The notes beneath the pieces are model-generated. The model was not told the origin of the DNA and searched no databases. It saw only the letters and a list, made by a program, of their open reading frames with translations. This document shows, piece by piece, positions 1 to 64,000 of a stretch of DNA of 64,000 nt. Both the position numbers and the translations under genes were made by a program. How positions within the stretch are numbered: position 1 is the stretch's first letter; each line of letters starts with the position of its first letter. The DNA is from Dyella silvae (GTDB lineage Bacteria; Pseudomonadota; Gammaproteobacteria; Xanthomonadales; Rhodanobacteraceae), in NCBI RefSeq assembly GCF_026421305.1, contig NZ_JAPJBQ010000008.1:62001-126000 (forward strand), written 5' to 3'.

Positions 1-1386
1 ACGCCCGCCACCATTGGCGCCAGCGTGCATGCCGGCGATCGCGTCGTGCTCGACGGCAAGCAGTTCATTGTTGCCACCGACAATCGCGACGAGACCGAAT
101 TGCTGGTCTATCACAAGCCCGAAGGCGTGGTGACCACCCGCGAAGATCCCGAAGGCCGTCCCACCGTGTTCGAACAGCTGCCGCGCCTGAAGGGCGCGCG
201 CTGGGTTGCCGTGGGCCGTCTGGACATCAACACCACCGGCCTGTTGCTCCTCACCACCGACGGCGAGCTGGCCAATGCCCTGATGCATCCCAAGAGCGGC
301 CTCGAGCGAGAGTACCTGTGCCGCGTGCACGGCGAAGTGCCCGACGAGACCATCGAGAAGCTCAAGGCCGGCGTGGAGCTGGAAGACGGCCCTGCCCGCT
401 TCGATGAAATCGCCGTCATCAGCCGCGGCGGCAGCCATAGCTGGTTCCGCGTGGTCATCCGCGAAGGCCGCAACCGCGAAGTGCGCCGCCTGTGGGATTC
501 GCAGGGCTTCCTGGTGAGCCGCCTCAAGCGTATCCGCTACGGCAGCGTGGAACTGCCGCGCAACCTGCGTCGCGGTGATTGCGAAGCCCTGGGCGAAGAA
601 GCCGTCAAGGAGCTGCGCAAGACCACGGGTCTTGGCGCATCGCAGCCGGTGCTCACGCTGAGCCCCGTGTTGCACCAGCGTCGCGCGCCGCGCAACGTCA
701 CCGAGTATCGCCCCGAGCGCGGCGCAACCGGTGGCTGGAGCAGCGCTCACCAGGACGAGGCGCGTGAACTGCGCGCCTATGACCGCATCCGCGAAGAACC
801 CGCGCGCGGCAAGCAGCAGCGCCGCCGTCCGGGCAAGGAAGTGAATGGCAATGTGGCACGCCCTGAGCGTCCCGCAGGTGGCATGCAGCGCAAGAGCAAG
901 CGCGGCGTGGCACCGGGCCAGGAATTGCCGTCGGTCCGCACCTGGTTCGCTGGCGAAACCCGCGAAGGTGGCCGTGGCGGCCAGGGTGCTCGTGGCGGCG
1001 CCGGTGGTCCGGGCGGTGCAGGCGGTGCGGGCAATCGACGCGGCGGCAAGCCGTTTGGTGCTCGCGGTGGTGAAGGTGGCGGCAAGCCGTTTGCTGGCCG
1101 CGGCGGTGAAGGCGGCGGCCGCTCGTTCGGCGGTCGCAGCTCCGAAGGTGGTCACGGCAACAGCCCGTACGGCGGTTTCGGTGGCGGCAACGCCAGCGGC
1201 AATCGTGGTGGCAACAAGCAGGGTCGTCCCGGCCAGGGCGCCGGTGGACGTCCGCAGGGCCGTGGCGGCAATCGTCCGCAGGGTCATGGCGGTGGACGAC
1301 CGCAGGGGCATGGCGGTGGCCGTCCGCATGGCGGCGGTGGCGGTGGCGGCGGTGGTCGCGGCGGTAACCGCGGCGGCAATCACTGA
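1..1386 (+). CDS. rluB: 23S rRNA pseudouridine synthase RluB, 5' end outside the window
   Basis: The protein isomerises a uridine of 23S rRNA helix 80 to pseudouridine during large-subunit assembly. The frame is open from base 1, and the first visible residues (AGDRVVLDGK) are the end of an S4 RNA-binding domain, so the true start lies upstream. The RsuA/RluB catalytic segment with GRLDINTTGLLLLT carries the catalytic Asp, followed by REGRNREVRRLW. After about residue 310 the chain becomes a long Gly/Arg tail with RGG, GGR and RPQG repeats, ending in HGGGGGGGGG-type runs. Such basic low-complexity tails are known in some RluB proteins and probably add RNA affinity. Very confident of family; RluB rather than RluE/RsuA is inferred from the tail and length. 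Confidence 0.93.
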   Translation, partial: TPATIGASVHAGDRVVLDGKQFIVATDNRDETELLVYHKPEGVVTTREDPEGRPTVFEQLPRLKGARWVAVGRLDINTTGLLLLTTDGELANALMHPKSGLEREYLCRVHGEVPDETIEKLKAGVELEDGPARFDEIAVISRGGSHSWFRVVIREGRNREVRRLWDSQGFLVSRLKRIRYGSVELPRNLRRGDCEALGEEAVKELRKTTGLGASQPVLTLSPVLHQRRAPRNVTEYRPERGATGGWSSAHQDEARELRAYDRIREEPARGKQQRRRPGKEVNGNVARPERPAGGMQRKSKRGVAPGQELPSVRTWFAGETREGGRGGQGARGGAGGPGGAGGAGNRRGGKPFGARGGEGGGKPFAGRGGEGGGRSFGGRSSEGGHGNSPYGGFGGGNASGNRGGNKQGRPGQGAGGRPQGRGGNRPQGHGGGRPQGHGGGRPHGGGGGGGGGRGGNRGGNH

Positions 1387-1400
1387 CGCGGCAGAACGCC

Positions 1401-1748
1401 ATGACCGTTCGCATCTTTCACAACCATCGTTGTTCGAAGTCGCGTGCCACGCTCACCCTGCTCGAAGAGCGTGGCATCTCGTGTGACGTCATCAACTATC
1501 TGGAAACGCCGCCGAGCGCAGCCGAACTCGAAAAGTTGCTGGATATGCTCGGCATGACGCCACGCGAACTGATGCGAAAAGGCGAGGCTGAGTACACCGA
1601 ACTCGGCCTCGATGATCCATCACTCGACGACACCGCGCTGATCGCGGCGATGGCAAGCCATCCGCGCCTGATCGAGCGGCCCATCGTGGTGGCGAACGGC
1701 AAGGCCGCGCTTGGAAGGCCGCCGGAAGCCGTACTCTCCATTCTCTGA
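1401..1748 (+). CDS. arsC: ArsC-family reductase (arsenate reductase-like, thioredoxin fold)
   Basis: 115 residues, the usual length for glutaredoxin-dependent arsenate reductase and its YffB/Spx relatives. The N-terminal Cys in HRCSKSR matches the arsenate-binding Cys loop, and the C-terminal HPRLIERPIVV matches the conserved region before the substrate Arg. These enzymes reduce arsenate to arsenite in the cytoplasm with glutathione and glutaredoxin. No ars operon neighbours are present, so a housekeeping thiol reductase role is also possible. It begins 14 bases after rluB and is followed by a strong terminator, so it is probably cotranscribed with rluB. Confidence 0.85.
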   Translation: MTVRIFHNHRCSKSRATLTLLEERGISCDVINYLETPPSAAELEKLLDMLGMTPRELMRKGEAEYTELGLDDPSLDDTALIAAMASHPRLIERPIVVANGKAALGRPPEAVLSIL

Positions 1749-1776
1749 GTACTTGAGCACGCCAGATGCAAGGCAC

Positions 1777-1806
1777 AAAAAAAGGAGGCAACGCCTCCTT
1801 TTTTGT
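1777..1806. terminator. Bidirectional intrinsic terminator between arsC and the omega-amidase gene
   Basis: A GGAGGC/GCCTCC stem with a short AA loop is flanked by an A run on the left and a T run on the right. It can stop transcription in both directions, and it lies between two convergent genes. Confidence 0.9.
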
Positions 1807-1839
1807 GGATCGATCTTCGCTCCCCAATGAGGGCAGCTT

Positions 1840-2640
1840 TCAGATATCCAGCGTATAGCGATCGGCATCCATCCATGCAGGGAAACGCTCGCGATGCGCG
1901 AGCAATGGTGCGGGATCGATCGTCACCGTCACCACCTGCTCTTGCGGTCCCAGCTCCACCAGCGGTTCGCCAATAGGATCGAGCACCGCGCTGTCGCCGG
2001 CATAAGGCAGATCGTTGCCGTCCACGCCTACGCGGTTGAGACCCACGACATAGCTGAGGTTTTCGATGGCTCGCGCACGCAGGAGCGTGCGCCACGGCTG
2101 GCGACGTGGCGCTGGCCAGTTGGCGACAAACAGGGCGAGGTCGTAGTCCATGCCACCGGCAGCTTCTTCGCAACGACCGTTGCGCAGCCATACCGGAAAA
2201 CGCAGGTCGTAGCAGACCTGCGGCAGGATGCGCCAACCCTTCAGCTCAACGATCAGCCGCTCGTTGCCGCCACCGTAGCGTGTGTGCTCGCCGGCCATGC
2301 GAAACAGATGGCGCTTGTCGTACTGCGCATAGCTGCCATCCGGGCGAGCCCAGATCAAACGGTTGTAGACGACGCCGCCTTCGCTGATGGCCAGACTGCC
2401 GCACACGACGGCATCGGCTTCCTGCGCAAGTGCGCGCATCCACGCCACACCTTCGCCATCCATCGTTTCCGCGCTGGCACGCGTGTCGTTGCTGAAGCCC
2501 GACAGGAATGTCTCCGGTAACACGATAAGATCGGCCTGACCGGCGACGCGGCGCACCAGCTCGCCGTAATACGCACGATTGGCCGGCGCATCGTGCCAGC
2601 GCGTAGCGCCCTGAACCAGACTTACCCTCAAAGCTTGCAT
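1840..2640 (-). CDS. yafV: Omega-amidase / nitrilase-superfamily hydrolase (YafV type)
   Basis: 266 residues with the complete nitrilase triad: Glu in VLPETFLSGF, Lys in YDKRHLF and Cys in PQVCYDLRFPVW. YafV/Nit2 enzymes hydrolyse alpha-ketoglutaramate and alpha-ketosuccinamate, the unstable products made when glutamine or asparagine act as amino donors. The frame runs further upstream, but the start at 2640 (MQALRVSL) gives the normal family N terminus and overlaps the end of the upstream aminotransferase by 13 bases, which suggests translational coupling. Together the two enzymes would drive methionine re-synthesis from its keto acid at the expense of glutamine. Confidence 0.88.
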   Translation of the reverse strand: MQALRVSLVQGATRWHDAPANRAYYGELVRRVAGQADLIVLPETFLSGFSNDTRASAETMDGEGVAWMRALAQEADAVVCGSLAISEGGVVYNRLIWARPDGSYAQYDKRHLFRMAGEHTRYGGGNERLIVELKGWRILPQVCYDLRFPVWLRNGRCEEAAGGMDYDLALFVANWPAPRRQPWRTLLRARAIENLSYVVGLNRVGVDGNDLPYAGDSAVLDPIGEPLVELGPQEQVVTVTIDPAPLLAHRERFPAWMDADRYTLDI

Positions 2641-3773
2641 AGGCGCTCCGCGGCGGCTTCCATGGTGGCGTCGCTCTTGGCGAAACACAGGCGCAGGAAA
2701 TGGGTGCCCGGCGCCGTTTCGTAGAACGGCGTGAGCGGAATGGCGGCCACGCCACCTTCCTTCACCATCCACTCGCAGAACGACACGTCGTCCTTGTTGC
2801 TGATCGCCGAGTAATCGACGAGCTGGAAGTAGCCACCCGGCACATCAATCAACTTGAAACGCGACGGCTTGATCAGCTCGCGAAAGCGATCGCGCTTGGC
2901 CTGATAAAACGCCGGCAGTTCCAGATAGTGCTCGGGCGTGCTCGCCATGAATTCGGCAAACGCCACCTGAGCCGGATGGAAGGTGCAGAACGTGAGGTAC
3001 TGGTGCACCTTGCGAAATTCGGCCGACAGCGCCTTGGGTGCCACCGCGTAACCCAGCTTCCAGCCGGTGCAGTGATAGGTTTTGCCAAACGAGGACACCA
3101 CGAAACTGCGCGCTGCGAGTTCCGGATGGCGCAAGACGCTTTCGTGCTGGGCGCCGTCGTACACGATGTGTTCGTACACTTCGTCCGACAGCACCACGAT
3201 CTCCGTGTCGCGCACGATGTCAGCCAGCGCGTCCAAGTCGGCAGACGAGAGCACCGCACCCGTCGGGTTATGCGGACTATTGATAAGGATCATGCGCGTC
3301 TTCGGCGTGATCGCATCACGCACGCGCTGCCAATCCACCGCAAACGTGGGCGCCTGCAGCGGGATGTGTACCGCGCGCGCGCCCTGCAGCTCGATCGCCG
3401 GCTCATAGCTGTCATAAGCCGGATCGAACACGATCACTTCATCACCGGCGCTCACCACGGCGGCAATCGCGGCAAACAGCGCCTCGGTAGCGCCGGAAGT
3501 CACGGTGACTTCCGTGTCCGCGCTCAGGCGATGGCCGTACATGCGCTCGGTTTTCAGCGCGATCTGCTCGCGCAGCGTCGGCAGGCCGATGCCCGGCGCG
3601 TACTGATTGCGGCCTTCGGCCATCGCGCGGGTAATTGCATCGCGCAGCGGTTGCGGCGGCTCGAAATCCGGAAAGCCCTGCCCCAGGTTGACGGCCTTGT
3701 GCTCCATGGCCAACTGGCTCATGACGCTGAAGATGGTGGTACCCACTTTCGGAAGCTTGGTCTGGATCTGCAT
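2628..3773 (-). CDS. ybdL: Methionine/glutamine-type PLP aminotransferase (YbdL family)
   Basis: 381 residues of a fold-type I aminotransferase. SSFGKTYHCTGWKLGY holds the PLP-binding Lys, and NSPHNPTG and SDEVYEH are the classic class I/II motifs. Overall it resembles E. coli YbdL, which prefers methionine, phenylalanine and histidine and can use glutamine. The start at 3773 (MQIQTKLPKVGTTIFSVMSQ) matches the YbdL N terminus; a Met 13 codons upstream is possible but less likely. The 3' end overlaps the omega-amidase start, so transaminase and amidase are made as a pair. Confidence 0.9.
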   Translation of the reverse strand: MQIQTKLPKVGTTIFSVMSQLAMEHKAVNLGQGFPDFEPPQPLRDAITRAMAEGRNQYAPGIGLPTLREQIALKTERMYGHRLSADTEVTVTSGATEALFAAIAAVVSAGDEVIVFDPAYDSYEPAIELQGARAVHIPLQAPTFAVDWQRVRDAITPKTRMILINSPHNPTGAVLSSADLDALADIVRDTEIVVLSDEVYEHIVYDGAQHESVLRHPELAARSFVVSSFGKTYHCTGWKLGYAVAPKALSAEFRKVHQYLTFCTFHPAQVAFAEFMASTPEHYLELPAFYQAKRDRFRELIKPSRFKLIDVPGGYFQLVDYSAISNKDDVSFCEWMVKEGGVAAIPLTPFYETAPGTHFLRLCFAKSDATMEAAAERLCKL

Positions 3774-3833
3774 AGTCCGGATGTCTGGATGGCTAAACGG
3801 CGATGCTAACACGAGCGTTATGGCAGGCCGTGG

Positions 3834-4787
3834 TCAAAGGTACTTGCCGCATTGCGCATGATTCTCGCGCACGGCATCGGGCAGCTTTTCTGCCAGGAAA
3901 TCCACAAAAGCGCGCACGCCAGGCAGCAAGCCGCGACGGCTGGGATAAACGAAGTGCATAGTGCCCTGCGGCACGCTCCAGTCGGGCAGCACGACTTCCA
4001 GCTCGCCACGCGACACGGCCGGCCCGCACACGAATTCAGGCAACAACGTCACGCCGATGCCGCCTTTGCAGCTTGTCAGCAATGCCGCGAAATCGCCGCA
4101 GATCAGGCGTGGCTGAACATCAACCATCGCCCGCTCACCCTGCGCGTTGTAAAGCTCCCAGCTGTGCGCGCCTTCGTGCTCCTCCATCGTGAGCGCGGGC
4201 AGATTGGCCAGGTCGGCAGGCTCCTTGGGGTGCCCATAACGCTTGAGCAACTCAGGACTTGCCACCGGCAACACACGGGACTGTCCGAAGGTACGCATGA
4301 CCAGGGTGGCATCCGTATCCAGCTTGCTGCGGACGCGGATGGCGACGTCGACCCCCTCGCCAATCACATCGACACGGCGATTGGTGGCCTGCAGCCGCAC
4401 CTGCATCTTGGGATGCAGCGCGAGAAACTCCGGAAGCACGTGACTCACCACCGATTGCACGATGGAGATCGGGCAACTCACGCGCACGACGCCGCGCGGC
4501 TCCGAACGCACCTCCTCCACCGCCTCTTGTGCCGCTCGCGCCTCTTCCAGCACGGCACGGCAATGGCCATAGAAGCGCTCACCGACTTCGGTAACGACAA
4601 AGCGGCGCGTGGTCCGTTGCAGCAGCCGCACGCCCAGCCGTTCTTCCAGTTGGGCAATGCGCTTGCTCAGGCGGGACTTGGGAATACCTAAAGCGCGGCC
4701 CGCCGATGAAAAGCCGCCGTGCTCCACCACCGATGCGAAGAAATACAGGTCATTGAGATCCTGCAGCGCGCCATCCAACACCGTCAT
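3834..4787 (-). CDS. LysR-family transcriptional regulator
   Basis: 317 residues. The N-terminal winged HTH is clear (LNDLYFFASVVEHGGFSSAG, then SRLSKRIAQLEERLGVRLL), and the remainder is a periplasmic-binding-protein-like effector domain. It is divergent from azoR with 115 bases between the two starts. LysR proteins of this branch often sense quinones or electrophiles and activate the neighbouring NAD(P)H oxidoreductase. A perfect 8-bp inverted repeat in the intergenic region is a candidate operator. The effector is not deducible from sequence. Confidence 0.92.
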   Translation of the reverse strand: MTVLDGALQDLNDLYFFASVVEHGGFSSAGRALGIPKSRLSKRIAQLEERLGVRLLQRTTRRFVVTEVGERFYGHCRAVLEEARAAQEAVEEVRSEPRGVVRVSCPISIVQSVVSHVLPEFLALHPKMQVRLQATNRRVDVIGEGVDVAIRVRSKLDTDATLVMRTFGQSRVLPVASPELLKRYGHPKEPADLANLPALTMEEHEGAHSWELYNAQGERAMVDVQPRLICGDFAALLTSCKGGIGVTLLPEFVCGPAVSRGELEVVLPDWSVPQGTMHFVYPSRRGLLPGVRAFVDFLAEKLPDAVRENHAQCGKYL

Positions 4788-4802
4788 CGTTGTTTCCTTA
4801 TG

Positions 4803-4847
4803 GGAACAATACGTTCGATTTTACCCGACTTATCGCGAGATTGTTCC
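4803..4847. promoter_or_regulatory. Candidate LysR operator between the LysR gene and azoR
   Basis: GGAACAAT (4803-4810) and ATTGTTCC (4840-4847) form a perfect inverted repeat, with 29 bases between arms, in the divergent promoter region. Site type and position fit a LysR-type regulator; binding is inferred. Confidence 0.5.
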
Positions 4848-4902
4848 ATGGATAACCTATCTCTGTCGCCGGAACACCCCGGCCCGTCACTGAGGAATTG
4901 CC

Positions 4903-5487
4903 ATGAAACTGTTGCATCTCGACGCCAGCGCCCTGGGTAGCCACTCGGTTTCGCGCGGGCTTACTGCTGCCATCGTAGCCGAACTGACCACCAACAACCC
5001 CGGTACAGAGGTCATCTACCACGATCTGGCCGCCAATCCGCTCCCCCACTGGACCCCGGTGGCCGATGCCAGCGACCCGGTTGCGGTGCAGGGTAGCCAG
5101 ATGATCGAGGAGTTCCTTGCCGCCGATGTGCTGGTGATTGGCGCCCCGATGTACAACTTCGGTATTCCCAGCCAGCTGAAGGCCTGGATCGACCGGGTCG
5201 CCGTCGCGGGCAAGTCGTTCCGCTATACCGCCAACGGCCCCGAAGGTCTGGCCGGCGGCAAGCGCGTGATTATCGTGTCCTCCCGCGGTGGTGTGTACAG
5301 CCACGGTAGCCCGGCCCAGCCGATGGACTTCCAGGAAACCTACCTGCGTGCGGTGTTCGGCTTCCTTGGTGTCACCGACATCGAGATCGTCCGCGCCGAA
5401 GGCGTGAACCTCGGCGATGACGCCAAGGTGGCATCGCTGAAGTCGGCGCAGGCATCGATCGGTGACGTGACCCGCAAGGCCGCGTAA
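4903..5487 (+). CDS. azoR: FMN-dependent NADH:quinone oxidoreductase / azoreductase AzoR
   Basis: 194 residues with the flavodoxin-like fold of AzoR/AcpD. It opens MKLLHLDASALGSHSVSR, which binds the FMN phosphate, and contains IGAPMYNFGIPSQLKAWIDR and SSRGGVYS, all hallmarks of the family. It makes two-electron reductions of quinones and azo compounds in the cytoplasm using NADH, so it protects against quinone stress. GAGG lies just before the ATG. It is likely controlled by the divergent LysR protein. Product assignment is firm; the physiological substrate is inferred. Confidence 0.94.
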   Translation: MKLLHLDASALGSHSVSRGLTAAIVAELTTNNPGTEVIYHDLAANPLPHWTPVADASDPVAVQGSQMIEEFLAADVLVIGAPMYNFGIPSQLKAWIDRVAVAGKSFRYTANGPEGLAGGKRVIIVSSRGGVYSHGSPAQPMDFQETYLRAVFGFLGVTDIEIVRAEGVNLGDDAKVASLKSAQASIGDVTRKAA

Positions 5488-5512
5488 ACCACACCGGTAC
5501 CACCGTCCCCCG

Positions 5513-5542
5513 CAACCGCCGCGCGTCACTGCGCGGCGGTTG
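5513..5542 (+). terminator. Hairpin terminator after azoR
   Basis: A perfect 12-bp stem (CAACCGCCGCGC/GCGCGGCGGTTG) with a six-base loop lies 25 bases after the azoR stop and overlaps the last codons of the convergent amidohydrolase gene. Only a weak T tract follows. Confidence 0.6.
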
Positions 5543-7202
5543 TCGTTTCAGCGGTATACACAGCCTTGCCATCCACCCAGGTGCTCAGCGGTTTGAGATC
5601 AGCGATCTTGCGCGGCGGCACCGTCATCAGGTCATCACTGAGGATGACGAAATCCGCACGCAGGCCCGGCTTGAGCATGCCGACTTCGTTCTCCATGAAG
5701 GCGGCGTAGGCCGCTCCACGCGTAAAGCCAGCGAGCGCCTGCAAGCGGCTGACGCACTGATCCGGCAGCCAACCACCGGGCGGCTGTCCGTTGAGGTCCT
5801 GGCGGGTAACCGCGGCGTAAAGGCCAAGCATGGGATTGACATGCTCGACCGGAAAATCCGAACCGAATGCCAGCGGCACTTTTTCATGGATGAACCGCTG
5901 CCATGCATAAGCGCCCTTGAGACGCTCAGCCCCCAGCCGCTGCCCGGCCCAGGGCATATCCGACGTGGCATGGGTCGGCTGCATCGACGCGATGATTCGC
6001 AAGGTCGCAAAGCGCGGGATGTCATCCAGCGCCACGATCTGCGCATGCTCGACGCGCCAGCGATGATCGCTGTCGGCGTGATCGCCCAGCACCGCCTGAT
6101 ACGTATCCAGCACCATGCGATTACCGCGATCGCCGATGGCGTGGGTGGCCACCTGCACGTGGCAGCGATACGCCTTCTCCACAGCACTGCGGTAGGCGTC
6201 GGGCGCGGTCACCAGAATGCCGCGGTTGCCGTGATCGTCGCTGTAGTCCGCCAACAAAGCAGCGCCGCGACTACCCAACGCGCCATCCATATAGAGCTTC
6301 ACCGTGCGCATCTGCAGGCGGCCGCCTGCGTCGATCCAGCGGCCGCCTTGATCGCAAAGCCAGTCCAATGCGGCGTGATTGCCGTCGGCCATTTCATACA
6401 GACGTAGCGGAATCTCTTTGGCGGCTGCCATTTCCTGCAGCACCTTGAAGTCGTCGAGGCTGGTGCCTGGGTCATGCACGCCCGTCAGTCCGGATGCCAC
6501 GGCGTCGGCAAAGGCTGCTTTGTAAGCCTCGCGCGTCTGTTCGTGCGTCAGTGGCGGTATGGCCTCGGCCACCAGGCCCACCGCGCCATCCACCAGCACG
6601 CCGCTGGCCTTGTTGCCCGCGCGCACGATGCGGCCGCCTTCGGGCTGCCAGTCGCCATCCAGCGGCTTGACGGCGTGCTTCATTGCCGCGGTGTTCACCC
6701 ATACCGCGTGGCCGTCGACGCGCTCCAGGTAAACCGGCCGATCCGGGAACGCGGCATCCAGGTCGGCCGCCGTCGGAAACTGTTTATCGGCCCAGCGGTT
6801 CTGATCCCACCCACGCCCCACCAGCCAGGTGCCTTTGGGCAGCCTGGCGGCGCCTGTTTTCAGCCGCTCGACGACCTCGGCGCGCGAATTCGCGCCCACC
6901 AGATCGACCTGGATATGGGTCATTCCCAAACCCAGCATGTGACCGTGCGCATCGATCAGACCGGGGATCACCGTGGCGCCCCTGGCATCCACTTTCTGGG
7001 CATCCGCAAAGCGCTTCACGAGGTCGCCGGTATCGCCCACGGCAAGCAGGCGGCCATCGTCCTTCCAGGCCAGCGCCGAGGCCTCCGGATGGGCGGGATC
7101 CATGGTGTGGATATGCGCGTTGACCAACAGCGTGGTCGCGTGCAGCGGCAAGGCTGCGAGCGCAAGTAAGGCAATCGACGAGCAGCGGAGCGGCAGGCGC
7201 AT
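5526..7202 (-). CDS. Secreted metal-dependent amidohydrolase (YtcJ / amidohydrolase-3 family)
   Basis: 558 residues starting with a signal peptide (MRLPLRCSSIALLALAALPLHA), so the enzyme is exported to the periplasm. VIPGLIDAHGH gives the HxH metal ligands. Further ligands are visible in THAIGDRGN and in the GSDFPVEHVNP loop that supplies the late Asp. The family includes N-substituted formamide deformylase and many uncharacterised imidases and formamidases; the substrate cannot be named here. It ends against azoR in convergent orientation and has no evident operon partner. Confidence 0.85.
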   Translation of the reverse strand: MRLPLRCSSIALLALAALPLHATTLLVNAHIHTMDPAHPEASALAWKDDGRLLAVGDTGDLVKRFADAQKVDARGATVIPGLIDAHGHMLGLGMTHIQVDLVGANSRAEVVERLKTGAARLPKGTWLVGRGWDQNRWADKQFPTAADLDAAFPDRPVYLERVDGHAVWVNTAAMKHAVKPLDGDWQPEGGRIVRAGNKASGVLVDGAVGLVAEAIPPLTHEQTREAYKAAFADAVASGLTGVHDPGTSLDDFKVLQEMAAAKEIPLRLYEMADGNHAALDWLCDQGGRWIDAGGRLQMRTVKLYMDGALGSRGAALLADYSDDHGNRGILVTAPDAYRSAVEKAYRCHVQVATHAIGDRGNRMVLDTYQAVLGDHADSDHRWRVEHAQIVALDDIPRFATLRIIASMQPTHATSDMPWAGQRLGAERLKGAYAWQRFIHEKVPLAFGSDFPVEHVNPMLGLYAAVTRQDLNGQPPGGWLPDQCVSRLQALAGFTRGAAYAAFMENEVGMLKPGLRADFVILSDDLMTVPPRKIADLKPLSTWVDGKAVYTAETTTAAQ

Positions 7203-7309
7203 GGATGAGTCCCGGCAAAAAGTGCTGCGACTTTGCCTAGCCCCAACCGTTCAAACAAGCGGCCCTGCAACATGGGGGCTGCGCAGGGTGCGCGTACGCC
7301 GGCGCAGGG

Positions 7310-7546
7310 TTACGCAGCCTTCTCCAGCGAGGCCGCCACGCGCACGTATTGCGCCAGCCGGATGGAGGAGCCCATCCCCGGCATTTCCACACACACCGGA
7401 CGCCCCGACCGGAGATGTTCATCACGCGCTACTTCACGCGCCAGCTTGATGGCTGCACCAAGACGCAGATTACTAAATAGCGAAAAACCCGAGCGGCATA
7501 CACACCACAGCCCGTCGGAAGACTGCCTGAGTGAATAGGTGACCAT
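7310..7546 (-). CDS. Small hypothetical protein, 78 residues
   Basis: A short protein of unknown function beginning MVTYSLRQSSDGLWCVCRSG and rich in Arg, Leu and Ala, with no signal peptide or membrane segment. A TTG two codons earlier could also start it, but the ATG at 7546 is preceded by AGGG at good distance. The layout resembles DUF2188-like mini-proteins (a short beta hairpin followed by a helix), but that is a weak impression. A CGTAGGAATACG palindrome lies 135 bases upstream, matching sites before the neighbouring signalling genes, so it is probably part of the same regulon. Confidence 0.6.
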   Translation of the reverse strand: MVTYSLRQSSDGLWCVCRSGFSLFSNLRLGAAIKLAREVARDEHLRSGRPVCVEMPGMGSSIRLAQYVRVAASLEKAA

Positions 7547-7680
7547 GATCAAACCCTGTGAAAAGAGAGCCCTGCCACCACTGGATCGAGTAGGTGAAAA
7601 CCCACTGACCTGTCCGTTCCGGACTGATCAAGAGTGCACTCGTTCTGCGGACGAGCATATCGGCCCACTGCGCTGCATTA

Positions 7681-7692
7681 CGTAGGAATACG
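7681..7692. promoter_or_regulatory. CGTA-N4-TACG site 1, upstream of the small ORF
   Basis: CGTAGGAATACG, with 4-bp palindromic arms and a four-base centre. It lies 135 bases upstream of the 78-residue ORF and matches five other intergenic sites in this region. Confidence 0.45.
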
Positions 7693-7740
7693 ACTACATC
7701 GCTCACATGACGGGAACGCGGAGCATCAATTCCCGGCCGC

Positions 7741-7758
7741 TGTTTCATCCATGAAACA
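7741..7758. promoter_or_regulatory. Perfect palindrome TGTTTCAT-CC-ATGAAACA
   Basis: Arms 7741-7748 and 7751-7758 are exact inverse complements. It sits between the lone receiver gene and the small ORF. It could be an operator or the stem of a weak terminator; there is no T run to favour the latter. Confidence 0.35.
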
Positions 7759-7772
7759 CCACGACGTGCGAC

Positions 7773-7789
7773 GTGCGCGCAGCGCGCAC
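7773..7789 (-). terminator. GC-rich hairpin after the lone receiver gene
   Basis: GTGCGC/GCGCAC stem with a five-base loop, starting about ten bases past the receiver stop codon. No U run follows, so termination is only probable. Confidence 0.35.
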
Positions 7790-7799
7790 GAAACGAGCC

Positions 7800-8222
7800 T
7801 CAAAACCGTGGCCCGTTGACGAGCAAATCGGCCCGTCCCAGCGTCGCCGATACGAAGTACCGGTTGTCCAGCACGCTTCTTATCGCATCAGGCAGCTCAT
7901 CCCCCGCCGCCGCCTTGAGGACATAGCCCTTACCGATGGCAAGCGCGGCCTTTGCCAGTGACGGATCATCATGCACGGTCATAAATACGATCGGCAGCTC
8001 CGGCCGCTCCGCCAGCAACTCACGTGCCGCTTGCATGCCATCCATGCCGGGCATGCTGATATCCGTCACCACTGCGTCCGGCCGCAATCGCCGGACAGCC
8101 TTGACCAACGCCTCGCCGTGAGAAACGACCGCAAGCACATCGAACTCCTCGCCCAGCAACGCCCGTATCTGCTCTGCAACGGGCGGATGGTCTTCGGCCA
8201 GTACGATGGTGGCGCGTGTCAC
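7800..8222 (-). CDS. Stand-alone response-regulator receiver domain
   Basis: 140 residues that contain one CheY-like receiver and no output domain. The acidic pair in LAEDHPPV, the phospho-acceptor Asp in VVTDISMPGMDG, the Thr in FMTVHDDP and the Lys in YVLKAAAG are all present, so it should be phosphorylatable. It starts at GTG. It is clearly similar to the receivers of the two LuxR-type regulators nearby (shared pattern GEALxxAVRRLRPD), which implies local duplication followed by loss of the DNA-binding part. It could be a phosphate sink or an adaptor. Its promoter region carries a CTAGGTAAAACTACGG site. Confidence 0.88.
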   Translation of the reverse strand: MTRATIVLAEDHPPVAEQIRALLGEEFDVLAVVSHGEALVKAVRRLRPDAVVTDISMPGMDGMQAARELLAERPELPIVFMTVHDDPSLAKAALAIGKGYVLKAAAGDELPDAIRSVLDNRYFVSATLGRADLLVNGPRF

Positions 8223-8310
8223 GAGAGTCCTCTAATCCATGGATGACAGCTCAAACGAGAGCATCGTCCAATGCGAGAACTCGCGCCACCGAAAGAGAAC
8301 CGACTTGTGG

Positions 8311-8326
8311 CTAGGTAAAACTACGG
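8311..8326. promoter_or_regulatory. CGTA-N4-TACG-type site 2, upstream of the receiver gene
   Basis: CTAGGTAAAACTACGG with GTA 8315-8317 and TAC 8322-8324, about 90 bases upstream of the lone receiver start. Confidence 0.45.
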
Positions 8327-8364
8327 CTCCTGCGCGCCCTGAGGCAGTACGGGCCCCTGCGCCG

Positions 8365-9015
8365 CTAGAACAGCAGGCCCAGATCTTCCGCCCGGCGCAC
8401 GAGTTCCAGGGTGGAGTGCACACCCAGCACCTGCATCATGGTGTATTTGTGCGCCTCAACGGTCCGCACGGACAGACCCAGCTGTAAAGCGATCTGCTTC
8501 GAACGCAGCCCCTCGCCCACCAGCCTGAGCACCTGCAGCTGCTTGGACGTGAGATTGCGCATGTCGGTCAACTGGCCGCTGATGTAACGCGCGCCCAATA
8601 CCGGCGTGACATACGTGCCGCCGGTCATCACCTGTTGGGCAGCGTTGCGCAGATCTTCGCCCGCCGAGCTTTTGAGAATGTAGCCACTGGCGCCCGCACG
8701 CAACGCAGCCACCGCGAGCGCTGGCTCCATATGCATGGTGAGGAAGACGAAGGGCGTTTGAATGCCTTCCTGCCGCAAGCGCTTGAGTGCGTCCATGCCG
8801 TTGCAGCGGGGCATGTTGATATCTGCCACCACCATATCCGGCTTGAGGCGGCGCACGGCATCGATCAACGCTTCGCCATCAGCAACGATATCCAGCAGAT
8901 CGAAATCGTCGTCGAGAATGTGCTGCACACCTTCGGCGACCATCCGGTGATCATCGGCGATGATCAGGCGTGGCCTTGGAGCTGCATGGAGGTTCCTAGC
9001 GGAATGCATATGCAT
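8365..9015 (-). CDS. LuxR/NarL-family response regulator
   Basis: 216 residues. The receiver has DDHRMVAEG, the phospho-acceptor in VVADINMPRCNG, and the switch Thr and Lys in FLTMHMEP and YILKSSAGED. The C-terminal NarL-type HTH is present (LTSKQLQVLRLVGEGLRSKQIALQLGLSVRTVEAHK). The start at 9015 lies inside the end of the histidine kinase gene, an overlap of 52 bases. No internal Met except residue 3 would shorten this, so the two genes are physically interlocked and probably translationally coupled. The cognate kinase is almost certainly the overlapping gene. Likely DNA targets are the GTA-N4-TAC sites. Confidence 0.93.
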   Translation of the reverse strand: MHMHSARNLHAAPRPRLIIADDHRMVAEGVQHILDDDFDLLDIVADGEALIDAVRRLKPDMVVADINMPRCNGMDALKRLRQEGIQTPFVFLTMHMEPALAVAALRAGASGYILKSSAGEDLRNAAQQVMTGGTYVTPVLGARYISGQLTDMRNLTSKQLQVLRLVGEGLRSKQIALQLGLSVRTVEAHKYTMMQVLGVHSTLELVRRAEDLGLLF

Positions 9016-10553
9016 AACTGAGTCCCTTTCCCCGGTGTGGAGTGCAATTGATAACTTCCGCCGAGCAACTTGGCGCGCTCATCAATACTCATGAGGCCAA
9101 GCCCTCGACGCCCGCGCTCTGCTGTCTCGAACCCCCTGCCGTCGTCCGCCACGCTGAGGTCAACGTGATCGGCACCAATATCCAGTGCTACTTCGATGTG
9201 TTGTGCCGCCGCGTGACGTATCGCGTTGTTCAACGCCTCCTGTGCCACCCGGTACAGGCAAAGCGAAACGTCCTCGGACAAATCCGTGGCCTGAGGTGAC
9301 ACCCTCAAATCGATCTCCGGCCCGTTTCGATGCCGCTGCGACTGGCAAAGCCCGGCCAGCGCTGCGGTCAGACCCGTCTGGCTGAGCATGCTCGGATGCA
9401 GGTCATGCGATATGCGGCGAACGTCTTCTGACAGTCCCATCAAGTCGTTCTGCAACAAGCTGACGTCCTGCCGATTGCTGTCACCGAGTTTGCGGCGCAA
9501 AGCGCTGAGCCGGATCGACGCAACGGCGAGGCGCTGATTGATATCGTCGTGCAGGTCGCGCGCGATGCGGGCACGCTCCTGCTCCTGAGCCACGATGAGG
9601 CGCCCCGCCAGTTCGCGCACTTCAACGCTGGAAGCCGACAGCGCACGCATCGTGGTTCTGCGCTGCTCGACGAGCGCCGCGAGAAACAGCGAGGCTGTGG
9701 CCATGCCAAGCATCCACAGCTGTACACCGACGGTGGTGAATCGAGGATCCTGCTGTGTGAAAGGCCCCTTCCCGTCCAGACTCAACTGGATAGCCATCGT
9801 CCCCAGAACAAGACTGAGCAGGCACGTTCCCGGCATCTGAGCGCGCATGGCGACGAAAATCGCCAGCGGCACAGGGGCGAGCAGCAATAGCGGCCGGGCG
9901 GTGGGCAAAGCGCCCAGCTCACGCCATGCCAGCCAGATCACGGCGAGCACGATGCCCATACCCAGCAGGACGTTCCACGCGGGCAATGCATCACGCCGCA
10001 AGGACGACCCCGGATTGGCAAGACTCATGATGACCGGCGGCAGCAGCGCGTAGCCCAGCGCATCGGCCAATGCGACGTGCCACCAGTCTTGCGAGAGCCA
10101 TACGGGCATCGACTGCATGTTGGCCAACAGGGCTATCAAGCCTGCGGCGACCAACGGCAACAGCACCACCGCGATCACCAGAAAATCGATCAATCGCCGG
10201 AAATCATCAATCGCCTTACCCTTCCCGGCGCGAACCAGCGCAAACGCAGCCAGATGGATCAACAAGAGATCAGCGAGGCCGAGAATCACCATGCCTGCGA
10301 GGGGTAACTTCAGCAAGGCACAGGACGCGAGCATCCCCAGGAACCAGCCCACGTCATAGAAGAGCCAGTAGCGTTGCGCGTCGCTGATGAGTGCCCCGAG
10401 CAGCAAGGGACCAGCCAGCCAGACCATCTGCGCATCGCCTTCACGATCCCAGAGCACCAGCGACAGCCATTGCGCCGCCACGGCGATGGCAAACATCCCG
10501 CCTGCCCGCCCAAGGGCGGGTAGACCAGCAACTGGCGCTTTTCCAGCCATCAT
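8964..10553 (-). CDS. MASE1-type membrane sensor histidine kinase (HisKA_3/NarX-like)
   Basis: 529 residues. The N-terminal 300 residues are hydrophobic, with about eight membrane segments in the pattern of a MASE1 sensor. Next come a dimerisation/phospho-acceptor helix with RDLHDDINQRLA (the His is the phosphorylation site) and a GHKL ATPase domain with NNAIRHA, DDGRGF and GLGLMSI. This is the NarX/DegS subclass, which phosphorylates LuxR-type regulators. The stimulus is unknown; MASE1 domains are thought to sense signals in or near the membrane. Two ATG codons stand side by side at the start, with AAGGGG directly before them. It is divergent from the second regulator at 11129. Confidence 0.92.
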   Translation of the reverse strand: MMAGKAPVAGLPALGRAGGMFAIAVAAQWLSLVLWDREGDAQMVWLAGPLLLGALISDAQRYWLFYDVGWFLGMLASCALLKLPLAGMVILGLADLLLIHLAAFALVRAGKGKAIDDFRRLIDFLVIAVVLLPLVAAGLIALLANMQSMPVWLSQDWWHVALADALGYALLPPVIMSLANPGSSLRRDALPAWNVLLGMGIVLAVIWLAWRELGALPTARPLLLLAPVPLAIFVAMRAQMPGTCLLSLVLGTMAIQLSLDGKGPFTQQDPRFTTVGVQLWMLGMATASLFLAALVEQRRTTMRALSASSVEVRELAGRLIVAQEQERARIARDLHDDINQRLAVASIRLSALRRKLGDSNRQDVSLLQNDLMGLSEDVRRISHDLHPSMLSQTGLTAALAGLCQSQRHRNGPEIDLRVSPQATDLSEDVSLCLYRVAQEALNNAIRHAAAQHIEVALDIGADHVDLSVADDGRGFETAERGRRGLGLMSIDERAKLLGGSYQLHSTPGKGTQLCICIPLGTSMQLQGHA

Positions 10554-10681
10554 CCCCTTGCTCCATGCATACAGCGTCCCTCACCCAGAATCGCGTCCCG
10601 CGGAGCAATCGGACTCCCGCCCGTCGCGGAGAGCCACATCGCATTTGCTCACGGGGCCCGTCATATCTTCGTGATGATTTG

Positions 10682-10693
10682 CGTAGTTCTACG
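10682..10693. promoter_or_regulatory. CGTA-N4-TACG site 3
   Basis: CGTAGTTCTACG, with arms CGTAG and CTACG around TT. It lies 129 bases upstream of the kinase start codon. Confidence 0.5.
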
Positions 10694-10816
10694 GAGAGGC
10701 CACAAACCGCCTCGGATCGGCACGGAGCAGACCCTGTGCTCAGCTCCACACAAACTCTTCACGTCGCACCTTGAAGCGAGACGGTTTTGTCTGGCAGCTG
10801 ACACAGAGATCGCTTG

Positions 10817-10826
10817 GTAATTTTAC
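10817..10826. promoter_or_regulatory. GTA-N4-TAC site 4
   Basis: GTAATTTTAC, same spacing and A/T centre as the other sites, in the kinase/regulator divergent region. Confidence 0.4.
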
Positions 10827-11128
10827 TGAGCTTGTTTGAGTGAAAGTTCGCTTACTTCGCACGCCCTAACGGACCAAGCTGACGATTGGCGGGAGAGCAG
10901 CCGTTGCGGGGACCGACAGGCCATGAGATTCCATTTCGCGCGAAGACGGATCACCGCACCCGGCGCATCTTCCGGCATACCTCGCTGCGGGCCAGGCCGT
11001 GCGCAAACATCAAGATCACCGCGAGTACGCTTGCGATGTCGGGCGCATGCCATGCCCATCTCTTTCGGCACGTGCGCAGTACCGGCATCCGTTAGCGGAC
11101 CCTTCCCTTTCTGCCTCTGTGCCAACGC

Positions 11129-11824
11129 ATGAAGACACGCGCGCAATCACCTGGAAACAGCACGCGTAAGCTGCGGGTGCTGCTGGCAGATGAGCATCGC
11201 TGCGTGGCCGAGGGACTGGCGGGCTTGTTGGCCCGGCGAACCAATTCGGTTCGCCTCGTGCATGACGGCGAAGCGCTGATAGACGCCGTGCTCTCAGATG
11301 AAGTCGACCTGGTGATCACCGACATTGCCATGCCGCCTTTCAGCGCGCTGCAGGCACTACGCCGGTTGCGCCGCCAGGGCAGCGGCATACCCATACTCGT
11401 TCTTTCCACGCACAGCGAACCACTGATCGTGCGAGAAGCCATGCAGGCCGGCGCCAACGGCTATGTACTGAAGCAGTCGCCCAGCAGCGAACTCTTTACG
11501 GCGATTGCCGAAGTCGCCGCGGGCAATCAGTTCATCAGCCCTCAACTCATGGCGTCGTTACTGCAGGCTCCCGATGCCGCGCACCGGCTCACGCGCCGCC
11601 AGCGCGAGGTGATCGAGTGCATGGCCAAGGGCAAACGCACCAGCGAGATCGCCGCGGAACTGGGCATTTCCGTACGCACCGTAGAAAGTCACCGCCAGGC
11701 GTTGCTGGATCTGCTGGGCGTGCACAGCGGCGTAGCGCTGATTCGCGAGGCCGAACGACTAGGACTCATACCCCTGACACCGTATGACGCGGCATTGGCG
11801 ACGGAGGACGAAATACCACCCTGA
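11129..11824 (+). CDS. Second LuxR/NarL-family response regulator
   Basis: 231 residues, with a receiver (LLADEHRCVAEG, phospho-acceptor in LVITDIAMPP, Lys in YVLKQSPS) and a NarL-type HTH (LTRRQREVIECMAKGKRTSEIAAELGISVRTVESH). It is related to the regulator at 8365-9015 but diverged in the middle of the receiver (NSVRLVHDGEALIDAVLSDE). No kinase adjoins it in its own orientation, so it may share the MASE1 kinase across the divergent promoter. It could bind the same palindromes and give antagonistic or additive control. A short envelope-gene cluster follows. Confidence 0.92.
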   Translation: MKTRAQSPGNSTRKLRVLLADEHRCVAEGLAGLLARRTNSVRLVHDGEALIDAVLSDEVDLVITDIAMPPFSALQALRRLRRQGSGIPILVLSTHSEPLIVREAMQAGANGYVLKQSPSSELFTAIAEVAAGNQFISPQLMASLLQAPDAAHRLTRRQREVIECMAKGKRTSEIAAELGISVRTVESHRQALLDLLGVHSGVALIREAERLGLIPLTPYDAALATEDEIPP

Positions 11825-11890
11825 TGACCTACAGACCTTCGCGCCTTCGCCATGTTCCATTTGACGACCACAACAAGGAGTAGTCACGTC

Positions 11891-12469
11891 ATGAAACCAT
11901 TGCGGTACGTTCTTTTGGCCCTGTCACTCACCCTCGCCGCGTGCTCGACCTTCAGCGTCAGCAATCAATGGAAAGACCCTAACTGGCCGGGCCCGCCGGC
12001 ATCCAACGTATTGGTGCTCGGCATCACCAAGAGCGACACCTACCGGCGTGTTTTTGAAGACACGTTCGCCCAGCAACTGCAGGCCGCCGGCGTTCACGCC
12101 GAGCAGAGCTATAACCAGATTCCCGCCGGGGAAAGCTCGGAAAAGGTCGGCACTGTCGTCAAGGCAACCGGTGCCGACGTGATTCTCAGCACCCGCGTAC
12201 AGCGAGTCGAACAGAAGCTCAACGTCACGCCCAGCGGCCCGGTCGGCCCAGGCTTTTACGGTTGGTGGGGTGGTGCCTGGGCGTCCACGCCGGATGTCAC
12301 GCAGTACAACGAAGTCACGCTGGAAACCACCGTTTGGGACGCCCGGTCGCAGAAGGTGATCTGGTCGGTGACGACGCAGAGTGTCGGCACCAACAACCTC
12401 CCCAAGGCGGTTCAGGATCTGGCGCAAACCATCATTCCCAAACTCAAGACAGACGGCATCATCCGCTGA
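11891..12469 (+). CDS. Lipoprotein, DUF4136-like
   Basis: 192 residues with a lipoprotein signal: MKPLRYVLLALSLTLAAC has an LAAC lipobox with Cys18 as the lipidation site. The mature part (CSTFSVSNQWKDPNWPG) has the Trp-Lys-Asp opening of DUF4136-type proteins. A WWGG segment and several Thr/Val-rich strands suggest a small beta domain at the membrane. Function is unknown in the family. AAGGAG stands ten bases before the chosen ATG; the frame extends 13 codons upstream without a better start. It follows the second regulator by 66 bases and may be cotranscribed with it. Confidence 0.8.
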   Translation: MKPLRYVLLALSLTLAACSTFSVSNQWKDPNWPGPPASNVLVLGITKSDTYRRVFEDTFAQQLQAAGVHAEQSYNQIPAGESSEKVGTVVKATGADVILSTRVQRVEQKLNVTPSGPVGPGFYGWWGGAWASTPDVTQYNEVTLETTVWDARSQKVIWSVTTQSVGTNNLPKAVQDLAQTIIPKLKTDGIIR

Positions 12470-12541
12470 CTACGCGACTGTGACGATGGAGATGGTTCCA
12501 TCGTCATCGGTTCCCTCTAACGATTGTTACGGAGCATCGCC

Positions 12542-13000
12542 ATGAATCGGTCCATCGTAAAAATCGCCGCTCTATCCTGTGTCGTGCTTGCCTTCAACGC
12601 GACTGCGCAGCAGTTGCCCGTCGCCTATCCGGCCAACGGGCAGAGCCAAAGCCAGCAGGAGGCAGACAAGAGCGCATGCATGTCATGGGCGCAAAGCAAT
12701 GCACCCACGCAAGCGGCTCCCCCGCCGCAGACCGGTCCCGCCGTCGGTGGCGGACAACGCGCAGGCGGAGCCGTGCGCGGTGCGGCTGCCGGTGCGGTGA
12801 TTGGCGGGGTGGCCAACGATGATGCGGGTCACGGCGCCGCCGTTGGCGCCGCGGCTGGCGTCGTCGCAGGTGGCGTGCGCGCCCGTCAGCAACGGCGTGA
12901 GCAGAATGAAGCGTCAGCCGCCACGCAAAACCAGAACGTGGCCTCCATGAATCAGGCCTATAGCGCTTGCATGAAGGGCAAGGGCTACACGGTCGGCTGA
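12542..13000 (+). CDS. Secreted glycine-zipper protein
   Basis: 152 residues. A signal peptide (MNRSIVKIAALSCVVLAFNATA) is followed by a Gln/Pro-rich stretch with one Cys. Then comes a glycine zipper (AGGAVRGAAAGAVIGG and GAAVGAAAGVVAGG), as in the 17-kDa surface-antigen/YMGG family. The end is charged and contains a second Cys (AYSACMKGKGY). Such proteins insert glycine-rich helices into or across the outer membrane. GGAG precedes the ATG. A strong hairpin follows the gene. The layout suggests a partner of the lipoprotein 72 bases upstream. Confidence 0.82.
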   Translation: MNRSIVKIAALSCVVLAFNATAQQLPVAYPANGQSQSQQEADKSACMSWAQSNAPTQAAPPPQTGPAVGGGQRAGGAVRGAAAGAVIGGVANDDAGHGAAVGAAAGVVAGGVRARQQRREQNEASAATQNQNVASMNQAYSACMKGKGYTVG

Positions 13001-13032
13001 AGCCAGGCGATGACCTACTGCGAGATCGGCGC

Positions 13033-13056
13033 GAGTGAGCAGCCCCCTGCTCACTC
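13033..13056 (+). terminator. Hairpin after the glycine-zipper gene
   Basis: GAGTGAGCAG/CTGCTCACTC, a perfect 10-bp stem with a CCCC loop, 32 bases after the stop codon. It has no T run, as is common in GC-rich genomes. Confidence 0.55.
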
Positions 13057-13147
13057 AGCGCCAGGCGCGGCCCACCTGGATGTCATACGCGCTCTGACCT
13101 TGGCTCCATGCCCAGTCGATACCCGCATACCGGCCCAGGACGCGCCA
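13055..13147 (-). pseudogene. Possible remnant of an outer-membrane beta-barrel gene (C-terminal 30 residues)
   Basis: Read on the minus strand, this stretch ends in RYAGIDWAWSQGQSAYDI followed by QVGRAWR and a stop. That is the alternating aromatic/polar pattern of the last two strands of an outer-membrane barrel. The frame closes upstream with a TGA at 13148-13150, so only a fragment remains. The match is by pattern only and could be chance. Confidence 0.25.
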
Positions 13148-13221
13148 TCACCTGAGCTTCCGCAAGACGCGGAAGCCGTTTCGGACTGATCGGGGTTTGT
13201 CAGCGATGCGCGAGACGCGCT

Positions 13222-13244
13222 TGCCCCATGGTCGCCATGGGGCA
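13222..13244. terminator. Hairpin between convergent genes
   Basis: TGCCCCATGG/CCATGGGGCA around TCG, a perfect 10-bp stem about 80 bases past the end of the DUF2950 gene. It may stop transcription from the minus-strand operon. Confidence 0.45.
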
Positions 13245-13321
13245 TCGCGCAATTACTCGGCAGCAGCCTTGCTATATCTACTTCACGGCGCAGCCCGAGG
13301 AGCGCGCGCCGTGCCGATGAA

Positions 13322-14221
13322 TCACTGCTCGGACTTGACCTCGTTCCAGCTGCTATCGGGATCGAACGACTTCATCGACTCCGCGACCTTCGCGCCGTTC
13401 TTGCCAAGATCCTTTTCGAAGATCTCGCCATCGTGGCTCACCATGAAGCTCATCACACCTGACTCACCGTATTGCGCCGGCCAGGCAATGAGCGCGAAGC
13501 CACTGGTCATGCGGTTGCCCACGATGTAGTTGTAGGCGCCGCCCGGTGCCGAAGGTCCCTGCGCGGTGAGGATGCGATAGTGGTAGCCATGGAAATCCGA
13601 CCCATGGGCCTCTTCGCCTGCAAACCGCTCGCCCAGCGGACTGGGTGGCTCGTTGCCCGTCACCGGCCAGTACAAACCATCTCGCTTGCCGGGACTGCTT
13701 CTTAGCTTCTGGGCGTACTGCAACACGTGGTCATCATTGCGATCCTCGGCGGCGTAATCACGCTGTGCGTCGTAATACGCAAGCATCGCTTGCTGGGCCG
13801 CCAATTCGTTCGCGCCGATGCGGCGTTCGCGTATTTCTTCTGCGCCCTTCTTCACATCAAAGTGCCAGCCACCGTTGCCCTGTACCAGCGGCAAGGGCAA
13901 GACCCAATTTTCCGATCCGACATTAAGATGCGACACGCCATCGGCCGCTTCGATCCGGTGGCTTTCGTCATATCGCTTGAGGAATAACTCCACATCTTCC
14001 CGATCGATACCTTCGGTGGGGATGTAATCCTTCCAATTGGCGCCCAGCACCTTCGCGAGCACGGTCTTGTCGTTGTCGCGCAGCGCCTGCACGAAGGCTG
14101 CGGAAGCCGCGTCGGCCGTCGGATAACTGGCCTCCTGCGCAAGCGCCATGGAAGAAACCGTGCAGCCCGACCACAACGTCAGGGCCAGCACGAGGCGAAG
14201 TGTCCACGGATGACGATTCAT
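13322..14221 (-). CDS. DUF2950 secreted protein
   Basis: 299 residues of the DUF2950 family. An N-terminal signal peptide (MNRHPWTLRLVLALTLWSGC, cleavage near SMALAQ) directs it to the periplasm. The body carries the family's features: an ASYPTADAASAAFVQALRDN opening, a WVLPLPLVQGNGGWHFD core, and a C-terminal GGAYNYIVGNRMTSGFALIAWP segment. Its molecular role is not established. The ATG starts two bases after the stop of the DUF3300 gene, so the two form one operon, an association known from other proteobacteria. Conserved co-occurrence suggests a joint envelope function. Confidence 0.85.
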   Translation of the reverse strand: MNRHPWTLRLVLALTLWSGCTVSSMALAQEASYPTADAASAAFVQALRDNDKTVLAKVLGANWKDYIPTEGIDREDVELFLKRYDESHRIEAADGVSHLNVGSENWVLPLPLVQGNGGWHFDVKKGAEEIRERRIGANELAAQQAMLAYYDAQRDYAAEDRNDDHVLQYAQKLRSSPGKRDGLYWPVTGNEPPSPLGERFAGEEAHGSDFHGYHYRILTAQGPSAPGGAYNYIVGNRMTSGFALIAWPAQYGESGVMSFMVSHDGEIFEKDLGKNGAKVAESMKSFDPDSSWNEVKSEQ

Positions 14222-14223
14222 GA

Positions 14224-15672
14224 TCAGGCTCCTATCCGACGACGACCGCCACCGCCACCGCCCCGACTGGGCGCCGGGCGCGACGTCTGTCGACCTGCGC
14301 CACCACCGGCACCGCGGGACTGGGACATCGAACGTTGACTGCTCTGTCCGCGATTCATTTGCGAACGCGACGAGCCGGGTGACTGCGAGCCACTGAAGGC
14401 GTTATTGCGGGCACTGCTTCCACCCTGCTGCCGCCCGCCGAAATCACCACCCGCGCCCTGTCGATTGCCGCCACCCAAATCACCCGCCCCGCCCTGGCGA
14501 TTGCCGCCACCGACGTTGCCGCGATCGGCGCCACCACCCACACCCTGGCCACCGCGATCGCCACCGGAAGGACGATTGAGCTGTGAGCCAGTCTCGCCAG
14601 CGCCGCGACGAGCTGCCGCCGACGAACCGTTGTTGGTGCTGCGATCAAAGCTCTGCAACGAACGCTGGCGGTTCGCGTCCGCCTGCGAGTCGCGGCCACG
14701 GAATGCTTCGCGCTGCTGCGAACCGCCGCGCCCCTGGTCAAAGCGCTGACGACTGCCCTGGTCGCGGTACGGCGTTCCTCGTCGGTTGTCGGGATTGTGG
14801 TTCCAGCGTTGGTTGCCGTTGCCGTTACCGTTACCGGATATACGGTTATTGACGTTGTTGACGCTGTTGTAGCGATTGACGTTGACGTTCACGTCACCAT
14901 GGCCCCAGTTGAAGCCGCCCCACAACGCGCCGGTGATGGCGATGCCCACGCCGAAGGCCAGGCCCGTGGCGAGGGCCTGCCCCGGATAGTAACCATACGG
15001 CGGCGGCCAGTACGTCGGCGGATAAGCCGGGTAAGGCCAGGAACCGTAGACCACCGTCGGGTTGTACTGCGGCACGTACACCACTTCCGGGTTCGCCGGT
15101 TCGATCTGAATGATGGTGGGGCCTTCCGTCGATCCCGGCGGCGCCGCCTGTTCGATGACCTTCTGCTGTTCGGTCGTCTTGAGATTGCCCGCTGACTTCG
15201 CCTGCGTGCGCAGACGCTGCACTGACGCCATCACGTCGTCCGGCTGGGCAAGGAAGGCATCACCCACGTTCTGCACCCAATCCGGATGCTGCTTCATTTG
15301 CGCCAACACCTGAGGAAAGGCCACCAACGATTGCACGCTGGGGTCCCATGGCTTGGTGTTGACCTGCTTGACCGCATCGTCACCCTGAGCTTTGGGATTG
15401 GCCGCTGACCACGCGGCCGCCTCAGCGACGTCGCTGGGGTACGTCGTGGCCATGAATATCTGGGAGAGCAGTGCGTCGGGATAGAGCGCGACCGGCGCCA
15501 GCATCTGGTCGAGTTGTTGGTTGTTGTAGATCTTTTGACTCTGCCCCGCTGGCTGCGCCTGTGGCTGCGCCTGGCTCGCCTGTGCGTGTGCCGTGTCAGG
15601 TAGCACACATGGCAGCAACGCAAAACACCATAGGGACGTCCACAGTAATCCGTAACGCGTCATCGTCTTCAT
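14224..15672 (-). CDS. DUF3300 secreted protein with Gly/Gln/Asn-rich tail
   Basis: 482 residues. The start at 15672 gives a proper signal peptide (MKTMTRYGLLWTSLWCFALL, processed after AHA). The DUF3300 domain spans roughly residues 45-260: LDQMLAPVALYPDALLSQIF, then a PEVVYVPQYNPTVVYG strand. A hydrophobic glycine stretch (ALATGLAFGVGIAITGALWGG) follows. The last 200 residues are low-complexity, with NGNGN, RGGSQQR and GGGNRQGG repeats. The function is unknown. The frame extends 28 codons upstream without a signal peptide, so that start is rejected. Two palindromic sites in the divergent promoter suggest control by the nearby two-component system. Confidence 0.85.
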   Translation of the reverse strand: MKTMTRYGLLWTSLWCFALLPCVLPDTAHAQASQAQPQAQPAGQSQKIYNNQQLDQMLAPVALYPDALLSQIFMATTYPSDVAEAAAWSAANPKAQGDDAVKQVNTKPWDPSVQSLVAFPQVLAQMKQHPDWVQNVGDAFLAQPDDVMASVQRLRTQAKSAGNLKTTEQQKVIEQAAPPGSTEGPTIIQIEPANPEVVYVPQYNPTVVYGSWPYPAYPPTYWPPPYGYYPGQALATGLAFGVGIAITGALWGGFNWGHGDVNVNVNRYNSVNNVNNRISGNGNGNGNQRWNHNPDNRRGTPYRDQGSRQRFDQGRGGSQQREAFRGRDSQADANRQRSLQSFDRSTNNGSSAAARRGAGETGSQLNRPSGGDRGGQGVGGGADRGNVGGGNRQGGAGDLGGGNRQGAGGDFGGRQQGGSSARNNAFSGSQSPGSSRSQMNRGQSSQRSMSQSRGAGGGAGRQTSRPAPSRGGGGGGRRRIGA

Positions 15673-15749
15673 GGTGCCGCTCCCATGCCGCCTTTGCGCT
15701 TGCAACAGCTTGACTCTTCCGGGGCGCCGTTGACCACTGCATTTATGCG

Positions 15750-15772
15750 GTAGCAATGCTACGTAAAACTAC
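15750..15772. promoter_or_regulatory. GTA-N4-TAC site 5 fused to a 13-bp palindrome
   Basis: GTAGCA-A-TGCTAC (15750-15762) is directly followed by GTAAAACTAC (15763-15772), in the promoter region shared by the DUF3300 operon and the outer-membrane barrel gene. Confidence 0.5.
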
Positions 15773-15810
15773 TTAGCTCTTCTGCGTAATGTCACCCGCC
15801 GCCGGCGGTC

Positions 15811-15822
15811 CGTAAAATTACG
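15811..15822. promoter_or_regulatory. CGTA-N4-TACG site 6
   Basis: CGTAAAATTACG with 4-bp arms, 49 bases from site 5 and about 86 bases upstream of the barrel start codon. Additional half sites (GCGTAAT, TACGTAAT) flank it. Confidence 0.5.
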
Positions 15823-15907
15823 CAGCAGTGGGTACGTAATAGTTCGCTGTGTGCCGCCCGGGAAACGATCCACCATAAGCGCACCACTTCGAACGGGACT
15901 CTTCGCC

Positions 15908-16756
15908 ATGCGCCGTGTCGTCGCTCTGCATCCCACGATCTTGATGACGGCCCTCGCCGTGGCACTCGCCGCCGGGCTGGCCGCTCCCGCCGCACACGCC
16001 GAAACCCCGGATTTCTGGGACGGCAACTGGCACGGCAACATCCAGCCCTATGTCTGGTTGCCCGGCATCAGCGCAAAAACGCGCTACCAGCTGCCCAACA
16101 ACGGCGGCGAAGTGGAGTCAAAGACGGACAAAAACATTTTCTCCTATCTGAGCGGCGCCTTCATGCTCGATGGCACCGTTCGCAAGGACAACTGGGGCAT
16201 GTATGGCGACCTCGACTGGGTGAAGTTCAGCAACGAAGAGGGGCGTTTCTCCGCCATCGGCGGAGAGCGCTTTGGCGGCAGTGCCAACCTGAATACGCGA
16301 TGGGGCATGAAGGGCGGCATGTTGAACCTGGCTGGCCTGTACACCCTGACGCACTCTGGCCAGGGCTTCGCCGACCTGCTGTTCGGCGTGCGTTACCTGT
16401 GGGTCAAGGGCAACCTCGACTGGAATTTCTCGTTCAACGGCAACGCAGGCAACGTCAATATTGCCAACAGTGGTCATCTGCACAATCAGATGCACGTCAC
16501 CGACGCCATCGTTGGCGTACGTGGCAACTGGTCGCCGTTCGACAATAAGCGTTGGTTCTTCCCCTATTACCTGGACTTTGGCGCGGGCAGTGGCGACACG
16601 ACCTACAAGCTCAGTGCCGGCGTCGCCTATGGCTACAGCTGGGGCGACATCTCACTGAGTTACCGCGATATCCATTACAGCCAGAACAGCAGTGAGAAGT
16701 TCATCAAGGATCTCAACCTGAGCGGCCCGACCTTCAGCGTCAACTGGAACTTCTGA
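15908..16756 (+). CDS. Outer-membrane beta-barrel protein, unknown function
   Basis: 282 residues from the ATG at 15908. An Arg-containing signal peptide ends at AAHAETPD. The remainder alternates polar and aromatic residues throughout (NIQPYVWLPG, YGDLDWVKF, GVRYLWVKGNLDWNFSF, ISLSYRDIHYS) and ends in FSVNWNF, the terminal aromatic needed for BAM recognition. The predicted barrel has roughly 10-12 strands. It resembles uncharacterised outer-membrane proteins annotated only as such. Divergent from the DUF3300 operon, it is probably controlled from the same palindromes, and it is followed 35 bases later by a polytopic membrane protein. Confidence 0.8.
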   Translation: MRRVVALHPTILMTALAVALAAGLAAPAAHAETPDFWDGNWHGNIQPYVWLPGISAKTRYQLPNNGGEVESKTDKNIFSYLSGAFMLDGTVRKDNWGMYGDLDWVKFSNEEGRFSAIGGERFGGSANLNTRWGMKGGMLNLAGLYTLTHSGQGFADLLFGVRYLWVKGNLDWNFSFNGNAGNVNIANSGHLHNQMHVTDAIVGVRGNWSPFDNKRWFFPYYLDFGAGSGDTTYKLSAGVAYGYSWGDISLSYRDIHYSQNSSEKFIKDLNLSGPTFSVNWNF

Positions 16757-16791
16757 TCGCAATCAACCGCGACGTCCAGGAGTTCCATGCC

Positions 16792-17958
16792 ATGAATGAT
16801 GCCGGCCAGAGCATCTTCGAAGAGCCGCGCCACGTCACCGTGCTCAGGCGCATGCGCCTGATCAAGCCGGAAGACCGCGCCGAAGCAGCACGACGCATCC
16901 TTTTCGCCATGGCCATCGGCTGGTTGCCGTTGGCCCTCATATGCGCGGTGGAATGGCTGCTCCTGCACCGCACGTCTTCGGCGGCATTTTTCAGCGACGT
17001 GGCGGCGTATGCGCGCTTCCTTCTGGCGGTGCCTATCCTGATCCTGTCCGACTACATCATCCTGCCGCGGCTGGAAGCGATCGCGCAGTACTTCGTGCGC
17101 TCCGGCCTGGTGTTGCCCGACGACCAGCCACGCTTTGACCAGGCTGTCGCGTCGGCAAGGCGTTTGAGCCGGGGCGTGTGGCCCACGGTCGGCATGGCTA
17201 TAGCGGTCTACACGCTGGTGATCGTCATTGGCGTCACCGTATCGCCAGAGGCACTGCTCGACTGGCAACGCGGGGAAGGCTCACTCCACCTGTCGGTAGC
17301 AGGCTGGTGGCATATGCTGGTGAGCGCACCACTGGTGCTTGGCCTCATTCTCAGCTGGTTATGGCGATTAGGCGTCTGGATGCGTTTTTTGCATCTGCTC
17401 TCGCGGATGGAACTCCGCCTCGTGCCCTCCCATCCGGACAAGGCAGCAGGGCTGGAGTTTGTCGCGCTCTCGCCGCGCATCTTCGCGCCGCTGGGCTTTG
17501 CCATCGGCGTCCTCGCTGCGGGCACGCTGGGCAACGAAGTCATGCATCTGCATCTGGATCCCATGGATCACATCGCAGTTCCGGTGGCGACGGCCATTGT
17601 GGTGGTCGCGTTGCTGGTCAGTCCGCCGCTGCTCTTCGCACGGAAGCTGATGCTCACCCGTCGCAGCGGGGTGTTCGAGTACGGCGCCTTGGCCAGGCGA
17701 GTGGGCGCAGTGTTCGAAGCGAAATGGTTGGCCAACGACCAGACCATCGATAGATCGGCATTGGGCGAGCAAGATTTCTCAGCCACCACCGACTTGTACA
17801 GCGTGGCCGCCAATGTCTATGCCATGCAGCCCACGTTGTTCGATCCACGCGTCGCGGCCTCGGTGGCCATCGCGACGCTGGTTCCATTTGCACCGATCTG
17901 GCTCGCGGTGATCCCCACCAAGGTACTGCTGACCCACCTGGTCGGTCTGCTCGTCTGA
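16792..17958 (+). CDS. Polytopic inner-membrane protein, unknown function
   Basis: 388 residues that I do not recognise. There are six or seven hydrophobic segments, at about residues 36-58, 66-90, 128-150, 172-197, 230-250, 263-290 and 354-388. A charged N terminus (FEEPRHVTVLRRMRLIKPED) lies in the cytoplasm. A larger soluble loop between residues 290 and 350 is rich in Asp, Ala and Arg. No transport or enzyme motif is visible. AGGAG lies ahead of the ATG, and the 35-base gap to the barrel gene suggests one transcript, so it may supply or sense something for the envelope programme. Confidence 0.75.
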   Translation: MNDAGQSIFEEPRHVTVLRRMRLIKPEDRAEAARRILFAMAIGWLPLALICAVEWLLLHRTSSAAFFSDVAAYARFLLAVPILILSDYIILPRLEAIAQYFVRSGLVLPDDQPRFDQAVASARRLSRGVWPTVGMAIAVYTLVIVIGVTVSPEALLDWQRGEGSLHLSVAGWWHMLVSAPLVLGLILSWLWRLGVWMRFLHLLSRMELRLVPSHPDKAAGLEFVALSPRIFAPLGFAIGVLAAGTLGNEVMHLHLDPMDHIAVPVATAIVVVALLVSPPLLFARKLMLTRRSGVFEYGALARRVGAVFEAKWLANDQTIDRSALGEQDFSATTDLYSVAANVYAMQPTLFDPRVAASVAIATLVPFAPIWLAVIPTKVLLTHLVGLLV

Positions 17959-17962
17959 TCGG

Positions 17963-19678
17963 TTACAGCGCTTCGATGTGCCGCAGCAGCAGACGCGCGC
18001 TTTCCCTTCCCTGCCAGTCGTTGATCACCAGTTCGTAGACGGCGCGCAACCGTTGCGGCGGCGGCGTGCCTTCGTAGGCATTGAACATCACCGCATCGTG
18101 CACTGAGCCGTCACGCGGGTCGCGCAGGTTGAGGCGAAGGTGCTTTTCGCCCATTACGCGCCAGCTCGCGCATTCGAATACGTTGTCGAAGAGCGGCTCT
18201 GGAAATGCCTGTCCCCACGGCCCCGCCGCACGCAACTGACGCGCGAGTTCGAGCGTTGCCGCGCCGGGCGGCAGCTCGCCATCGGTGAGTTGCACCGCCT
18301 GCAGGTGATCGTCGTCGAGCCACTCGCGTGCGATGGCATCGAAGGCCTCGGCGAAGCGCGGGTAGTCTTCCGTTCGCAAACTGAGGCCCGCGGCCATGGC
18401 ATGCCCGCCAAAGCGCGCGATGAGTTGGGGATGACGCGCATCGATCATGGCCAGCGCATCGCGAATATGAAATCCCGCGATGGAACGCGCCGAACCCCGT
18501 AGCTCGTCAGGCATGTCCTCGCTGGCCGGGGCGAATGCAATTACAGGACGGTGCAGCCTCTCTTTCAACTTGGACGCCACCAGACCCACCACACCCGCGT
18601 GCCAGCTCGGCTCATACAGCGCCACACCCACCGCGTCGGTGTCCACGGTGTGCGCCAGCATCACTTCCGCTTCGCCCACCATGGTCGCCTGGAGCTCGCG
18701 GCGTTCCTGATTGATCGAGCTCAGCAGTTCGGCGTAACGCCGCGCCTGCGCCATATCGTCAGTGAGCAGGCATTCCACGCCGATACGCATGTCTTCGAGC
18801 CGGCCCGCCGCATTGAGACGCGGACCAATGGCGTAACCCAGGTCGCTCGCGCACAGCGTGGCAAGACTGCGCGAGCTTGCCTCCACCAGTGCAGTGACGC
18901 CGGCACAACCATGCCCGCTACGCAGGCGCCGCAGGCCAGCTTCCACCAACACACGATTATTGAAATCGAGCGGCACCAGGTCAGCCACGGTGCCCACCGC
19001 GACCAGATCGACTAGGGTGGAAAGATCCGGTTCGCGCCCTTCGGCAAACGCACCCTGCTCACGCAGGGCCGCGCGCAGCGCCATCAGCAGATAGAACATC
19101 ACGCCGACACCGGCCAGCGCCTTGCTCGGGAACGCATCGCCCGCCAGGTTTGGATTGACCATGGCATCGGCCGCCGGCAACTGTTCGCCGGGCAGATGAT
19201 GGTCGGTGACGATCACGCGAATACCCTGCGCCTGCGCCGCCGCCACACCGGCGAGACTCGCCACGCCGTTGTCCACGGTAACGATCAGTTGTGGCCTGGG
19301 TTCCAGCGAATCGACCAGCGCGGGACTCAAGCCGTAACCGTGCACGAAGCGATTGGGCACGACGTAGTCCACATGCCGCGCGCCGAGCATGCGCAAACCT
19401 CGCACGGCGACGGCCATGCCCGTGGCGCCATCGCAGTCATAGTCGCCAGCAATCACGATGTGCCAATCGCTACGAATGGCCTCGATAAGCAACGACACGG
19501 CTTCCTGCATGCCGCCCAGTTGCTCCGGCGACAGCAACCTGGCGAGCCGATACTCGGCCTGCACCGGCGACAGTACGCCGCGCGCGGCATATACCTGCTG
19601 CACGACAGGATGAATCGCGTCGCTCCATCCGACCGGTGCGCCTTGTGACACGCGACGGCGAAGGCGCAGCGGCTTCAT
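17963..19678 (-). CDS. recJ: Single-stranded-DNA-specific exonuclease RecJ
   Basis: 571 residues. The DHH phosphoesterase motifs are intact: YDCDGATG, TVDNGVAS and the signature TDHHLPGE. The DHHA1 part includes LGYAIGPRLNAAGRLED and FGGHAMAAGLSL, and a C-terminal OB-like domain follows. RecJ degrades single-stranded DNA 5' to 3' in mismatch repair, RecF-pathway recombination and base-excision repair. The annotated start (MKPLRLRRRV) shares an ATGA with the end of rpfE; the frame is open 139 codons further, but inside rpfE, so that extension is a shadow. The rpfE-recJ order is typical of xanthomonads. Confidence 0.97.
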   Translation of the reverse strand: MKPLRLRRRVSQGAPVGWSDAIHPVVQQVYAARGVLSPVQAEYRLARLLSPEQLGGMQEAVSLLIEAIRSDWHIVIAGDYDCDGATGMAVAVRGLRMLGARHVDYVVPNRFVHGYGLSPALVDSLEPRPQLIVTVDNGVASLAGVAAAQAQGIRVIVTDHHLPGEQLPAADAMVNPNLAGDAFPSKALAGVGVMFYLLMALRAALREQGAFAEGREPDLSTLVDLVAVGTVADLVPLDFNNRVLVEAGLRRLRSGHGCAGVTALVEASSRSLATLCASDLGYAIGPRLNAAGRLEDMRIGVECLLTDDMAQARRYAELLSSINQERRELQATMVGEAEVMLAHTVDTDAVGVALYEPSWHAGVVGLVASKLKERLHRPVIAFAPASEDMPDELRGSARSIAGFHIRDALAMIDARHPQLIARFGGHAMAAGLSLRTEDYPRFAEAFDAIAREWLDDDHLQAVQLTDGELPPGAATLELARQLRAAGPWGQAFPEPLFDNVFECASWRVMGEKHLRLNLRDPRDGSVHDAVMFNAYEGTPPPQRLRAVYELVINDWQGRESARLLLRHIEAL

Positions 19679-20603
19679 CGCCGGCTTCCGCGCCAGAAGC
19701 GCCAGCGATGCCATGGGCGATGCAGCCAACGTTCGCCGCTGGCAAAACTCAATTGCAGAGGTTGCTTCAACGCCAGTGTCTCCACGCTGGGCCACCAGCT
19801 TGCAGCGATCTCTTCCACCGGAAGGTCCTGCAGATCGACCAGCCAATCGGTAGCGGAGGATTCGATGGCCTGAGCTGTGCGCTGCACCGTGTTGATCCTG
19901 GCCCGCTTGGCCAGTGCGCCAAGCAACACGTCGTCGCCGACCACACCCTTCAGAGGCGTGCGCACATGACTCGGCAAGGTACCGCCGCCCCACAGCCACA
20001 GGCTGTTGATCGGCGGCATGCCGCGTGTCTTCCGCTCGGCGTTGAGCGGGTGCTGATGCAGCAATACCTGCACCTCGTTGAGCAGTACGCGCCAACGTCT
20101 GCCATCGGGCCCCTGCGGCAAATGCTCGTAGAGGTCTTCACCCATGGCCTGCTCGGGCGAGGCAAACGTGGGCACCGGGACACCCTGTGGCAGACGAACA
20201 TGCCAATGATCCGGCGAAGACACTTCCAGGATCATCCCGGCGTCACCGAATACGGGCTTCAACGGCTTCGCCAGCGCCTGGGCGTCTTCCATGCTCAGCT
20301 GCATCTGGCCACAGGCGAGCAAGCGCACGCCGTTGAGATCCGGCTGCACCCAGGCGGGATCGGCGCAAAGCCAGCTCGCGTCGGCTGCATCACCCGTCAT
20401 CAGTTCGCGTGTCAGTGCACCGGCAGGCAACCCACCGGCCACCACGAAACGTTCGGCTAAACCCCCGAGATATCCTTTGGTGCCAGGTGACTGCTGATCC
20501 GCTCTGCGCAGCAACGCACGCAGTGGATGATCCGGCGCAAAGCGGGCCAGGTCGGGCAACCACACATCCACCGCTCCGGGAGCCACGTTTTGCATCGTCG
20601 GAC

Positions 20604-20607
<4 letters not shown>
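19675..20607 (-). CDS. rpfE: RpfE-like protein (phosphoglycerate-mutase-related)
   Basis: 310 residues resembling Xanthomonas RpfE, annotated in many genomes as a phosphoglycerate-mutase-related regulatory protein. It opens with VDVWLPDLARFAPDHPLRALLRRAD. Residues such as GDDVLLGALAKRA and PINSLWLWGGGTLPSHVR recall ApgM-like folds, but the metal-binding residues of phosphoglycerate mutase are not evident, so catalysis is doubtful. The ATG at 20607 overlaps the upstream ABC-F stop (ATGA), and its own stop overlaps recJ the same way. Xanthomonas rpfE lies near the diffusible-signal-factor genes, but no rpfF or rpfC is in this window. Confidence 0.8.
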
Positions 20608-22511
<1,904 letters not shown>

Positions 22512-22700
22512 GAGGTGCGCTTATCCAGGCCGGGCGTGCTGCCGCCCGCAGCCGCTCATGATAACGGGCTTTCGTCACTGTTCCGCCCAAAAGCACTCGG
22601 TCGAATGCCCACCCCATCGCACTAGCCACAGAATCACGTGGATTAGCCCCGTCAGTTCTGCTACAACGGCGCGGCAACGCCTTGTGCGGAGAGGGGAACC

Positions 22701-23051
22701 GTGAACAAGTACGGAATCAGCAAGCTCAGTATCAGCCTGACCATGATCACCCTGCTGGCTGCGGCCGGCGTAGCGGCTCCTGCCCATGCGGAAGATGTGC
22801 TCATCAACCGCGTGCAGCAGGAAAAAGGCATGGATCTGCCCGCCCGCGGCATGAGCATGGACCAGGTCGAAAAGAAATACGGCGCCCCGCAGCGCAAGCT
22901 GACGCCGCGCGGCGGCGATAGCGCCAAGCACCCGGTGATCAATCGTTGGGACTATTCCAACTTCATCGTGTACTTCGAAAACAGCCACGTGATCCATGCC
23001 GTGCTCAACACCCCGGCGGGCAACAACACCAACCCGTCGTCGGCCAACTGA
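22701..23051 (+). CDS. Small periplasmic protein of unknown function
   Basis: 116 residues starting at GTG, with a strong GAGAGGGG ribosome site. A signal peptide (MNKYGISKLSISLTMITLLA, cleavage after APAHA) precedes about 85 mature residues. These contain MSMDQVEKKYGAPQRKLTPRGG and WDYSNFIVYFENSHVIHAVL. The pattern MxxVExxxGxPxxxxxxxG, then WxYxxFxVYFE and VxHAVL, is like the BamE/SmpA-type fold, in which a short glycine-containing helix precedes strands. No lipobox is present. It stands alone, divergent from the ABC-F gene. Confidence 0.78.
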   Translation: MNKYGISKLSISLTMITLLAAAGVAAPAHAEDVLINRVQQEKGMDLPARGMSMDQVEKKYGAPQRKLTPRGGDSAKHPVINRWDYSNFIVYFENSHVIHAVLNTPAGNNTNPSSAN

Positions 23052-23198
23052 TCGTCTGAGTACCTACTGGCGCGGCCCGTGGCAACACGGGCCGCGCTGT
23101 CGTTTCCGTGTTGTCACGGCGCATCGATTACACTTCGCATCCCTCGCGGCCCTGCCTTCGGCAGGCGCCGGACCTCCGATGCAAGAGAATCGCTCACG

Positions 23199-24236
23199 AT
23201 GACTGACCTCAGCCTGCGCCTGCCCGCCGAATGGGAGCCGCAATCGGCCGTATTGATCGCCTGGCCGCACGCCGACACCGACTGGGCCGACCGCCTCGCC
23301 GACGTGGAGACGACGTACGTGGCGCTGGCAGCAGCCGTTACGCGCTTCCAGCCATTGATCATCGTGGTAGCGAATCAGGCACTGCACTTGCGCGTGCAGG
23401 CCTTGCTGACCGGCGAAGGTGTGGACCTGTCCAAGGTGCGCTTCGTCGAGCTGCCTTATGACGACACATGGCTGCGCGATTCAGGCCCCATCACCCTCAA
23501 AGCCGGTGATGACCGCTTTCAGCTCACCGATTTCCGCTTCACCGGCTGGGGCGGCAAGTTTGGCGCCGATCAGGACGACGCACTCATCGCCGGCCTGGTC
23601 GAGGCGGGCGTGTGCGGCAAGGCCGCGCACAAGCGCGTCGACTGGGCCCTGGAAGGCGGCGGCATCGAAAGCGATGGCGCGGGCACCGTGCTCACCACGT
23701 GGCGCTGCCTGACCCAGCGTCATCCCGAGCAGTCGCGCGAAGCAATGAGCGCAATCCTCGGCGACAACCTCCACGCCAGCCGCGTGCTGTGGCTCGATTA
23801 CGGCTATCTCGAAGGCGACGACACCGACGCCCATATCGATACGCTGGCGCGCTTCGCTCCGGGCGATCGCATCGTTTACCAGGCGTGCGACGACAGCACT
23901 GATCTGCACTACGACGAACTCAGGCGGATGGGCGAAGAGCTCGCTGCGCTGCGTACGCCTGACGGCCGTCCGTACCAGTTGTATCCGCTGCCCTGGGCGC
24001 GTCCGATCATCGATGAAGGCCGGCGCCTTGCGGCGTCTTATGCCAACTACCTGATCGTCAACGGCGCCGTACTGGTGCCCGCCTATGGCGATACCAACGA
24101 CGATGAGGCAGCGCGCATCATCGGCGAAGCCCACCCCGGCCGCGAGATCGTGCAGGTGCCCTGCCGTCCGCTGATCTGGCAGAACGGCAGCCTCCACTGC
24201 ATCACCATGCAGTTGCCGGGCGGATTGATCGGCTAA
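23199..24236 (+). CDS. aguA: Agmatine deiminase
   Basis: 345 residues of the peptidyl-arginine-deiminase-like family. The catalytic Cys is in NGSLHCITMQ, the His in TDAHIDTLARF, and the substrate Asp/Glu motifs in DDTWLRDSGP and LEGGGIESDG. It converts agmatine to N-carbamoylputrescine and ammonia in the cytoplasm. The frame begins 40 codons earlier, but MTDLSLRLPAEWEPQSAV is the usual N terminus. aguB, the next enzyme of the putrescine route, lies 0.8 kb downstream with a PEBP-like gene between them. No agmatine-producing decarboxylase is in the window. Confidence 0.94.
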   Translation: MTDLSLRLPAEWEPQSAVLIAWPHADTDWADRLADVETTYVALAAAVTRFQPLIIVVANQALHLRVQALLTGEGVDLSKVRFVELPYDDTWLRDSGPITLKAGDDRFQLTDFRFTGWGGKFGADQDDALIAGLVEAGVCGKAAHKRVDWALEGGGIESDGAGTVLTTWRCLTQRHPEQSREAMSAILGDNLHASRVLWLDYGYLEGDDTDAHIDTLARFAPGDRIVYQACDDSTDLHYDELRRMGEELAALRTPDGRPYQLYPLPWARPIIDEGRRLAASYANYLIVNGAVLVPAYGDTNDDEAARIIGEAHPGREIVQVPCRPLIWQNGSLHCITMQLPGGLIG

Positions 24237-24360
24237 ACCACTCCCCAGGCGTGGCGGCGCTGTCCGGCACGCTTGCCTATGAACGGCGCGACTTCAGGCC
24301 ACTCAAGCTGGGCAGCAAGGCGCATCATGCACAGGCCTCTACCTCTTATTGGGGGTCGCC

Positions 24361-24885
24361 ATGCGCCGCGTCGCCACCTTGCTGTCCACCACCCTGTTTG
24401 CTTTCACGGCCCATGCCGCCGACTTCTCGTTACAGGTCGATGGCGACCACGGCCGCTTGCCGGCGAGCAGCAGCTATCACGGCTATGGGTGTACGGGGGA
24501 CAACCGCGCGCCCGCCGTGCACTGGCAAAACGCGCCGGCAGGCACCCGCGGTTTCGCCTTGACGGTGTTCGACCCGGATGCACCCACTGGCAAAGGTTGG
24601 TGGCACTGGGCGGTGATCAATCTGCCTGCATCCACGACCAGCCTGCCCGCCGGGGCGGCCCTGCCCACTGGTGCTGTCACGCTGCGCAACGATTACGGCG
24701 ACACTGGCTGGGGTGGTCCGTGCCCTCCCCCGGGGGACCCGCCGCATCATTACGTATTCACCCTCTTCGCACTCGACGTGCCCGGGCTTGATGCCCCCAG
24801 CGGCGCCACTGCGGCATGGGTGGAGGGCGCCATTCGTGGACATGCGCTAGGCAAGGCGCAGACCACACTGACCTACGGGCGTTGA
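24361..24885 (+). CDS. YbhB/YbcL family (PEBP, Raf-kinase-inhibitor-like) secreted protein
   Basis: 174 residues with a signal peptide (MRRVATLLSTTLFAFTAHA). The PEBP fold is shown by FALTVFDPDAPTGKGWWHWAVINLPA, which contains the DPDAP ligand pocket and the conserved His, and by GPCPPPGDPPHHYVFTLFALDV, the second anion-binding part. Bacterial members are poorly characterised; a periplasmic ligand-binding role is plausible. The ATG at 24361 follows GGGGG. It sits between aguA and aguB, but no role in polyamine metabolism is known. Confidence 0.88.
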   Translation: MRRVATLLSTTLFAFTAHAADFSLQVDGDHGRLPASSSYHGYGCTGDNRAPAVHWQNAPAGTRGFALTVFDPDAPTGKGWWHWAVINLPASTTSLPAGAALPTGAVTLRNDYGDTGWGGPCPPPGDPPHHYVFTLFALDVPGLDAPSGATAAWVEGAIRGHALGKAQTTLTYGR

Positions 24886-25023
24886 TATCCAAACAAAGGC
24901 TTGCCACCCGGCCATGCCGGCCTCATCTCCGTGGCCACGACACGCCACGGCGCCATGCCGCCAACAGGTATCCGCTAAACTTGCTCGCCTGTCCCCACAG
25001 GCAGCCCCTCAGGAAGTGTGCCG

Positions 25024-25914
25024 ATGACCCGCAAGACCCTCAAAGTTGCCCTGCTGCAGGAAACCGATCGCGGCAGCCGCGACGCCAATCTCGACGCCAT
25101 TGAGGCGGGACTGCGCGAAGCCGCCGCCAAGGGCGTGGAGCTGGTGCTTCTGCAGGAACTGCACAACGGCCCCTACTTCTGTCAGCACGAGTCGGTGGAC
25201 GAGTTCGACCTGGCCGAAACCATTCCGGGTCACAGCACCGCACGCATCGGCAAACTGGCCGAAGAGCTCAAGCTGGTGGTGGTTGCCTCGCTGTTCGAGA
25301 AGCGGGCGACCGGCCTGTATCACAACACGGCCGTGGTGTTCGACCGCTCCGCCACCATCGCCGGCAAGTACCGCAAGATGCACATTCCGGACGATCCGGC
25401 GTTCTACGAGAAGTTCTACTTCACGCCGGGCGATCTGGGATTCGATCCCATCGAGACCTCGGTGGGCCGCCTCGGTGTGCTGGTGTGCTGGGATCAGTGG
25501 TATCCGGAAGCCGCGCGCCTGATGGCGCTGGCCGGCGCCGATCTGTTGCTCTATCCCACCGCCATTGGCTGGGACCCTAAGGACGAGCAGGCCGAGAAGG
25601 ACCGCCAGCGCGAAGCCTGGGTGACCGTACAGCGCGGCCATGCCGTGGCAAACGGCCTGCCCCTGCTCTCGTGCAACCGCACGGGTTATGAGGCGGACAA
25701 GGCCGGCGTAGGTAATGGCATCCAATTCTGGGGCACCAGCTTCGTGGCCGGGCCGCAAGGCGAATTTCTGGCCCAGGCCGGCACCGATGCGCGCGAGCTC
25801 CTGATCGTCGACGTGGACATGGCACGCAGCGAGCATGTGCGCCGTATCTGGCCGTTCTTGCGCGACCGCCGCATCGACGCCTATGGCGACCTGCTCAAGC
25901 GCTTCCGCGACTGA
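25024..25914 (+). CDS. aguB: N-carbamoylputrescine amidase
   Basis: 296 residues of the nitrilase superfamily. The triad is Glu in LLQELHNGPYF, Lys in GKYRKMHIPDD and Cys in LVCWDQWYPEAARL. The segments FYFTPGD and the conserved C-terminal RRIWPFLRDRRIDAYG separate it from omega-amidases and match AguB. It releases putrescine, CO2 and ammonia from N-carbamoylputrescine, completing the pathway begun by aguA. A GTG two codons upstream is possible, but the ATG at 25024 with AGGAAG before it is preferred. Confidence 0.95.
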   Translation: MTRKTLKVALLQETDRGSRDANLDAIEAGLREAAAKGVELVLLQELHNGPYFCQHESVDEFDLAETIPGHSTARIGKLAEELKLVVVASLFEKRATGLYHNTAVVFDRSATIAGKYRKMHIPDDPAFYEKFYFTPGDLGFDPIETSVGRLGVLVCWDQWYPEAARLMALAGADLLLYPTAIGWDPKDEQAEKDRQREAWVTVQRGHAVANGLPLLSCNRTGYEADKAGVGNGIQFWGTSFVAGPQGEFLAQAGTDARELLIVDVDMARSEHVRRIWPFLRDRRIDAYGDLLKRFRD

Positions 25915-25982
25915 ACTGTTATCCCTGGCTGGCTTGAGCCGCGCCAGGGTCATCCCCATGCAGGAATAACTCCCCCCTATCG

Positions 25983-27224
25983 ATGCCCGACATGAGCCTG
26001 ACTGACATCGCCGATTCCCTGCCACCTGTATTGCGCGATCAACCGATCGAGCGTGTAACGCGTGATGGCGTGGAGTATGTGGTGCTTGGCACGGCGCACG
26101 TCTCCCGCGCCAGCGTGGAGGCAGTGGAAGCGCTGCTGGCGCACGAGTCGTTCGACGCGGTGGCGGTGGAGCTCTGCGAGAGCCGCGCCCAGGGCATGCG
26201 CGATCCCGACGCCTTCAAGCAGATGGATCTGTTCCAGGTGATCCGCCAGGGCAAGGCCGGCATGGTTGCGGCGAGCCTGGTGCTGTCGTCGTTCCAGAAG
26301 CGCCTGGCGGAGCAGTACGGCATCCAGCCCGGCGCGGAAATGAAGGCCGGCATGGACGGCGCCGAACAACGCCATATGCCCGTATGGCTGGTCGATCGCG
26401 ACGTGGGCACCACGTTGCGCCGGGCGTGGCACAGCGTCGGTTTCTGGCAACGCTTCGGGCTGCTTGGCGGCCTGATCGCCAGCGTGTTCGAGCGCCAGGA
26501 CATCGAAGAAGCCGAGATCGAGAAGCTCAAACAGGGCGATATGCTGGAGAGTGCCTTCAGTGAATTCGCTACCAATTCGGCGCCGCTCTATCGCAGCCTG
26601 ATCGCAGAACGCGATGCTTACATGGCAGCGCGTTTGCGAGAGCAGGCGGCGCAAGCCGGATTTGGCGAAGGCCGCCGCGTGCTGGTCGTCATTGGCGCAG
26701 GCCACCTGAAAGGCCTGTGCGAACAGATCCAGACGCAGCAGGGCAATCCGTCACTTGAGGCGGCCACCCTTGCTGCCGCACCACCGAAATCGCACTGGCC
26801 CAAATGGATCGCGCTTGCCCTGGTGCTTGCCGTATTCGTCGCCATCGCGTTTGCTTTTCACCGCGATGCGTCGCTAGGCACCGCAGCGCTACGCGACTGG
26901 GTGCTGTATACCGGCGGCTTCTCGGCACTGGGTGCCCTCGTGGCCGGCGCGCATCCGCTCAGCATTCTGGCGGCGTTTGTCGCCGGCCCGATCAAACCAT
27001 TCCGCCCCGGCATCCCGTCCGGCGGCATCAGTGCGATGGTGGAAGCGTGGATCCGCCGCCCGCGCGTGGCGGATTTCGAAACGCTGCGCGACGACATCAC
27101 GCACTGGAGCGGCTGGTGGAAGAATCGCGTGGCGCGCACGCTGCTCAATTTCTTCCTGGTTTGCTTCGGCACCATCATCGGCGAATACACGGCCGGGATT
27201 CATATCTTCAAGAGCTTGCTTTGA
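25983..27224 (+). CDS. TraB/PrgY-family membrane protein
   Basis: 413 residues. The TraB-type N-terminal domain has VLGTAHVSRASVEAVEALL, AVAVELCESR and VVIGAGHLKGLCEQIQ. From about residue 275 there are hydrophobic stretches: WPKWIALALVLAVFVAIAFAF, then segments around ALGALVAGAHPLSILAAFVAG and LLNFFLVCFGTIIGEYTAG. The family includes enterococcal pheromone shutdown protein TraB and the haem-binding-like GxxH fold of Tiki proteases; its bacterial role is unclear. Met 4 (MSLTD) is an alternative start. It follows aguB by 68 bases. Confidence 0.88.
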   Translation: MPDMSLTDIADSLPPVLRDQPIERVTRDGVEYVVLGTAHVSRASVEAVEALLAHESFDAVAVELCESRAQGMRDPDAFKQMDLFQVIRQGKAGMVAASLVLSSFQKRLAEQYGIQPGAEMKAGMDGAEQRHMPVWLVDRDVGTTLRRAWHSVGFWQRFGLLGGLIASVFERQDIEEAEIEKLKQGDMLESAFSEFATNSAPLYRSLIAERDAYMAARLREQAAQAGFGEGRRVLVVIGAGHLKGLCEQIQTQQGNPSLEAATLAAAPPKSHWPKWIALALVLAVFVAIAFAFHRDASLGTAALRDWVLYTGGFSALGALVAGAHPLSILAAFVAGPIKPFRPGIPSGGISAMVEAWIRRPRVADFETLRDDITHWSGWWKNRVARTLLNFFLVCFGTIIGEYTAGIHIFKSLL

Positions 27225-27280
27225 CGCGGGCTCGTTCCCTGCGCAGATACTCTCCAGAACATCCGTCAAACCCTCACGCT

Positions 27281-27401
27281 CGTCATTCCGGCGCAGGCCG
27301 GAATCCAGTCGCGGGAGCGCGCGGTTTTCGCCAGTGCTGTTTCAGTCTTCGCGAATGCCGAAACATGACGAGACTGGATTCCGGCCTGCGCCGGAATGAC
27401 G
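27281..27401. repeat. REP-like inverted repeat pair
   Basis: Two exact 30-base inverted copies (27281-27310 and 27372-27401), separated by 61 bases. Each begins CGTCATTCCGGCGCAGGCCGG and has internal dyad symmetry. CGTCATTCC...GGAATCCAG elements are scattered widely in proteobacterial genomes. They lie between a membrane-protein gene and the convergent chitinase gene, where they may also act as a terminator. Confidence 0.85.
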
Positions 27402-27409
27402 GCAAAAGA

Positions 27410-28552
27410 TCAGCGCGACCGCAGTGACTGATCCAGCACATCCAACAACGCTTCGTTGCGATCCAGGCTGTGCTCCCAATACATCACGCCACCAAGGCCC
27501 TTCGCTTTCACGAAAGCCGTCTTCGCACGCAACGACTCGGGATCTTCGTAGCTGACGAAGGTATGCGTCTTGGCGTTCCACAAATACGGCGCCTGCGCCT
27601 TTGCATCCCAGTGACGCACATAGCCGTTTTTGCCGATGTAGTCGGCTACGAGTTCGCTCCATGAAGGATCGCCCATGTACTTGGCGTACTTCTGCTGCAG
27701 ACCGTCATGAGCCGGATCAACGCCAGTGAACGCCCGGCCGTAAAATGCAACACCCAGATTGAGTTTCTTCGCGGGCACGCCGGCGGCGAGGAACTGAGCG
27801 ACCGCCTTATCCCCGGCACGATCGTCCGCCGGAGCGACTGCCGACAGATGCAGTCCAGCGTGATGACCGGTGGTGGGCGTAAGGCTGTTGTGGAAGTCGT
27901 ACGTCATCAGGTTGATCCAGTCGAGCGAACGTGCCGCCCGCTGTAACTCGATACCCGCGACAAACTCGCTGTCCGCTGCGGCGATGGTCAACAAATAGTG
28001 GCGGCCGCCGTGTGCCGCGCCCAGTTTGTCGAGGCGAGCGCGCAAGGTTTCCAACAGCAGACTGAAGTTGCGCTTGTCCTCGGGGCGATGACTGATGCCC
28101 GCGCCGGGCAAGGTGGGATATTCCCAGTCGAGGTCCACCCCGTCCACGTCGTACTTCTCGATCAACGCCGCCACGCTCTCGGCCATGCGCTGGCGCGTGG
28201 CATCGGTCAATGCCACGTCGGAGAAGTAATCAGCGCCCCAGCCGCCGATGGACACGATGATCTTGAGGTGCGGATTGATTTTGCGCAGACCAACGAAGGT
28301 CGCCAGGGTGCTGCCCACCGTCGGACTGGGGAAAATCACATCCCCCTCAGGGTCAAGCCGGCCAAACGCATAGTTGATGACATCGAGTTTGCCGGCACTC
28401 ACGCGTGGCAGCGGCGAGGCATCCATCACATAACCCACGATGCGGTAATCTGCCGCAGGGGGTGAGGCCCAGGCCGGTGATGTGCCCATGGCCAACCCCA
28501 GCATGAGCGTCAGCACCGCAGAAAAACGGCTCCCTTCACCCTTCTTCGCCAT
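27410..28552 (-). CDS. Secreted glycoside hydrolase family 18 (chitinase-like)
   Basis: 380 residues. A start at 28552 with GGAGG eight bases upstream yields MAKKGEGSRFSAVLTLML, a signal peptide cleaved near AWA. The GH18 active site is complete: DGVDLDWEYP holds the catalytic Glu (DxxDxDxE). IIVSIGGWG and INLMTYDFH are the substrate-binding strands, and YWEHSLD closes the barrel. There is no separate carbohydrate-binding domain. It should cleave beta-1,4 GlcNAc polymers in the periplasm or outside the cell. The alternative start five codons upstream lacks a ribosome site. Confidence 0.93.
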   Translation of the reverse strand: MAKKGEGSRFSAVLTLMLGLAMGTSPAWASPPAADYRIVGYVMDASPLPRVSAGKLDVINYAFGRLDPEGDVIFPSPTVGSTLATFVGLRKINPHLKIIVSIGGWGADYFSDVALTDATRQRMAESVAALIEKYDVDGVDLDWEYPTLPGAGISHRPEDKRNFSLLLETLRARLDKLGAAHGGRHYLLTIAAADSEFVAGIELQRAARSLDWINLMTYDFHNSLTPTTGHHAGLHLSAVAPADDRAGDKAVAQFLAAGVPAKKLNLGVAFYGRAFTGVDPAHDGLQQKYAKYMGDPSWSELVADYIGKNGYVRHWDAKAQAPYLWNAKTHTFVSYEDPESLRAKTAFVKAKGLGGVMYWEHSLDRNEALLDVLDQSLRSR

Positions 28553-28752
28553 CAAACGCCTCCCCATCGCGTAAGCCCTACCCGGCTTCTTAAGCGGACG
28601 CCACCAAGGCCTGCCTCGGCGCTATCACTCTTTCTGGTGTCGCGCACTGAAAAGAATCAGTGGCTTGCGGCATGTTGTCCGTTCGTGAAAGCAACGACTA
28701 TACTTCCGCGACATTTCACCTTGTACCAGCCGGAATCGTGGGGACGATGCTG

Positions 28753-29076
28753 ATGACTCGAGTGCAACTGCTTGGCCTTACCGTGGCCGCAGCTTTCTTG
28801 GCCACTGCCAGCGTGCATGCTGAGGGTGATAAAGCTGCCGGACGCAAGTTGATCTACACGTGCAACGGTTGTCATGGCGTACCGGGCTACGCCAACGCCT
28901 ACCCGAACTACCCCGTGCCGCAGATTGCCGGCCAGAACCAGCAATACATCGTCAACGCGCTGCACGAGTACAAGAGTGGCGACCGCAAGCATCCGACGAT
29001 GATGGCGCAGGCGCAGAGTCTGTCCGACAAGGACATTGAAGACATTGCCGCCTACCTTTCCAGCCTCGCCAAGTAA
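28753..29076 (+). CDS. Monohaem class I cytochrome c, first of a tandem pair
   Basis: 107 residues with a signal peptide ending ATASVHAEG. The haem site is YTCNGCHGV and the axial Met is likely the MMAQAQSL region. The chain matches one half of cytochrome c4: QIAGQNQQYIVNALHEYKSG and SDKDIEDIAAYLSSLAK. The ATG at 28753 has GGGGA at good distance; the ATG at 28747 is also possible. Periplasmic electron carrier, probably feeding a terminal oxidase. It forms an operon with the homologous cytochrome 15 bases downstream. Confidence 0.88.
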   Translation: MTRVQLLGLTVAAAFLATASVHAEGDKAAGRKLIYTCNGCHGVPGYANAYPNYPVPQIAGQNQQYIVNALHEYKSGDRKHPTMMAQAQSLSDKDIEDIAAYLSSLAK

Positions 29077-29091
29077 GCCAAGGATCTCCGC

Positions 29092-29445
29092 ATGAAGCGC
29101 GCACTTTCACTGCTTTCATTCGGCGCCGTCCTGGCGCTTGCTTCAACCCAGCTGCTGGCCGCCGGCAACATCGAGAACGGCAAGCAGAAGGCTGCTACCT
29201 GCTTTGCCTGCCACGGCACCGACGGTAATGCCGTGGACCCGCAGTACCCGCGCCTTGCCGGCCAGTACAACCTGTATATCCAGCAGGCCCTGCATGAGTA
29301 CAAGAGCGGCCAGCGCGACAACGCCATCATGAAGGGCTTTGTTGCCACGCTGTCCGAGCAGGACATCGAAGATGTCGCTGCGTACTTCTCCAGCCTGCCG
29401 ACCAAGCTCGGCACGCTGCAAGGTCACATCCAGGGCGACAAGTAA
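29092..29445 (+). CDS. Monohaem class I cytochrome c, second of the pair
   Basis: 117 residues with a signal peptide (MKRALSLLSFGAVLALASTQ). The haem motif is ATCFACHGTDGN, and Met is in NAIMKGFVATLSEQDIEDVAAYFSSL. It is clearly homologous to the upstream cytochrome, with shared LHEYKSG and DIEDVAAY blocks. The two therefore look like a dihaem cytochrome c4 divided over two genes, or a recent duplication. It ends at a strong bidirectional terminator. Membrane-associated or soluble periplasmic electron transfer is the inferred role. Confidence 0.9.
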   Translation: MKRALSLLSFGAVLALASTQLLAAGNIENGKQKAATCFACHGTDGNAVDPQYPRLAGQYNLYIQQALHEYKSGQRDNAIMKGFVATLSEQDIEDVAAYFSSLPTKLGTLQGHIQGDK

Positions 29446-29470
29446 GCCTCAGCTTCGGATGCGCCATAAA

Positions 29471-29496
29471 AAAGGCCCGCTCTCAGCGGGCCTTTT
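29471..29496. terminator. Bidirectional terminator between cytochrome c and nfuA
   Basis: AAGGCCCGC/GCGGGCCTT stem with a TCTCA loop, A run on the left and T run on the right. Confidence 0.9.
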
Positions 29497-29519
29497 GTTT
29501 TGGGTGCGAACAGCCTTGC

Positions 29520-30128
29520 TCAGCCCATCGCGGACTGCCCTTCCTTCTTGCTGTAGTACGGATTGCTGCCGCCGCTGTGATCCGTGGCATCGCGCACTTC
29601 GGTGATCTCGGGCACGCGTTCGCGCAACGTTTTCTCCACGCCATGCTTGAGCGTGACATCTACCATGCCGCAGCCATGGCAACCGCCGCCGAACTGCAGC
29701 ACTACCACGCCGTTGGCATCGACCTCGAGCAGGCTGACGCGGCCGCCGTGCGAGGCGATCTTCGGGTTCACCTCGGCCTCCAGCACGTAGCGCACGCGCT
29801 CGATCAGGCCGGCGTCCTCACCCGGAATCTTCCCCTTGATGCGCGGCGCGCGGATATTGAGCTGACCACCGGTGGCGTTAGGCTCGAAATCGATACTCGC
29901 CCCTTCCAGCCAGGACGCGCTATCGCCCTCGACGTGGAAGTCGAAACCATCGCAAACGATGGTCCATTCGTTGCCGGTCAATTCGTCCGGCTCGGCGAAC
30001 TCCAGCTCGCAGTTGGCCGCGGGCGTACCCGGCGAGGTCACGCGCAGGCGAATGCTCAGCCCATCGGTCCCCTGCTGGGAGAGCAGCCGCAGGAAGTGGC
30101 GCTGTGCGCGTTCTGAAATCTCGATCAT
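29520..30128 (-). CDS. nfuA: Fe-S cluster carrier NfuA
   Basis: 202 residues. The N-terminal A-type-like domain lacks the usual Cys residues (SERAQRHFLRLLSQQG, then FDFHVEGDSASWL). The C-terminal Nfu domain holds the cluster-binding CHGCGMVDVTLKHGVEK. This is the NfuA arrangement, which carries a [4Fe-4S] cluster to targets and helps under oxidative stress or iron starvation. A tandem 11-base repeat upstream of the start may be the binding site of an Fe-S regulator. Confidence 0.96.
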   Translation of the reverse strand: MIEISERAQRHFLRLLSQQGTDGLSIRLRVTSPGTPAANCELEFAEPDELTGNEWTIVCDGFDFHVEGDSASWLEGASIDFEPNATGGQLNIRAPRIKGKIPGEDAGLIERVRYVLEAEVNPKIASHGGRVSLLEVDANGVVVLQFGGGCHGCGMVDVTLKHGVEKTLRERVPEITEVRDATDHSGGSNPYYSKKEGQSAMG

Positions 30129-30172
30129 GTCTACTCCAGCTGAAACACCGGCCTGGCCGGAAATACAGCACC

Positions 30173-30194
30173 ATTTTAGTCCTATTTTAATCTG
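30173..30194. promoter_or_regulatory. Tandem 11-bp repeat upstream of nfuA
   Basis: ATTTTAGTCCT is followed directly by ATTTTAATCTG, 45 bases before the nfuA start. The complementary strand reads GACTAAAAT, which resembles a half site of IscR-type Rrf2 regulators. The assignment is inferential. Confidence 0.35.
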
Positions 30195-30287
30195 AGGTGC
30201 TTTGATGCAGACACAAGGCGCCGATTTTGACTTTTACGCGCCAAGCTTCGACGCTTCGCACCTTTCCTCTACTCGGGACCCATCGCC

Positions 30288-30629
30288 ATGAGCCTCCATG
30301 AACTCGCCAGCCAGCACTGCACACCACGCAAAGGCAAGGAACACGCGCTGGACGCAGCCAAGGTCAAGGAGCTACTCGCGTCGCTGCCGGGTTGGCAGAC
30401 CACCGCCGACGGCAAGGCCATCGTGAAGGATTTCAAGTTCCCTGACTTTCACCACACGCTGGGCTTTATCAATGCGGTGGGCTTCATGGCCAACCAGGAA
30501 GATCATCACCCCGACCTGGAAGCCGGCTACGGGCACTGCCATCTGCTGTGGTCTACCCATGACGTCGGCGGGCTGTCGCTCAATGACTTCATCTGCGCCG
30601 CCCGCGTCGACGTGTTGCTGGAACGTTGA
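30288..30629 (+). CDS. phhB: 4a-hydroxytetrahydrobiopterin dehydratase
   Basis: 113 residues matching PCD/DCoH family length. The active-site pattern is present: ANQEDHHPDLEAGYGHCHLLWSTHD, with the paired His, and ends in FICAARVDVLL. It dehydrates the carbinolamine produced by aromatic amino acid hydroxylases and regenerates the pterin cofactor; it may also help in molybdopterin metabolism. No phhA is adjacent here. The next gene starts immediately downstream. Confidence 0.95.
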   Translation: MSLHELASQHCTPRKGKEHALDAAKVKELLASLPGWQTTADGKAIVKDFKFPDFHHTLGFINAVGFMANQEDHHPDLEAGYGHCHLLWSTHDVGGLSLNDFICAARVDVLLER

Positions 30630-30643
30630 GGCCCTCGCGCGCC

Positions 30644-32161
30644 ATGCGCCAGCTTGCCGCCACCGCAGGTTTCGCGGTGGCGCTGCTTCTGCTGCTCCAA
30701 TGCATGGCGACGCTTTCCGGCTGGGTTACGCGCGGCCAACTGGTGCACGACGCCCGCGAGGCGCTGGCCACGCTACACAATGGCGAGCCACGATGGCATT
30801 GGCGCCTTGAGCAACGATCAGACCTGGTGGCCCGACGCGTCTTTGGCGCCGCCGACCTGCACGCTGAACCCGACGGGTTGCGGATAACCAGCCAGGACGG
30901 CCGCCCCTTCGAACTCGGTTTGCCGGTGGCGGAGCCGATCGACCTCGCCCACTGGCCCATGCTTCGCCTGAACATGCGAAGCGATAGTGCCGGCGTGGTT
31001 GGGCTGGTCTATCAGACCAGCGAATCCGGGACCGCCTGCCGCGCGACACATGCAGCGCAGTTCGCGCCCGCCGACACCTCGTTGACAATCGATCTGCGGG
31101 CCGCCGCATGGCAAGGCGATACCGGTGGCCCCTGCCAGCCGCCGGGTGTCGTCTCTTACATGTTGCGCCTGCAGGTTGAGGTGCCGGCCAAGAGCACGCT
31201 GACGATCCAGGGTGCGGCGCTGACGTCACCCCAAGCCATGCCATTGCCTGCCGCCATCGACGCCAACCGTGCGGACATACGCCTGCCGGCCACCGGCCAA
31301 CCTGATGCGCTTGCCACGAATACGCGTGAACAGGAACGCTATGCGGCACCGGTAGTGCGCCTCCCGGACCACGCATCGGCCGAGGCGATGCTTTCGTTGC
31401 GCGACCGGGTGATGGCGCAATGGCCGGCGGCGATCATTCTTCCCTATGGCCAATCCATTGCGGCCAGCCACGACGGGCGCATGCCGGCATGGCTGGACTG
31501 GGGTGCCTGCAGTCTCTATCTGGCCGGCCTGTTCTGGCTGGCGCTTCGTCAGAAGCCGGGCATCATTCGGCCCTGGATCGAGGTGGCGGCCATTGCTGCC
31601 GGCCCCTTGTGGCTGATCGCGGGCCTGCGCTGGGGCCCTCAGCTTTCCGTTCCCGGTGTGATCGCCTTCGTTGCCGCCCTTGTTTATGGGGGGCAGAGCG
31701 AATGGCGCCGGCGCCCCGTGCCCTGGTCATGGTGGACCAACCGCTGGAAGGACTGGCTCTGGCCCCTGCTGCCTCTACCGGTGGCCGGTATCCTCACCCT
31801 GGCGGATGGCCATGGCCTGATTCATCTGGACGCCAAGCATGTGCTCGCCTATCTGGGCTGGGCGCTGCTGCAGCAATGGGCCATGCTGGCTCTGGTGATG
31901 GGACGGCTGAGGCACACGCAGCTGCCCCAGCCTGTCATCCTGCTGATCACCGCCACGCTGTTCGGGCTGCTTCACACACCCAATGGCACCTTGATGCAGC
32001 TGTGCCTGCTGGCCGAACTTTGGTGGGCCTGGTGCTTTACCCGGTCACCACGGCTGGTGCCGATGGCGCTGGCTCATGCTGCCAGCGCCCTGCTGGTGGA
32101 AGCCGGGCTGACCGGCCACCTGCTGCGCTCACTCGGAGTCAGTGCGCGCTTCTTCCTGTAG
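30644..32161 (+). CDS. Large membrane protein with a degenerate CPBP (Abi) domain
   Basis: 505 residues. The N-terminal segment MRQLAATAGFAVALLLLLQC is a membrane anchor. Residues 30-265 form a soluble, probably periplasmic domain. The last 220 residues have about seven hydrophobic segments ending in the CPBP/type II CAAX pattern: FGLLH (His444) and ALAHAAS (His478). The usual Glu-Glu pair is replaced by Gln410-Gln411 in ALLQQWAML, so proteolysis is doubtful. The role is unknown. A TTG at 30626 would overlap phhB; the ATG at 30644 is preferred. Its end overlaps the convergent rluC by 33 bases. Confidence 0.7.
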   Translation: MRQLAATAGFAVALLLLLQCMATLSGWVTRGQLVHDAREALATLHNGEPRWHWRLEQRSDLVARRVFGAADLHAEPDGLRITSQDGRPFELGLPVAEPIDLAHWPMLRLNMRSDSAGVVGLVYQTSESGTACRATHAAQFAPADTSLTIDLRAAAWQGDTGGPCQPPGVVSYMLRLQVEVPAKSTLTIQGAALTSPQAMPLPAAIDANRADIRLPATGQPDALATNTREQERYAAPVVRLPDHASAEAMLSLRDRVMAQWPAAIILPYGQSIAASHDGRMPAWLDWGACSLYLAGLFWLALRQKPGIIRPWIEVAAIAAGPLWLIAGLRWGPQLSVPGVIAFVAALVYGGQSEWRRRPVPWSWWTNRWKDWLWPLLPLPVAGILTLADGHGLIHLDAKHVLAYLGWALLQQWAMLALVMGRLRHTQLPQPVILLITATLFGLLHTPNGTLMQLCLLAELWWAWCFTRSPRLVPMALAHAASALLVEAGLTGHLLRSLGVSARFFL

Positions 32162-33142
32162 TCTTTCCCACAAGCGCCTGATTTTATTGCCTTTGACGGC
32201 CAGAACGTCGAGGAAATCCTTCAGGTCGTCGGTCAGCGGCGCAGAGAAGCTGTAAGAGCGGCCGTCCAGCTCGAAACTCATGTGCGAGGCATGCAGGAAC
32301 AAGCGATTGAGGCCCAGGTCCTTGAAAGCCTTGTTCATTTCCTTGTTGCCGTACTTCGGGTCGCCCGCCAGCGGATGACCGATATGGGCAGCATGCACGC
32401 GAATCTGATGCGTACGCCCCGTTCCCAGCGTCGCCTGCATCAGGCGCGCGCCCGGGTAGTGCTCCATCTCCTGGAAAAAAGTCAATGACGGCTTGCCGTT
32501 ATCAGACACTCTTACCATGCGTTCTCCGCCCTGAAGCACCGACTTGAGCAACGGCGCGTTGACGCTGAACTTGGCTTTCCCTGGGTGGCCGTCCATCAGG
32601 CAGAGGTATTGCTTGGTCACCGCGTTGTCGCGGATCGCGGCCTGCAGACCGGTCAGTCCGGCGCGGGTCTTGGCGAATACCAGCACGCCGCTGGTGTCGC
32701 GATCGAGGCGATGGACCAGCTCAAGATGCTCATTCGGGCGCGCCGCGCGCAGCAACTCGATGGCACCGTGACTCACACCGCTGCCGCCATGGCTGGCGAC
32801 TCCGGTTGGCTTGTCGATCACCAGGAAATGCTTGTCCTCGAAAATGATCGACTCAGTCACCGCTGAGACCAGAGCAGGCGCTGGCCCCTTGTCGGGCGCC
32901 TTTTCCGCCGTACGCACAGGCGGAATACGCAGCATATCGCCCGCTGCGAGACGCGTGTCCGGCTTGGCCCGCTTGCCGTTAACCCGCACCTGCCCGGTCC
33001 GCAGGATGCGGTAAATCATGCTCTTGGGTACACCCTTGAGCAGGGTCATCAGCGCATTGTCGATACGCTGACCGTCCCGCTCGGGACCAATCTCGACTTG
33101 ACGCACACCGTGAGGTGCGTCTGGGGAAGTTGCCGTCTGCAT
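32129..33142 (-). CDS. rluC: 23S rRNA pseudouridine synthase RluC
   Basis: 337 residues. The S4 domain includes IDNALMTLLKGVPKSMIYRI. The catalytic motif HRLDRDTSGVLVFAK holds the Asp, and TGRTHQIRVHAAHIGHPLAGD follows. RluC modifies three uridines of 23S rRNA. The gene is divergent from rne as in E. coli. The start at 33142 (MQTATSPDAPHGVRQ) is chosen because the longer frame reads through the rne leader. The 3' end overlaps the convergent membrane-protein gene. Confidence 0.95.
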   Translation of the reverse strand: MQTATSPDAPHGVRQVEIGPERDGQRIDNALMTLLKGVPKSMIYRILRTGQVRVNGKRAKPDTRLAAGDMLRIPPVRTAEKAPDKGPAPALVSAVTESIIFEDKHFLVIDKPTGVASHGGSGVSHGAIELLRAARPNEHLELVHRLDRDTSGVLVFAKTRAGLTGLQAAIRDNAVTKQYLCLMDGHPGKAKFSVNAPLLKSVLQGGERMVRVSDNGKPSLTFFQEMEHYPGARLMQATLGTGRTHQIRVHAAHIGHPLAGDPKYGNKEMNKAFKDLGLNRLFLHASHMSFELDGRSYSFSAPLTDDLKDFLDVLAVKGNKIRRLWERLQEEARTDSE

Positions 33143-33170
33143 TGAAAAAAACCTGACGAAATAGGATACT
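33142..33170 (+). promoter_or_regulatory. Probable sigma-70 promoter of rne
   Basis: TTGAAA (33142-33147), 17 bases, then GATACT (33165-33170). The -35 is five of six and the -10 is four of six. It would give an RNA starting near 33177 and a leader of about 308 bases. Confidence 0.5.
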
Positions 33171-33484
33171 CGGCCGGCGCTACGTCCCGCCCTGCCGCAG
33201 TTCGGAGGGAGTCGGGACGCCCGCCCCGTGACGTCGGCGAGGATAGCGCCGGTCGCCTTCTTGGGCAGCCGGTCGCTGCTCCCTATCATCGTAACGGTTC
33301 GGGTGGTCGTTGTCCGGTTCCATGGGGTTCCGGGGCGGCGAGTGCATTGCCACGAAATCATCCCGGCACCGGAAACGATGCCGTCATGTTGCCGCTTAAC
33401 CGCAGCGGCGCGATCCCCGGCAGGCCGCCGACGTCACGGCGCCACCGCGGCACGCGACGCGCGGCAAGCTGAGGAAAAATTACA
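33143..33484 (+). promoter_or_regulatory. Long structured leader of rne
   Basis: 342 bases without a gene. A 12-pair helix (33171-33182 with 33244-33255, one G-T pair) encloses a 7-bp stem (33183-33189 with 33213-33219). E. coli rne also has a long leader in which the enzyme regulates its own message; similar feedback is inferred. GAGGAAAA stands before the ATG. Confidence 0.5.
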
Positions 33485-36400
33485 ATGAAACGTATGTTGA
33501 TCAACGCAACTCAGCGTGAAGAGTTGCGTGTGGCCATTGTCGATGGCCAAGCCCTTTACGATCTCGACATCGAAATCCCTTCCCGCGAACAGAAAAAGGC
33601 CAATATTTACAAGGGCCGCATCACTCGCGTCGAACAATCTCTCGAAGCCTGCTTTGTCGATTACGGCGCCGAACGCCACGGCTTTCTGCCCCTGAAGGAA
33701 ATCGCCCGCGAGTACTTCACGCCGGGTCTTGATCCCAACAAGGCGAACATCCGTGACCTTCTGAAGGAAGGTCAGGAAGTGGTCGTGCAGGTAGAGAAGG
33801 AAGAGCGCGGCAACAAGGGAGCTGCGCTGACCACCTTCATCAGCCTGGCCGGCCGCTACATGGTGCTGATGCCGAACAACCCGAAAGCGGGTGGCGTCTC
33901 GCGTCGCATCGAGGGCGAAGACCGTCAGGCCCTGAAGGAAGCGCTGGAGCACCTGACCGTTCCCGACGACGTCGGCCTGATCGTGCGTACTGCCGGCATG
34001 GGCCGAGACGCCGAAGAGCTGCAGTGGGACCTCGATTACCTCCTGCAGCTGTGGAAGGCGATTTCCGGCGCCGCCCAGGCGCAGAAGGGACCGTTCCTGA
34101 TCTACCAGGAATCGAAGCTGTTCATCCGCGCCCTGCGCGATTACCTGCGCAACGACATCGGCGAGATCCTCATCGACGAGGAGTCGCTGTACAACGACGC
34201 ACGCGAGTTCATGCAGCAGGTGATGCCCAACGCCCTGCGCAAGCTCAAGATGTACCGCGACGACACCCCGCTGTTCTCGCGCTACCAGATCGAGACCCAG
34301 ATCGAGAGCGCGTTCGACCGTCAGGTCCGCCTGCCCTCCGGCGGCTCGATCGTCATCGACCAGACCGAAGCCCTCACCGCCATCGACATCAACTCGTCGA
34401 AGGCCACCAAGGGCAGCGACATCGAAGAAACGGCGTTTAACACCAACCTGGAAGCGGCGGTGGAGATCGCCCGCCAGTTGCGCATCCGCGACGCCGGCGG
34501 CCTGATCGTGATCGACTTCATCGACATGGACAGCCCCAAGCACCAGCGCGAGGTTGAGGAACGCCTCAAGGATGCGCTGAAGCTGGATCGCGCCCGCGTG
34601 CAGATCGGCCGCATCTCGCGCTTCGGCCTGCTGGAAATGTCCCGTCAGCGCCTGCGCCCGTCGCTGGGCGAAGCCACTCAGATCGTCTGCCCGCGCTGCG
34701 AAGGCCATGGCCATGTCCGCGGCGTGGAGTCGCTGGCGCTGTCGACGCTGCGACTGATCGAAGAGCACGCCATGAAGGACAACACCGGCCAGGTGCTGGT
34801 GCAGGCGCCGCCGAGCGTCGCCAACTTCATGCTCAACGAGAAGCGCGCCAGCGTGGTCGAGATCGAGCTGCGCAACAAGGTGCACGTGGTGATCGTGGCC
34901 GACGACAAGCTCGAGACGCCGCACATTGAGATCCAGCGTATTCGCGAAGCGGACATGGGCGAGCACAGCAAGCCCAGCTATGAGCGCCTGACCGCGGTCG
35001 AAGCATCGCCGGTGCCGAAGATGGGCCAGATGCTGGGCAGCGGCGAGCAGCCGGCTGTTAGCGGGATCGTGCCCTCCACGCCCGCGCCCGTCCGTGAGGA
35101 AGTGGCTGCCGCCCCTCAAGTTCAGCCGGCTCGTCAGCCGGCGGCGACGCCCGCTCCGAGTGGCGGCGTGATTTCGCGCCTGCTCGGTTGGTTCCGCGGC
35201 ACGGCGGCTCCCGCAGCACCGGCACCTGCCACGAAGGCCGAGCCCGCGCAGGCGCAGCCCCGCGGCCAGCGCCGCGACGAGCGTGGCCGCCAGTCACAGG
35301 GCGGTCAACAGCAAGGCGGTCGCCAGCAGCAGCCGCAGCAGCGCCGCGAGCCGTCGCAGCAGCAGGGACAGAAGAACCAGCAGCAAGCCAAGGGCAACCG
35401 CCAGCAGCAACAGCAGCAGCGTCAGCCCCAGGGCGCGAAGCAGGATCAGCGTCAGCCGCAGCAGCCCGCCAAGCTTGAGGCTCAGCAACCGCAGAACGAG
35501 CGTAAGCAGCAGCGTCAGGAGCAGCCGCAGCGCCAGCCGCGCCCGGTGCAGCAACCGCCCGCTGCCGCCGCCACGCAGCCGGCCGACCGTCCGGCGCCAA
35601 CGCCGGTGACGGAAGCCGCCAAGGAAACCCTTAAGGACGCCGCTGTTGCCGCCACGCCGGTAACCGAGGCTGTTGCGAACACCGAAGCGCCCACCAACGA
35701 GGCAGCCGAAACCGAAGGTAGTCAGTCGCGCCGCCGCCGCGGTCGCCGTGGTGGTCGCCGTCGCCGTCGTCATGACGACGCCGCGCAGGCCGGCGCGCCG
35801 CAGTCGGTCGAGGGTGACGAGCATCTCGACCTCGACGACGAAGATCGCAACGAAGCCGCTGCTTCTTCGACCCCGGTAGCCGCCCCGCAAATGGCAGCCA
35901 GCGCAACTGCCGCCGTGGCAATGGCGACTGTGGCTGCCACCGAGCAGGTTTCTTCGTTCACCGCAGCGGCAGATGTCACCTCATCTGCGACTGCGGCGCA
36001 CGCCGAGCCCGTGCATGTGCCGGAGCAAGTGCTGAGTGCGGTGGCGCCGGCCTCCTTCAACCTGCCTACCCTTCCCCCTATTCCGGAGAAGGCAGCAGAA
36101 GCCGACGCGACGATCGTTGCGACTGAGGCGTTATACGTCACGCCGGTCAACCCGGCGGCTGACGTGACCATTCATGCGCAACCCACCGCCCATGCCGTGG
36201 TCGTCGAGCCCGTTGCTGAGCCAGCAGTGACGCTGACGCCTGACGTCACCGCCAGCGCCACTCATGCGCCGGAAGCTGTCGCACCGGTCGAAGCAGCACC
36301 GGTCGTTGCAACCGCCAGCACCACCATCGACTTCCGCGCGCATCTGGACGCCGCGCCCCACGCGGAACCGGCGATCGTCGAACCCTCGACCATCGTGACG

Positions 36401-36598
36401 GCGCCTGAAGTGGCAATCGTCCAGCCGCAGCCGGAAGCACCGATCGAGAGCGAACCGGTCGCACCGGCGGCACCCGCACAAGGCGATTTGCTGGCTCATG
36501 CCGAACTGCCTCACGAGTCCGCTCACGTCGTCGCTACGGAAAAGCCGGCAGCCGACGTCGACGCTGATGCCGTCAAAAAGGATGCCTCGCACGGCTGA
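33485..36598 (+). CDS. rne: Ribonuclease E
   Basis: 1037 residues. The N-terminal catalytic half starts [20 protein letters not shown] and has an S1 domain ([21 protein letters not shown]). The catalytic Asp residues are in TAIDINSS and IVIDFIDMD, and the Zn-link is [10 protein letters not shown]. From residue 500 the chain is disordered. It includes an amphipathic [11 protein letters not shown] (about residue 560, a candidate membrane-targeting helix), a Gln/Arg-rich zone, an Arg-rich [14 protein letters not shown] stretch near residue 750 and an Ala/Val/Pro tail. It initiates mRNA decay and processes tRNA and rRNA. It ends in a strong terminator. Confidence 0.97.
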
Positions 36599-36619
36599 TG
36601 CCGGGTGCGCTTCATCCAT

Positions 36620-36655
36620 AAAAAAAGCCGGACCTATGGTCCGGCTTTTTTTTGT
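36620..36655. terminator. Bidirectional terminator between rne and the GacA-type regulator
   Basis: AGCCGGACC/GGTCCGGCT stem around TAT, with six A on the left and eight T on the right. Confidence 0.92.
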
Positions 36656-36677
36656 TTGATGACTTAACCGACAGCTG

Positions 36678-37331
36678 TCAGCCACCCACTTGATTGTTGT
36701 GTGTGTCGAGCAATCCGTGGATGGTCATCAGGTGCGCGAGACTGATCACGTGGTCTACCTGCAGCTTCTCCATCAGGCGCTGCTTGTACGTGGAAACAGT
36801 CTTGGGGCTGAGATTAAGCTGTTCGCCGATCGTGGTGAGCGGCTTGCCACGTACCAGCATCATGGCCACCTCCAGCTCACGACTGGACAGCGCATCGAAC
36901 GGTGAGCCTTCGCCGTCCAGCGTGGCCAACGCCAATTGCTGTGCAACGGCCGGGGCGAGGTAACGGCGCCCCATGGCCACCTGACGGACGGCATCGAGCA
37001 ACTCCTCCGCAGCGCATCCCTTGGTGAGATAGCCCAAGGCACCAGCGTCCAACAGACGCTTGGGAAAACGCGCGTCATCCACCACCGTTACGATGATGAT
37101 GAAGGTATCCATCTTGGAGCGAGATACGCGCTCAGTCAGTTCGATGCCACTCATACCTGGCATGTGTACGTCGACCAGCGCAATGTCCGGGGCCTTGGCG
37201 CGAATGAGCCGCAGGCCATCCTCAGCAGTGGCGGCTTCGCCGCAAACCTGCATATCCGGCTGTTGCTGCAGGATCATCCTGAATCCAGTGCGCACCAGCT
37301 CGTGATCGTCAATCAGAACTACCTTGATCAC
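36678..37331 (-). CDS. gacA: GacA/UvrY-type LuxR response regulator
   Basis: 217 residues. The receiver starts MIKVVLIDDHELVRTGFR, and the phospho-acceptor is in IALVDVHMPGMSG. The HTH is LSSRELEVAMMLVRGKPLTTIGEQLNLSPKTVSTYKQRLMEKL, close to UvrY/GacA. These regulators work with BarA/GacS kinases and switch on small RNAs that titrate CsrA/RsmA. A GTG at 37331 is chosen because it aligns with other GacA N termini and has GGAGG nine bases upstream; a GTG three codons earlier is open. In E. coli uvrY lies near the glyW-cysT-leuZ tRNAs, which are also close here, but uvrC and pgsA are not between. Confidence 0.88.
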   Translation of the reverse strand: MIKVVLIDDHELVRTGFRMILQQQPDMQVCGEAATAEDGLRLIRAKAPDIALVDVHMPGMSGIELTERVSRSKMDTFIIIVTVVDDARFPKRLLDAGALGYLTKGCAAEELLDAVRQVAMGRRYLAPAVAQQLALATLDGEGSPFDALSSRELEVAMMLVRGKPLTTIGEQLNLSPKTVSTYKQRLMEKLQVDHVISLAHLMTIHGLLDTHNNQVGG

Positions 37332-37484
37332 CAATGACACCCTCCTTGGGTTAGTTGGATGAACATAGGCCGCGGCGTGGCGTAATGCAAGCGCTTGAAG
37401 GGCAAAAGAAACCTACCATCCAAGTCACCCTACGAGATTGAACGATATTCCCCTACAACCCATGCGCCACACCCATAGCTCGGA

Positions 37485-37730
37485 CTATTCCACGCCCGTC
37501 GACCAGTTGCGCAGTGCGGCGCGATCGAGGTCCACCTCCTCAACCAGAACCGTCATGGCATTCCCGGTTTCATCCAGCCAGCGCTGCTCGCCAGTGCGCC
37601 TGAACACGCCGGTGATGGCACTGCCATCGGTGATCACACACTCACCTTTGCACGTACCCACGACGAAACCTTCCGGCAATTCAGCGGCTACGCGGTCATC
37701 GTAGGGGCCAAAAAAACGTACGCTATTCAT
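37485..37730 (-). CDS. Small hypothetical protein, 81 residues
   Basis: Begins MNSVRFFGPYDDRVAAELPE and reads EGFVVGTCKGECVITDGSAITGVFRRTGEQRWLDE before an acidic end. It has no signal peptide or membrane segment and no recognised domain. A GGGGGA ribosome site seven bases before the ATG supports translation. It sits between the tRNA-Leu gene and the GacA-type regulator on the same strand and could be cotranscribed with the tRNAs. One Cys pair (CKGEC) might bind metal, but that is speculation. Confidence 0.65.
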   Translation of the reverse strand: MNSVRFFGPYDDRVAAELPEGFVVGTCKGECVITDGSAITGVFRRTGEQRWLDETGNAMTVLVEEVDLDRAALRNWSTGVE

Positions 37731-37761
37731 GATTCCCCCGGTAGCAGGGTCGCGCCTTATG

Positions 37762-37848
37762 TGGTGCCCGGAGCGGGGATCGAACCCGCATAGCCTTGCG
37801 GCTGAGGGATTTTAAGTCCCTTGCGTCTACCAGTTTCGCCATCCGGGC
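37762..37848 (-). tRNA. tRNA-Leu (anticodon TAA)
   Basis: 87 bases including encoded CCA. The acceptor GCCCGGA pairs with TCCGGGC, the anticodon loop holds TAA in GGGACTTAAAATCCC, and a variable arm of type II length is present. The T loop is GGTTCGATCCC. Confidence 0.95.
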
Positions 37849-37913
37849 CATTAGCGGAAGGCTGCGCATCCTAGCATGCGCGCCGTACACGCTCTCGTGC
37901 GAGGCGTGGCAAT

Positions 37914-37937
37914 AAAAAACCCGCCGTAAGGCGGGTT
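37914..37937 (-). terminator. Terminator-like hairpin between tRNA-Cys and tRNA-Leu
   Basis: On the minus strand, AACCCGCC-TTAC-GGCGGGTT is followed by a T run. It lies inside an otherwise compact tRNA cluster. Confidence 0.7.
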
Positions 37938-37956
37938 GATATGTCTTGCTGCGCAA

Positions 37957-38030
37957 TGGAGGCCTGGGTCGGAATCGAACCGGCGTACACGGCTTTGCAG
38001 GCCGCTGCATGACCACTCTGCCACCAGGCC
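37957..38030 (-). tRNA. tRNA-Cys (anticodon GCA)
   Basis: 74 bases with encoded CCA. The acceptor is GGCCTGG/CCAGGCC with discriminator U. The anticodon loop CCTGCAAAG has GCA, and the T loop is GGTTCGATTCC. Confidence 0.95.
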
Positions 38031-38074
38031 ATTGCGCGGAGATCGTAACCCGAAACGGCAGCTACCATCCCCTG

Positions 38075-38106
38075 AAAAAACAAAACCCCGGTATTCCGAG
38101 GTTTTG
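38075..38106 (-). terminator. Terminator-like hairpin after tRNA-Gly
   Basis: On the minus strand, AAAACCTCGG-AATA-CCGGGGTTTT (one G-T pair) is followed by GTTTTTT. Confidence 0.65.
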
Positions 38107-38114
38107 CTGAAAAC

Positions 38115-38190
<76 letters not shown>

Positions 38191-38203
38191 ATCGGAGTCA
38201 GAA

Positions 38204-38231
38204 ATAGTAACAGAAAGGCGGCATTTGTGAA
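38204..38231 (-). promoter_or_regulatory. Promoter of the Gly-Cys-Leu tRNA cluster
   Basis: On the minus strand, TTCACA, 16 bases, then TACTAT, placing the RNA start about seven bases before tRNA-Gly. No gene competes for this position. Confidence 0.6.
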
Positions 38232-38468
38232 GAGTCTGAGATGAAATTTTTCCAGATGTGCGGATTCTCCCTGCGCGACCAGGCACCCCTGCCGAGGCCC
38301 GCATCGCTCCCTTCCCGCTTTTCACGGACTCGTCGCGGCGCATGCTTAACCTGAGGGAATAAGCGTTTTTGGCAACAGTCCGTTCCCACCGCAACGACTG
38401 GTATCCGTGGAGTACTGCCCTATCTTGTTGGCATGCCGATACGGCGCAGTTATCCAAAGGAGAGCAGC

Positions 38469-39170
38469 ATGATTGAACGTCGCCCTTTCAACGCTCTTGG
38501 TGGAGCCAACCACGGCTGGCTCGACGCCAAGCATCATTTTTCGTTTGCCAACTACTACGACGGTTCGCGCATGGGCTGGGGTGCGTTGCGCGTATGGAAC
38601 GACGACACCATTGCGCCACAGACCGGCTTTCCTCCGCACCCGCACGGTGACATGGAAATCATCACCTATGTGCGCGAGGGTGCCATCACGCATCAGGACA
38701 ACCTTGGCAACAAGGGCCGCACGGTTGCGGGCGACGTGCAGGTGATGAGCGCAGGTACCGGCATTACGCATGCGGAATACAACCTGGAACCGGGCACCAC
38801 ACGCATCTTCCAGATCTGGATCATTCCTAATGAGCAGGGCAACCCGCCGTCATGGGGTACCAAACCATTCCCTGTGGGTGACCGCTCGGGACGTTTCGTT
38901 GCGCTGGCCAGTGGATTCAAGGACGACACCGACGCCCTGCCGCTTCGTACCGATGCACGTGTTCTCGGCGCCACCTTGAAGGCTGGCGAAACCGCTGAAT
39001 ACGAGTTCGGCCCGCATCGCTTCGCTTATCTGGTGCCGTCCAAAGGCAAGGTGGAAGTCAACGGCGTGAAGCTGGACGAACGCGACGGCGCGGCCATTCG
39101 CAATGAAGCCAAGATCAGCGTAACCGCGCTGGAAGACGCCGAGATTGTATTGGTCGACTCTGCCCCCTGA
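38469..39170 (+). CDS. Pirin-family protein (YhhW type)
   Basis: 233 residues of bicupin fold. Metal ligands are the two His in FPPHPHGDMEIITY and the His/Glu in GTGITHAEYNLEPG, which bind iron in pirins with quercetin 2,3-dioxygenase activity. RIFQIWIIPNEQG and the MIERRPFNALGGANHGWLDA opening fit the YhhW branch. Start 38469 has AAGGAG upstream; an in-frame ATG 12 codons before it is unsuitable. In bacteria the role of pirin is uncertain. It is divergent from the tRNA cluster. Confidence 0.93.
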   Translation: MIERRPFNALGGANHGWLDAKHHFSFANYYDGSRMGWGALRVWNDDTIAPQTGFPPHPHGDMEIITYVREGAITHQDNLGNKGRTVAGDVQVMSAGTGITHAEYNLEPGTTRIFQIWIIPNEQGNPPSWGTKPFPVGDRSGRFVALASGFKDDTDALPLRTDARVLGATLKAGETAEYEFGPHRFAYLVPSKGKVEVNGVKLDERDGAAIRNEAKISVTALEDAEIVLVDSAP

Positions 39171-39220
39171 GCAGCCCGGTCTGCTCGACCATCGTGGGGC
39201 TGTGCCGACTTACCTGACTT

Positions 39221-39256
39221 GCTAACCTCGCCTGATTCCTTCAGTGCGAGGTTAGC
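39221..39256 (+). promoter_or_regulatory. Hairpin covering the ribosome binding site of the metallo-hydrolase gene
   Basis: GCTAACCTCGC (39221-39231) pairs perfectly with GCGAGGTTAGC (39246-39256), with a 14-base loop. The GAGG ribosome site of the next gene is inside the right arm, one base before its ATG. It could lower translation, or act as an operator. Confidence 0.55.
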
Positions 39257-39257
39257 G

Positions 39258-40205
39258 ATGAGTCACGGCATTCATACGATCGACACTGGTTTCGTTCGCC
39301 CGCATTTCGATGCGGCTTACCTCGTCGTAGAGAACGGCCACGGCGCCTTCATCGACTGCGGCACCAACTACTCCGTGCCACGCATGTTGCGCGGACTGAG
39401 CGACGCCGGCCTGTCTCCTGCCGATGTCGACTGGCTGATTCTCACGCACGTGCATCTCGATCACGCAGGCGGCGCGGGTGAGCTGATGGCGCACTTGCCG
39501 AACGCGCGCGTCGCCGTGCATCCCCGTGGTGCGCGTCACATGATCGATCCGAGCCAGCTTTGGGCCTGTGCATCGGCGGTCTACGGTGAGGACGTCATGG
39601 CTGCGACGTATGGGACGCTGCGCCCCATTCCCGCCGAACGTGTCACGGAGACACCGGACGGCCATGTGGTGATGTTGTCCGGCCGGCCACTGCGCTGCCT
39701 GGATACGCCGGGGCATGCGCGTCACCATATGAGCATCTATGACGAACGCGCCAACGTCTGTTTCACCGGCGACACGTTTGGCTTGTCCTATCGCGAATTC
39801 GATACGTCGAACGGCGCATTCATTCTGCCCACCACAACACCAGTGCAGTTCGATCCCGATGCGTTGCACGCGTCCATCCGTCGCTTAATGTCGTTGAAAC
39901 CCGAAGCGATCTACGTCACGCACTTCAATCGCGTCGAGGATCTGGAACGGTTGGCGGGTGATCTGCATGTGCAAATCGATGCCATGGTGGCCATCGCGCA
40001 CACTGCGCAACAAAACGCGCGTGATACCTCGCAACGGCACGAGGCCATGAAGGAGCAGCTCACCGAACTTTATCTCTCGCGTGCCCTGGCTCATGGCTGG
40101 CATGGCGACCGCGCCAGATTGCTTGAGATTCTCGCGATGGACATCGAGCTCAACGCGCAGGGCCTCGGCGTGTGGCTGGATAGTCAGCAACGCCGCGCCA
40201 ACTGA
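39258..40205 (+). CDS. Metallo-beta-lactamase-fold hydrolase
   Basis: 315 residues. The start at 39258 (MSHGIHTIDTGFVRPHFDAA) follows GAGG; the longer frame begins in the hairpin region. The zinc motif LTHVHLDHAGG, the later LDTPGHARHHMS and TGDTFGLSYR, and the final His in VTHFNRVED supply the ligands of a binuclear site. It resembles glyoxalase II-like and quorum-lactonase-like members; the substrate is unknown. A C-terminal helical region of about 100 residues may be a dimerisation part. No obvious operon partner. Confidence 0.9.
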   Translation: MSHGIHTIDTGFVRPHFDAAYLVVENGHGAFIDCGTNYSVPRMLRGLSDAGLSPADVDWLILTHVHLDHAGGAGELMAHLPNARVAVHPRGARHMIDPSQLWACASAVYGEDVMAATYGTLRPIPAERVTETPDGHVVMLSGRPLRCLDTPGHARHHMSIYDERANVCFTGDTFGLSYREFDTSNGAFILPTTTPVQFDPDALHASIRRLMSLKPEAIYVTHFNRVEDLERLAGDLHVQIDAMVAIAHTAQQNARDTSQRHEAMKEQLTELYLSRALAHGWHGDRARLLEILAMDIELNAQGLGVWLDSQQRRAN

Positions 40206-40217
40206 CGCGACGGCACT

Positions 40218-40829
40218 TCAACGCAAGGACGCGTTGATCAATTGCTCTGCGACAGCTACCAGCGAACGTGCCGGCCCCTGACGCCCGAACAACTGCCCCG
40301 ACGCATAGGTGCCTTCGAGTAACAACAGCAGGCCATCTGCCAGTACCTCGGGCTCTTTTGCGCCCATGGCGGCGGACATCTCGGCCAGCCGTGCCCGCAA
40401 TTTGCGCTTGTGCGTCTGGGCTACCTTACGCGCGGGATGATCGTCGCCGGGATACTCCACCACGGCGTTGGTCAAGCCACAGCCGCGATAACTCGCTTGC
40501 GTGGCGCGCTGCGCCAACCGCTCGATATAGAACATCAGCTGCGCCCGTGCGTCGCCGGGATGAGCCTCTGCGCCGGCCTCGAACACCGACCAGAAGGCCA
40601 TTTCGTAATCTCGCAGATACTCGGCAGCCAGATCGTCCTTGGAGGCGTAACTGCGATACAGGCTGGGCTTGGTGACACCGGCCCGGCTGACGATCTCCTC
40701 CACGCCAATGGCGCGGATGCCCTCCCGATAGAAGAGCTCACGTGCCGTGCGACGGATGCGTTCAGCCGCCTTCGGTTTGGTCTCGTCGTGGGTATCGACG
40801 GTCGATGATGACGAGCGTTTGGTCGGCAT
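40218..40829 (-). CDS. TetR-family transcriptional repressor
   Basis: 203 residues. The N-terminal HTH reads RIRRTARELFYREGIRAIGVEEIVSRAGVTKPSLYRSYASKDDL, textbook TetR, and the C-terminal helical ligand-binding region is unassigned (ASYRGCGLTNAVVEYPG). It is divergent from an MFS transporter gene. Two near-palindromic TACCGNTCGGTA sites between them strongly suggest that it represses that transporter and itself until a small molecule binds. Confidence 0.93.
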   Translation of the reverse strand: MPTKRSSSSTVDTHDETKPKAAERIRRTARELFYREGIRAIGVEEIVSRAGVTKPSLYRSYASKDDLAAEYLRDYEMAFWSVFEAGAEAHPGDARAQLMFYIERLAQRATQASYRGCGLTNAVVEYPGDDHPARKVAQTHKRKLRARLAEMSAAMGAKEPEVLADGLLLLLEGTYASGQLFGRQGPARSLVAVAEQLINASLR

Positions 40830-40851
40830 GGCAGGTAACTCTTGACGATGT

Positions 40852-40863
40852 TACCGATCGGTA
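40852..40863. promoter_or_regulatory. TetR operator 1
   Basis: TACCGATCGGTA, a perfect palindrome 23 bases upstream of the tetR start. The ACCGATCGGT core is typical of TetR-family operators. Confidence 0.65.
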
Positions 40864-40885
40864 CGTATGATCCACCAACCCAACG

Positions 40886-40897
40886 TACCGGTCGGTA
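40886..40897. promoter_or_regulatory. TetR operator 2
   Basis: TACCGGTCGGTA, one mismatch from palindromic, ending three bases before the MFS start codon and 34 bases from operator 1. Confidence 0.6.
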
Positions 40898-40899
40898 AC

Positions 40900-42174
40900 A
40901 TGACTATACCGCGCTCCCGCCCTTTCGGCCAGAAGTACGCCTTTGTCGTTGCCGGTGTGATCTTTCTGGCGCTGCTCGCCGCCGCAGGTGTACGCGCGGC
41001 ACCCGGCGTATTGATCCTTCCCTTGGGCAAGGCCTTTGGCTGGAGCCGGGACACCATTTCGTTGTCAGCCGCCCTGGGTATTTTCCTGTACGGCATGGTG
41101 GGGCCGTTCGCCGCCGCGCTGATGCAGGCGGTGGGTATCCGACGCACGCTGATCGGTGCGCTAACCCTTATGACCGTATCGATCTCGGCTAGCGCATGGA
41201 TGACGCAGCCCTGGCACCTGATAGTGACATGGGGCGTGTTTTCCGGCGTGGGTTCGGGTTGCGTGGCCATCGTGCTTGGCGCCACCGTGGTGAACCGCTG
41301 GTTCGTCACCCATCGCGGCTTGATGATGGGGCTGCTTACCGCGAGCACCGCGACAGGTACGCTGGCATTTCTGCCCGCACTGGCCGTCATTGCCGAACAT
41401 GGCGGCTGGCGCCCGGTGGTCTGGACCGTCGCCGCTGGCTGCGCGCTCTTGATACCGCTGGCGTGGTGGCTGCTGCCGGAACGGCCCGCGGATATTGGCC
41501 TGCGTCCCTACGGCGCTACGGAAGATGACGCCGATACGGCGCCTCGCCGCAACCTGCTTTCCATCGCCATCGGTACCCTGGTGACAGCATCAAGGCAGCG
41601 CACCTTCTGGTTTCTGTTTGCCACCTTCTTCATCTGCGGCTTCACCACCAATGGCCTGATCGGTACGCACTTCATCGCGATGTGCGGCGACCACGGCATC
41701 CCTGAGGTTCGTGCTGCCAGCCTGTTGGCGATGATGGGCGCGTTCGACCTGATCGGCACCACTTTGTCAGGCTGGCTGACTGACCGTTACGACCCGCGCA
41801 AACTGCTGTTCGTGTACTACGGCTTGCGTGGGCTGTCGCTGATCTGGCTGCCCTACTCCGATTTCTCCCTGACCAGCCTCTCCCTGTTTGGCATGTTCTA
41901 CGGCCTCGACTGGATCGCGACGGTGCCGCCGACGCTCCGCCTCGCTACGGAGGCCTTTGGTGATCGCGATGCGCCGGTGGTGTTTGGTTGGGTGGCGGCC
42001 GGCCATCAGATCGGCGCAGCGAGCGCGGCGTTCTTCGCGGGCGCGTTGCGCACGCAGAATGGCGACTACCTGCAACCGTTTGTCGTGGCTGGCGTCACCG
42101 GTTTGATCGCATCAGGCCTTGCCTTGATGATCCGCCGGCGCGCTCACCTGCAACCGGTGCTGCAGGCGAGCTGA
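40900..42174 (+). CDS. Major facilitator superfamily transporter
   Basis: 424 residues with about twelve hydrophobic helices. A conserved-loop-like VNRWFVTHRGLMMGLL and the DRYDPRKLLFVYYG loop between the two halves fit MFS carriers of the monocarboxylate/OFA-type branch. The ATG at 40900 is preferred: a start at 40867 would place one of the two TetR operators inside the coding region. Substrate is unknown; the TetR gene beside it argues for export or uptake of its ligand. The stop directly abuts that of the convergent csaA-like gene. Confidence 0.88.
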   Translation: MTIPRSRPFGQKYAFVVAGVIFLALLAAAGVRAAPGVLILPLGKAFGWSRDTISLSAALGIFLYGMVGPFAAALMQAVGIRRTLIGALTLMTVSISASAWMTQPWHLIVTWGVFSGVGSGCVAIVLGATVVNRWFVTHRGLMMGLLTASTATGTLAFLPALAVIAEHGGWRPVVWTVAAGCALLIPLAWWLLPERPADIGLRPYGATEDDADTAPRRNLLSIAIGTLVTASRQRTFWFLFATFFICGFTTNGLIGTHFIAMCGDHGIPEVRAASLLAMMGAFDLIGTTLSGWLTDRYDPRKLLFVYYGLRGLSLIWLPYSDFSLTSLSLFGMFYGLDWIATVPPTLRLATEAFGDRDAPVVFGWVAAGHQIGAASAAFFAGALRTQNGDYLQPFVVAGVTGLIASGLALMIRRRAHLQPVLQAS

Positions 42175-42531
42175 TCACGCCAGCCGCGTACCGTTGGGCA
42201 CAGGGCGTTCGATCGCAGTGATGACAACGCCGTCGTCCGTCGGAAAACCGGTCAGCAGGAATTGCGAACGGAACGGCCCGATCTGCTTCTCGGGAAAATT
42301 GATTACCCCAACAATCTGCCGGCCTAACAGATCTTCCGCGCGATAGAGATGCGCAATCTGTGCACTGGTCTTCTTCTCACCGTACGGACCAAAGTCCACC
42401 CAAACTTTCCACGCGGGCTTGCGCGCCTCGGGAAATGGCTCCACACGTGTCACGGTGCCCGCCACCATCCAGATCTTCTCGAAGTCGGCCCAGCTGATGT
42501 CTGCGGGTGTCGTTGAGTTGATTTCGCTCAT
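42175..42531 (-). CDS. csaA: tRNA-binding-domain protein, CsaA-like
   Basis: 118 residues forming a single OB-fold tRNA-binding domain: [27 protein letters not shown] and [27 protein letters not shown]. It matches CsaA/YgjH and the C-terminal part of bacterial methionyl-tRNA synthetases. CsaA has chaperone-like, tRNA-binding activity. The ATG at 42531 overlaps the stop of the FAD oxidoreductase (ATGA), which fixes the start; the longer frame is inside that gene. Confidence 0.92.
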
Positions 42532-43817
42532 CCTTCCAGTCTCGTCTTGAACCAGTCTTTGCTCTGCTGCCACCAATAGCTGGCCTGCGCACCGAGGTAG
42601 CCGAATGGCCGGTAGGTACGTGCCAGGCCGTAGCTGGCGAATTGCTTCCAGCGATCATCACCCTCGGCAATAGCCGACGCCAGCAGATCACCCGCGGCGC
42701 ACGTCGGTGCCAGGCCGTGCCCACCGAACGCCTGGGCCCACCAGAGTCCATCATGGCTGCTGCCGATCTGCGGCATCTGATGCCGCGCATAGCTCATCAG
42801 GCCCGACCAGGCGTAGTCGACGCGCACTCCTTTCAATTGCGGGAAGACGCGCAAGAGATCCTGCGTAAGCAACCGTTGCACGCCACGTGGCGAACGATCC
42901 CGCACCGAAATGCGGCCTCCCCATAACAGGCGGGTGTCGGGCAAGGGCCGGTAATAGTCGAAGGCGAATCGCGAATCGTAGACCGCCGAGCGTGTGCGCA
43001 GACATTCGCCGAGGCGGTCACCCAACGGCTCGGTCACCATCACATAGGTGGCAATGGGCAGGATGGCCCGATCCACCTGCCGCCGTAATCCGGCCAGATA
43101 GCCGCCGCAGGCAAGTACCACCTGATCCGCGTGGACGGCGCCCTGCGCCGTTTCGATGCGCCAACGCAAACCGTCGCGGTGCAACTTCCAGACATCCGTA
43201 TGTTCGTGAATGCGTACACCCTGCGATGCCGCGGCGCCGGCAAGCCCGATGGCGAAGTTGAGCGGATGAAGATGGAGCGCATCACGCTCGTACAGACCAT
43301 CGAAATAACGTTGCGTGTGAATGCGTTCGCGCAGTTCGTGCTGGGGCAGCCACTCCCACGATACGTTGTAGTGCCTGGCCAACAGTTCCTGGCGCTGCCG
43401 CAGCACCGCGGGATCGCGGAACCAGTTGGCCCAGATCACACCTTCATCGACGATATCGCAGGGAATGGCGTACTGCGCAACGCGGCGGCGAATACGTGCG
43501 ACGGCTTCGGTGGTCAACCGGAACAGTGCGCGGGCCGAGGCCTCGCCCTGCTGCTCGAGCAACGACTGCTCACCCAATGAATAACCGCCGAACACGAAGC
43601 CGCCGTTGCGGCCAGATGCGCCAAAACCCACCTGCTCCCGCTCCAGCAGCACTACGTCGCGGATACCTCGTTCCGCGAGGCCGAGTGCCGTATGCAAGCC
43701 GGCATAACCGCCACCGATGATGGCAATGCGCGCGTCCGTTTTTCCCTGCAGGGCAGCAAACGGTTCATACGGCGTAGCCGTGGCGCGGTAATAGGAAACA
43801 GCCGGTGACGAGGTCAT
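42528..43817 (-). CDS. FAD-dependent amine/amino-acid oxidoreductase (DAO family)
   Basis: 429 residues. The dinucleotide-binding motif is [22 protein letters not shown], and the FAD-binding [15 protein letters not shown] follows, as in gamma-glutamylputrescine oxidase PuuB and related D-amino-acid dehydrogenases. [19 protein letters not shown] closes the fold. A PuuB-like role would link it to putrescine catabolism, but no other puu gene is here, so the substrate is open. It is cotranscribed with the downstream CsaA-like gene through a four-base overlap. Confidence 0.85.
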
Positions 43818-43909
43818 GCGGTGTGCTTACGCCTGTCTCGGTGATGACGATCAAGCATAGCGCAGCCGCAGCGCCCGACTGCGACATGACGCATGGCACA
43901 GCCGGCAGG

Positions 43910-46306
43910 CTACTCGACGAGGGTGACGCCTAACGGACGATCATCGCTGCGGCCTCTGTCATCCACGACGCGCACCTCATAGTTGCCCGCGTTTGGTGGT
44001 TGCCAGAACAGCGGCTCGCCCGGCGCGGTACGCCCCACATAGGCGTCGTTGACGAACCAGTACATCTCGCGAACCGAGGCGTCGGCATTGGCATTGAAGG
44101 CGATGCGATCTTCACCGGCCGATTTCAGGCGCATGGCATAGATGCTGCCCTTCAAGGGGGAGGTGATGGCCGGCGGCTCGCCATCGATGCTTCCATTTCC
44201 GCAGGCATCGTTGCGGGGTGGCGTGCGGCGCGGCATGCCGGCCTGCACAAACACCCGCTGCAATTCGGATGGCCAGAACTCATAGACCTCAACGTGCGTA
44301 CGTTTGCCCGCGTACGGCGGACACGCCGGTTGGCCGGTGGCATCGTCGATCAACACAGGCCGATGCACCTGGCTTACGCGAATCGGCGACTTGCCGGGAA
44401 TGAACCAGGTCATGCCCCGCTGAGGGCACCACTGGTTCGGCAGGTCACCACTGGCAAGGCAGATTTCCACGCGGCGCAGATGCGCAGGCATGTGGCGAAT
44501 CGGCTCTGCCATCTGCGGCTGTGCTGCACGCAGCGCGTCGACCATCTGGAAGAACAGCGGCGCGGCAGCCTCCACACCGACAAACGCCGGATTGCTGCTA
44601 CCGTCGAAGTTGCCTACCCAGACCACCAGCACGTAGGGGCCGAAGCTGCCCGCGGTCCAGGCGTCGCGGAAACCCCAGGAAGTGCCGGTCTTCCAATACA
44701 CCGGGAGGCGATCGGGTTGGGCACCGGTGGTTTCATCAGGGCGCGGATTCTGCCGCAGCATATCCATCACCATGAAGCTCGCCTCGTCACTGAGCAGGCG
44801 CGTGCTGCCTCCTTGTTGCTCGCTGGCTAGCAAGCGCAAGGTACGGAATTCGCCGCGATTGGCGAGCATCGCGTAAAGGCCGCCCAGCTCCTGCATGGTC
44901 ACTTCACCACCGCCAAGCACCAGCGCAAGGCCGTAATGCTTTTCGCTCGCCATGCGGCTGATACCGGCATCGCGCAGGAACTGATAGAACGTCGGCTGCT
45001 GCAACTGCGACGCTACCCATACCGCGGGAATGTTGCGGCTACGCACCAACGCTTCGGTCGCGGTTACCGGGCCCAGGAAATGGCCATCGAAGTTTTCCGG
45101 CGTGTAGGGACCGAACGCCGTAGGCACGTCGCGCAACACGGTCTGGGGATGCAATACGCCCTGATCAAAACCAAGGCCATAGATGAAAGGTTTGAGCGTC
45201 GAACCCGGCGAACGCTTGGCGAGCGTACCGTTGACCTGCCCCTGGATGGCAGCGTTCGCATAATCGGCAGAGCCAATGAGCGCCTTGATGCCCATGTCGC
45301 GCGTGTCGATTAGTACGGCCGCAGCATTGCGGATGCCTCGTCCATCATTGCGCTCGATGTATCGGCTGACCTGCCGTTCCAGCACATGCTGCAGGTCCAG
45401 ATCCAGCGTCGTGACGACACGGCTGTCCTGCGCTTGCGGTGGGACTATGCGCCGTTGCGACAGCACCTGATCGACCGCATGCGGCGCCTCAAATGGCAGC
45501 TGGGAAAGCGGACGCAAGCGCAGCGGCAAGGCAAACAGCGGCTGTAACGTGCCGTCCTCGGGATGGTGCGCTTTCCATCGTGCAAACAGACGATTGCGCG
45601 ATGCGGTGAGTCGCGTGCCGATCACATCGGGCGCATCGGCGCCTCCCTGCAGCCGGCGGGTGGGGTCCTGCGGTATGACGGCCAGTGTCAACGCCTCGGG
45701 CAAGCTGAGCGCACTGGCGGGCTTGTCGAAGTAGGCCACGCTGGCGGCACCCACGCCCTCGACATTGCGGCCGTAGGGTGCGTAATTGAGGTACGCCTCC
45801 AGAATCTCGCTCTTCGAATAGAACAGTTCCAGTTGCACGGCCCGCACGACCTGCCGCGCCTTGCCGAGCGGTGTGCGCGTATTGAGCCGCCACAACAAGC
45901 GCGCCAGCTGCATGGAGACGGTGGAGCCACCCTGGCGATTGCCATGACTCACATAGGTCACCCAGGCGCCGCGCAACAGACCGTAAGGGTTGACGCCAGG
46001 GTGCCAGCGATACCAGCGGTCCTCGTGCAACAGCACGCCGTCGACCAAGGCTGGAGAAATATCTTTCAACGGCACCCACAGGCGATAACGGTCATCGCTG
46101 GCAAGCGTCAACCGCAGCAGTCGTCCACGCGCGTCATACACCGCCGTGGATGAAGGCAACCATGCATTGAGCGGTCGATGTGGCCACAGACGGCACCCGA
46201 CCAACAGCGCCGCCAGCAGGGCAAACCCCACCAGCCAGTTCTGCCAGCGAACCAGCCAGCGCACCAGGGCATTGCAATAGCGAGCGATTGGCAGAGACAT
46301 GGTCAT
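43910..46306 (-). CDS. pbpC: Penicillin-binding protein 1C
   Basis: 798 residues. A membrane anchor (residues 24-40) precedes a GT51 transglycosylase with LLHEDRWYRWHPGVNP (catalytic Glu) and GGSTVSMQLARLL. The transpeptidase follows, with the active-site Ser in SPGSTLKPF, then SRN and KTGTSWG. A C-terminal BiPBP_C domain carries a long Cys-containing region. PBP1C polymerises and cross-links peptidoglycan. In E. coli its gene lies next to the alpha-2-macroglobulin gene, as here (51 bases apart), suggesting a shared defence of the cell wall. ATG codons at 46306 and 46300 compete. Confidence 0.95.
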   Translation of the reverse strand: MTMSLPIARYCNALVRWLVRWQNWLVGFALLAALLVGCRLWPHRPLNAWLPSSTAVYDARGRLLRLTLASDDRYRLWVPLKDISPALVDGVLLHEDRWYRWHPGVNPYGLLRGAWVTYVSHGNRQGGSTVSMQLARLLWRLNTRTPLGKARQVVRAVQLELFYSKSEILEAYLNYAPYGRNVEGVGAASVAYFDKPASALSLPEALTLAVIPQDPTRRLQGGADAPDVIGTRLTASRNRLFARWKAHHPEDGTLQPLFALPLRLRPLSQLPFEAPHAVDQVLSQRRIVPPQAQDSRVVTTLDLDLQHVLERQVSRYIERNDGRGIRNAAAVLIDTRDMGIKALIGSADYANAAIQGQVNGTLAKRSPGSTLKPFIYGLGFDQGVLHPQTVLRDVPTAFGPYTPENFDGHFLGPVTATEALVRSRNIPAVWVASQLQQPTFYQFLRDAGISRMASEKHYGLALVLGGGEVTMQELGGLYAMLANRGEFRTLRLLASEQQGGSTRLLSDEASFMVMDMLRQNPRPDETTGAQPDRLPVYWKTGTSWGFRDAWTAGSFGPYVLVVWVGNFDGSSNPAFVGVEAAAPLFFQMVDALRAAQPQMAEPIRHMPAHLRRVEICLASGDLPNQWCPQRGMTWFIPGKSPIRVSQVHRPVLIDDATGQPACPPYAGKRTHVEVYEFWPSELQRVFVQAGMPRRTPPRNDACGNGSIDGEPPAITSPLKGSIYAMRLKSAGEDRIAFNANADASVREMYWFVNDAYVGRTAPGEPLFWQPPNAGNYEVRVVDDRGRSDDRPLGVTLVE

Positions 46307-46357
46307 GCGCTTAAGCCGCCTGGCGCGCCTCCTCCCGTAGGAGGCGCGCCCTTGGGA

Positions 46358-49300
46358 TCAGGGCTGTCGAACTACCTCGATCGTCACGCCGCCCGCCGTG
46401 CGAGCCTGCACGGCACGGTCGTACAAGGACTCGCCATAAGCCGGCGGCACGACGAACTTGCCGGCGTTGGTGGCCTTGATGCGATAGACGAACTCGCCGA
46501 CATCCGGCAACGCCGTACCGTAGAGCACCACGCGATCCTCGCGCACGTCGGCATACTCCAGGCGCCAGCTGGACTGACCCACGCCAATCGGCGAACGCCA
46601 CTCGCCGGCCTTGACCGTGCTGTCGCCGCCCTGGTCTGCCGGCACGCTGCCATCGTCCTGATGATCCGTCACGACCGGCGCCGGCTGGATCACCGGCTCG
46701 AACCCACCGGGCAGCAGATCAACAATCGCGACGTTGCCCACACCCGAGCCGCCGGTCGCACGTATCTTCAGATGCACGTCGATCTCCTGACCAATAGTCA
46801 CCTTGTCGATCGACTTGCCTTTAACGTCGGTGTAGTCGCGAATGATCTCGAGACCATTCCTGATGGCCTTGCCGGATGCATCGCGGTCGTAGCCGCCCTG
46901 GCTGACCATGCGCCATGCCGGCAGGGTGCTGCCGTTCGTGAAGCGCAGCCGTTTGGCCGTGGCATCCCAGCTGCCTGCCTGCAGCAGATTCCCCTGCAGG
47001 GCAGCAATGGCCTTCACGCTACCGTCGCCGTGCACTTCGTCGATGCGCAACTTGTCCAGCTCGCCGCCAGCTTGTGTGGCGTAGGTGTCCAGCGCCAACA
47101 GGGTCATGGACGAAGACAGCGTGTTGTACCAGCCACGTTCCATCGGCTCGGTGATGTTTTCCATCACACGGGGCGACAGCGCTTTGGCGCGCTCGGGGAA
47201 ATGCTTGCTCAGCAGGTAAAGCGTGCTGGCATCGCGGATCAGTGAATCGTAGTAGTAGTCGTAGCTGTAGCTCTTGTCGGCTGCCGCACGCTCCAGCAAC
47301 TTCTGAGGCCCTGCCATCAGCTGGGCCGCCTGCTTTTCCTGCTTCAGCAGCTGATACGACGCCGCAAGCCAGGCCGCCGCGAGATCGTTTTTCCACTGAT
47401 CCGGATAAGCCTCCTGCAAGCGCTTCTGCACCGCCGCCAGATCATTGGTGGTGACGTTGCCCTGGCGGGTCAGCAGGTAGACGGCGTAAGCGCGCTGTCG
47501 CAGCAGCGGCAATCCATCCAGCGTGTCGTCACTGGCCAGCTGGTGCAGGTACTTGTTGCCAGCGTCGAACATGTCGCGCGGCACCTCCACGCCACGTTCA
47601 CGCGCCTCCAGCATGAAATGCATCGCGTAGGTCGAGACGAACGGATTGGCATCGGGCGTCGCTGCCCACAGACCAAACCCGCCCTGCCCGTTCTGGCGCG
47701 AATGCAACACATCGAGAAACTGTGTCAGCGCCTCGCTGTTGCTGATCTTCTTCTCGCTGATGGCCCGCTGCAGCGCATCGGCAAACACCTTCACCTGAGG
47801 CCACTTGGCCAGCACCAGCCGCGGCATGGCCGAGCTGATGATCTGCTCGCTGCAGTAGTGCTGGAAGTTGACGAGGTAGGTGGTGAGACCGCCGGAAAGT
47901 ACCACCGGCACCGTGGAGATTGCCGCATCACGCGAAGCGTACTCGGTGAACATGCTGCGCAGATCTGGCTTGTCCACCTTGCTGTTGGCGTCGACGCGAC
48001 CGACATCCACCTGCGTGCGATACGCCGACGCCGGGCGCACCGACACATCCACGCTCTGACGCGCGGACTTGTCACCGTAACCCGCGGTGAAACTCAGGTT
48101 GCCCGAACCCAGCTTGTCCGTGGCTTTGACCCGGAACAACGCCACGCCTTCGCGCATTTCGCCCAGCGTAAGGCTCTGCGTTGCCGCACCAATCACCTGC
48201 AACTGCGGACCGGTCTTGAGCGATACCGACACCGGCACCTGCTTGCCACTCAGGCCGGTGAGGTTGTTGGCCACGCCTACGCTGACCTCCACCTCGTCGC
48301 CAGGAGCCAGCGTGGTAGGCACGTTGGGCGAAAGCACAAAGTCACCGCGTACGGTGGTGCTTCCCTCGAACGTACCGATGCGATCAGACGAGACGGCGAC
48401 GGCCATCACCCGGAGCTTGCCGTTGAAGTAATCCGGCACCTGATAAGTCAGCTCCTTCTCGCCGTTCACATCGACAATGCCTGACCAAAAGGCTACCGGC
48501 TTGTCGCGCTTGCGCTTGAACGGATTGAGCTGACGACCGATGGCAGCATCCGCATCGCCACCCGGCGCAGCCATGGCCATCAACTTTTCGAAGTCGGGCA
48601 GGATCAAGTCGAGGATCTGCGACGTACCCACCTCAAGCATGCGCTTGCGGAAGAAGAACTTCAGCGGGTCGCCCAACTTGTAGCGGGCCACCTGCAAGAT
48701 GCCTTCATCCACGGCAAACACCACTGCGCGCGTGGGTTGTGGCGCGCTCAGCTTGAACGTCACCGTCTCGCCGGGCTTCGCCAGTGCCGGTGACGTCACC
48801 TGGATGGCATTGCGGCGAGCGTCCAGATTCACCGAGAACGGCACCACCCCATAGCTCAACGGGCTCATGAAGATTTCATCCGACGACGGATCGCGGATGT
48901 ACTGCACGTTGATATAACCGTTGCCTTCAAAGTCCGCGGGCACGGTGATGTGCTGCACCGAGCTGGTGGTGTCGGCATGGAACCAGGCGTGCGCGTACAC
49001 CTTGTCGCGCTCAATGGTGATCAGGCCGCTGCCCGCATACGGGGCACGAATGGCGATATCCACCGCCTCGCCTGGCGCATAGTCCTGTTTGCTCAAATTG
49101 AGCTGCAACTCGGCGTTACGGTCGAGCGAGCGCGACACGTTCGCCGCGCCGGCCACCGAGTACTCCACGCGATTCACTTCCACGCCGTCGCCGCTGCGCA
49201 CGATGACCAGCGCGTAGTTGCCGGGCTTGTCCGTGGGCAGTGCGTAGTCCATGCCGTTGGCGGGGATGGACAACGCGTCCTCCTTCAACGGTATTTCCTT

Positions 49301-52300
49301 GAGCTTGGACTGGTATTTGTAGACACCCGAATCCTGCTTGGTCAGCACCGAGATGTAGCGGCGCTCGATCAGGCGTACCTTCAGGTCTTTCAGTGCGATG
49401 GACTTCGCCGCGTGGTCAATCGCCACCAGATGCACGCTGCGCGGCGCATCACGGTTGATGTAGTCCAGGTTGTCGACAGACTTGTAGCCCACCAGCCAGT
49501 CATTGCTCGACACCAGTGTCTGCGCAGCGGCAGCCACACTGCGGCCACCCTCGGGCTCGTACGCCTTCACCAGGAAATACAGCTGGTAGGTGGCGTCGGC
49601 GTATTTCTTCAGGTCGAAATCGAACTCGGCATGGCCCTTGTCGTCGGTCTTGCCATCCTGCAGCTTGTCCTCATACCCCTCCTTGGCTCGGCGCACGTCG
49701 TAGAAATGGTAGTCGGGCCAGCTACGGAAGGCCGGCCACGCCGGGCGCAAGGTCAGTGAAGCCTCGACGCGACGATCCGCTGCCGGCGTACCGAACAGGT
49801 TCATCACGTCGACGATGCCCTTCACCTGATCCGGCTTCACCCAGCCCTCGGGCACTTGACCCGCGAGCTTGGCTTCCACCTTCATGCGATCCGGCAGGAA
49901 CTCCTTCACCTGCACGGTCGTGCTGCCGATCTGCGCGCCGGGCTTGCCGTCCTTGACGATGTAGAGATTGACCGTCCAGGTACCCGTCGGCGCGGTTTCG
50001 GCAGGCGCATACGCGAGCTCGCCGAAACCCGAGGCATCCATCGACATGGGCAACTGCTTGACCGACATGCCGCGCGGGTCGACGATTTCCGCCTGCAGCG
50101 GAATGCCCACGACGCTACGCGTCCAGCTTGCGGCGCGCACAATCAGGCCAACGTGGAAGGTATCGCCAGGACGGTAAATACCGCGATCGGAGAACAGATA
50201 GGCCGACAGCTGGCCTTCGTTCTGCGCATTGCGCTCGCCGCCCACGTCAAAGCGTGAGAAGTCGAGCTTGCGTTCGTAGCTGCTGTAACCACCAATCGGA
50301 AGGAACGACAGATCGTCACTCTTCTTCACGACATACAAGGTGGGCTGCTTCTCGCGCTCCAGCCCCTTGAACGTGGGGAAATGCACCACGCCATCGGCCG
50401 AAGTGGTTTCGCTGAAAAGCGTCTGACCATTGACGGCAAGTACCGATACGGTGGCGCCGCCCACCGGCTGACCGGTGCGGATGGATTGCACGAACACATC
50501 CTGGCTGCCGTCCAGCGCACGCTTTACCAGCATGCCCAGGTCGGTAACCACGATCATGCGCGTGTCGGAGGCGTTGGCGCTGCCGGCATCGTCGCCGTTG
50601 TCCGACATCCCGCTCTGGTCGGCCTCACCCTCTCCCTCGTCACCCTCCGAAGCATCGTTGCGCGGCGCTGCCTGCGGCTCGTTTTCGGCGGCCTTTTTCG
50701 CCTCCTCTCTCTTTTTCTCTGCCGCGGCGTCATAGCTGGAAAGATGCAGCAGGAACACGCCGCGCTTGCCGTCCTTCAAGTACTGCCCCAGATCCACGCC
50801 TTCATAGTGCGCCTTGGCCGGATCACCCTTGGGGAAGCTGCGCTTCTGCTCGAAGCGCTCCACGATGTGATCTTCGCTGAACATGTAATTCAACGCCGGA
50901 CGTGCGAACGTGCCTTGGTTGAAGCTCACCAGATGCTGCAGCTGATCCGGCAGCACGCGGCCGACCTCCACGCGCATGCCGGGAAGGTTTCGCGATACGA
51001 CCGAGATCCGCTTGCTGCCTGAAACGGAAAGCAGCGAGCCATCGGCCATGAAACGCAGCAGTTTGGGATAGTTGGGTACGGTGACCACCGCGGCATAGGG
51101 CTTGCCCATGGCGTAACCGCCAAACGATTCCATCCCTTTCTCTACATGCACATAAATGCGCTGCCCCGGCTCCGCACGGTACTTGAAGCTCTGAACCGTT
51201 TCGTACTCGTTCTCGGTAGGTACCAGCTCCAGCTTTAGCGGCTGCGCCTTGCGCAATTCGGCCTCGCCGACTTCGGAAACATCCCAGCTGTAAGGCGGCT
51301 CGTCATCGCCCTGCTCCACACCGGGCTTGCGATTGGGCAATACCCAGGCTTTGGTGAGTCGCGCGAGCTCGCTGTCACGCACGCTGCCGCCGACGTTGAC
51401 TACCAGCACCTGCTCAGGCTCGTACTTCTCGTTATCGACGAGCGTCGGATCGACGCTGTTGATGGTCAGGCTATAGCGCCCAGGCACGCGGACCTGTGCC
51501 TGGATGTCACTACCGGTGCCATCGCCGCCACGTACGCTGCGCACACCCTTGGCAATGCTGTAGTGCACGGCGCCCTCATCGCGAGGCAGCGCCAGCGGCT
51601 GCGAGTGAATCCAGGCGTGTAGCTTGTACTGGTCATAGGTAACGCTGTACTTGAGCGCGACGTCACGGCTGCCTTGCTGTGCCAGGCCAACCTCAATGCG
51701 CTTCTCGAAATCTGCGGTATCGACGGGATAGTTGAAGCTCACCGGCAGAATGGTCTTCTTGGCGGTGGCGTCCTGGGGATCCTGATAGAACTCGCCGTTC
51801 TCGACCTTCGCCTCGAACGCCGGGGTGTCGAAACTGAAATGATCGTCCGCCATCAGCACATGGCTGGCGAACGCCTTGGCGATGTCGAAACGCACGTCGT
51901 AGTGGCGCCCCACCGGCCAGTCGTCGCCGGGCACAAAGCGGAGGGTGTGGTCATCGACCCAACTCCACTGCCCCTTCGCGGCAGGCTGCATGACGATACC
52001 AGTCGTCACCGGCTTGCCGACAAGTTCGATGGGAGCGGCCGAACCGGAAAACGTCACCGTGAGCGGATGGATGATGATCGGCTGGTGCGCGTAGTCGGTG
52101 ATCGCGGGAACATCGACGGTCAGTGCGATTCGCGAAGGCTCAACGGGCTTGGGCCGGTTCTTGTACCACTGCCAGCCGAACCAGCCACCCGCAGCCAGCA
52201 GCAGCACAGCCACCAGCGTGCCGGCAGCCTGCATCGGCCTGCGCCGAATCCACCCACCCGTGGCCGGCAGCCATGCCGGTGCCGACCAGCTGACCTGCCC

Positions 52301-52390
52301 CAGCAAGGGCCGCAGGATCAGGCCTAAGACCGCGAACAGCCCGCGCAAAAGGCGCAGCGGCAGCGTGAGAAGAAATCGCAACAAATCCAT
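46358..52390 (-). CDS. yfhM: Bacterial alpha-2-macroglobulin (YfhM type)
   Basis: 2010 residues, a giant protease-trapping protein of the periplasm. The thioester motif is intact: Cys1513-Ser-Glu-Gln1516 within FQHYCSEQIISSAMPRLV. MG-like beta domains, an A2M family segment (AYRTQVDVGRVDANSKVDKP) and a terminal receptor-like domain follow in order. The N terminus has a hydrophobic helix and a membrane segment at 53-75, with no lipobox Cys. A charged insertion (residues about 552-610, rich in Glu, Asp, Ala, Lys) is unusual. It is the pbpC partner; together they are thought to repair walls breached by hostile proteases. Confidence 0.92.
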   Translation of the reverse strand: MDLLRFLLTLPLRLLRGLFAVLGLILRPLLGQVSWSAPAWLPATGGWIRRRPMQAAGTLVAVLLLAAGGWFGWQWYKNRPKPVEPSRIALTVDVPAITDYAHQPIIIHPLTVTFSGSAAPIELVGKPVTTGIVMQPAAKGQWSWVDDHTLRFVPGDDWPVGRHYDVRFDIAKAFASHVLMADDHFSFDTPAFEAKVENGEFYQDPQDATAKKTILPVSFNYPVDTADFEKRIEVGLAQQGSRDVALKYSVTYDQYKLHAWIHSQPLALPRDEGAVHYSIAKGVRSVRGGDGTGSDIQAQVRVPGRYSLTINSVDPTLVDNEKYEPEQVLVVNVGGSVRDSELARLTKAWVLPNRKPGVEQGDDEPPYSWDVSEVGEAELRKAQPLKLELVPTENEYETVQSFKYRAEPGQRIYVHVEKGMESFGGYAMGKPYAAVVTVPNYPKLLRFMADGSLLSVSGSKRISVVSRNLPGMRVEVGRVLPDQLQHLVSFNQGTFARPALNYMFSEDHIVERFEQKRSFPKGDPAKAHYEGVDLGQYLKDGKRGVFLLHLSSYDAAAEKKREEAKKAAENEPQAAPRNDASEGDEGEGEADQSGMSDNGDDAGSANASDTRMIVVTDLGMLVKRALDGSQDVFVQSIRTGQPVGGATVSVLAVNGQTLFSETTSADGVVHFPTFKGLEREKQPTLYVVKKSDDLSFLPIGGYSSYERKLDFSRFDVGGERNAQNEGQLSAYLFSDRGIYRPGDTFHVGLIVRAASWTRSVVGIPLQAEIVDPRGMSVKQLPMSMDASGFGELAYAPAETAPTGTWTVNLYIVKDGKPGAQIGSTTVQVKEFLPDRMKVEAKLAGQVPEGWVKPDQVKGIVDVMNLFGTPAADRRVEASLTLRPAWPAFRSWPDYHFYDVRRAKEGYEDKLQDGKTDDKGHAEFDFDLKKYADATYQLYFLVKAYEPEGGRSVAAAAQTLVSSNDWLVGYKSVDNLDYINRDAPRSVHLVAIDHAAKSIALKDLKVRLIERRYISVLTKQDSGVYKYQSKLKEIPLKEDALSIPANGMDYALPTDKPGNYALVIVRSGDGVEVNRVEYSVAGAANVSRSLDRNAELQLNLSKQDYAPGEAVDIAIRAPYAGSGLITIERDKVYAHAWFHADTTSSVQHITVPADFEGNGYINVQYIRDPSSDEIFMSPLSYGVVPFSVNLDARRNAIQVTSPALAKPGETVTFKLSAPQPTRAVVFAVDEGILQVARYKLGDPLKFFFRKRMLEVGTSQILDLILPDFEKLMAMAAPGGDADAAIGRQLNPFKRKRDKPVAFWSGIVDVNGEKELTYQVPDYFNGKLRVMAVAVSSDRIGTFEGSTTVRGDFVLSPNVPTTLAPGDEVEVSVGVANNLTGLSGKQVPVSVSLKTGPQLQVIGAATQSLTLGEMREGVALFRVKATDKLGSGNLSFTAGYGDKSARQSVDVSVRPASAYRTQVDVGRVDANSKVDKPDLRSMFTEYASRDAAISTVPVVLSGGLTTYLVNFQHYCSEQIISSAMPRLVLAKWPQVKVFADALQRAISEKKISNSEALTQFLDVLHSRQNGQGGFGLWAATPDANPFVSTYAMHFMLEARERGVEVPRDMFDAGNKYLHQLASDDTLDGLPLLRQRAYAVYLLTRQGNVTTNDLAAVQKRLQEAYPDQWKNDLAAAWLAASYQLLKQEKQAAQLMAGPQKLLERAAADKSYSYDYYYDSLIRDASTLYLLSKHFPERAKALSPRVMENITEPMERGWYNTLSSSMTLLALDTYATQAGGELDKLRIDEVHGDGSVKAIAALQGNLLQAGSWDATAKRLRFTNGSTLPAWRMVSQGGYDRDASGKAIRNGLEIIRDYTDVKGKSIDKVTIGQEIDVHLKIRATGGSGVGNVAIVDLLPGGFEPVIQPAPVVTDHQDDGSVPADQGGDSTVKAGEWRSPIGVGQSSWRLEYADVREDRVVLYGTALPDVGEFVYRIKATNAGKFVVPPAYGESLYDRAVQARTAGGVTIEVVRQP

Positions 52391-52712
52391 GATGCTTCCC
52401 TGGTTTTCATCCAATGAACACGGTGACGGCGCATGGCCCGGCCTTGGGCAAAGCCCGGATGCGCCAAAACACCCGCCTCTCGCGAAGCGGACCTGACACA
52501 CCGGGTGTTCCCCACATCATCCTGCTCGCCGAACATGGCGAAATGCAGGGCGGATTCTGGCATGCGCCAGTCAAAGACGCATGAGGAAAAGTCTGACTCG
52601 TGCGAAGTCGCCCGCGTCGCCTTGCGCGACAGGGCCTGTATGGGATGCAGCGACTGCCGAAGCGGTCGCAGCATGGGCGGCCGGCGCTAGGCGCCGACCG
52701 CCTGACGAAGCG
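52391..52712. other. Intergenic region between yfhM and galU
   Basis: 322 bases with no gene I can support. It holds the presumed promoter of yfhM (an A-tract near 52590) and a strong GC hairpin at 52676-52702. Short open frames here are shadows of galU or have no start signals. Confidence 0.5.
52676..52702 (-). terminator. GC-rich hairpin after galU
   Basis: GGCGGCCGGCGC/GCGCCGACCGCC stem (one mismatch) around TAG, 11 bases past the galU stop. No T run. Confidence 0.5.
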
Positions 52713-53582
52713 TCAGAGTGCAGCCATAAGCTCGCGCACCACCGGCGCAAGCTTGGGGTCCTGCAGGGCCATATGCATGGTGGCGCGCACCAGACCAGCC
52801 TTGTTGCCGCAGTCGAAGCGAGTACCTTCAAAACGATAAGCCAGCACCTTGCCCTGCTCCTTGAGCAGCGCCTCAATGGCGTCGGTCAGCTGAATCTCGC
52901 CGCCGGCGCCCGGCGTGGTCTGCTCCAGCAGCTCGAAGATGCGTCCCGGCAGCACATAACGGCCCACCACGGCGAGGTTGGACGGCGCATCGGCCGGCTT
53001 GGGCTTCTCGACCATGTGGCGAATCTGCGCGCTGCGCTCATCGACAGGCGTGGCGTCGACGATGCCGTACTTGTCGGTGTCGCTGTGTGGCACCTCTTCG
53101 ACGGCGATCACACCGGCCTGCTGCCCTTCGGCGAGCTCCGCCATCTGGCGCAGGGCACCCTTGCCCTTGTTCCAGATAAGGTCGTCCGGAAGGACAACGC
53201 CAAACGGCTCATCACCCACCACCGGCTTAGCGCACAGCACCGCGTGACCGAGGCCAAGCGCTTCGGGCTGGGTCACAAAGATGGCGCGCACATGCTTGGG
53301 CAACGTGCCCTGCACCAGAGCAAGCAGTTCGTCCTTGCCCTTCTCCTGCAGTTTCGCTTCCAGCTCGTACGCCTTGTCGAAATAGTCGGCAATCGCGTGC
53401 TTATAGCGATTGGTGACAAAGATCAGCGTGTCCGCGCCCGCGTCCACGGCCTCGTCTACGGCGTACTGAATCAAGGGACGATCCAGCACCGGCAACATCT
53501 CCTTCGCCACCACCTTGGTGGCCGGCAGGAAACGCGTGCCGAGACCGGCGACAGGGAACACGACCTTACGCAGCTTGCTCAC
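52713..53582 (-). CDS. galU: UTP-glucose-1-phosphate uridylyltransferase
   Basis: 289 residues starting at GTG. The nucleotidyltransferase signature is VVFPVAGLGTRFLPATKVVAKEMLPVLDRPLIQYAVDEA, and GVVLPDDLIWNKGKG supplies metal contact. It makes UDP-glucose for lipopolysaccharide core, trehalose and capsular sugars. The GTG immediately follows the stop of the upstream dehydratase, with GGAG inside the latter's last codons, so the two are coupled. It ends at a hairpin. Confidence 0.97.
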   Translation of the reverse strand: MSKLRKVVFPVAGLGTRFLPATKVVAKEMLPVLDRPLIQYAVDEAVDAGADTLIFVTNRYKHAIADYFDKAYELEAKLQEKGKDELLALVQGTLPKHVRAIFVTQPEALGLGHAVLCAKPVVGDEPFGVVLPDDLIWNKGKGALRQMAELAEGQQAGVIAVEEVPHSDTDKYGIVDATPVDERSAQIRHMVEKPKPADAPSNLAVVGRYVLPGRIFELLEQTTPGAGGEIQLTDAIEALLKEQGKVLAYRFEGTRFDCGNKAGLVRATMHMALQDPKLAPVVRELMAAL

Positions 53583-55478
53583 TTACTTCTCTCCTGAATC
53601 ATTGCGGCGCAGCGACACCACGTTGCCCGGCTGCGACGACTCGCCCCAGCGAAACGATGGCAGCAAATGGGATACGCAGGCGCGCAACGCGTCTTCGTCA
53701 TAGGCGACCACCGCATCGGCCGCCCTGGCCATCTGAATGTTGAGCAGATCCCACTTAACCGGACGGTACTGGGCGAGAAAAATCTTCGCATGCGTCGTCT
53801 CGATGTAGTTCTCGAGGGGGTGGAACAATTCCTCGAACAGTTTTTCGCCGGAGCGCAGTCCCGTGTAGACAATCGGAATTTCCGTGCCGGGCTTACGTCC
53901 CGCCAGGCGGATCATCTGCTCGGCCAGATCGCGGATCTTGATCGGCTCGCCCATATCCAGCGCAAAAATCTCACCGCCCTTGCCGATGCTGGCCGCCTGC
54001 AGGATCAACTGACAGGCTTCCGGAATGGTCATGAAGTAGCGGGAGATCTCCGGATGGGTGATGGTCACCGGCCCGCCATTGCGAATCTGCTCGCGGAACA
54101 GCGGCACCACCGACCCTGCGGAATCGAGCACATTGCCGAAACGCACCGTAATGAAGTGAGTGTTCGAATGCTCGTTGAGGTTCTGACACCAGATTTCCGC
54201 GAGACGCTTGCAGGCGCCCATCACACTGGTGGGATTCACCGCCTTGTCGGTGGAAATCAACACGAAGCATTCCACCTCGTGCCGGTCAGCCAGATCGGCC
54301 ACGTTTCGCGTAGCCATCACGTTATTGCGGAACGCCGCACGCAGCTGCGCCTGCAGCATAGGCACATGCTTGTAAGCGGCCGCATGGAACACGACCTGCG
54401 GCTTATATTCGCCGAACAGCTTGCGCATGGCCGCCGTATCGCCGCAATCGGCGAGCACGCCTTCGAAAATCAGTTCGGGATACTCCGCACGCAGCTCCTG
54501 CGAAATCCGGTAGAGATTGAACTCGCAGTTTTCCACGACGCACAACGATTGCGCCCCAAGGCGGGCCACCTGACGGCAGAGCTCCGAGCCGATCGAACCG
54601 CCACCACCCGTAACCAGTACGCGACGCCCGGTGAGCGTCACGCGAATGGCGGTCCAGTCCAGCTCCACCGTGTCCCGGCCAAGCAGGTCTTCAATCGCCA
54701 CTTCCTTGATCTCGTTGAAGTGCGCGCGGCCGGAAACCACGTCCTCCAATTTGGGAACGGTGCGGTAAGGCAAACCGCTCAGATCACACAGCTCCACCAC
54801 GCGACGCATTTCCTGCGTCGAAGCGGCGGGCATCGCGATCAGCAGCATCTGCGCCGCCACCTCGCGTGCGAGCTCGGGAATCTGCTCGATGCGCCCCAGC
54901 ACCGGCCGGCCGCTGATACTGGCGCCACGCAGACTTTCGCTGTCATCGACGAAGCCCACGACGGTATAGCCGTTGTCGCGAAGCAGGTCGCGCGAAAGCG
55001 CCTCGCCAGCGCGATCCGCGCCAACAATCAGAACGCGCTGCGCAGGCTTGGCCTGGAACACGTCGACACGGCTGTCTTTCCAGAAGCGGTAAGCCAGGCG
55101 GGGGCCACCCAGCAACACGGCGAGCACCACGGGATAAAGCAGCAACACCGAGCGCGGTACGTCAGCCAGTCGGTTGTAGAGAATGAGTACGGCGGCAATG
55201 GCGAGCGCGCCGATGATCGCCGCGCGCAGGATGTTCCACAGATCAGGCAGGCTGGCAAAGCGCCAGACGCCTTTGTAAAGACCTGTCCAGCTCATGACGG
55301 CGCCCTGGACCAGCAGCACCAGCGGAAATTCGAGCGCATGAAAGCTGATCGCCGCGTTGTCGATCATGGCGTAGCGCAACGCCTTGGCGATCCACCACGC
55401 CAGCGCAGCCATCAGCAGGTCGTGCAACACCACGGCCGTACGCGGATGAATGACACTGACCCATTTACGAAGCGACAT
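53583..55478 (-). CDS. Nucleotide-sugar 4,6-dehydratase, CapD/WbpM family
   Basis: 631 residues. Four or five membrane segments form the N-terminal 110 residues. A first Rossmann region (RVLIVGADRAGEALSRDLL) is followed by the catalytic SDR domain, GGGGSIGSELCRQ, then FVLISTDKAVNPTSVMGACKR, where Met replaces the usual Tyr, as typical of WbpM/FlaA1. It dehydrates UDP-GlcNAc to a 4-keto-6-deoxy sugar used for O-antigen or capsule. Its start overlaps the WecA-like gene by 14 bases, and galU follows directly. Confidence 0.92.
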   Translation of the reverse strand: MSLRKWVSVIHPRTAVVLHDLLMAALAWWIAKALRYAMIDNAAISFHALEFPLVLLVQGAVMSWTGLYKGVWRFASLPDLWNILRAAIIGALAIAAVLILYNRLADVPRSVLLLYPVVLAVLLGGPRLAYRFWKDSRVDVFQAKPAQRVLIVGADRAGEALSRDLLRDNGYTVVGFVDDSESLRGASISGRPVLGRIEQIPELAREVAAQMLLIAMPAASTQEMRRVVELCDLSGLPYRTVPKLEDVVSGRAHFNEIKEVAIEDLLGRDTVELDWTAIRVTLTGRRVLVTGGGGSIGSELCRQVARLGAQSLCVVENCEFNLYRISQELRAEYPELIFEGVLADCGDTAAMRKLFGEYKPQVVFHAAAYKHVPMLQAQLRAAFRNNVMATRNVADLADRHEVECFVLISTDKAVNPTSVMGACKRLAEIWCQNLNEHSNTHFITVRFGNVLDSAGSVVPLFREQIRNGGPVTITHPEISRYFMTIPEACQLILQAASIGKGGEIFALDMGEPIKIRDLAEQMIRLAGRKPGTEIPIVYTGLRSGEKLFEELFHPLENYIETTHAKIFLAQYRPVKWDLLNIQMARAADAVVAYDEDALRACVSHLLPSFRWGESSQPGNVVSLRRNDSGEK

Positions 55479-56496
55479 GACAGACCTTGTGCGAAACGCG
55501 CCGCAAACACTGGCGCTTCATGAGTATCCATACGGCGGTCGCTATCAGGTAGGTACCGATAAATACCGGCACCGCCCATGCCGGCCAGGCCCATGCAAGT
55601 GCGGCCAGCGGAGCCGCCACCAACATGTTCCAGGCCAGATAGCACGCCCCCCCTCCGGCATGCGTAAATCCACTGCGAACCAACCACTGGTAAAGATGTT
55701 CGCGGTGCGCAGTGTACCAACGACGGCCAGCCACCATACGCCCCAACAGGGTAAGCGTAGCGTCCGCTACAAAAGATGAACTGAGGATCAAAGCCGGCCA
55801 GAGCAGGTGCCAATCCACCCGCCAGAGCAGCGCCACGAGGGCAAACAGCAGCAACCCCATGGTGCCGCTGCCCACATCCCCCATGAAAATGCGGGCCCGG
55901 GGCCGGTTGTAGTACCAGAAGCCCAATGCCGCAGCCGCCAGGCTGGCTGCCGCCGTCATAAGCGCAGGCTGGGCGGCCGCATAAGCCAGCAGCGCCAGCC
56001 CCACACCGACAAAAATCACCTGCTGCGCCAGCAGACCATCAATGCCATCCATAAAGTTGTGCAGGTTGATGCTCCAGCCACCCGCGAGCACCAGCAAGGG
56101 CACCCACCACCACGACATGCCGCCCGTCGCGAGCGCAAAGGCAATCAACGCAGCCGACAGCAGCTGGATGCCCAGCCGTGGCAGCACGGGCAGGGAGCGA
56201 TGGTCGTCCCACCAACCAACCGCTGCCACCAGCAAAGTGGCAGCTGAAAGCGAGAGCACGACGGGTATGGGCCACGCCGCCGGCAAGGTAAGCAGAGCAA
56301 GGGGCATCGTCAGCAGTACGGCAACGACAATGCCAATGCCGCCGCCACGCGGTGTGGGAATGGTGTGCGAGCGACGCTGCCCCGGCAGATCCATCATCCC
56401 TCGGCGATGCGCATAGGCAATCGCACCGCGCACCACGATCAGCGCGATCAACAACGAGGCCAGCACTATCCCTATCGCCAGCGAAACAGACGTCAT
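55465..56496 (-). CDS. Undecaprenyl-phosphate sugar-1-phosphate transferase (WecA/WbpL type)
   Basis: 343 residues with about ten hydrophobic helices. The MraY/WecA catalytic loops are visible: GWWDDHRSLPVLPRL, NLHNFMDGIDGLLAQQ and the FMGDVGSGTMGLLL metal motif; a late HREHLYQWLV fits the His-containing loop. It adds GlcNAc-1-P or a related sugar to undecaprenyl phosphate and so starts O-antigen synthesis at the inner membrane. The start at 56496 is fixed by GAGG and by the lapB stop seven bases upstream. The CapD-type dehydratase next to it probably makes its donor sugar. Confidence 0.9.
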   Translation of the reverse strand: MTSVSLAIGIVLASLLIALIVVRGAIAYAHRRGMMDLPGQRRSHTIPTPRGGGIGIVVAVLLTMPLALLTLPAAWPIPVVLSLSAATLLVAAVGWWDDHRSLPVLPRLGIQLLSAALIAFALATGGMSWWWVPLLVLAGGWSINLHNFMDGIDGLLAQQVIFVGVGLALLAYAAAQPALMTAAASLAAAALGFWYYNRPRARIFMGDVGSGTMGLLLFALVALLWRVDWHLLWPALILSSSFVADATLTLLGRMVAGRRWYTAHREHLYQWLVRSGFTHAGGGACYLAWNMLVAAPLAALAWAWPAWAVPVFIGTYLIATAVWILMKRQCLRRVSHKVCHVAS

Positions 56497-56503
56497 CCGA
56501 ACC

Positions 56504-57679
56504 TCATTCGTTGGCCACACCATGAATCGGGCGAATCGTGCTCCAGCTCTTGCAGCTCGGGCACTGCCAATGATGCGCCTTGGCACCGAAGCCGCAGCGG
56601 CTGCAGCGATACATGGCCTGGCCTTCCAGCAGCTTCTTGGTGAGATCGCGCAGAATCAGGAAATTCTCCCGCGCCTCGCCTTCGATCTTGTCCATGGTGG
56701 CATCGATCAACGCCATCAGCCCGCGCACGGAAGGACGCTGACGCAACTGCGACGTGAGGAACTCGATCGCTGTGCGTTCACCGTCGCGCTGCTGATAAAG
56801 GCGCGTGAGCGCGAGCACCGGCGAGATGCCGTGATAACGCTCAAGAATGTCACGCAGAAAATGCTCCGCATGTTCCATCTGTTGGGAGCGGGCGTAACTG
56901 TTGAGCAACGGCGGAAGGATTTCCGGCACAAAGGCGATATCCGCCTCCACCGCCTGCTCATAAACCTTGGCCGCTTCGGCGTGCTGACCTTCCTCGGCAT
57001 ACAGCCGGCCGGTAAGCATGAAGGCACGTACGCAATCGGCCTGACAGGCAAAGGCCTGACGCAGATACTCGCGTGCATCCTGCCGCGCGCCATGCTGCCG
57101 CGATTGCTCGGCCAGCTCGCAGTAGAACTGCGCGATCATGCCGGCTTCGTCCTCACCGGTCATGGCTTCCAGCCGGCGTGCGTGCTCAATCGCTTTGTGC
57201 CAATCGCGCTCGTGCTGGTAGATCGCGATCAAGTGGCGCAATGCCGAAGGCGCGTGCGCATCCATCGCGACCAGATCGGAGAACAAGGTTTCCGCGCGGT
57301 CGAGCAAGCCCGCACGCATGTAATCCTCGCCCAGCTCAAGCAAGGCGACCGTCTTCATGGCGTCGGACAAACCGGGGCGCGATACCAGGTGCTGGTGCAG
57401 GCGAATGGCCCGGTCCACCTCGCCGCGACGCCGGAACAGGTTGCCCAGAGCGAGATGGGTTTCCACCGTATCGCGGTTGTATTCGGCGAGTTTGAGGAAG
57501 ACTTCGATCGCCTTGTCCTGCTCTTCGTTGAGCAGGTAGTTCAGTCCGCGGAAGTAGTCGGAAGAAAGCTCACTGACCTGCGCGCCGGAGCGGCGTACAC
57601 CCGCCCTGCGGGCCGTCCACCAGCCACTGGCGAACGCCGCGGGTACCAACAGGATAAGGACGTACTGAAGCGCGTTCAT
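56504..57679 (-). CDS. lapB: Lipopolysaccharide assembly protein LapB
   Basis: 391 residues with a single N-terminal membrane segment (MNALQYVLILLVPAAFASGW). An array of tetratricopeptide repeats follows, for example ETHLALGNLFRRRGEVDRAIRLHQHL. A C-terminal rubredoxin-like zinc knuckle has two CxxC motifs (YRCSRCGFGAKAHHWQCPSCKSW). LapB recruits FtsH to LpxC and so sets the rate of lipid A synthesis. The ATG overlaps the lapA stop (ATGA). Its place directly before O-antigen genes links lipid A control to O-antigen supply. Confidence 0.96.
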   Translation of the reverse strand: MNALQYVLILLVPAAFASGWWTARRAGVRRSGAQVSELSSDYFRGLNYLLNEEQDKAIEVFLKLAEYNRDTVETHLALGNLFRRRGEVDRAIRLHQHLVSRPGLSDAMKTVALLELGEDYMRAGLLDRAETLFSDLVAMDAHAPSALRHLIAIYQHERDWHKAIEHARRLEAMTGEDEAGMIAQFYCELAEQSRQHGARQDAREYLRQAFACQADCVRAFMLTGRLYAEEGQHAEAAKVYEQAVEADIAFVPEILPPLLNSYARSQQMEHAEHFLRDILERYHGISPVLALTRLYQQRDGERTAIEFLTSQLRQRPSVRGLMALIDATMDKIEGEARENFLILRDLTKKLLEGQAMYRCSRCGFGAKAHHWQCPSCKSWSTIRPIHGVANE

Positions 57680-57945
57680 GCACCGGCCGGCGTGGTCTTG
57701 GCCTTGGCGCCTGCTTGCTTCGACGCCTGACGACGCTGGCGCCGATGCCGTGAACTGACGCCCAGCCAAGCGGTAAGCCCGCCCAGTAGCCAGCCGATCA
57801 CGAGCGCCAGCAGCAAAGCGGCACCTTTGGGCAGCTGCAGGCGTACAAACCCGAGGTCATAGCCGACCAGGTCGGCATTGAGCGCGCCCAGCACAATGCC
57901 CGCGGCAATAAAGAACAGAAGGATCAGCGTCACAATCAGTCGCAT
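57676..57945 (-). CDS. lapA: Lipopolysaccharide assembly protein LapA
   Basis: 89 residues, DUF1049 family. Two membrane segments (VTLILLFFIAAGIVLGALN and GAALLLALVIGWLLGGLTAW) enclose a short periplasmic loop. A basic cytoplasmic tail (RHRRQRRQASKQAGAKAK) follows. It partners LapB in lipopolysaccharide assembly. It is cotranscribed with lapB through a four-base overlap and lies downstream of ihfB, the classical gammaproteobacterial order. Confidence 0.95.
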   Translation of the reverse strand: MRLIVTLILLFFIAAGIVLGALNADLVGYDLGFVRLQLPKGAALLLALVIGWLLGGLTAWLGVSSRHRRQRRQASKQAGAKAKTTPAGA

Positions 57946-58050
57946 CCCGCGACTTTACCCGATTGCCAAAGGTCATCACAGGCGTGCATTCGCATGCCCT
58001 TCATAAAGCAGGTACCGCGTCAGAAAAGCACGCTTGATGTACTGAGCCGT

Positions 58051-58094
58051 TTAAAAAAAAGAAGGCAGGATCGGCCCTGGGGCCGCCTGCCTTC
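58051..58094 (-). terminator. Terminator after ihfB
   Basis: GAAGGCAGG/CCTGCCTTC stem with an inner GGCC-CTGG-GGCC stem, followed on the minus strand by eight T. It separates ihfB from lapA, so lapA-lapB probably have their own promoter or rely on read-through. Confidence 0.85.
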
Positions 58095-58128
58095 GCAAGT
58101 TCTTGGCATGACATCCGATGGCCGGATA

Positions 58129-58416
58129 TCAATCCAGATTCAGGTTGACGCGCTCACGCAGTTCCTTGCCCGGCTTGAAGTGCGGAACGTGCTTACCCGG
58201 AAGCGCTACGGCGTCGCCCGTCTTGGGATTGCGGCCCATGCGAGGCGGACGATAGTGCAAGGCAAAGCTGCCGAAACCGCGAACTTCAATGCGCTCGCCA
58301 TTGGACAGGGCGTGGCTCATCTGTTCGATCACGCTCTTGACCGCCAACTCCACATCGGCGAACGCGAGGTGGGTCTGACGCCGTGACAGCGCCTCAATCA
58401 ATTCGGATTTGGTCAT
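58129..58416 (-). CDS. ihfB: Integration host factor beta subunit
   Basis: 95 residues of the DNABII family. It begins [21 protein letters not shown] and has the arm motif [21 protein letters not shown], with the Pro that intercalates DNA at its tip. With IhfA it bends DNA sharply for recombination, replication and transcription. It lies 71 bases after rpsA, as in E. coli. A 9-bp hairpin in that gap may reduce read-through from rpsA. Confidence 0.97.
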
Positions 58417-58444
58417 GGGTCCCCAATGTCCGTGACGTGAAATC

Positions 58445-58469
58445 GCGGGGCGGCTGAGCGCCGCCCCGC
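58445..58469 (-). terminator. Attenuator-like hairpin between rpsA and ihfB
   Basis: GCGGGGCGG/CCGCCCCGC, a perfect 9-bp stem with a seven-base loop, without a T run. Confidence 0.45.
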
Positions 58470-58487
58470 ATTCCTACTGCGTACTGC

Positions 58488-60161
58488 TTAGTCAGCCTTG
58501 TTGAGCTGCTCCTTGAGCAGCGCACCGAGCTTCGTCGTACCGCCGGAGGCGTTCGAGTACTCGGCCATAGCGTCGTGCAGTTCTTCTTCGTCCTTCGCGC
58601 GGATCGACAGCTGCAGCTGGCGGCCCTTACGGTCCATGCCGGTGAACTTGGCTTCGACCTTGTCGCCCACCTTCAGATGCTGCGTGGCATCGTCGATGCG
58701 CTCCTTGGCGATGTCGTTGGCGCGCAGGTAACCCTCGACGCCCTCGCCCAGATCGATCACGGCGCCCTTGGCGTCCACTTCCTTCACGGTACCGTTGACG
58801 ATGGTGCCGCGCGGATTGGTGGCCATGAACTGACCAAACGGATCCTGCTCCATCTGCTTGATGCCGAGGGAGATGCGCTCGCGCTCCGGATCCACGGCCA
58901 GCACCACGGCTTCGATCTCGTCGCCCTTCTTGAAGTTGCGAACGAGGTCTTCACCGGAGGCCTGCCAGGAGATGTCGGACAGGTGGACCAGACCGTCGAT
59001 GCCGCCATCCAGGCCGATGAAGATGCCGAAGTCGGTGATCGACTTGATCTGACCGGACACCTTGTCGCCCTTTTTGTGCATCGCTGCGAAGGCTTCCCAC
59101 GGGTTCGAGCGGGTCTGCTTGATACCCAGCGAGATGCGGCGACGCTCTTCATCCACGTCCAGCACCATCACTTCGGTCTCGTCACCAACCTGCACAACCT
59201 TGGCCGGGTTGACGTTCTTGTTGGTCCAGTCCATTTCGGACACGTGGACCAGGCCTTCCACGCCCGGCTCGATCTCGACGAAGCAGCCGTAATCGGTGAC
59301 GTTGGAGACCTTGCCGAACAGGCGGCTGCCGACCGGGTAGCGGCGGGCGATGGCGACCCACGGATCGTCACCCAGCTGCTTGAGGCCCAGCGACACGCGG
59401 TTACGCTCGCGGTCGTACTTCAGCACGCGGACGTCCAGCTCGTCGCCGACGTTGACGACTTCGGACGGATGACGCACGCGCTTCCACGCCATGTCGGTGA
59501 TGTGCAGCAGGCCGTCGATACCGCCCAGGTCCACGAATGCGCCGTAGTCGGTGAGGTTCTTGACCGTGCCCTTGACCACTGCGCCCTCGGTGAGGCGCTC
59601 AAGCAGCTTCTCGCGCTCCTCGGAGAACTCGGTCTCGACGACGGCACGGCGGCTGACCACAACGTTGTTGCGCTTGCGGTCGAGCTTGATGATCTTGAAC
59701 TCGAGGTCCTTGCCTTCCAGGTAAACCGGATCGCGGACCGGACGGACGTCGACCAGCGAGCCCGGCAGGAATGCGCGGACGTCCTTGATGTCGACGGTGA
59801 AACCACCCTTGACCTTGCCGGAAATCTTGCCGGTGATGGTCTCTTCCTTGTCGAAGGCCTGCTCGAGGTCGTCCCATACCATGGAACGCTTGGCCTTCTC
59901 ACGGGAGAGCTTGGTCTCGCCGAAACCGTCTTCCAGGGCGTCGAGGGCAACCTTCACCTCATCGCCTACCTGCACTTCCAGCTCTCCGCTCTCGTCCTTG
60001 AACTGCTCGATCGGGACGATGCCTTCGCTCTTCAGGCCAGCGTTGATCACGACGACGTCGTTGCGGATTTCCACAACGATACCCGTGACGATCGCGCCCG
60101 GCTTCAGCTTGGAGATAGCCTGTTGGCTCTGTTCAAACAGTTCGGCAAAACTTTCAGTCAT
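58488..60161 (-). CDS. rpsA: 30S ribosomal protein S1
   Basis: 557 residues with six S1 repeats, e.g. [63 protein letters not shown] and [21 protein letters not shown]. It binds mRNA on the 30S subunit and starts [14 protein letters not shown]. The ribosome site before ATG is weak, as in other bacteria, where S1 represses its own translation. The frame runs upstream into cmk territory, but that extension is not real. Confidence 0.98.
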
Positions 60162-60327
60162 GTTGATTCCAGAAATGAGAAAAGGCCTTAGGTCCTTGTG
60201 CGCACCTGTATGAATGGCGCACGGACGGTCGGCCCACCGGTTATGGGTGTCTTGGGATCGCTCCCTTGGCACCGTTGACCAATATCCCCCGCCAGGGCAG
60301 GGGCGCCAAAAGCCGCCGGCAGCCCTA

Positions 60328-61008
60328 TCAGGACTGCACGACAGCCAATACTTTCGCGACGACGACGTCGATGCCCATGCCGGTGGTGTCGATAAAAACC
60401 GCATCCGCGGCCGGCTTGAGCGGCGCGACCGCTCGCGATGCATCGCGGGCGTCACGCGCTTCGATCTCGCGCTGAAGGGTAGCAAGTGTAACGCTGAGTC
60501 CCTTTTCCTTCAACTGCTTATAGCGCCTTTTCGCCCGTTCGGCGGCGCTCGCCGTCAGAAAGACCTTGAAGGGCGCCTCGGGGAAGATCACCGTGCCCAT
60601 ATCGCGCCCGTCCGCCACCAGGCCCGGGGCCTTGCGAAAAGCCAGCTGCATATCTACAAGTGCCTGACGCACCGAAGGAATCGAGGCAATGGCAGAGGCA
60701 GCCGCACCCGCCGTTTCGGTGCGCAGTTCGTCCGTGGCGTCGTGGCCATTCACCAGCACCCGGGTGTCCTCGCCGTCCGGCGCAGCGTGAAAGCGGATCT
60801 TGGTGGTCTGGGCGCACCGGGTGACTGCCTCAACGTCGGAGAGATCCAGCCCCTCCGCGCCCGCGGCATAGCCCACTGCACGGTAAAGTGCCCCGGAGTC
60901 CAGCAGCCGCCAACCCAGCGTTTCCGCCACCAGACGGCTGATGGTGCCCTTGCCCGACCCCGAAGGCCCGTCGATGGTGAGTACAGGGACGGACGAAGAC
61001 GAGGTCAT
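60328..61008 (-). CDS. cmk: Cytidylate kinase
   Basis: 226 residues. The P-loop is [30 protein letters not shown] binds CMP, and [21 protein letters not shown] carries the LID-proximal Arg/Asp. It phosphorylates CMP and dCMP. AGGAG lies five bases before the ATG at 61008, which is preferred over an ATG 11 codons upstream. It is the first gene of the cmk-rpsA-ihfB block, divergent from the acyl-CoA-binding protein gene. Confidence 0.96.
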
Positions 61009-61107
61009 AGGGACTCCTGACGGCGGCGAAAGAAAACGCATATGCTATCGCGTTGGTCCTCGCACGGAACGCGGGATTTCCTGTAGCCCTCATTAGTCCG
61101 TCTGACC

Positions 61108-61380
61108 ATGCAAGTCCAAACCATGACCGATCTGCGTCGCGAATTCGAACAAGCCGCTGAAAACATCCAGCGCCTTGGACAGCGACCGGACAACGACACC
61201 CTGCTCAAGCTCTACGCCCTCTACAAGCAGGGCTCCGAAGGCGATGTCCACGGCGAACAGCCTGGCTTCTTCGACTTCATCGGCACCGCCAAGTACGAAG
61301 CGTGGGCGCAACTGCGCGGGCTCCCCGGAGATGACGCCATGCAGCGCTACATCGAGCTGGTGCACGATCTGCTGGCCTGA
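61108..61380 (+). CDS. Acyl-CoA-binding protein
   Basis: 90 residues of the four-helix ACBP fold. YALYKQGSEGD, with the Tyr and Lys that contact CoA, and FIGTAKYEAWAQLRG are the family signature. It buffers long-chain acyl-CoA in the cytoplasm. ACBP is common in eukaryotes but found in a minority of bacteria, including xanthomonads. A Met at position 6 (MTDLRREFEQ) may be the real start, since neither has a good ribosome site. The downstream fadH also serves acyl-CoA oxidation. Confidence 0.93.
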   Translation: MQVQTMTDLRREFEQAAENIQRLGQRPDNDTLLKLYALYKQGSEGDVHGEQPGFFDFIGTAKYEAWAQLRGLPGDDAMQRYIELVHDLLA

Positions 61381-61414
61381 CCCGCCCTTCCCGCTGATCC
61401 CCGCCCCGATCTGA

Positions 61415-63586
<2,172 letters not shown>

Positions 63587-63656
63587 GCACCTGACCGACC
63601 TCATAGCGGGAGCGCACGAGTGCACTCCCGTATCGGGCGGCCGTGGCCCAGAAACG

Positions 63657-63685
63657 ACAACGCCCGGCTTTTGGCCGGGCGTTGT
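63657..63685 (+). terminator. Terminator hairpin after fadH
   Basis: ACAACGCCCGGC/GCCGGGCGTTGT, a perfect 12-bp stem with a TTTTG loop, 70 bases beyond the stop. There is no T run. Confidence 0.65.
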
Positions 63686-63699
63686 ACTGAAAAAGAAAG

Positions 63700-63815
63700 C
63701 GCCCCGCTGGGCAACGCGTCGATATGGGTCAGGGGGGAGGAAGACCAGATATCGCGGGGATAGCGTTGCAGCGGGGCGAGGGTCGCCGCCACCTGGGGGG
63801 AGGGGACGGTGGCGG
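63700..63815. ncRNA. Possible structured RNA with purine-rich loops
   Basis: The first hairpin pairs CGCCCCGCTG-GG-CAACGC (63700-63717) with GCGTTG-CAGCGGGGCG (63763-63778) and has a nested GATAT...ATATC pairing. The second is CCGCCACC/GGTGGCGG. Both loops carry GGGGGGAGG. Whether it is transcribed, and from which strand, is unknown. Confidence 0.3.
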
Positions 63816-63904
63816 GACGGAAGAAATAATATGATCGACGAGTTATAGAAACAAATATATATTTAGAGGCCTACTTATTCGAAAAACCTATTAAAGCCCT
63901 TGCC

Positions 63905-64000
63905 ATGTTCGACTTCCGTCAGCTTCGTTACTTTGTAACGGTCGCCGAGGAGCTCAGCTTCACCCGGGCGGCCCAGCGGCTATACATTTCACAGCCCCCT
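63905..64000 (+). CDS. LysR-family regulator, N-terminal part only (runs off the window)
   Basis: The first 32 codons are present: [19 protein letters not shown], then the HTH opening [13 protein letters not shown]. This matches the start of LysR-type DNA-binding domains; the CatR/CbbR branch often begins this way. The upstream 80 bases are unusually AT-rich for this window (ATATATATTTAG), as expected for a regulatory promoter. The target and effector cannot be read from this fragment. Confidence 0.9.

Follow-up and report, generated by a model that had tools for sequence, protein, structure and literature searches.

FixL is an oxygen-sensing PAS-haem kinase, and in UhpB-UhpA a MASE1 kinase is paired with a NarL-type regulator. 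The DevR (DosR) dormancy regulon differs from the system described here in motif, kinase, lineage and target genes. FixT is described as a FixLJ-induced feedback inhibitor (PMC7078487), and FixJ, with a reported site TAAGTAATTTCCCTTA, protects two regions at fixK, -69/-44 and -57/-31 (PMC4999443). DevR binds cooperatively to a strong primary site and a weak secondary one, of which the proximal overlaps the -35 region, and it is autoregulated (PMC3029386).

The locus analysed here lies in a 64-kb stretch of Dyella silvae DNA, called the window. The FixL-FixJ-FixT system of alphaproteobacteria shares with this locus the combination of a histidine kinase, a NarL/FixJ regulator and a single-domain receiver. 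Unlike that system, the kinase here is a MASE1 membrane protein (its N-terminus is MASE1, and Pfam gave no PAS match at E 0.001), the candidate targets that recur are mostly envelope or secreted proteins, the locus encodes a second NarL-type regulator and the palindrome is symmetric. Between the reported FixJ site and TAAGTAATTTTACTTA, a sequence that fits the consensus derived here, only two positions differ. With DevR the system shares a NarL-family regulator and a strong and a weak site, the proximal one predicted near -35, and possibly autoregulation. By its Pfam domains, a MASE1-HisKA_3-HATPase_c kinase accompanied by a GerE-type regulator, the locus resembles UhpB-UhpA, from which it differs in having many scattered sites, not one transporter; no UhpC-like sensor was found among the 17 window proteins scanned. 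The kinase translation contains DLHDDINQ and NNAIRH, which we take to be the H-box and N-box. The helix-turn-helix of RR2 matches the FixJ DNA-binding domain (1x3u, E 1.4e-5), six other proteins matching better, and the recognition helices of RR2 and RR3 are near-identical, with the common core SVRTVE-H.

The features of the locus are given below.

7310-7546, minus strand: small gene, 78 aa (ORF reading)
7678..7695, strand.: weak site GTAGGAATAC, ~135 bp upstream of the small gene 7310-7546; in 6/11 stretches spanning the slot
7800..8222, minus strand: lone receiver, a single-domain response regulator and possible feedback element (Pfam Response_reg only)
8260..8265, minus strand: -10-like GATGCT of the lone-receiver promoter
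8288..8300, minus strand: box 2 of the lone-receiver promoter, GTTCTCTTTCGGT, 3 mismatches of 13
8311..8328, minus strand: box 1 of the lone-receiver promoter (CTAGGTAAAACTACggct on the plus strand); site in 15/15 stretches spanning the gap
8365..9015, minus strand: RR2, NarL/FixJ-type response regulator (Pfam Response_reg and GerE above cut-off)
8964..10553, minus strand: MASE1-HisKA_3-HATPase_c sensor kinase (Pfam); ORF overlaps RR2
10679..10696, minus strand: box 1 of the kinase promoter, no good box 2 (4 mismatches of 13)
10813..10830, plus strand: box 1 of the RR3 promoter
10840..10852, plus strand: box 2 of the RR3 promoter, GTGAAAGTTCGCT
10875..10880, plus strand: -10-like CAAGCT of the RR3 promoter
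11129..11824, plus strand: RR3, second NarL/FixJ-type response regulator (Pfam Response_reg and GerE above cut-off)
11891..12469, plus strand: DUF4136 protein, downstream of RR3 (Pfam on longer ORF; start from gene caller)
12542..13000, plus strand: glycine-zipper protein, downstream of RR3 (Pfam on longer ORF; start from gene caller)
13322..14221, minus strand: DUF2950 protein (Pfam)
14224..15672, minus strand: DUF3300 protein (Pfam on longer ORF; start from gene caller)
15707..15712, minus strand: -10-like CAAGCT of the DUF3300 promoter
15736..15748, minus strand: box 2 of the DUF3300 promoter, GCATAAATGCAGT, 3 mismatches of 13; a conserved island in the alignment
15759..15776, minus strand: box 1 of the DUF3300-DUF2950 promoter (CTACGTAAAACTACTTAG on the plus strand)
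15808..15825, plus strand: box 1 of the barrel-protein promoter
15836..15848, plus strand: box 2 of the barrel-protein promoter, GTAATAGTTCGCT
15871..15876, plus strand: -10-like CACCAT of the barrel-protein promoter
15908..16756, plus strand: "barrel" protein, the earlier note's label for a putative fold (gene caller); no Pfam match

Conservation of the palindrome

GTA-N4-TAC occurs nine times in the window, against 2.0 expected from dinucleotide-preserving shuffles, and a count of nine was reached in 0 of 100 such shuffles. The six sites from which the earlier note had proposed a regulon (7682, 8315, 10683, 10817, 15763 and 15812) are all present. Its chance rate of once per 4 kb was too high; the shuffles give about 2.0 per 64 kb, i.e. 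once per ~32 kb, so that the enrichment is stronger than had been supposed. Three further matches had gone unlisted (14989, 50440 and 55524), one of which, 14989, lies inside the DUF3300 coding sequence with a different centre and was rejected as a regulon site. The statement that every site is intergenic holds for the six, given the small gene at 7310-7546 on the minus strand, and fails for 14989; the A/T centres also ascribed to the sites do not extend to 7682, centred on GGAA. Site 7682 lacks a box 2 (6 to 8 mismatches of 13 on either side), is the weakest of the six and is a doubtful member of the regulon. An alternative overlapping ORF, 7473-7748, would include it.

Wherever a Dyella locus spans the orthologue of the receiver, kinase/RR3 or DUF3300/barrel promoter, GTA-N4-TAC recurs there. 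The RR2/receiver gap has a site in 15/15 stretches, the kinase/RR3 gap at least two in 16/16, and the DUF3300/barrel gap at least two in 13/15 and one in 2/15. Conservation upstream of orthologues, a check suggested together with the regulon, is thus borne out. In an unbiased comparison of 960 trinucleotide dyads (64 x 15 spacers) over 16 loci, GTA-N4-TAC scored far above all others: it had 85 matches outside the window-gene footprints, whereas the same dyad with other spacers averaged 5.9. Another 22 matches fall inside the footprints, several of them receiver-promoter sites mislabelled by the footprint used. Genus-wide, 105 of 109 sites outside the locus are intergenic, the non-coding share of the DNA being 19% by a home-made gene caller; the equal density in coding DNA named as a possible objection was therefore not seen. 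The palindrome is a real, evolutionarily conserved element and a probable control site.

The motif was rejected as a general feature of DUF3300-DUF2950. In a comparison for which 80 loci of 154 confirmed were fetched, GTA-N4-TAC lay within 500 bp upstream in 0/69 non-Dyella DUF3300 genes, and a kinase match was found in 0/70 of these non-Dyella loci; an A/T-centred site is present in 9/9 named Dyella loci. A contig of an uncultured member of the Rhodanobacteraceae (L042), which has no DUF3300, carries a site near a DUF4136 gene.

Composite promoters and the wider candidate regulon

GTA-N4-TAC forms the centre of a longer palindrome of 18 bp, CTAnGTARWWYTACnTAG (box 1). In composite promoters, a degenerate box 2, GTRRWWYTKCGCT, is placed 23-24 bp downstream, usually with a -10-like SAnnMT 35 bp beyond; 110 of 200 sites belong to such composites, the other 90 having no box 2 by the same rule. 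Over 399 site sides, box 2 was found 84 times at offset 23 and 31 times at offset 24, the mean being about 5 per offset. Box 1 is symmetric and box 2 asymmetric, its right half altered to TKCGCT. A textbook TAnnnT -10 at a fixed distance from box 1 was not found; the -10-like element emerged only on alignment by box 2, with [CGT]AnnnT at +35 in 84/115. Its first base is mostly C/G, not T, and the -35 is poor. The core dyad proposed earlier was right, with the second box and the -10-like element overlooked. The centre of box 2 lies ~42 bp before the start predicted from the -10-like element, and the composite spacing therefore puts box 2 at about -42 and box 1 further upstream, at about -65. 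At these predicted positions, the layout would be the class II activator arrangement of NarL/FixJ regulators such as DevR, in which an activator site at about -41.5 overlaps a poor -35.

The regulon inferred in the earlier note is supported, but its reach had been underestimated, since sites extend far outside the locus. In the genome of D. silvae, 10/10 A/T-centred sites outside the locus are intergenic, of which six lack a good box 2 (at least 5 mismatches of 13 on both sides) and four have one with at most 3 mismatches of 13; site C15:414312 (CGTAACGTTACG) was left uncounted for lack of an A/T centre. Candidate targets were taken as the gene on either side at most 700 bp from a site, a rule that includes bystanders and counts two-site genes twice, and their start codons are approximate because the genes were called by the home-made caller. 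The recurring neighbours are mostly envelope or secreted-protein genes, with families such as Phenol_MetA_deg proteins, DUF1254/DUF1214, an MscS-type channel, an AI-2E permease and others. Several neighbours look cytosolic (short-chain dehydrogenase) and may be bystanders.

In a class-wide scan of 369 genomes, eight besides the own genome had one single-mismatch match each. A class-wide spread of the motif was rejected, as a reversed control gave a comparable scatter of single matches; of the three matches inspected (L304, L307 and L312), only L312, in genome G319, resembles a real site. No such regulon was described among the open-access papers listed in searches of the literature.

Candidate regulator and proposed mechanism

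The distribution of the sites follows that of the kinase/RR2 pair across genera and into one further family. Among family genomes, 14/16 with a full-length kinase match have CTANGTARWWYTAC vs 2/131 others; 11 of these 16 are Dyella, and p-values overstate the co-occurrence because genomes are not independent. In three near-complete Dyella genomes that lack RR2, CTANGTANWWNTAC does not occur. The composite occurs in 20/398 genomes of the order, with an RR2 relative in 20/20 and the kinase seen in 16. RR2 is the best candidate for the motif-binding protein. Against this, G051, G143 and G708 have an RR2 relative (60-62%) yet no match to the patterns searched, and G004 (86% complete) has seven matches and an RR3 relative (51%), with no RR2 found.

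These exceptions bear on an unlikely alternative, in which RR3 is the DNA-binding activator and RR2 an accessory regulator. Besides G004, it draws on G051 and G143, where the kinase and an RR2 relative occur but neither a pattern match nor an RR3 scoring above the RR2 cross-match, and on the recognition helix of RR3 with its shared core. It is opposed by the incompleteness of G004, by G319, where two composites accompany two RR2 relatives, and by G037, whose eight pattern matches, two composites and sites in front of kinase and receiver come with no RR3 that exceeds the RR2 cross-match (44%). The composites of G037 also speak against a joint reading, distinctly unlikely, in which box 1 is occupied by a homodimer of one regulator and box 2 by the other regulator or by a heterodimer, so that each promoter would act as an AND-gate for two phosphorylation inputs, the lone receiver serving as drain.

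It is improbable that a regulator encoded elsewhere binds the sites and the kinase locus is merely one target. The site set is much larger than the locus and the presence/absence data are correlational; however, the sites follow the kinase/RR2 pair, and the motif resembles a FixJ-type box, the family of both locus regulators. Repression through promoter occupancy as the main effect appears quite improbable: a protein bound at box 2, next to the -35 region, could also block polymerase, but the boxes lie upstream of the predicted -10 and start, not over them, and a mostly C/G-first -10-like element with a poor -35 is expected for activator-dependent promoters. A 6-base dyad is weak on its own, but a chance cluster or local repeat is ruled out for practical purposes by how well the sites are conserved, by their bias towards intergenic DNA and by the constant spacing within composites.

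The comparisons directly show the boxes, that they are conserved and that the distance between them is fixed. The palindromes are best explained, with a probability of about 0.72, as operators of a NarL/FixJ-kind two-component regulon with class II activation and scattered targets. Most likely, phosphorylated RR2 (possibly also RR3) activates the regulon, with the lone receiver as feedback. A membrane stimulus would act on the MASE1-HisKA_3 kinase, which would phosphorylate RR2 and possibly RR3. A regulator dimer would bind the strong box 1 and, at many promoters, a second dimer would be recruited to the weaker box 2 beside the poor -35; both dimers would then activate RNA polymerase at the -10-like element and its predicted start. 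Candidate targets in the locus are the signalling genes themselves (autoregulation), DUF3300-DUF2950 and the barrel protein, and elsewhere the recurring, mostly envelope or secreted, families. The lone receiver, itself a candidate target, may give negative feedback as FixT does.

DUF3300, DUF2950 and DUF1254/DUF1214 are Pfam families of unknown function. In one paper, DUF3300/DUF2950 are called particularly compelling plant-interaction candidates, induced in rhizobial transcriptomes (PMC4653623). Their placement in one candidate Dyella regulon, for which kinase, operator and promoter layout are defined, offers a direct genetic handle, and the list of candidate co-regulated genes a basis for inferring a shared task. 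Because a conserved site marks scattered genes in Dyella and a few related bacteria, many of them encoding envelope proteins whose purpose is obscure, these genes can be investigated together. With its conservation across genera, the composite promoter is a clean comparative case for the use of strong and weak sites by NarL/FixJ activators.

Genes and palindromic sites of the locus

The genes at the MASE1 kinase locus in the window, with domains assigned by Pfam, are as follows:

Lone receiver: single-domain response regulator
RR2: NarL/FixJ-type response regulator, receiver and GerE domains
Kinase: MASE1-HisKA_3-HATPase_c
RR3: NarL/FixJ-type response regulator, receiver and GerE domains
DUF4136 protein
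Glycine-zipper protein
DUF2950 protein
DUF3300 protein
15908..16756 (+): barrel protein, so named in the earlier note; the Pfam scan gave no match
7310-7546: best reading of the small gene; no Pfam match

A minus-strand ORF of the window (4798-5529), also without a Pfam match, overlaps a plus-strand ORF (4903-5487), and a codon-based caller favours the plus strand.

The six GTA-N4-TAC sites proposed in the earlier note (7682, 8315, 10683, 10817, 15763 and 15812) are all present. Nine matches occur in the window, including one within the DUF3300 gene (14989) and others at 50440 and 55524, against 2.0 in shuffled sequence, and none of 100 shuffles reached nine. The chance rate assumed earlier was therefore about eight-fold too high, which makes the case for the sites stronger than was claimed.

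An unbiased dyad test of 64 trinucleotides with 15 spacers over 16 loci ranked GTA-N4-TAC at the top. It had 85 matches beyond the window-gene footprints, a class that also takes in genes not used as queries, compared with an average of 5.9 at the other spacers of this dyad. Inside the footprints there were 22, some of them receiver-promoter sites mislabelled because the footprints had been extended; equal density in coding DNA, which the earlier note named as a refuting result, was thus not observed. CTA-N12-TAG was likewise prominent, which extends the site to a palindrome of 18 bp, CTAnGTARWWYTACnTAG (box 1).

Conservation and promoter layout

DUF2950 was found in 16 of 20 genus genomes, and its neighbourhood was taken from 15 genomes besides that of the window, with contig ends cutting L018 and L027. 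The proposal that the motif is conserved upstream of orthologues was borne out, since sites recur at the same promoters. Counts cover 16 genomes, represented by the window and the 15 loci; a further contig from G017 brings the stretches to 17. The receiver/RR2 gap holds a site in all 15 spanning stretches, and the kinase/RR3 gap, which is 3 kb long in L031 and L032, at least two in 16/16. The DUF3300/barrel gap has at least two sites in 13/15 and one in the other two, while the small-gene slot has a site in 6/11. An A/T-centred site was found in 9/9 named Dyella loci. A diverged second DUF3300-DUF2950 pair (35-41% identity) adjoins the main locus at L024:4554-6853 and L028:2365-4582.

A degenerate second box was searched for on 399 sides of 200 sites using GTRRWWYT[GTA]C with up to two mismatches. 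This box 2 lay at offset 23 on 84 sides and at offset 24 on 31, where offsets averaged about 5, and by this rule accompanies 110/200 sites. Offset 50 showed a lesser peak (25 sides), consistent with the pattern picking up the other box 1 where sites come in pairs. On alignment by box 2, which was not selected for the hexamer, [CGT]AnnnT lay 35 bp further on in 84/115. A gene start lay within 350 bp on 102/112 box 2 sides versus 57/101 opposite sides. Taking the hexamer as -12 to -7 places the box centres near -42 (box 2) and -65 (box 1). When 15 DUF3300/barrel gaps are aligned, the two boxes and the -10-like element stand out as conserved islands, and the sequence around them is poorly conserved (mean column conservation of 0.37, with mostly-gap columns scored zero). 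In the window, the full composite of these elements stands at the RR3 and barrel-protein promoters and a looser one at the DUF3300 and lone-receiver promoters; no good box 2 was found at the kinase promoter. Under this layout, the RR3 leader would be about 240 bases.

Sites elsewhere in the genus

The 4.45-Mb window genome has 13 matches to GTARWWYTAC, against 33 for the reversed control, and 5 of the 13 fall within 7.5 kb at the locus. CTANGTANWWNTAC was found in 17/20 genus genomes; G010, G016 and G018, which have no match, are also without DUF2950 and RR2. Stretches were taken around the non-locus matches, minus one atypical match (G003:C1:506573). They gave 116 qualifying sites, 112 of them intergenic, or 105/109 after removal of L147-L150, taken for another pattern, and of L279 and L293, which belong to the locus; the non-coding share of this DNA is 19% by gene caller.

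Taking genes up to 700 bp away in both directions gave 166 neighbour entries, with a two-site gene counted twice; Pfam names come from testing one or two members of a cluster. The commonest clusters were Phenol_MetA_deg-type (17), DUF1254/DUF1214 (16), short-chain dehydrogenase (11) and AI-2E permease (10), followed by a large secreted protein (8) and a periplasmic protein (7), both assigned by eye, MscS-type channel (6), DcaP-type porin (5), sulfate permease (5), sulfatase (4), oxidoreductase (4), OmpA-like (3) and others. Singletons made up 39 of the 62 clusters. Four stretches (L231:2211, L240:2248, L264:2178, L278:2225) share a conserved variant palindrome, centred on CTTG/CAAG, 101-105 bp upstream of a gene whose oxidoreductase product carries FAD- and NAD-binding domains; the gene flanking it on the other side is AhpC-like by eye.

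Candidate regulator and known systems

At an E-value limit of 1e-30, 20/147 family genomes have a kinase relative, which is full-length or nearly so in 16 (in G009 it is in two pieces). CTANGTARWWYTAC was found in 14 of these 16 genomes versus 2/131 others (Fisher p 1e-15, relatedness ignored). Among 70 non-Dyella DUF3300 loci, a negative control, no kinase match was seen (0/70), and GTA-N4-TAC was absent within 500 bp upstream of DUF3300 (0/69). Kinase paralogues lie elsewhere in two Dyella genomes (L144:8065-9618, 56%; L145:8070-9596, 52%), with no RR2-like match beside them. In L144, box 1 directly follows the 3' end of the paralogue, in front of the next gene; this stretch was taken and the site is intergenic, and it was kept out of the counts.

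With at most two mismatches allowed, 20/398 genomes of the order, from 4/98 genera, have the composite; no control matches were seen. All 20 have an RR2 relative, and the kinase was seen in all 16 that were searched for it (the 20 less G741, G761, G798 and G319). RR2 relatives without a detected composite occur in G051, G143 and G708. In G037, which has sites, no RR3 match exceeded the RR2 cross-match. G004 is the reverse case, with seven matches to CTANGTANWWNTAC and an RR3 relative, and neither DUF2950 nor RR2 found in a genome 86% complete. The recognition core SVRTVE-H is common to RR2 and RR3. We favour RR2 as the candidate binder, allowing for both regulators. In the RR3 orthologue at L031:6718-7359, Glu replaces the phospho-acceptor Asp (VVSEIGLP), which suggests a phosphorylation-independent variant.

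G319, of another family, has RR2 relatives at 56% and 50% and two composite-like sites (C1:281395-281430 and C1:2264706-2264741). Four congeners tested had no RR2 at E 1e-35 and no composite; the G319 sites could reflect transfer, or else a regulon of older origin.

No description of the present regulon was found among the open-access papers listed by the searches. Two positions separate the 16-bp FixJ site given in PMC4999443 from a sequence fitting the present consensus. The lone receiver has a precedent in FixT, whose single receiver domain makes up the whole protein and which FixLJ induces and which in turn inhibits FixL (PMC7078487). DevR uses strong and weak sites with the proximal site over -35 (PMC3029386). 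The present system is not FixLJ, because its kinase has MASE1 without a PAS match; it probably works like FixJ/FixT and DevR. The sites are real and form a larger set than was proposed earlier, and the mechanism put forward for the regulon is plausible.
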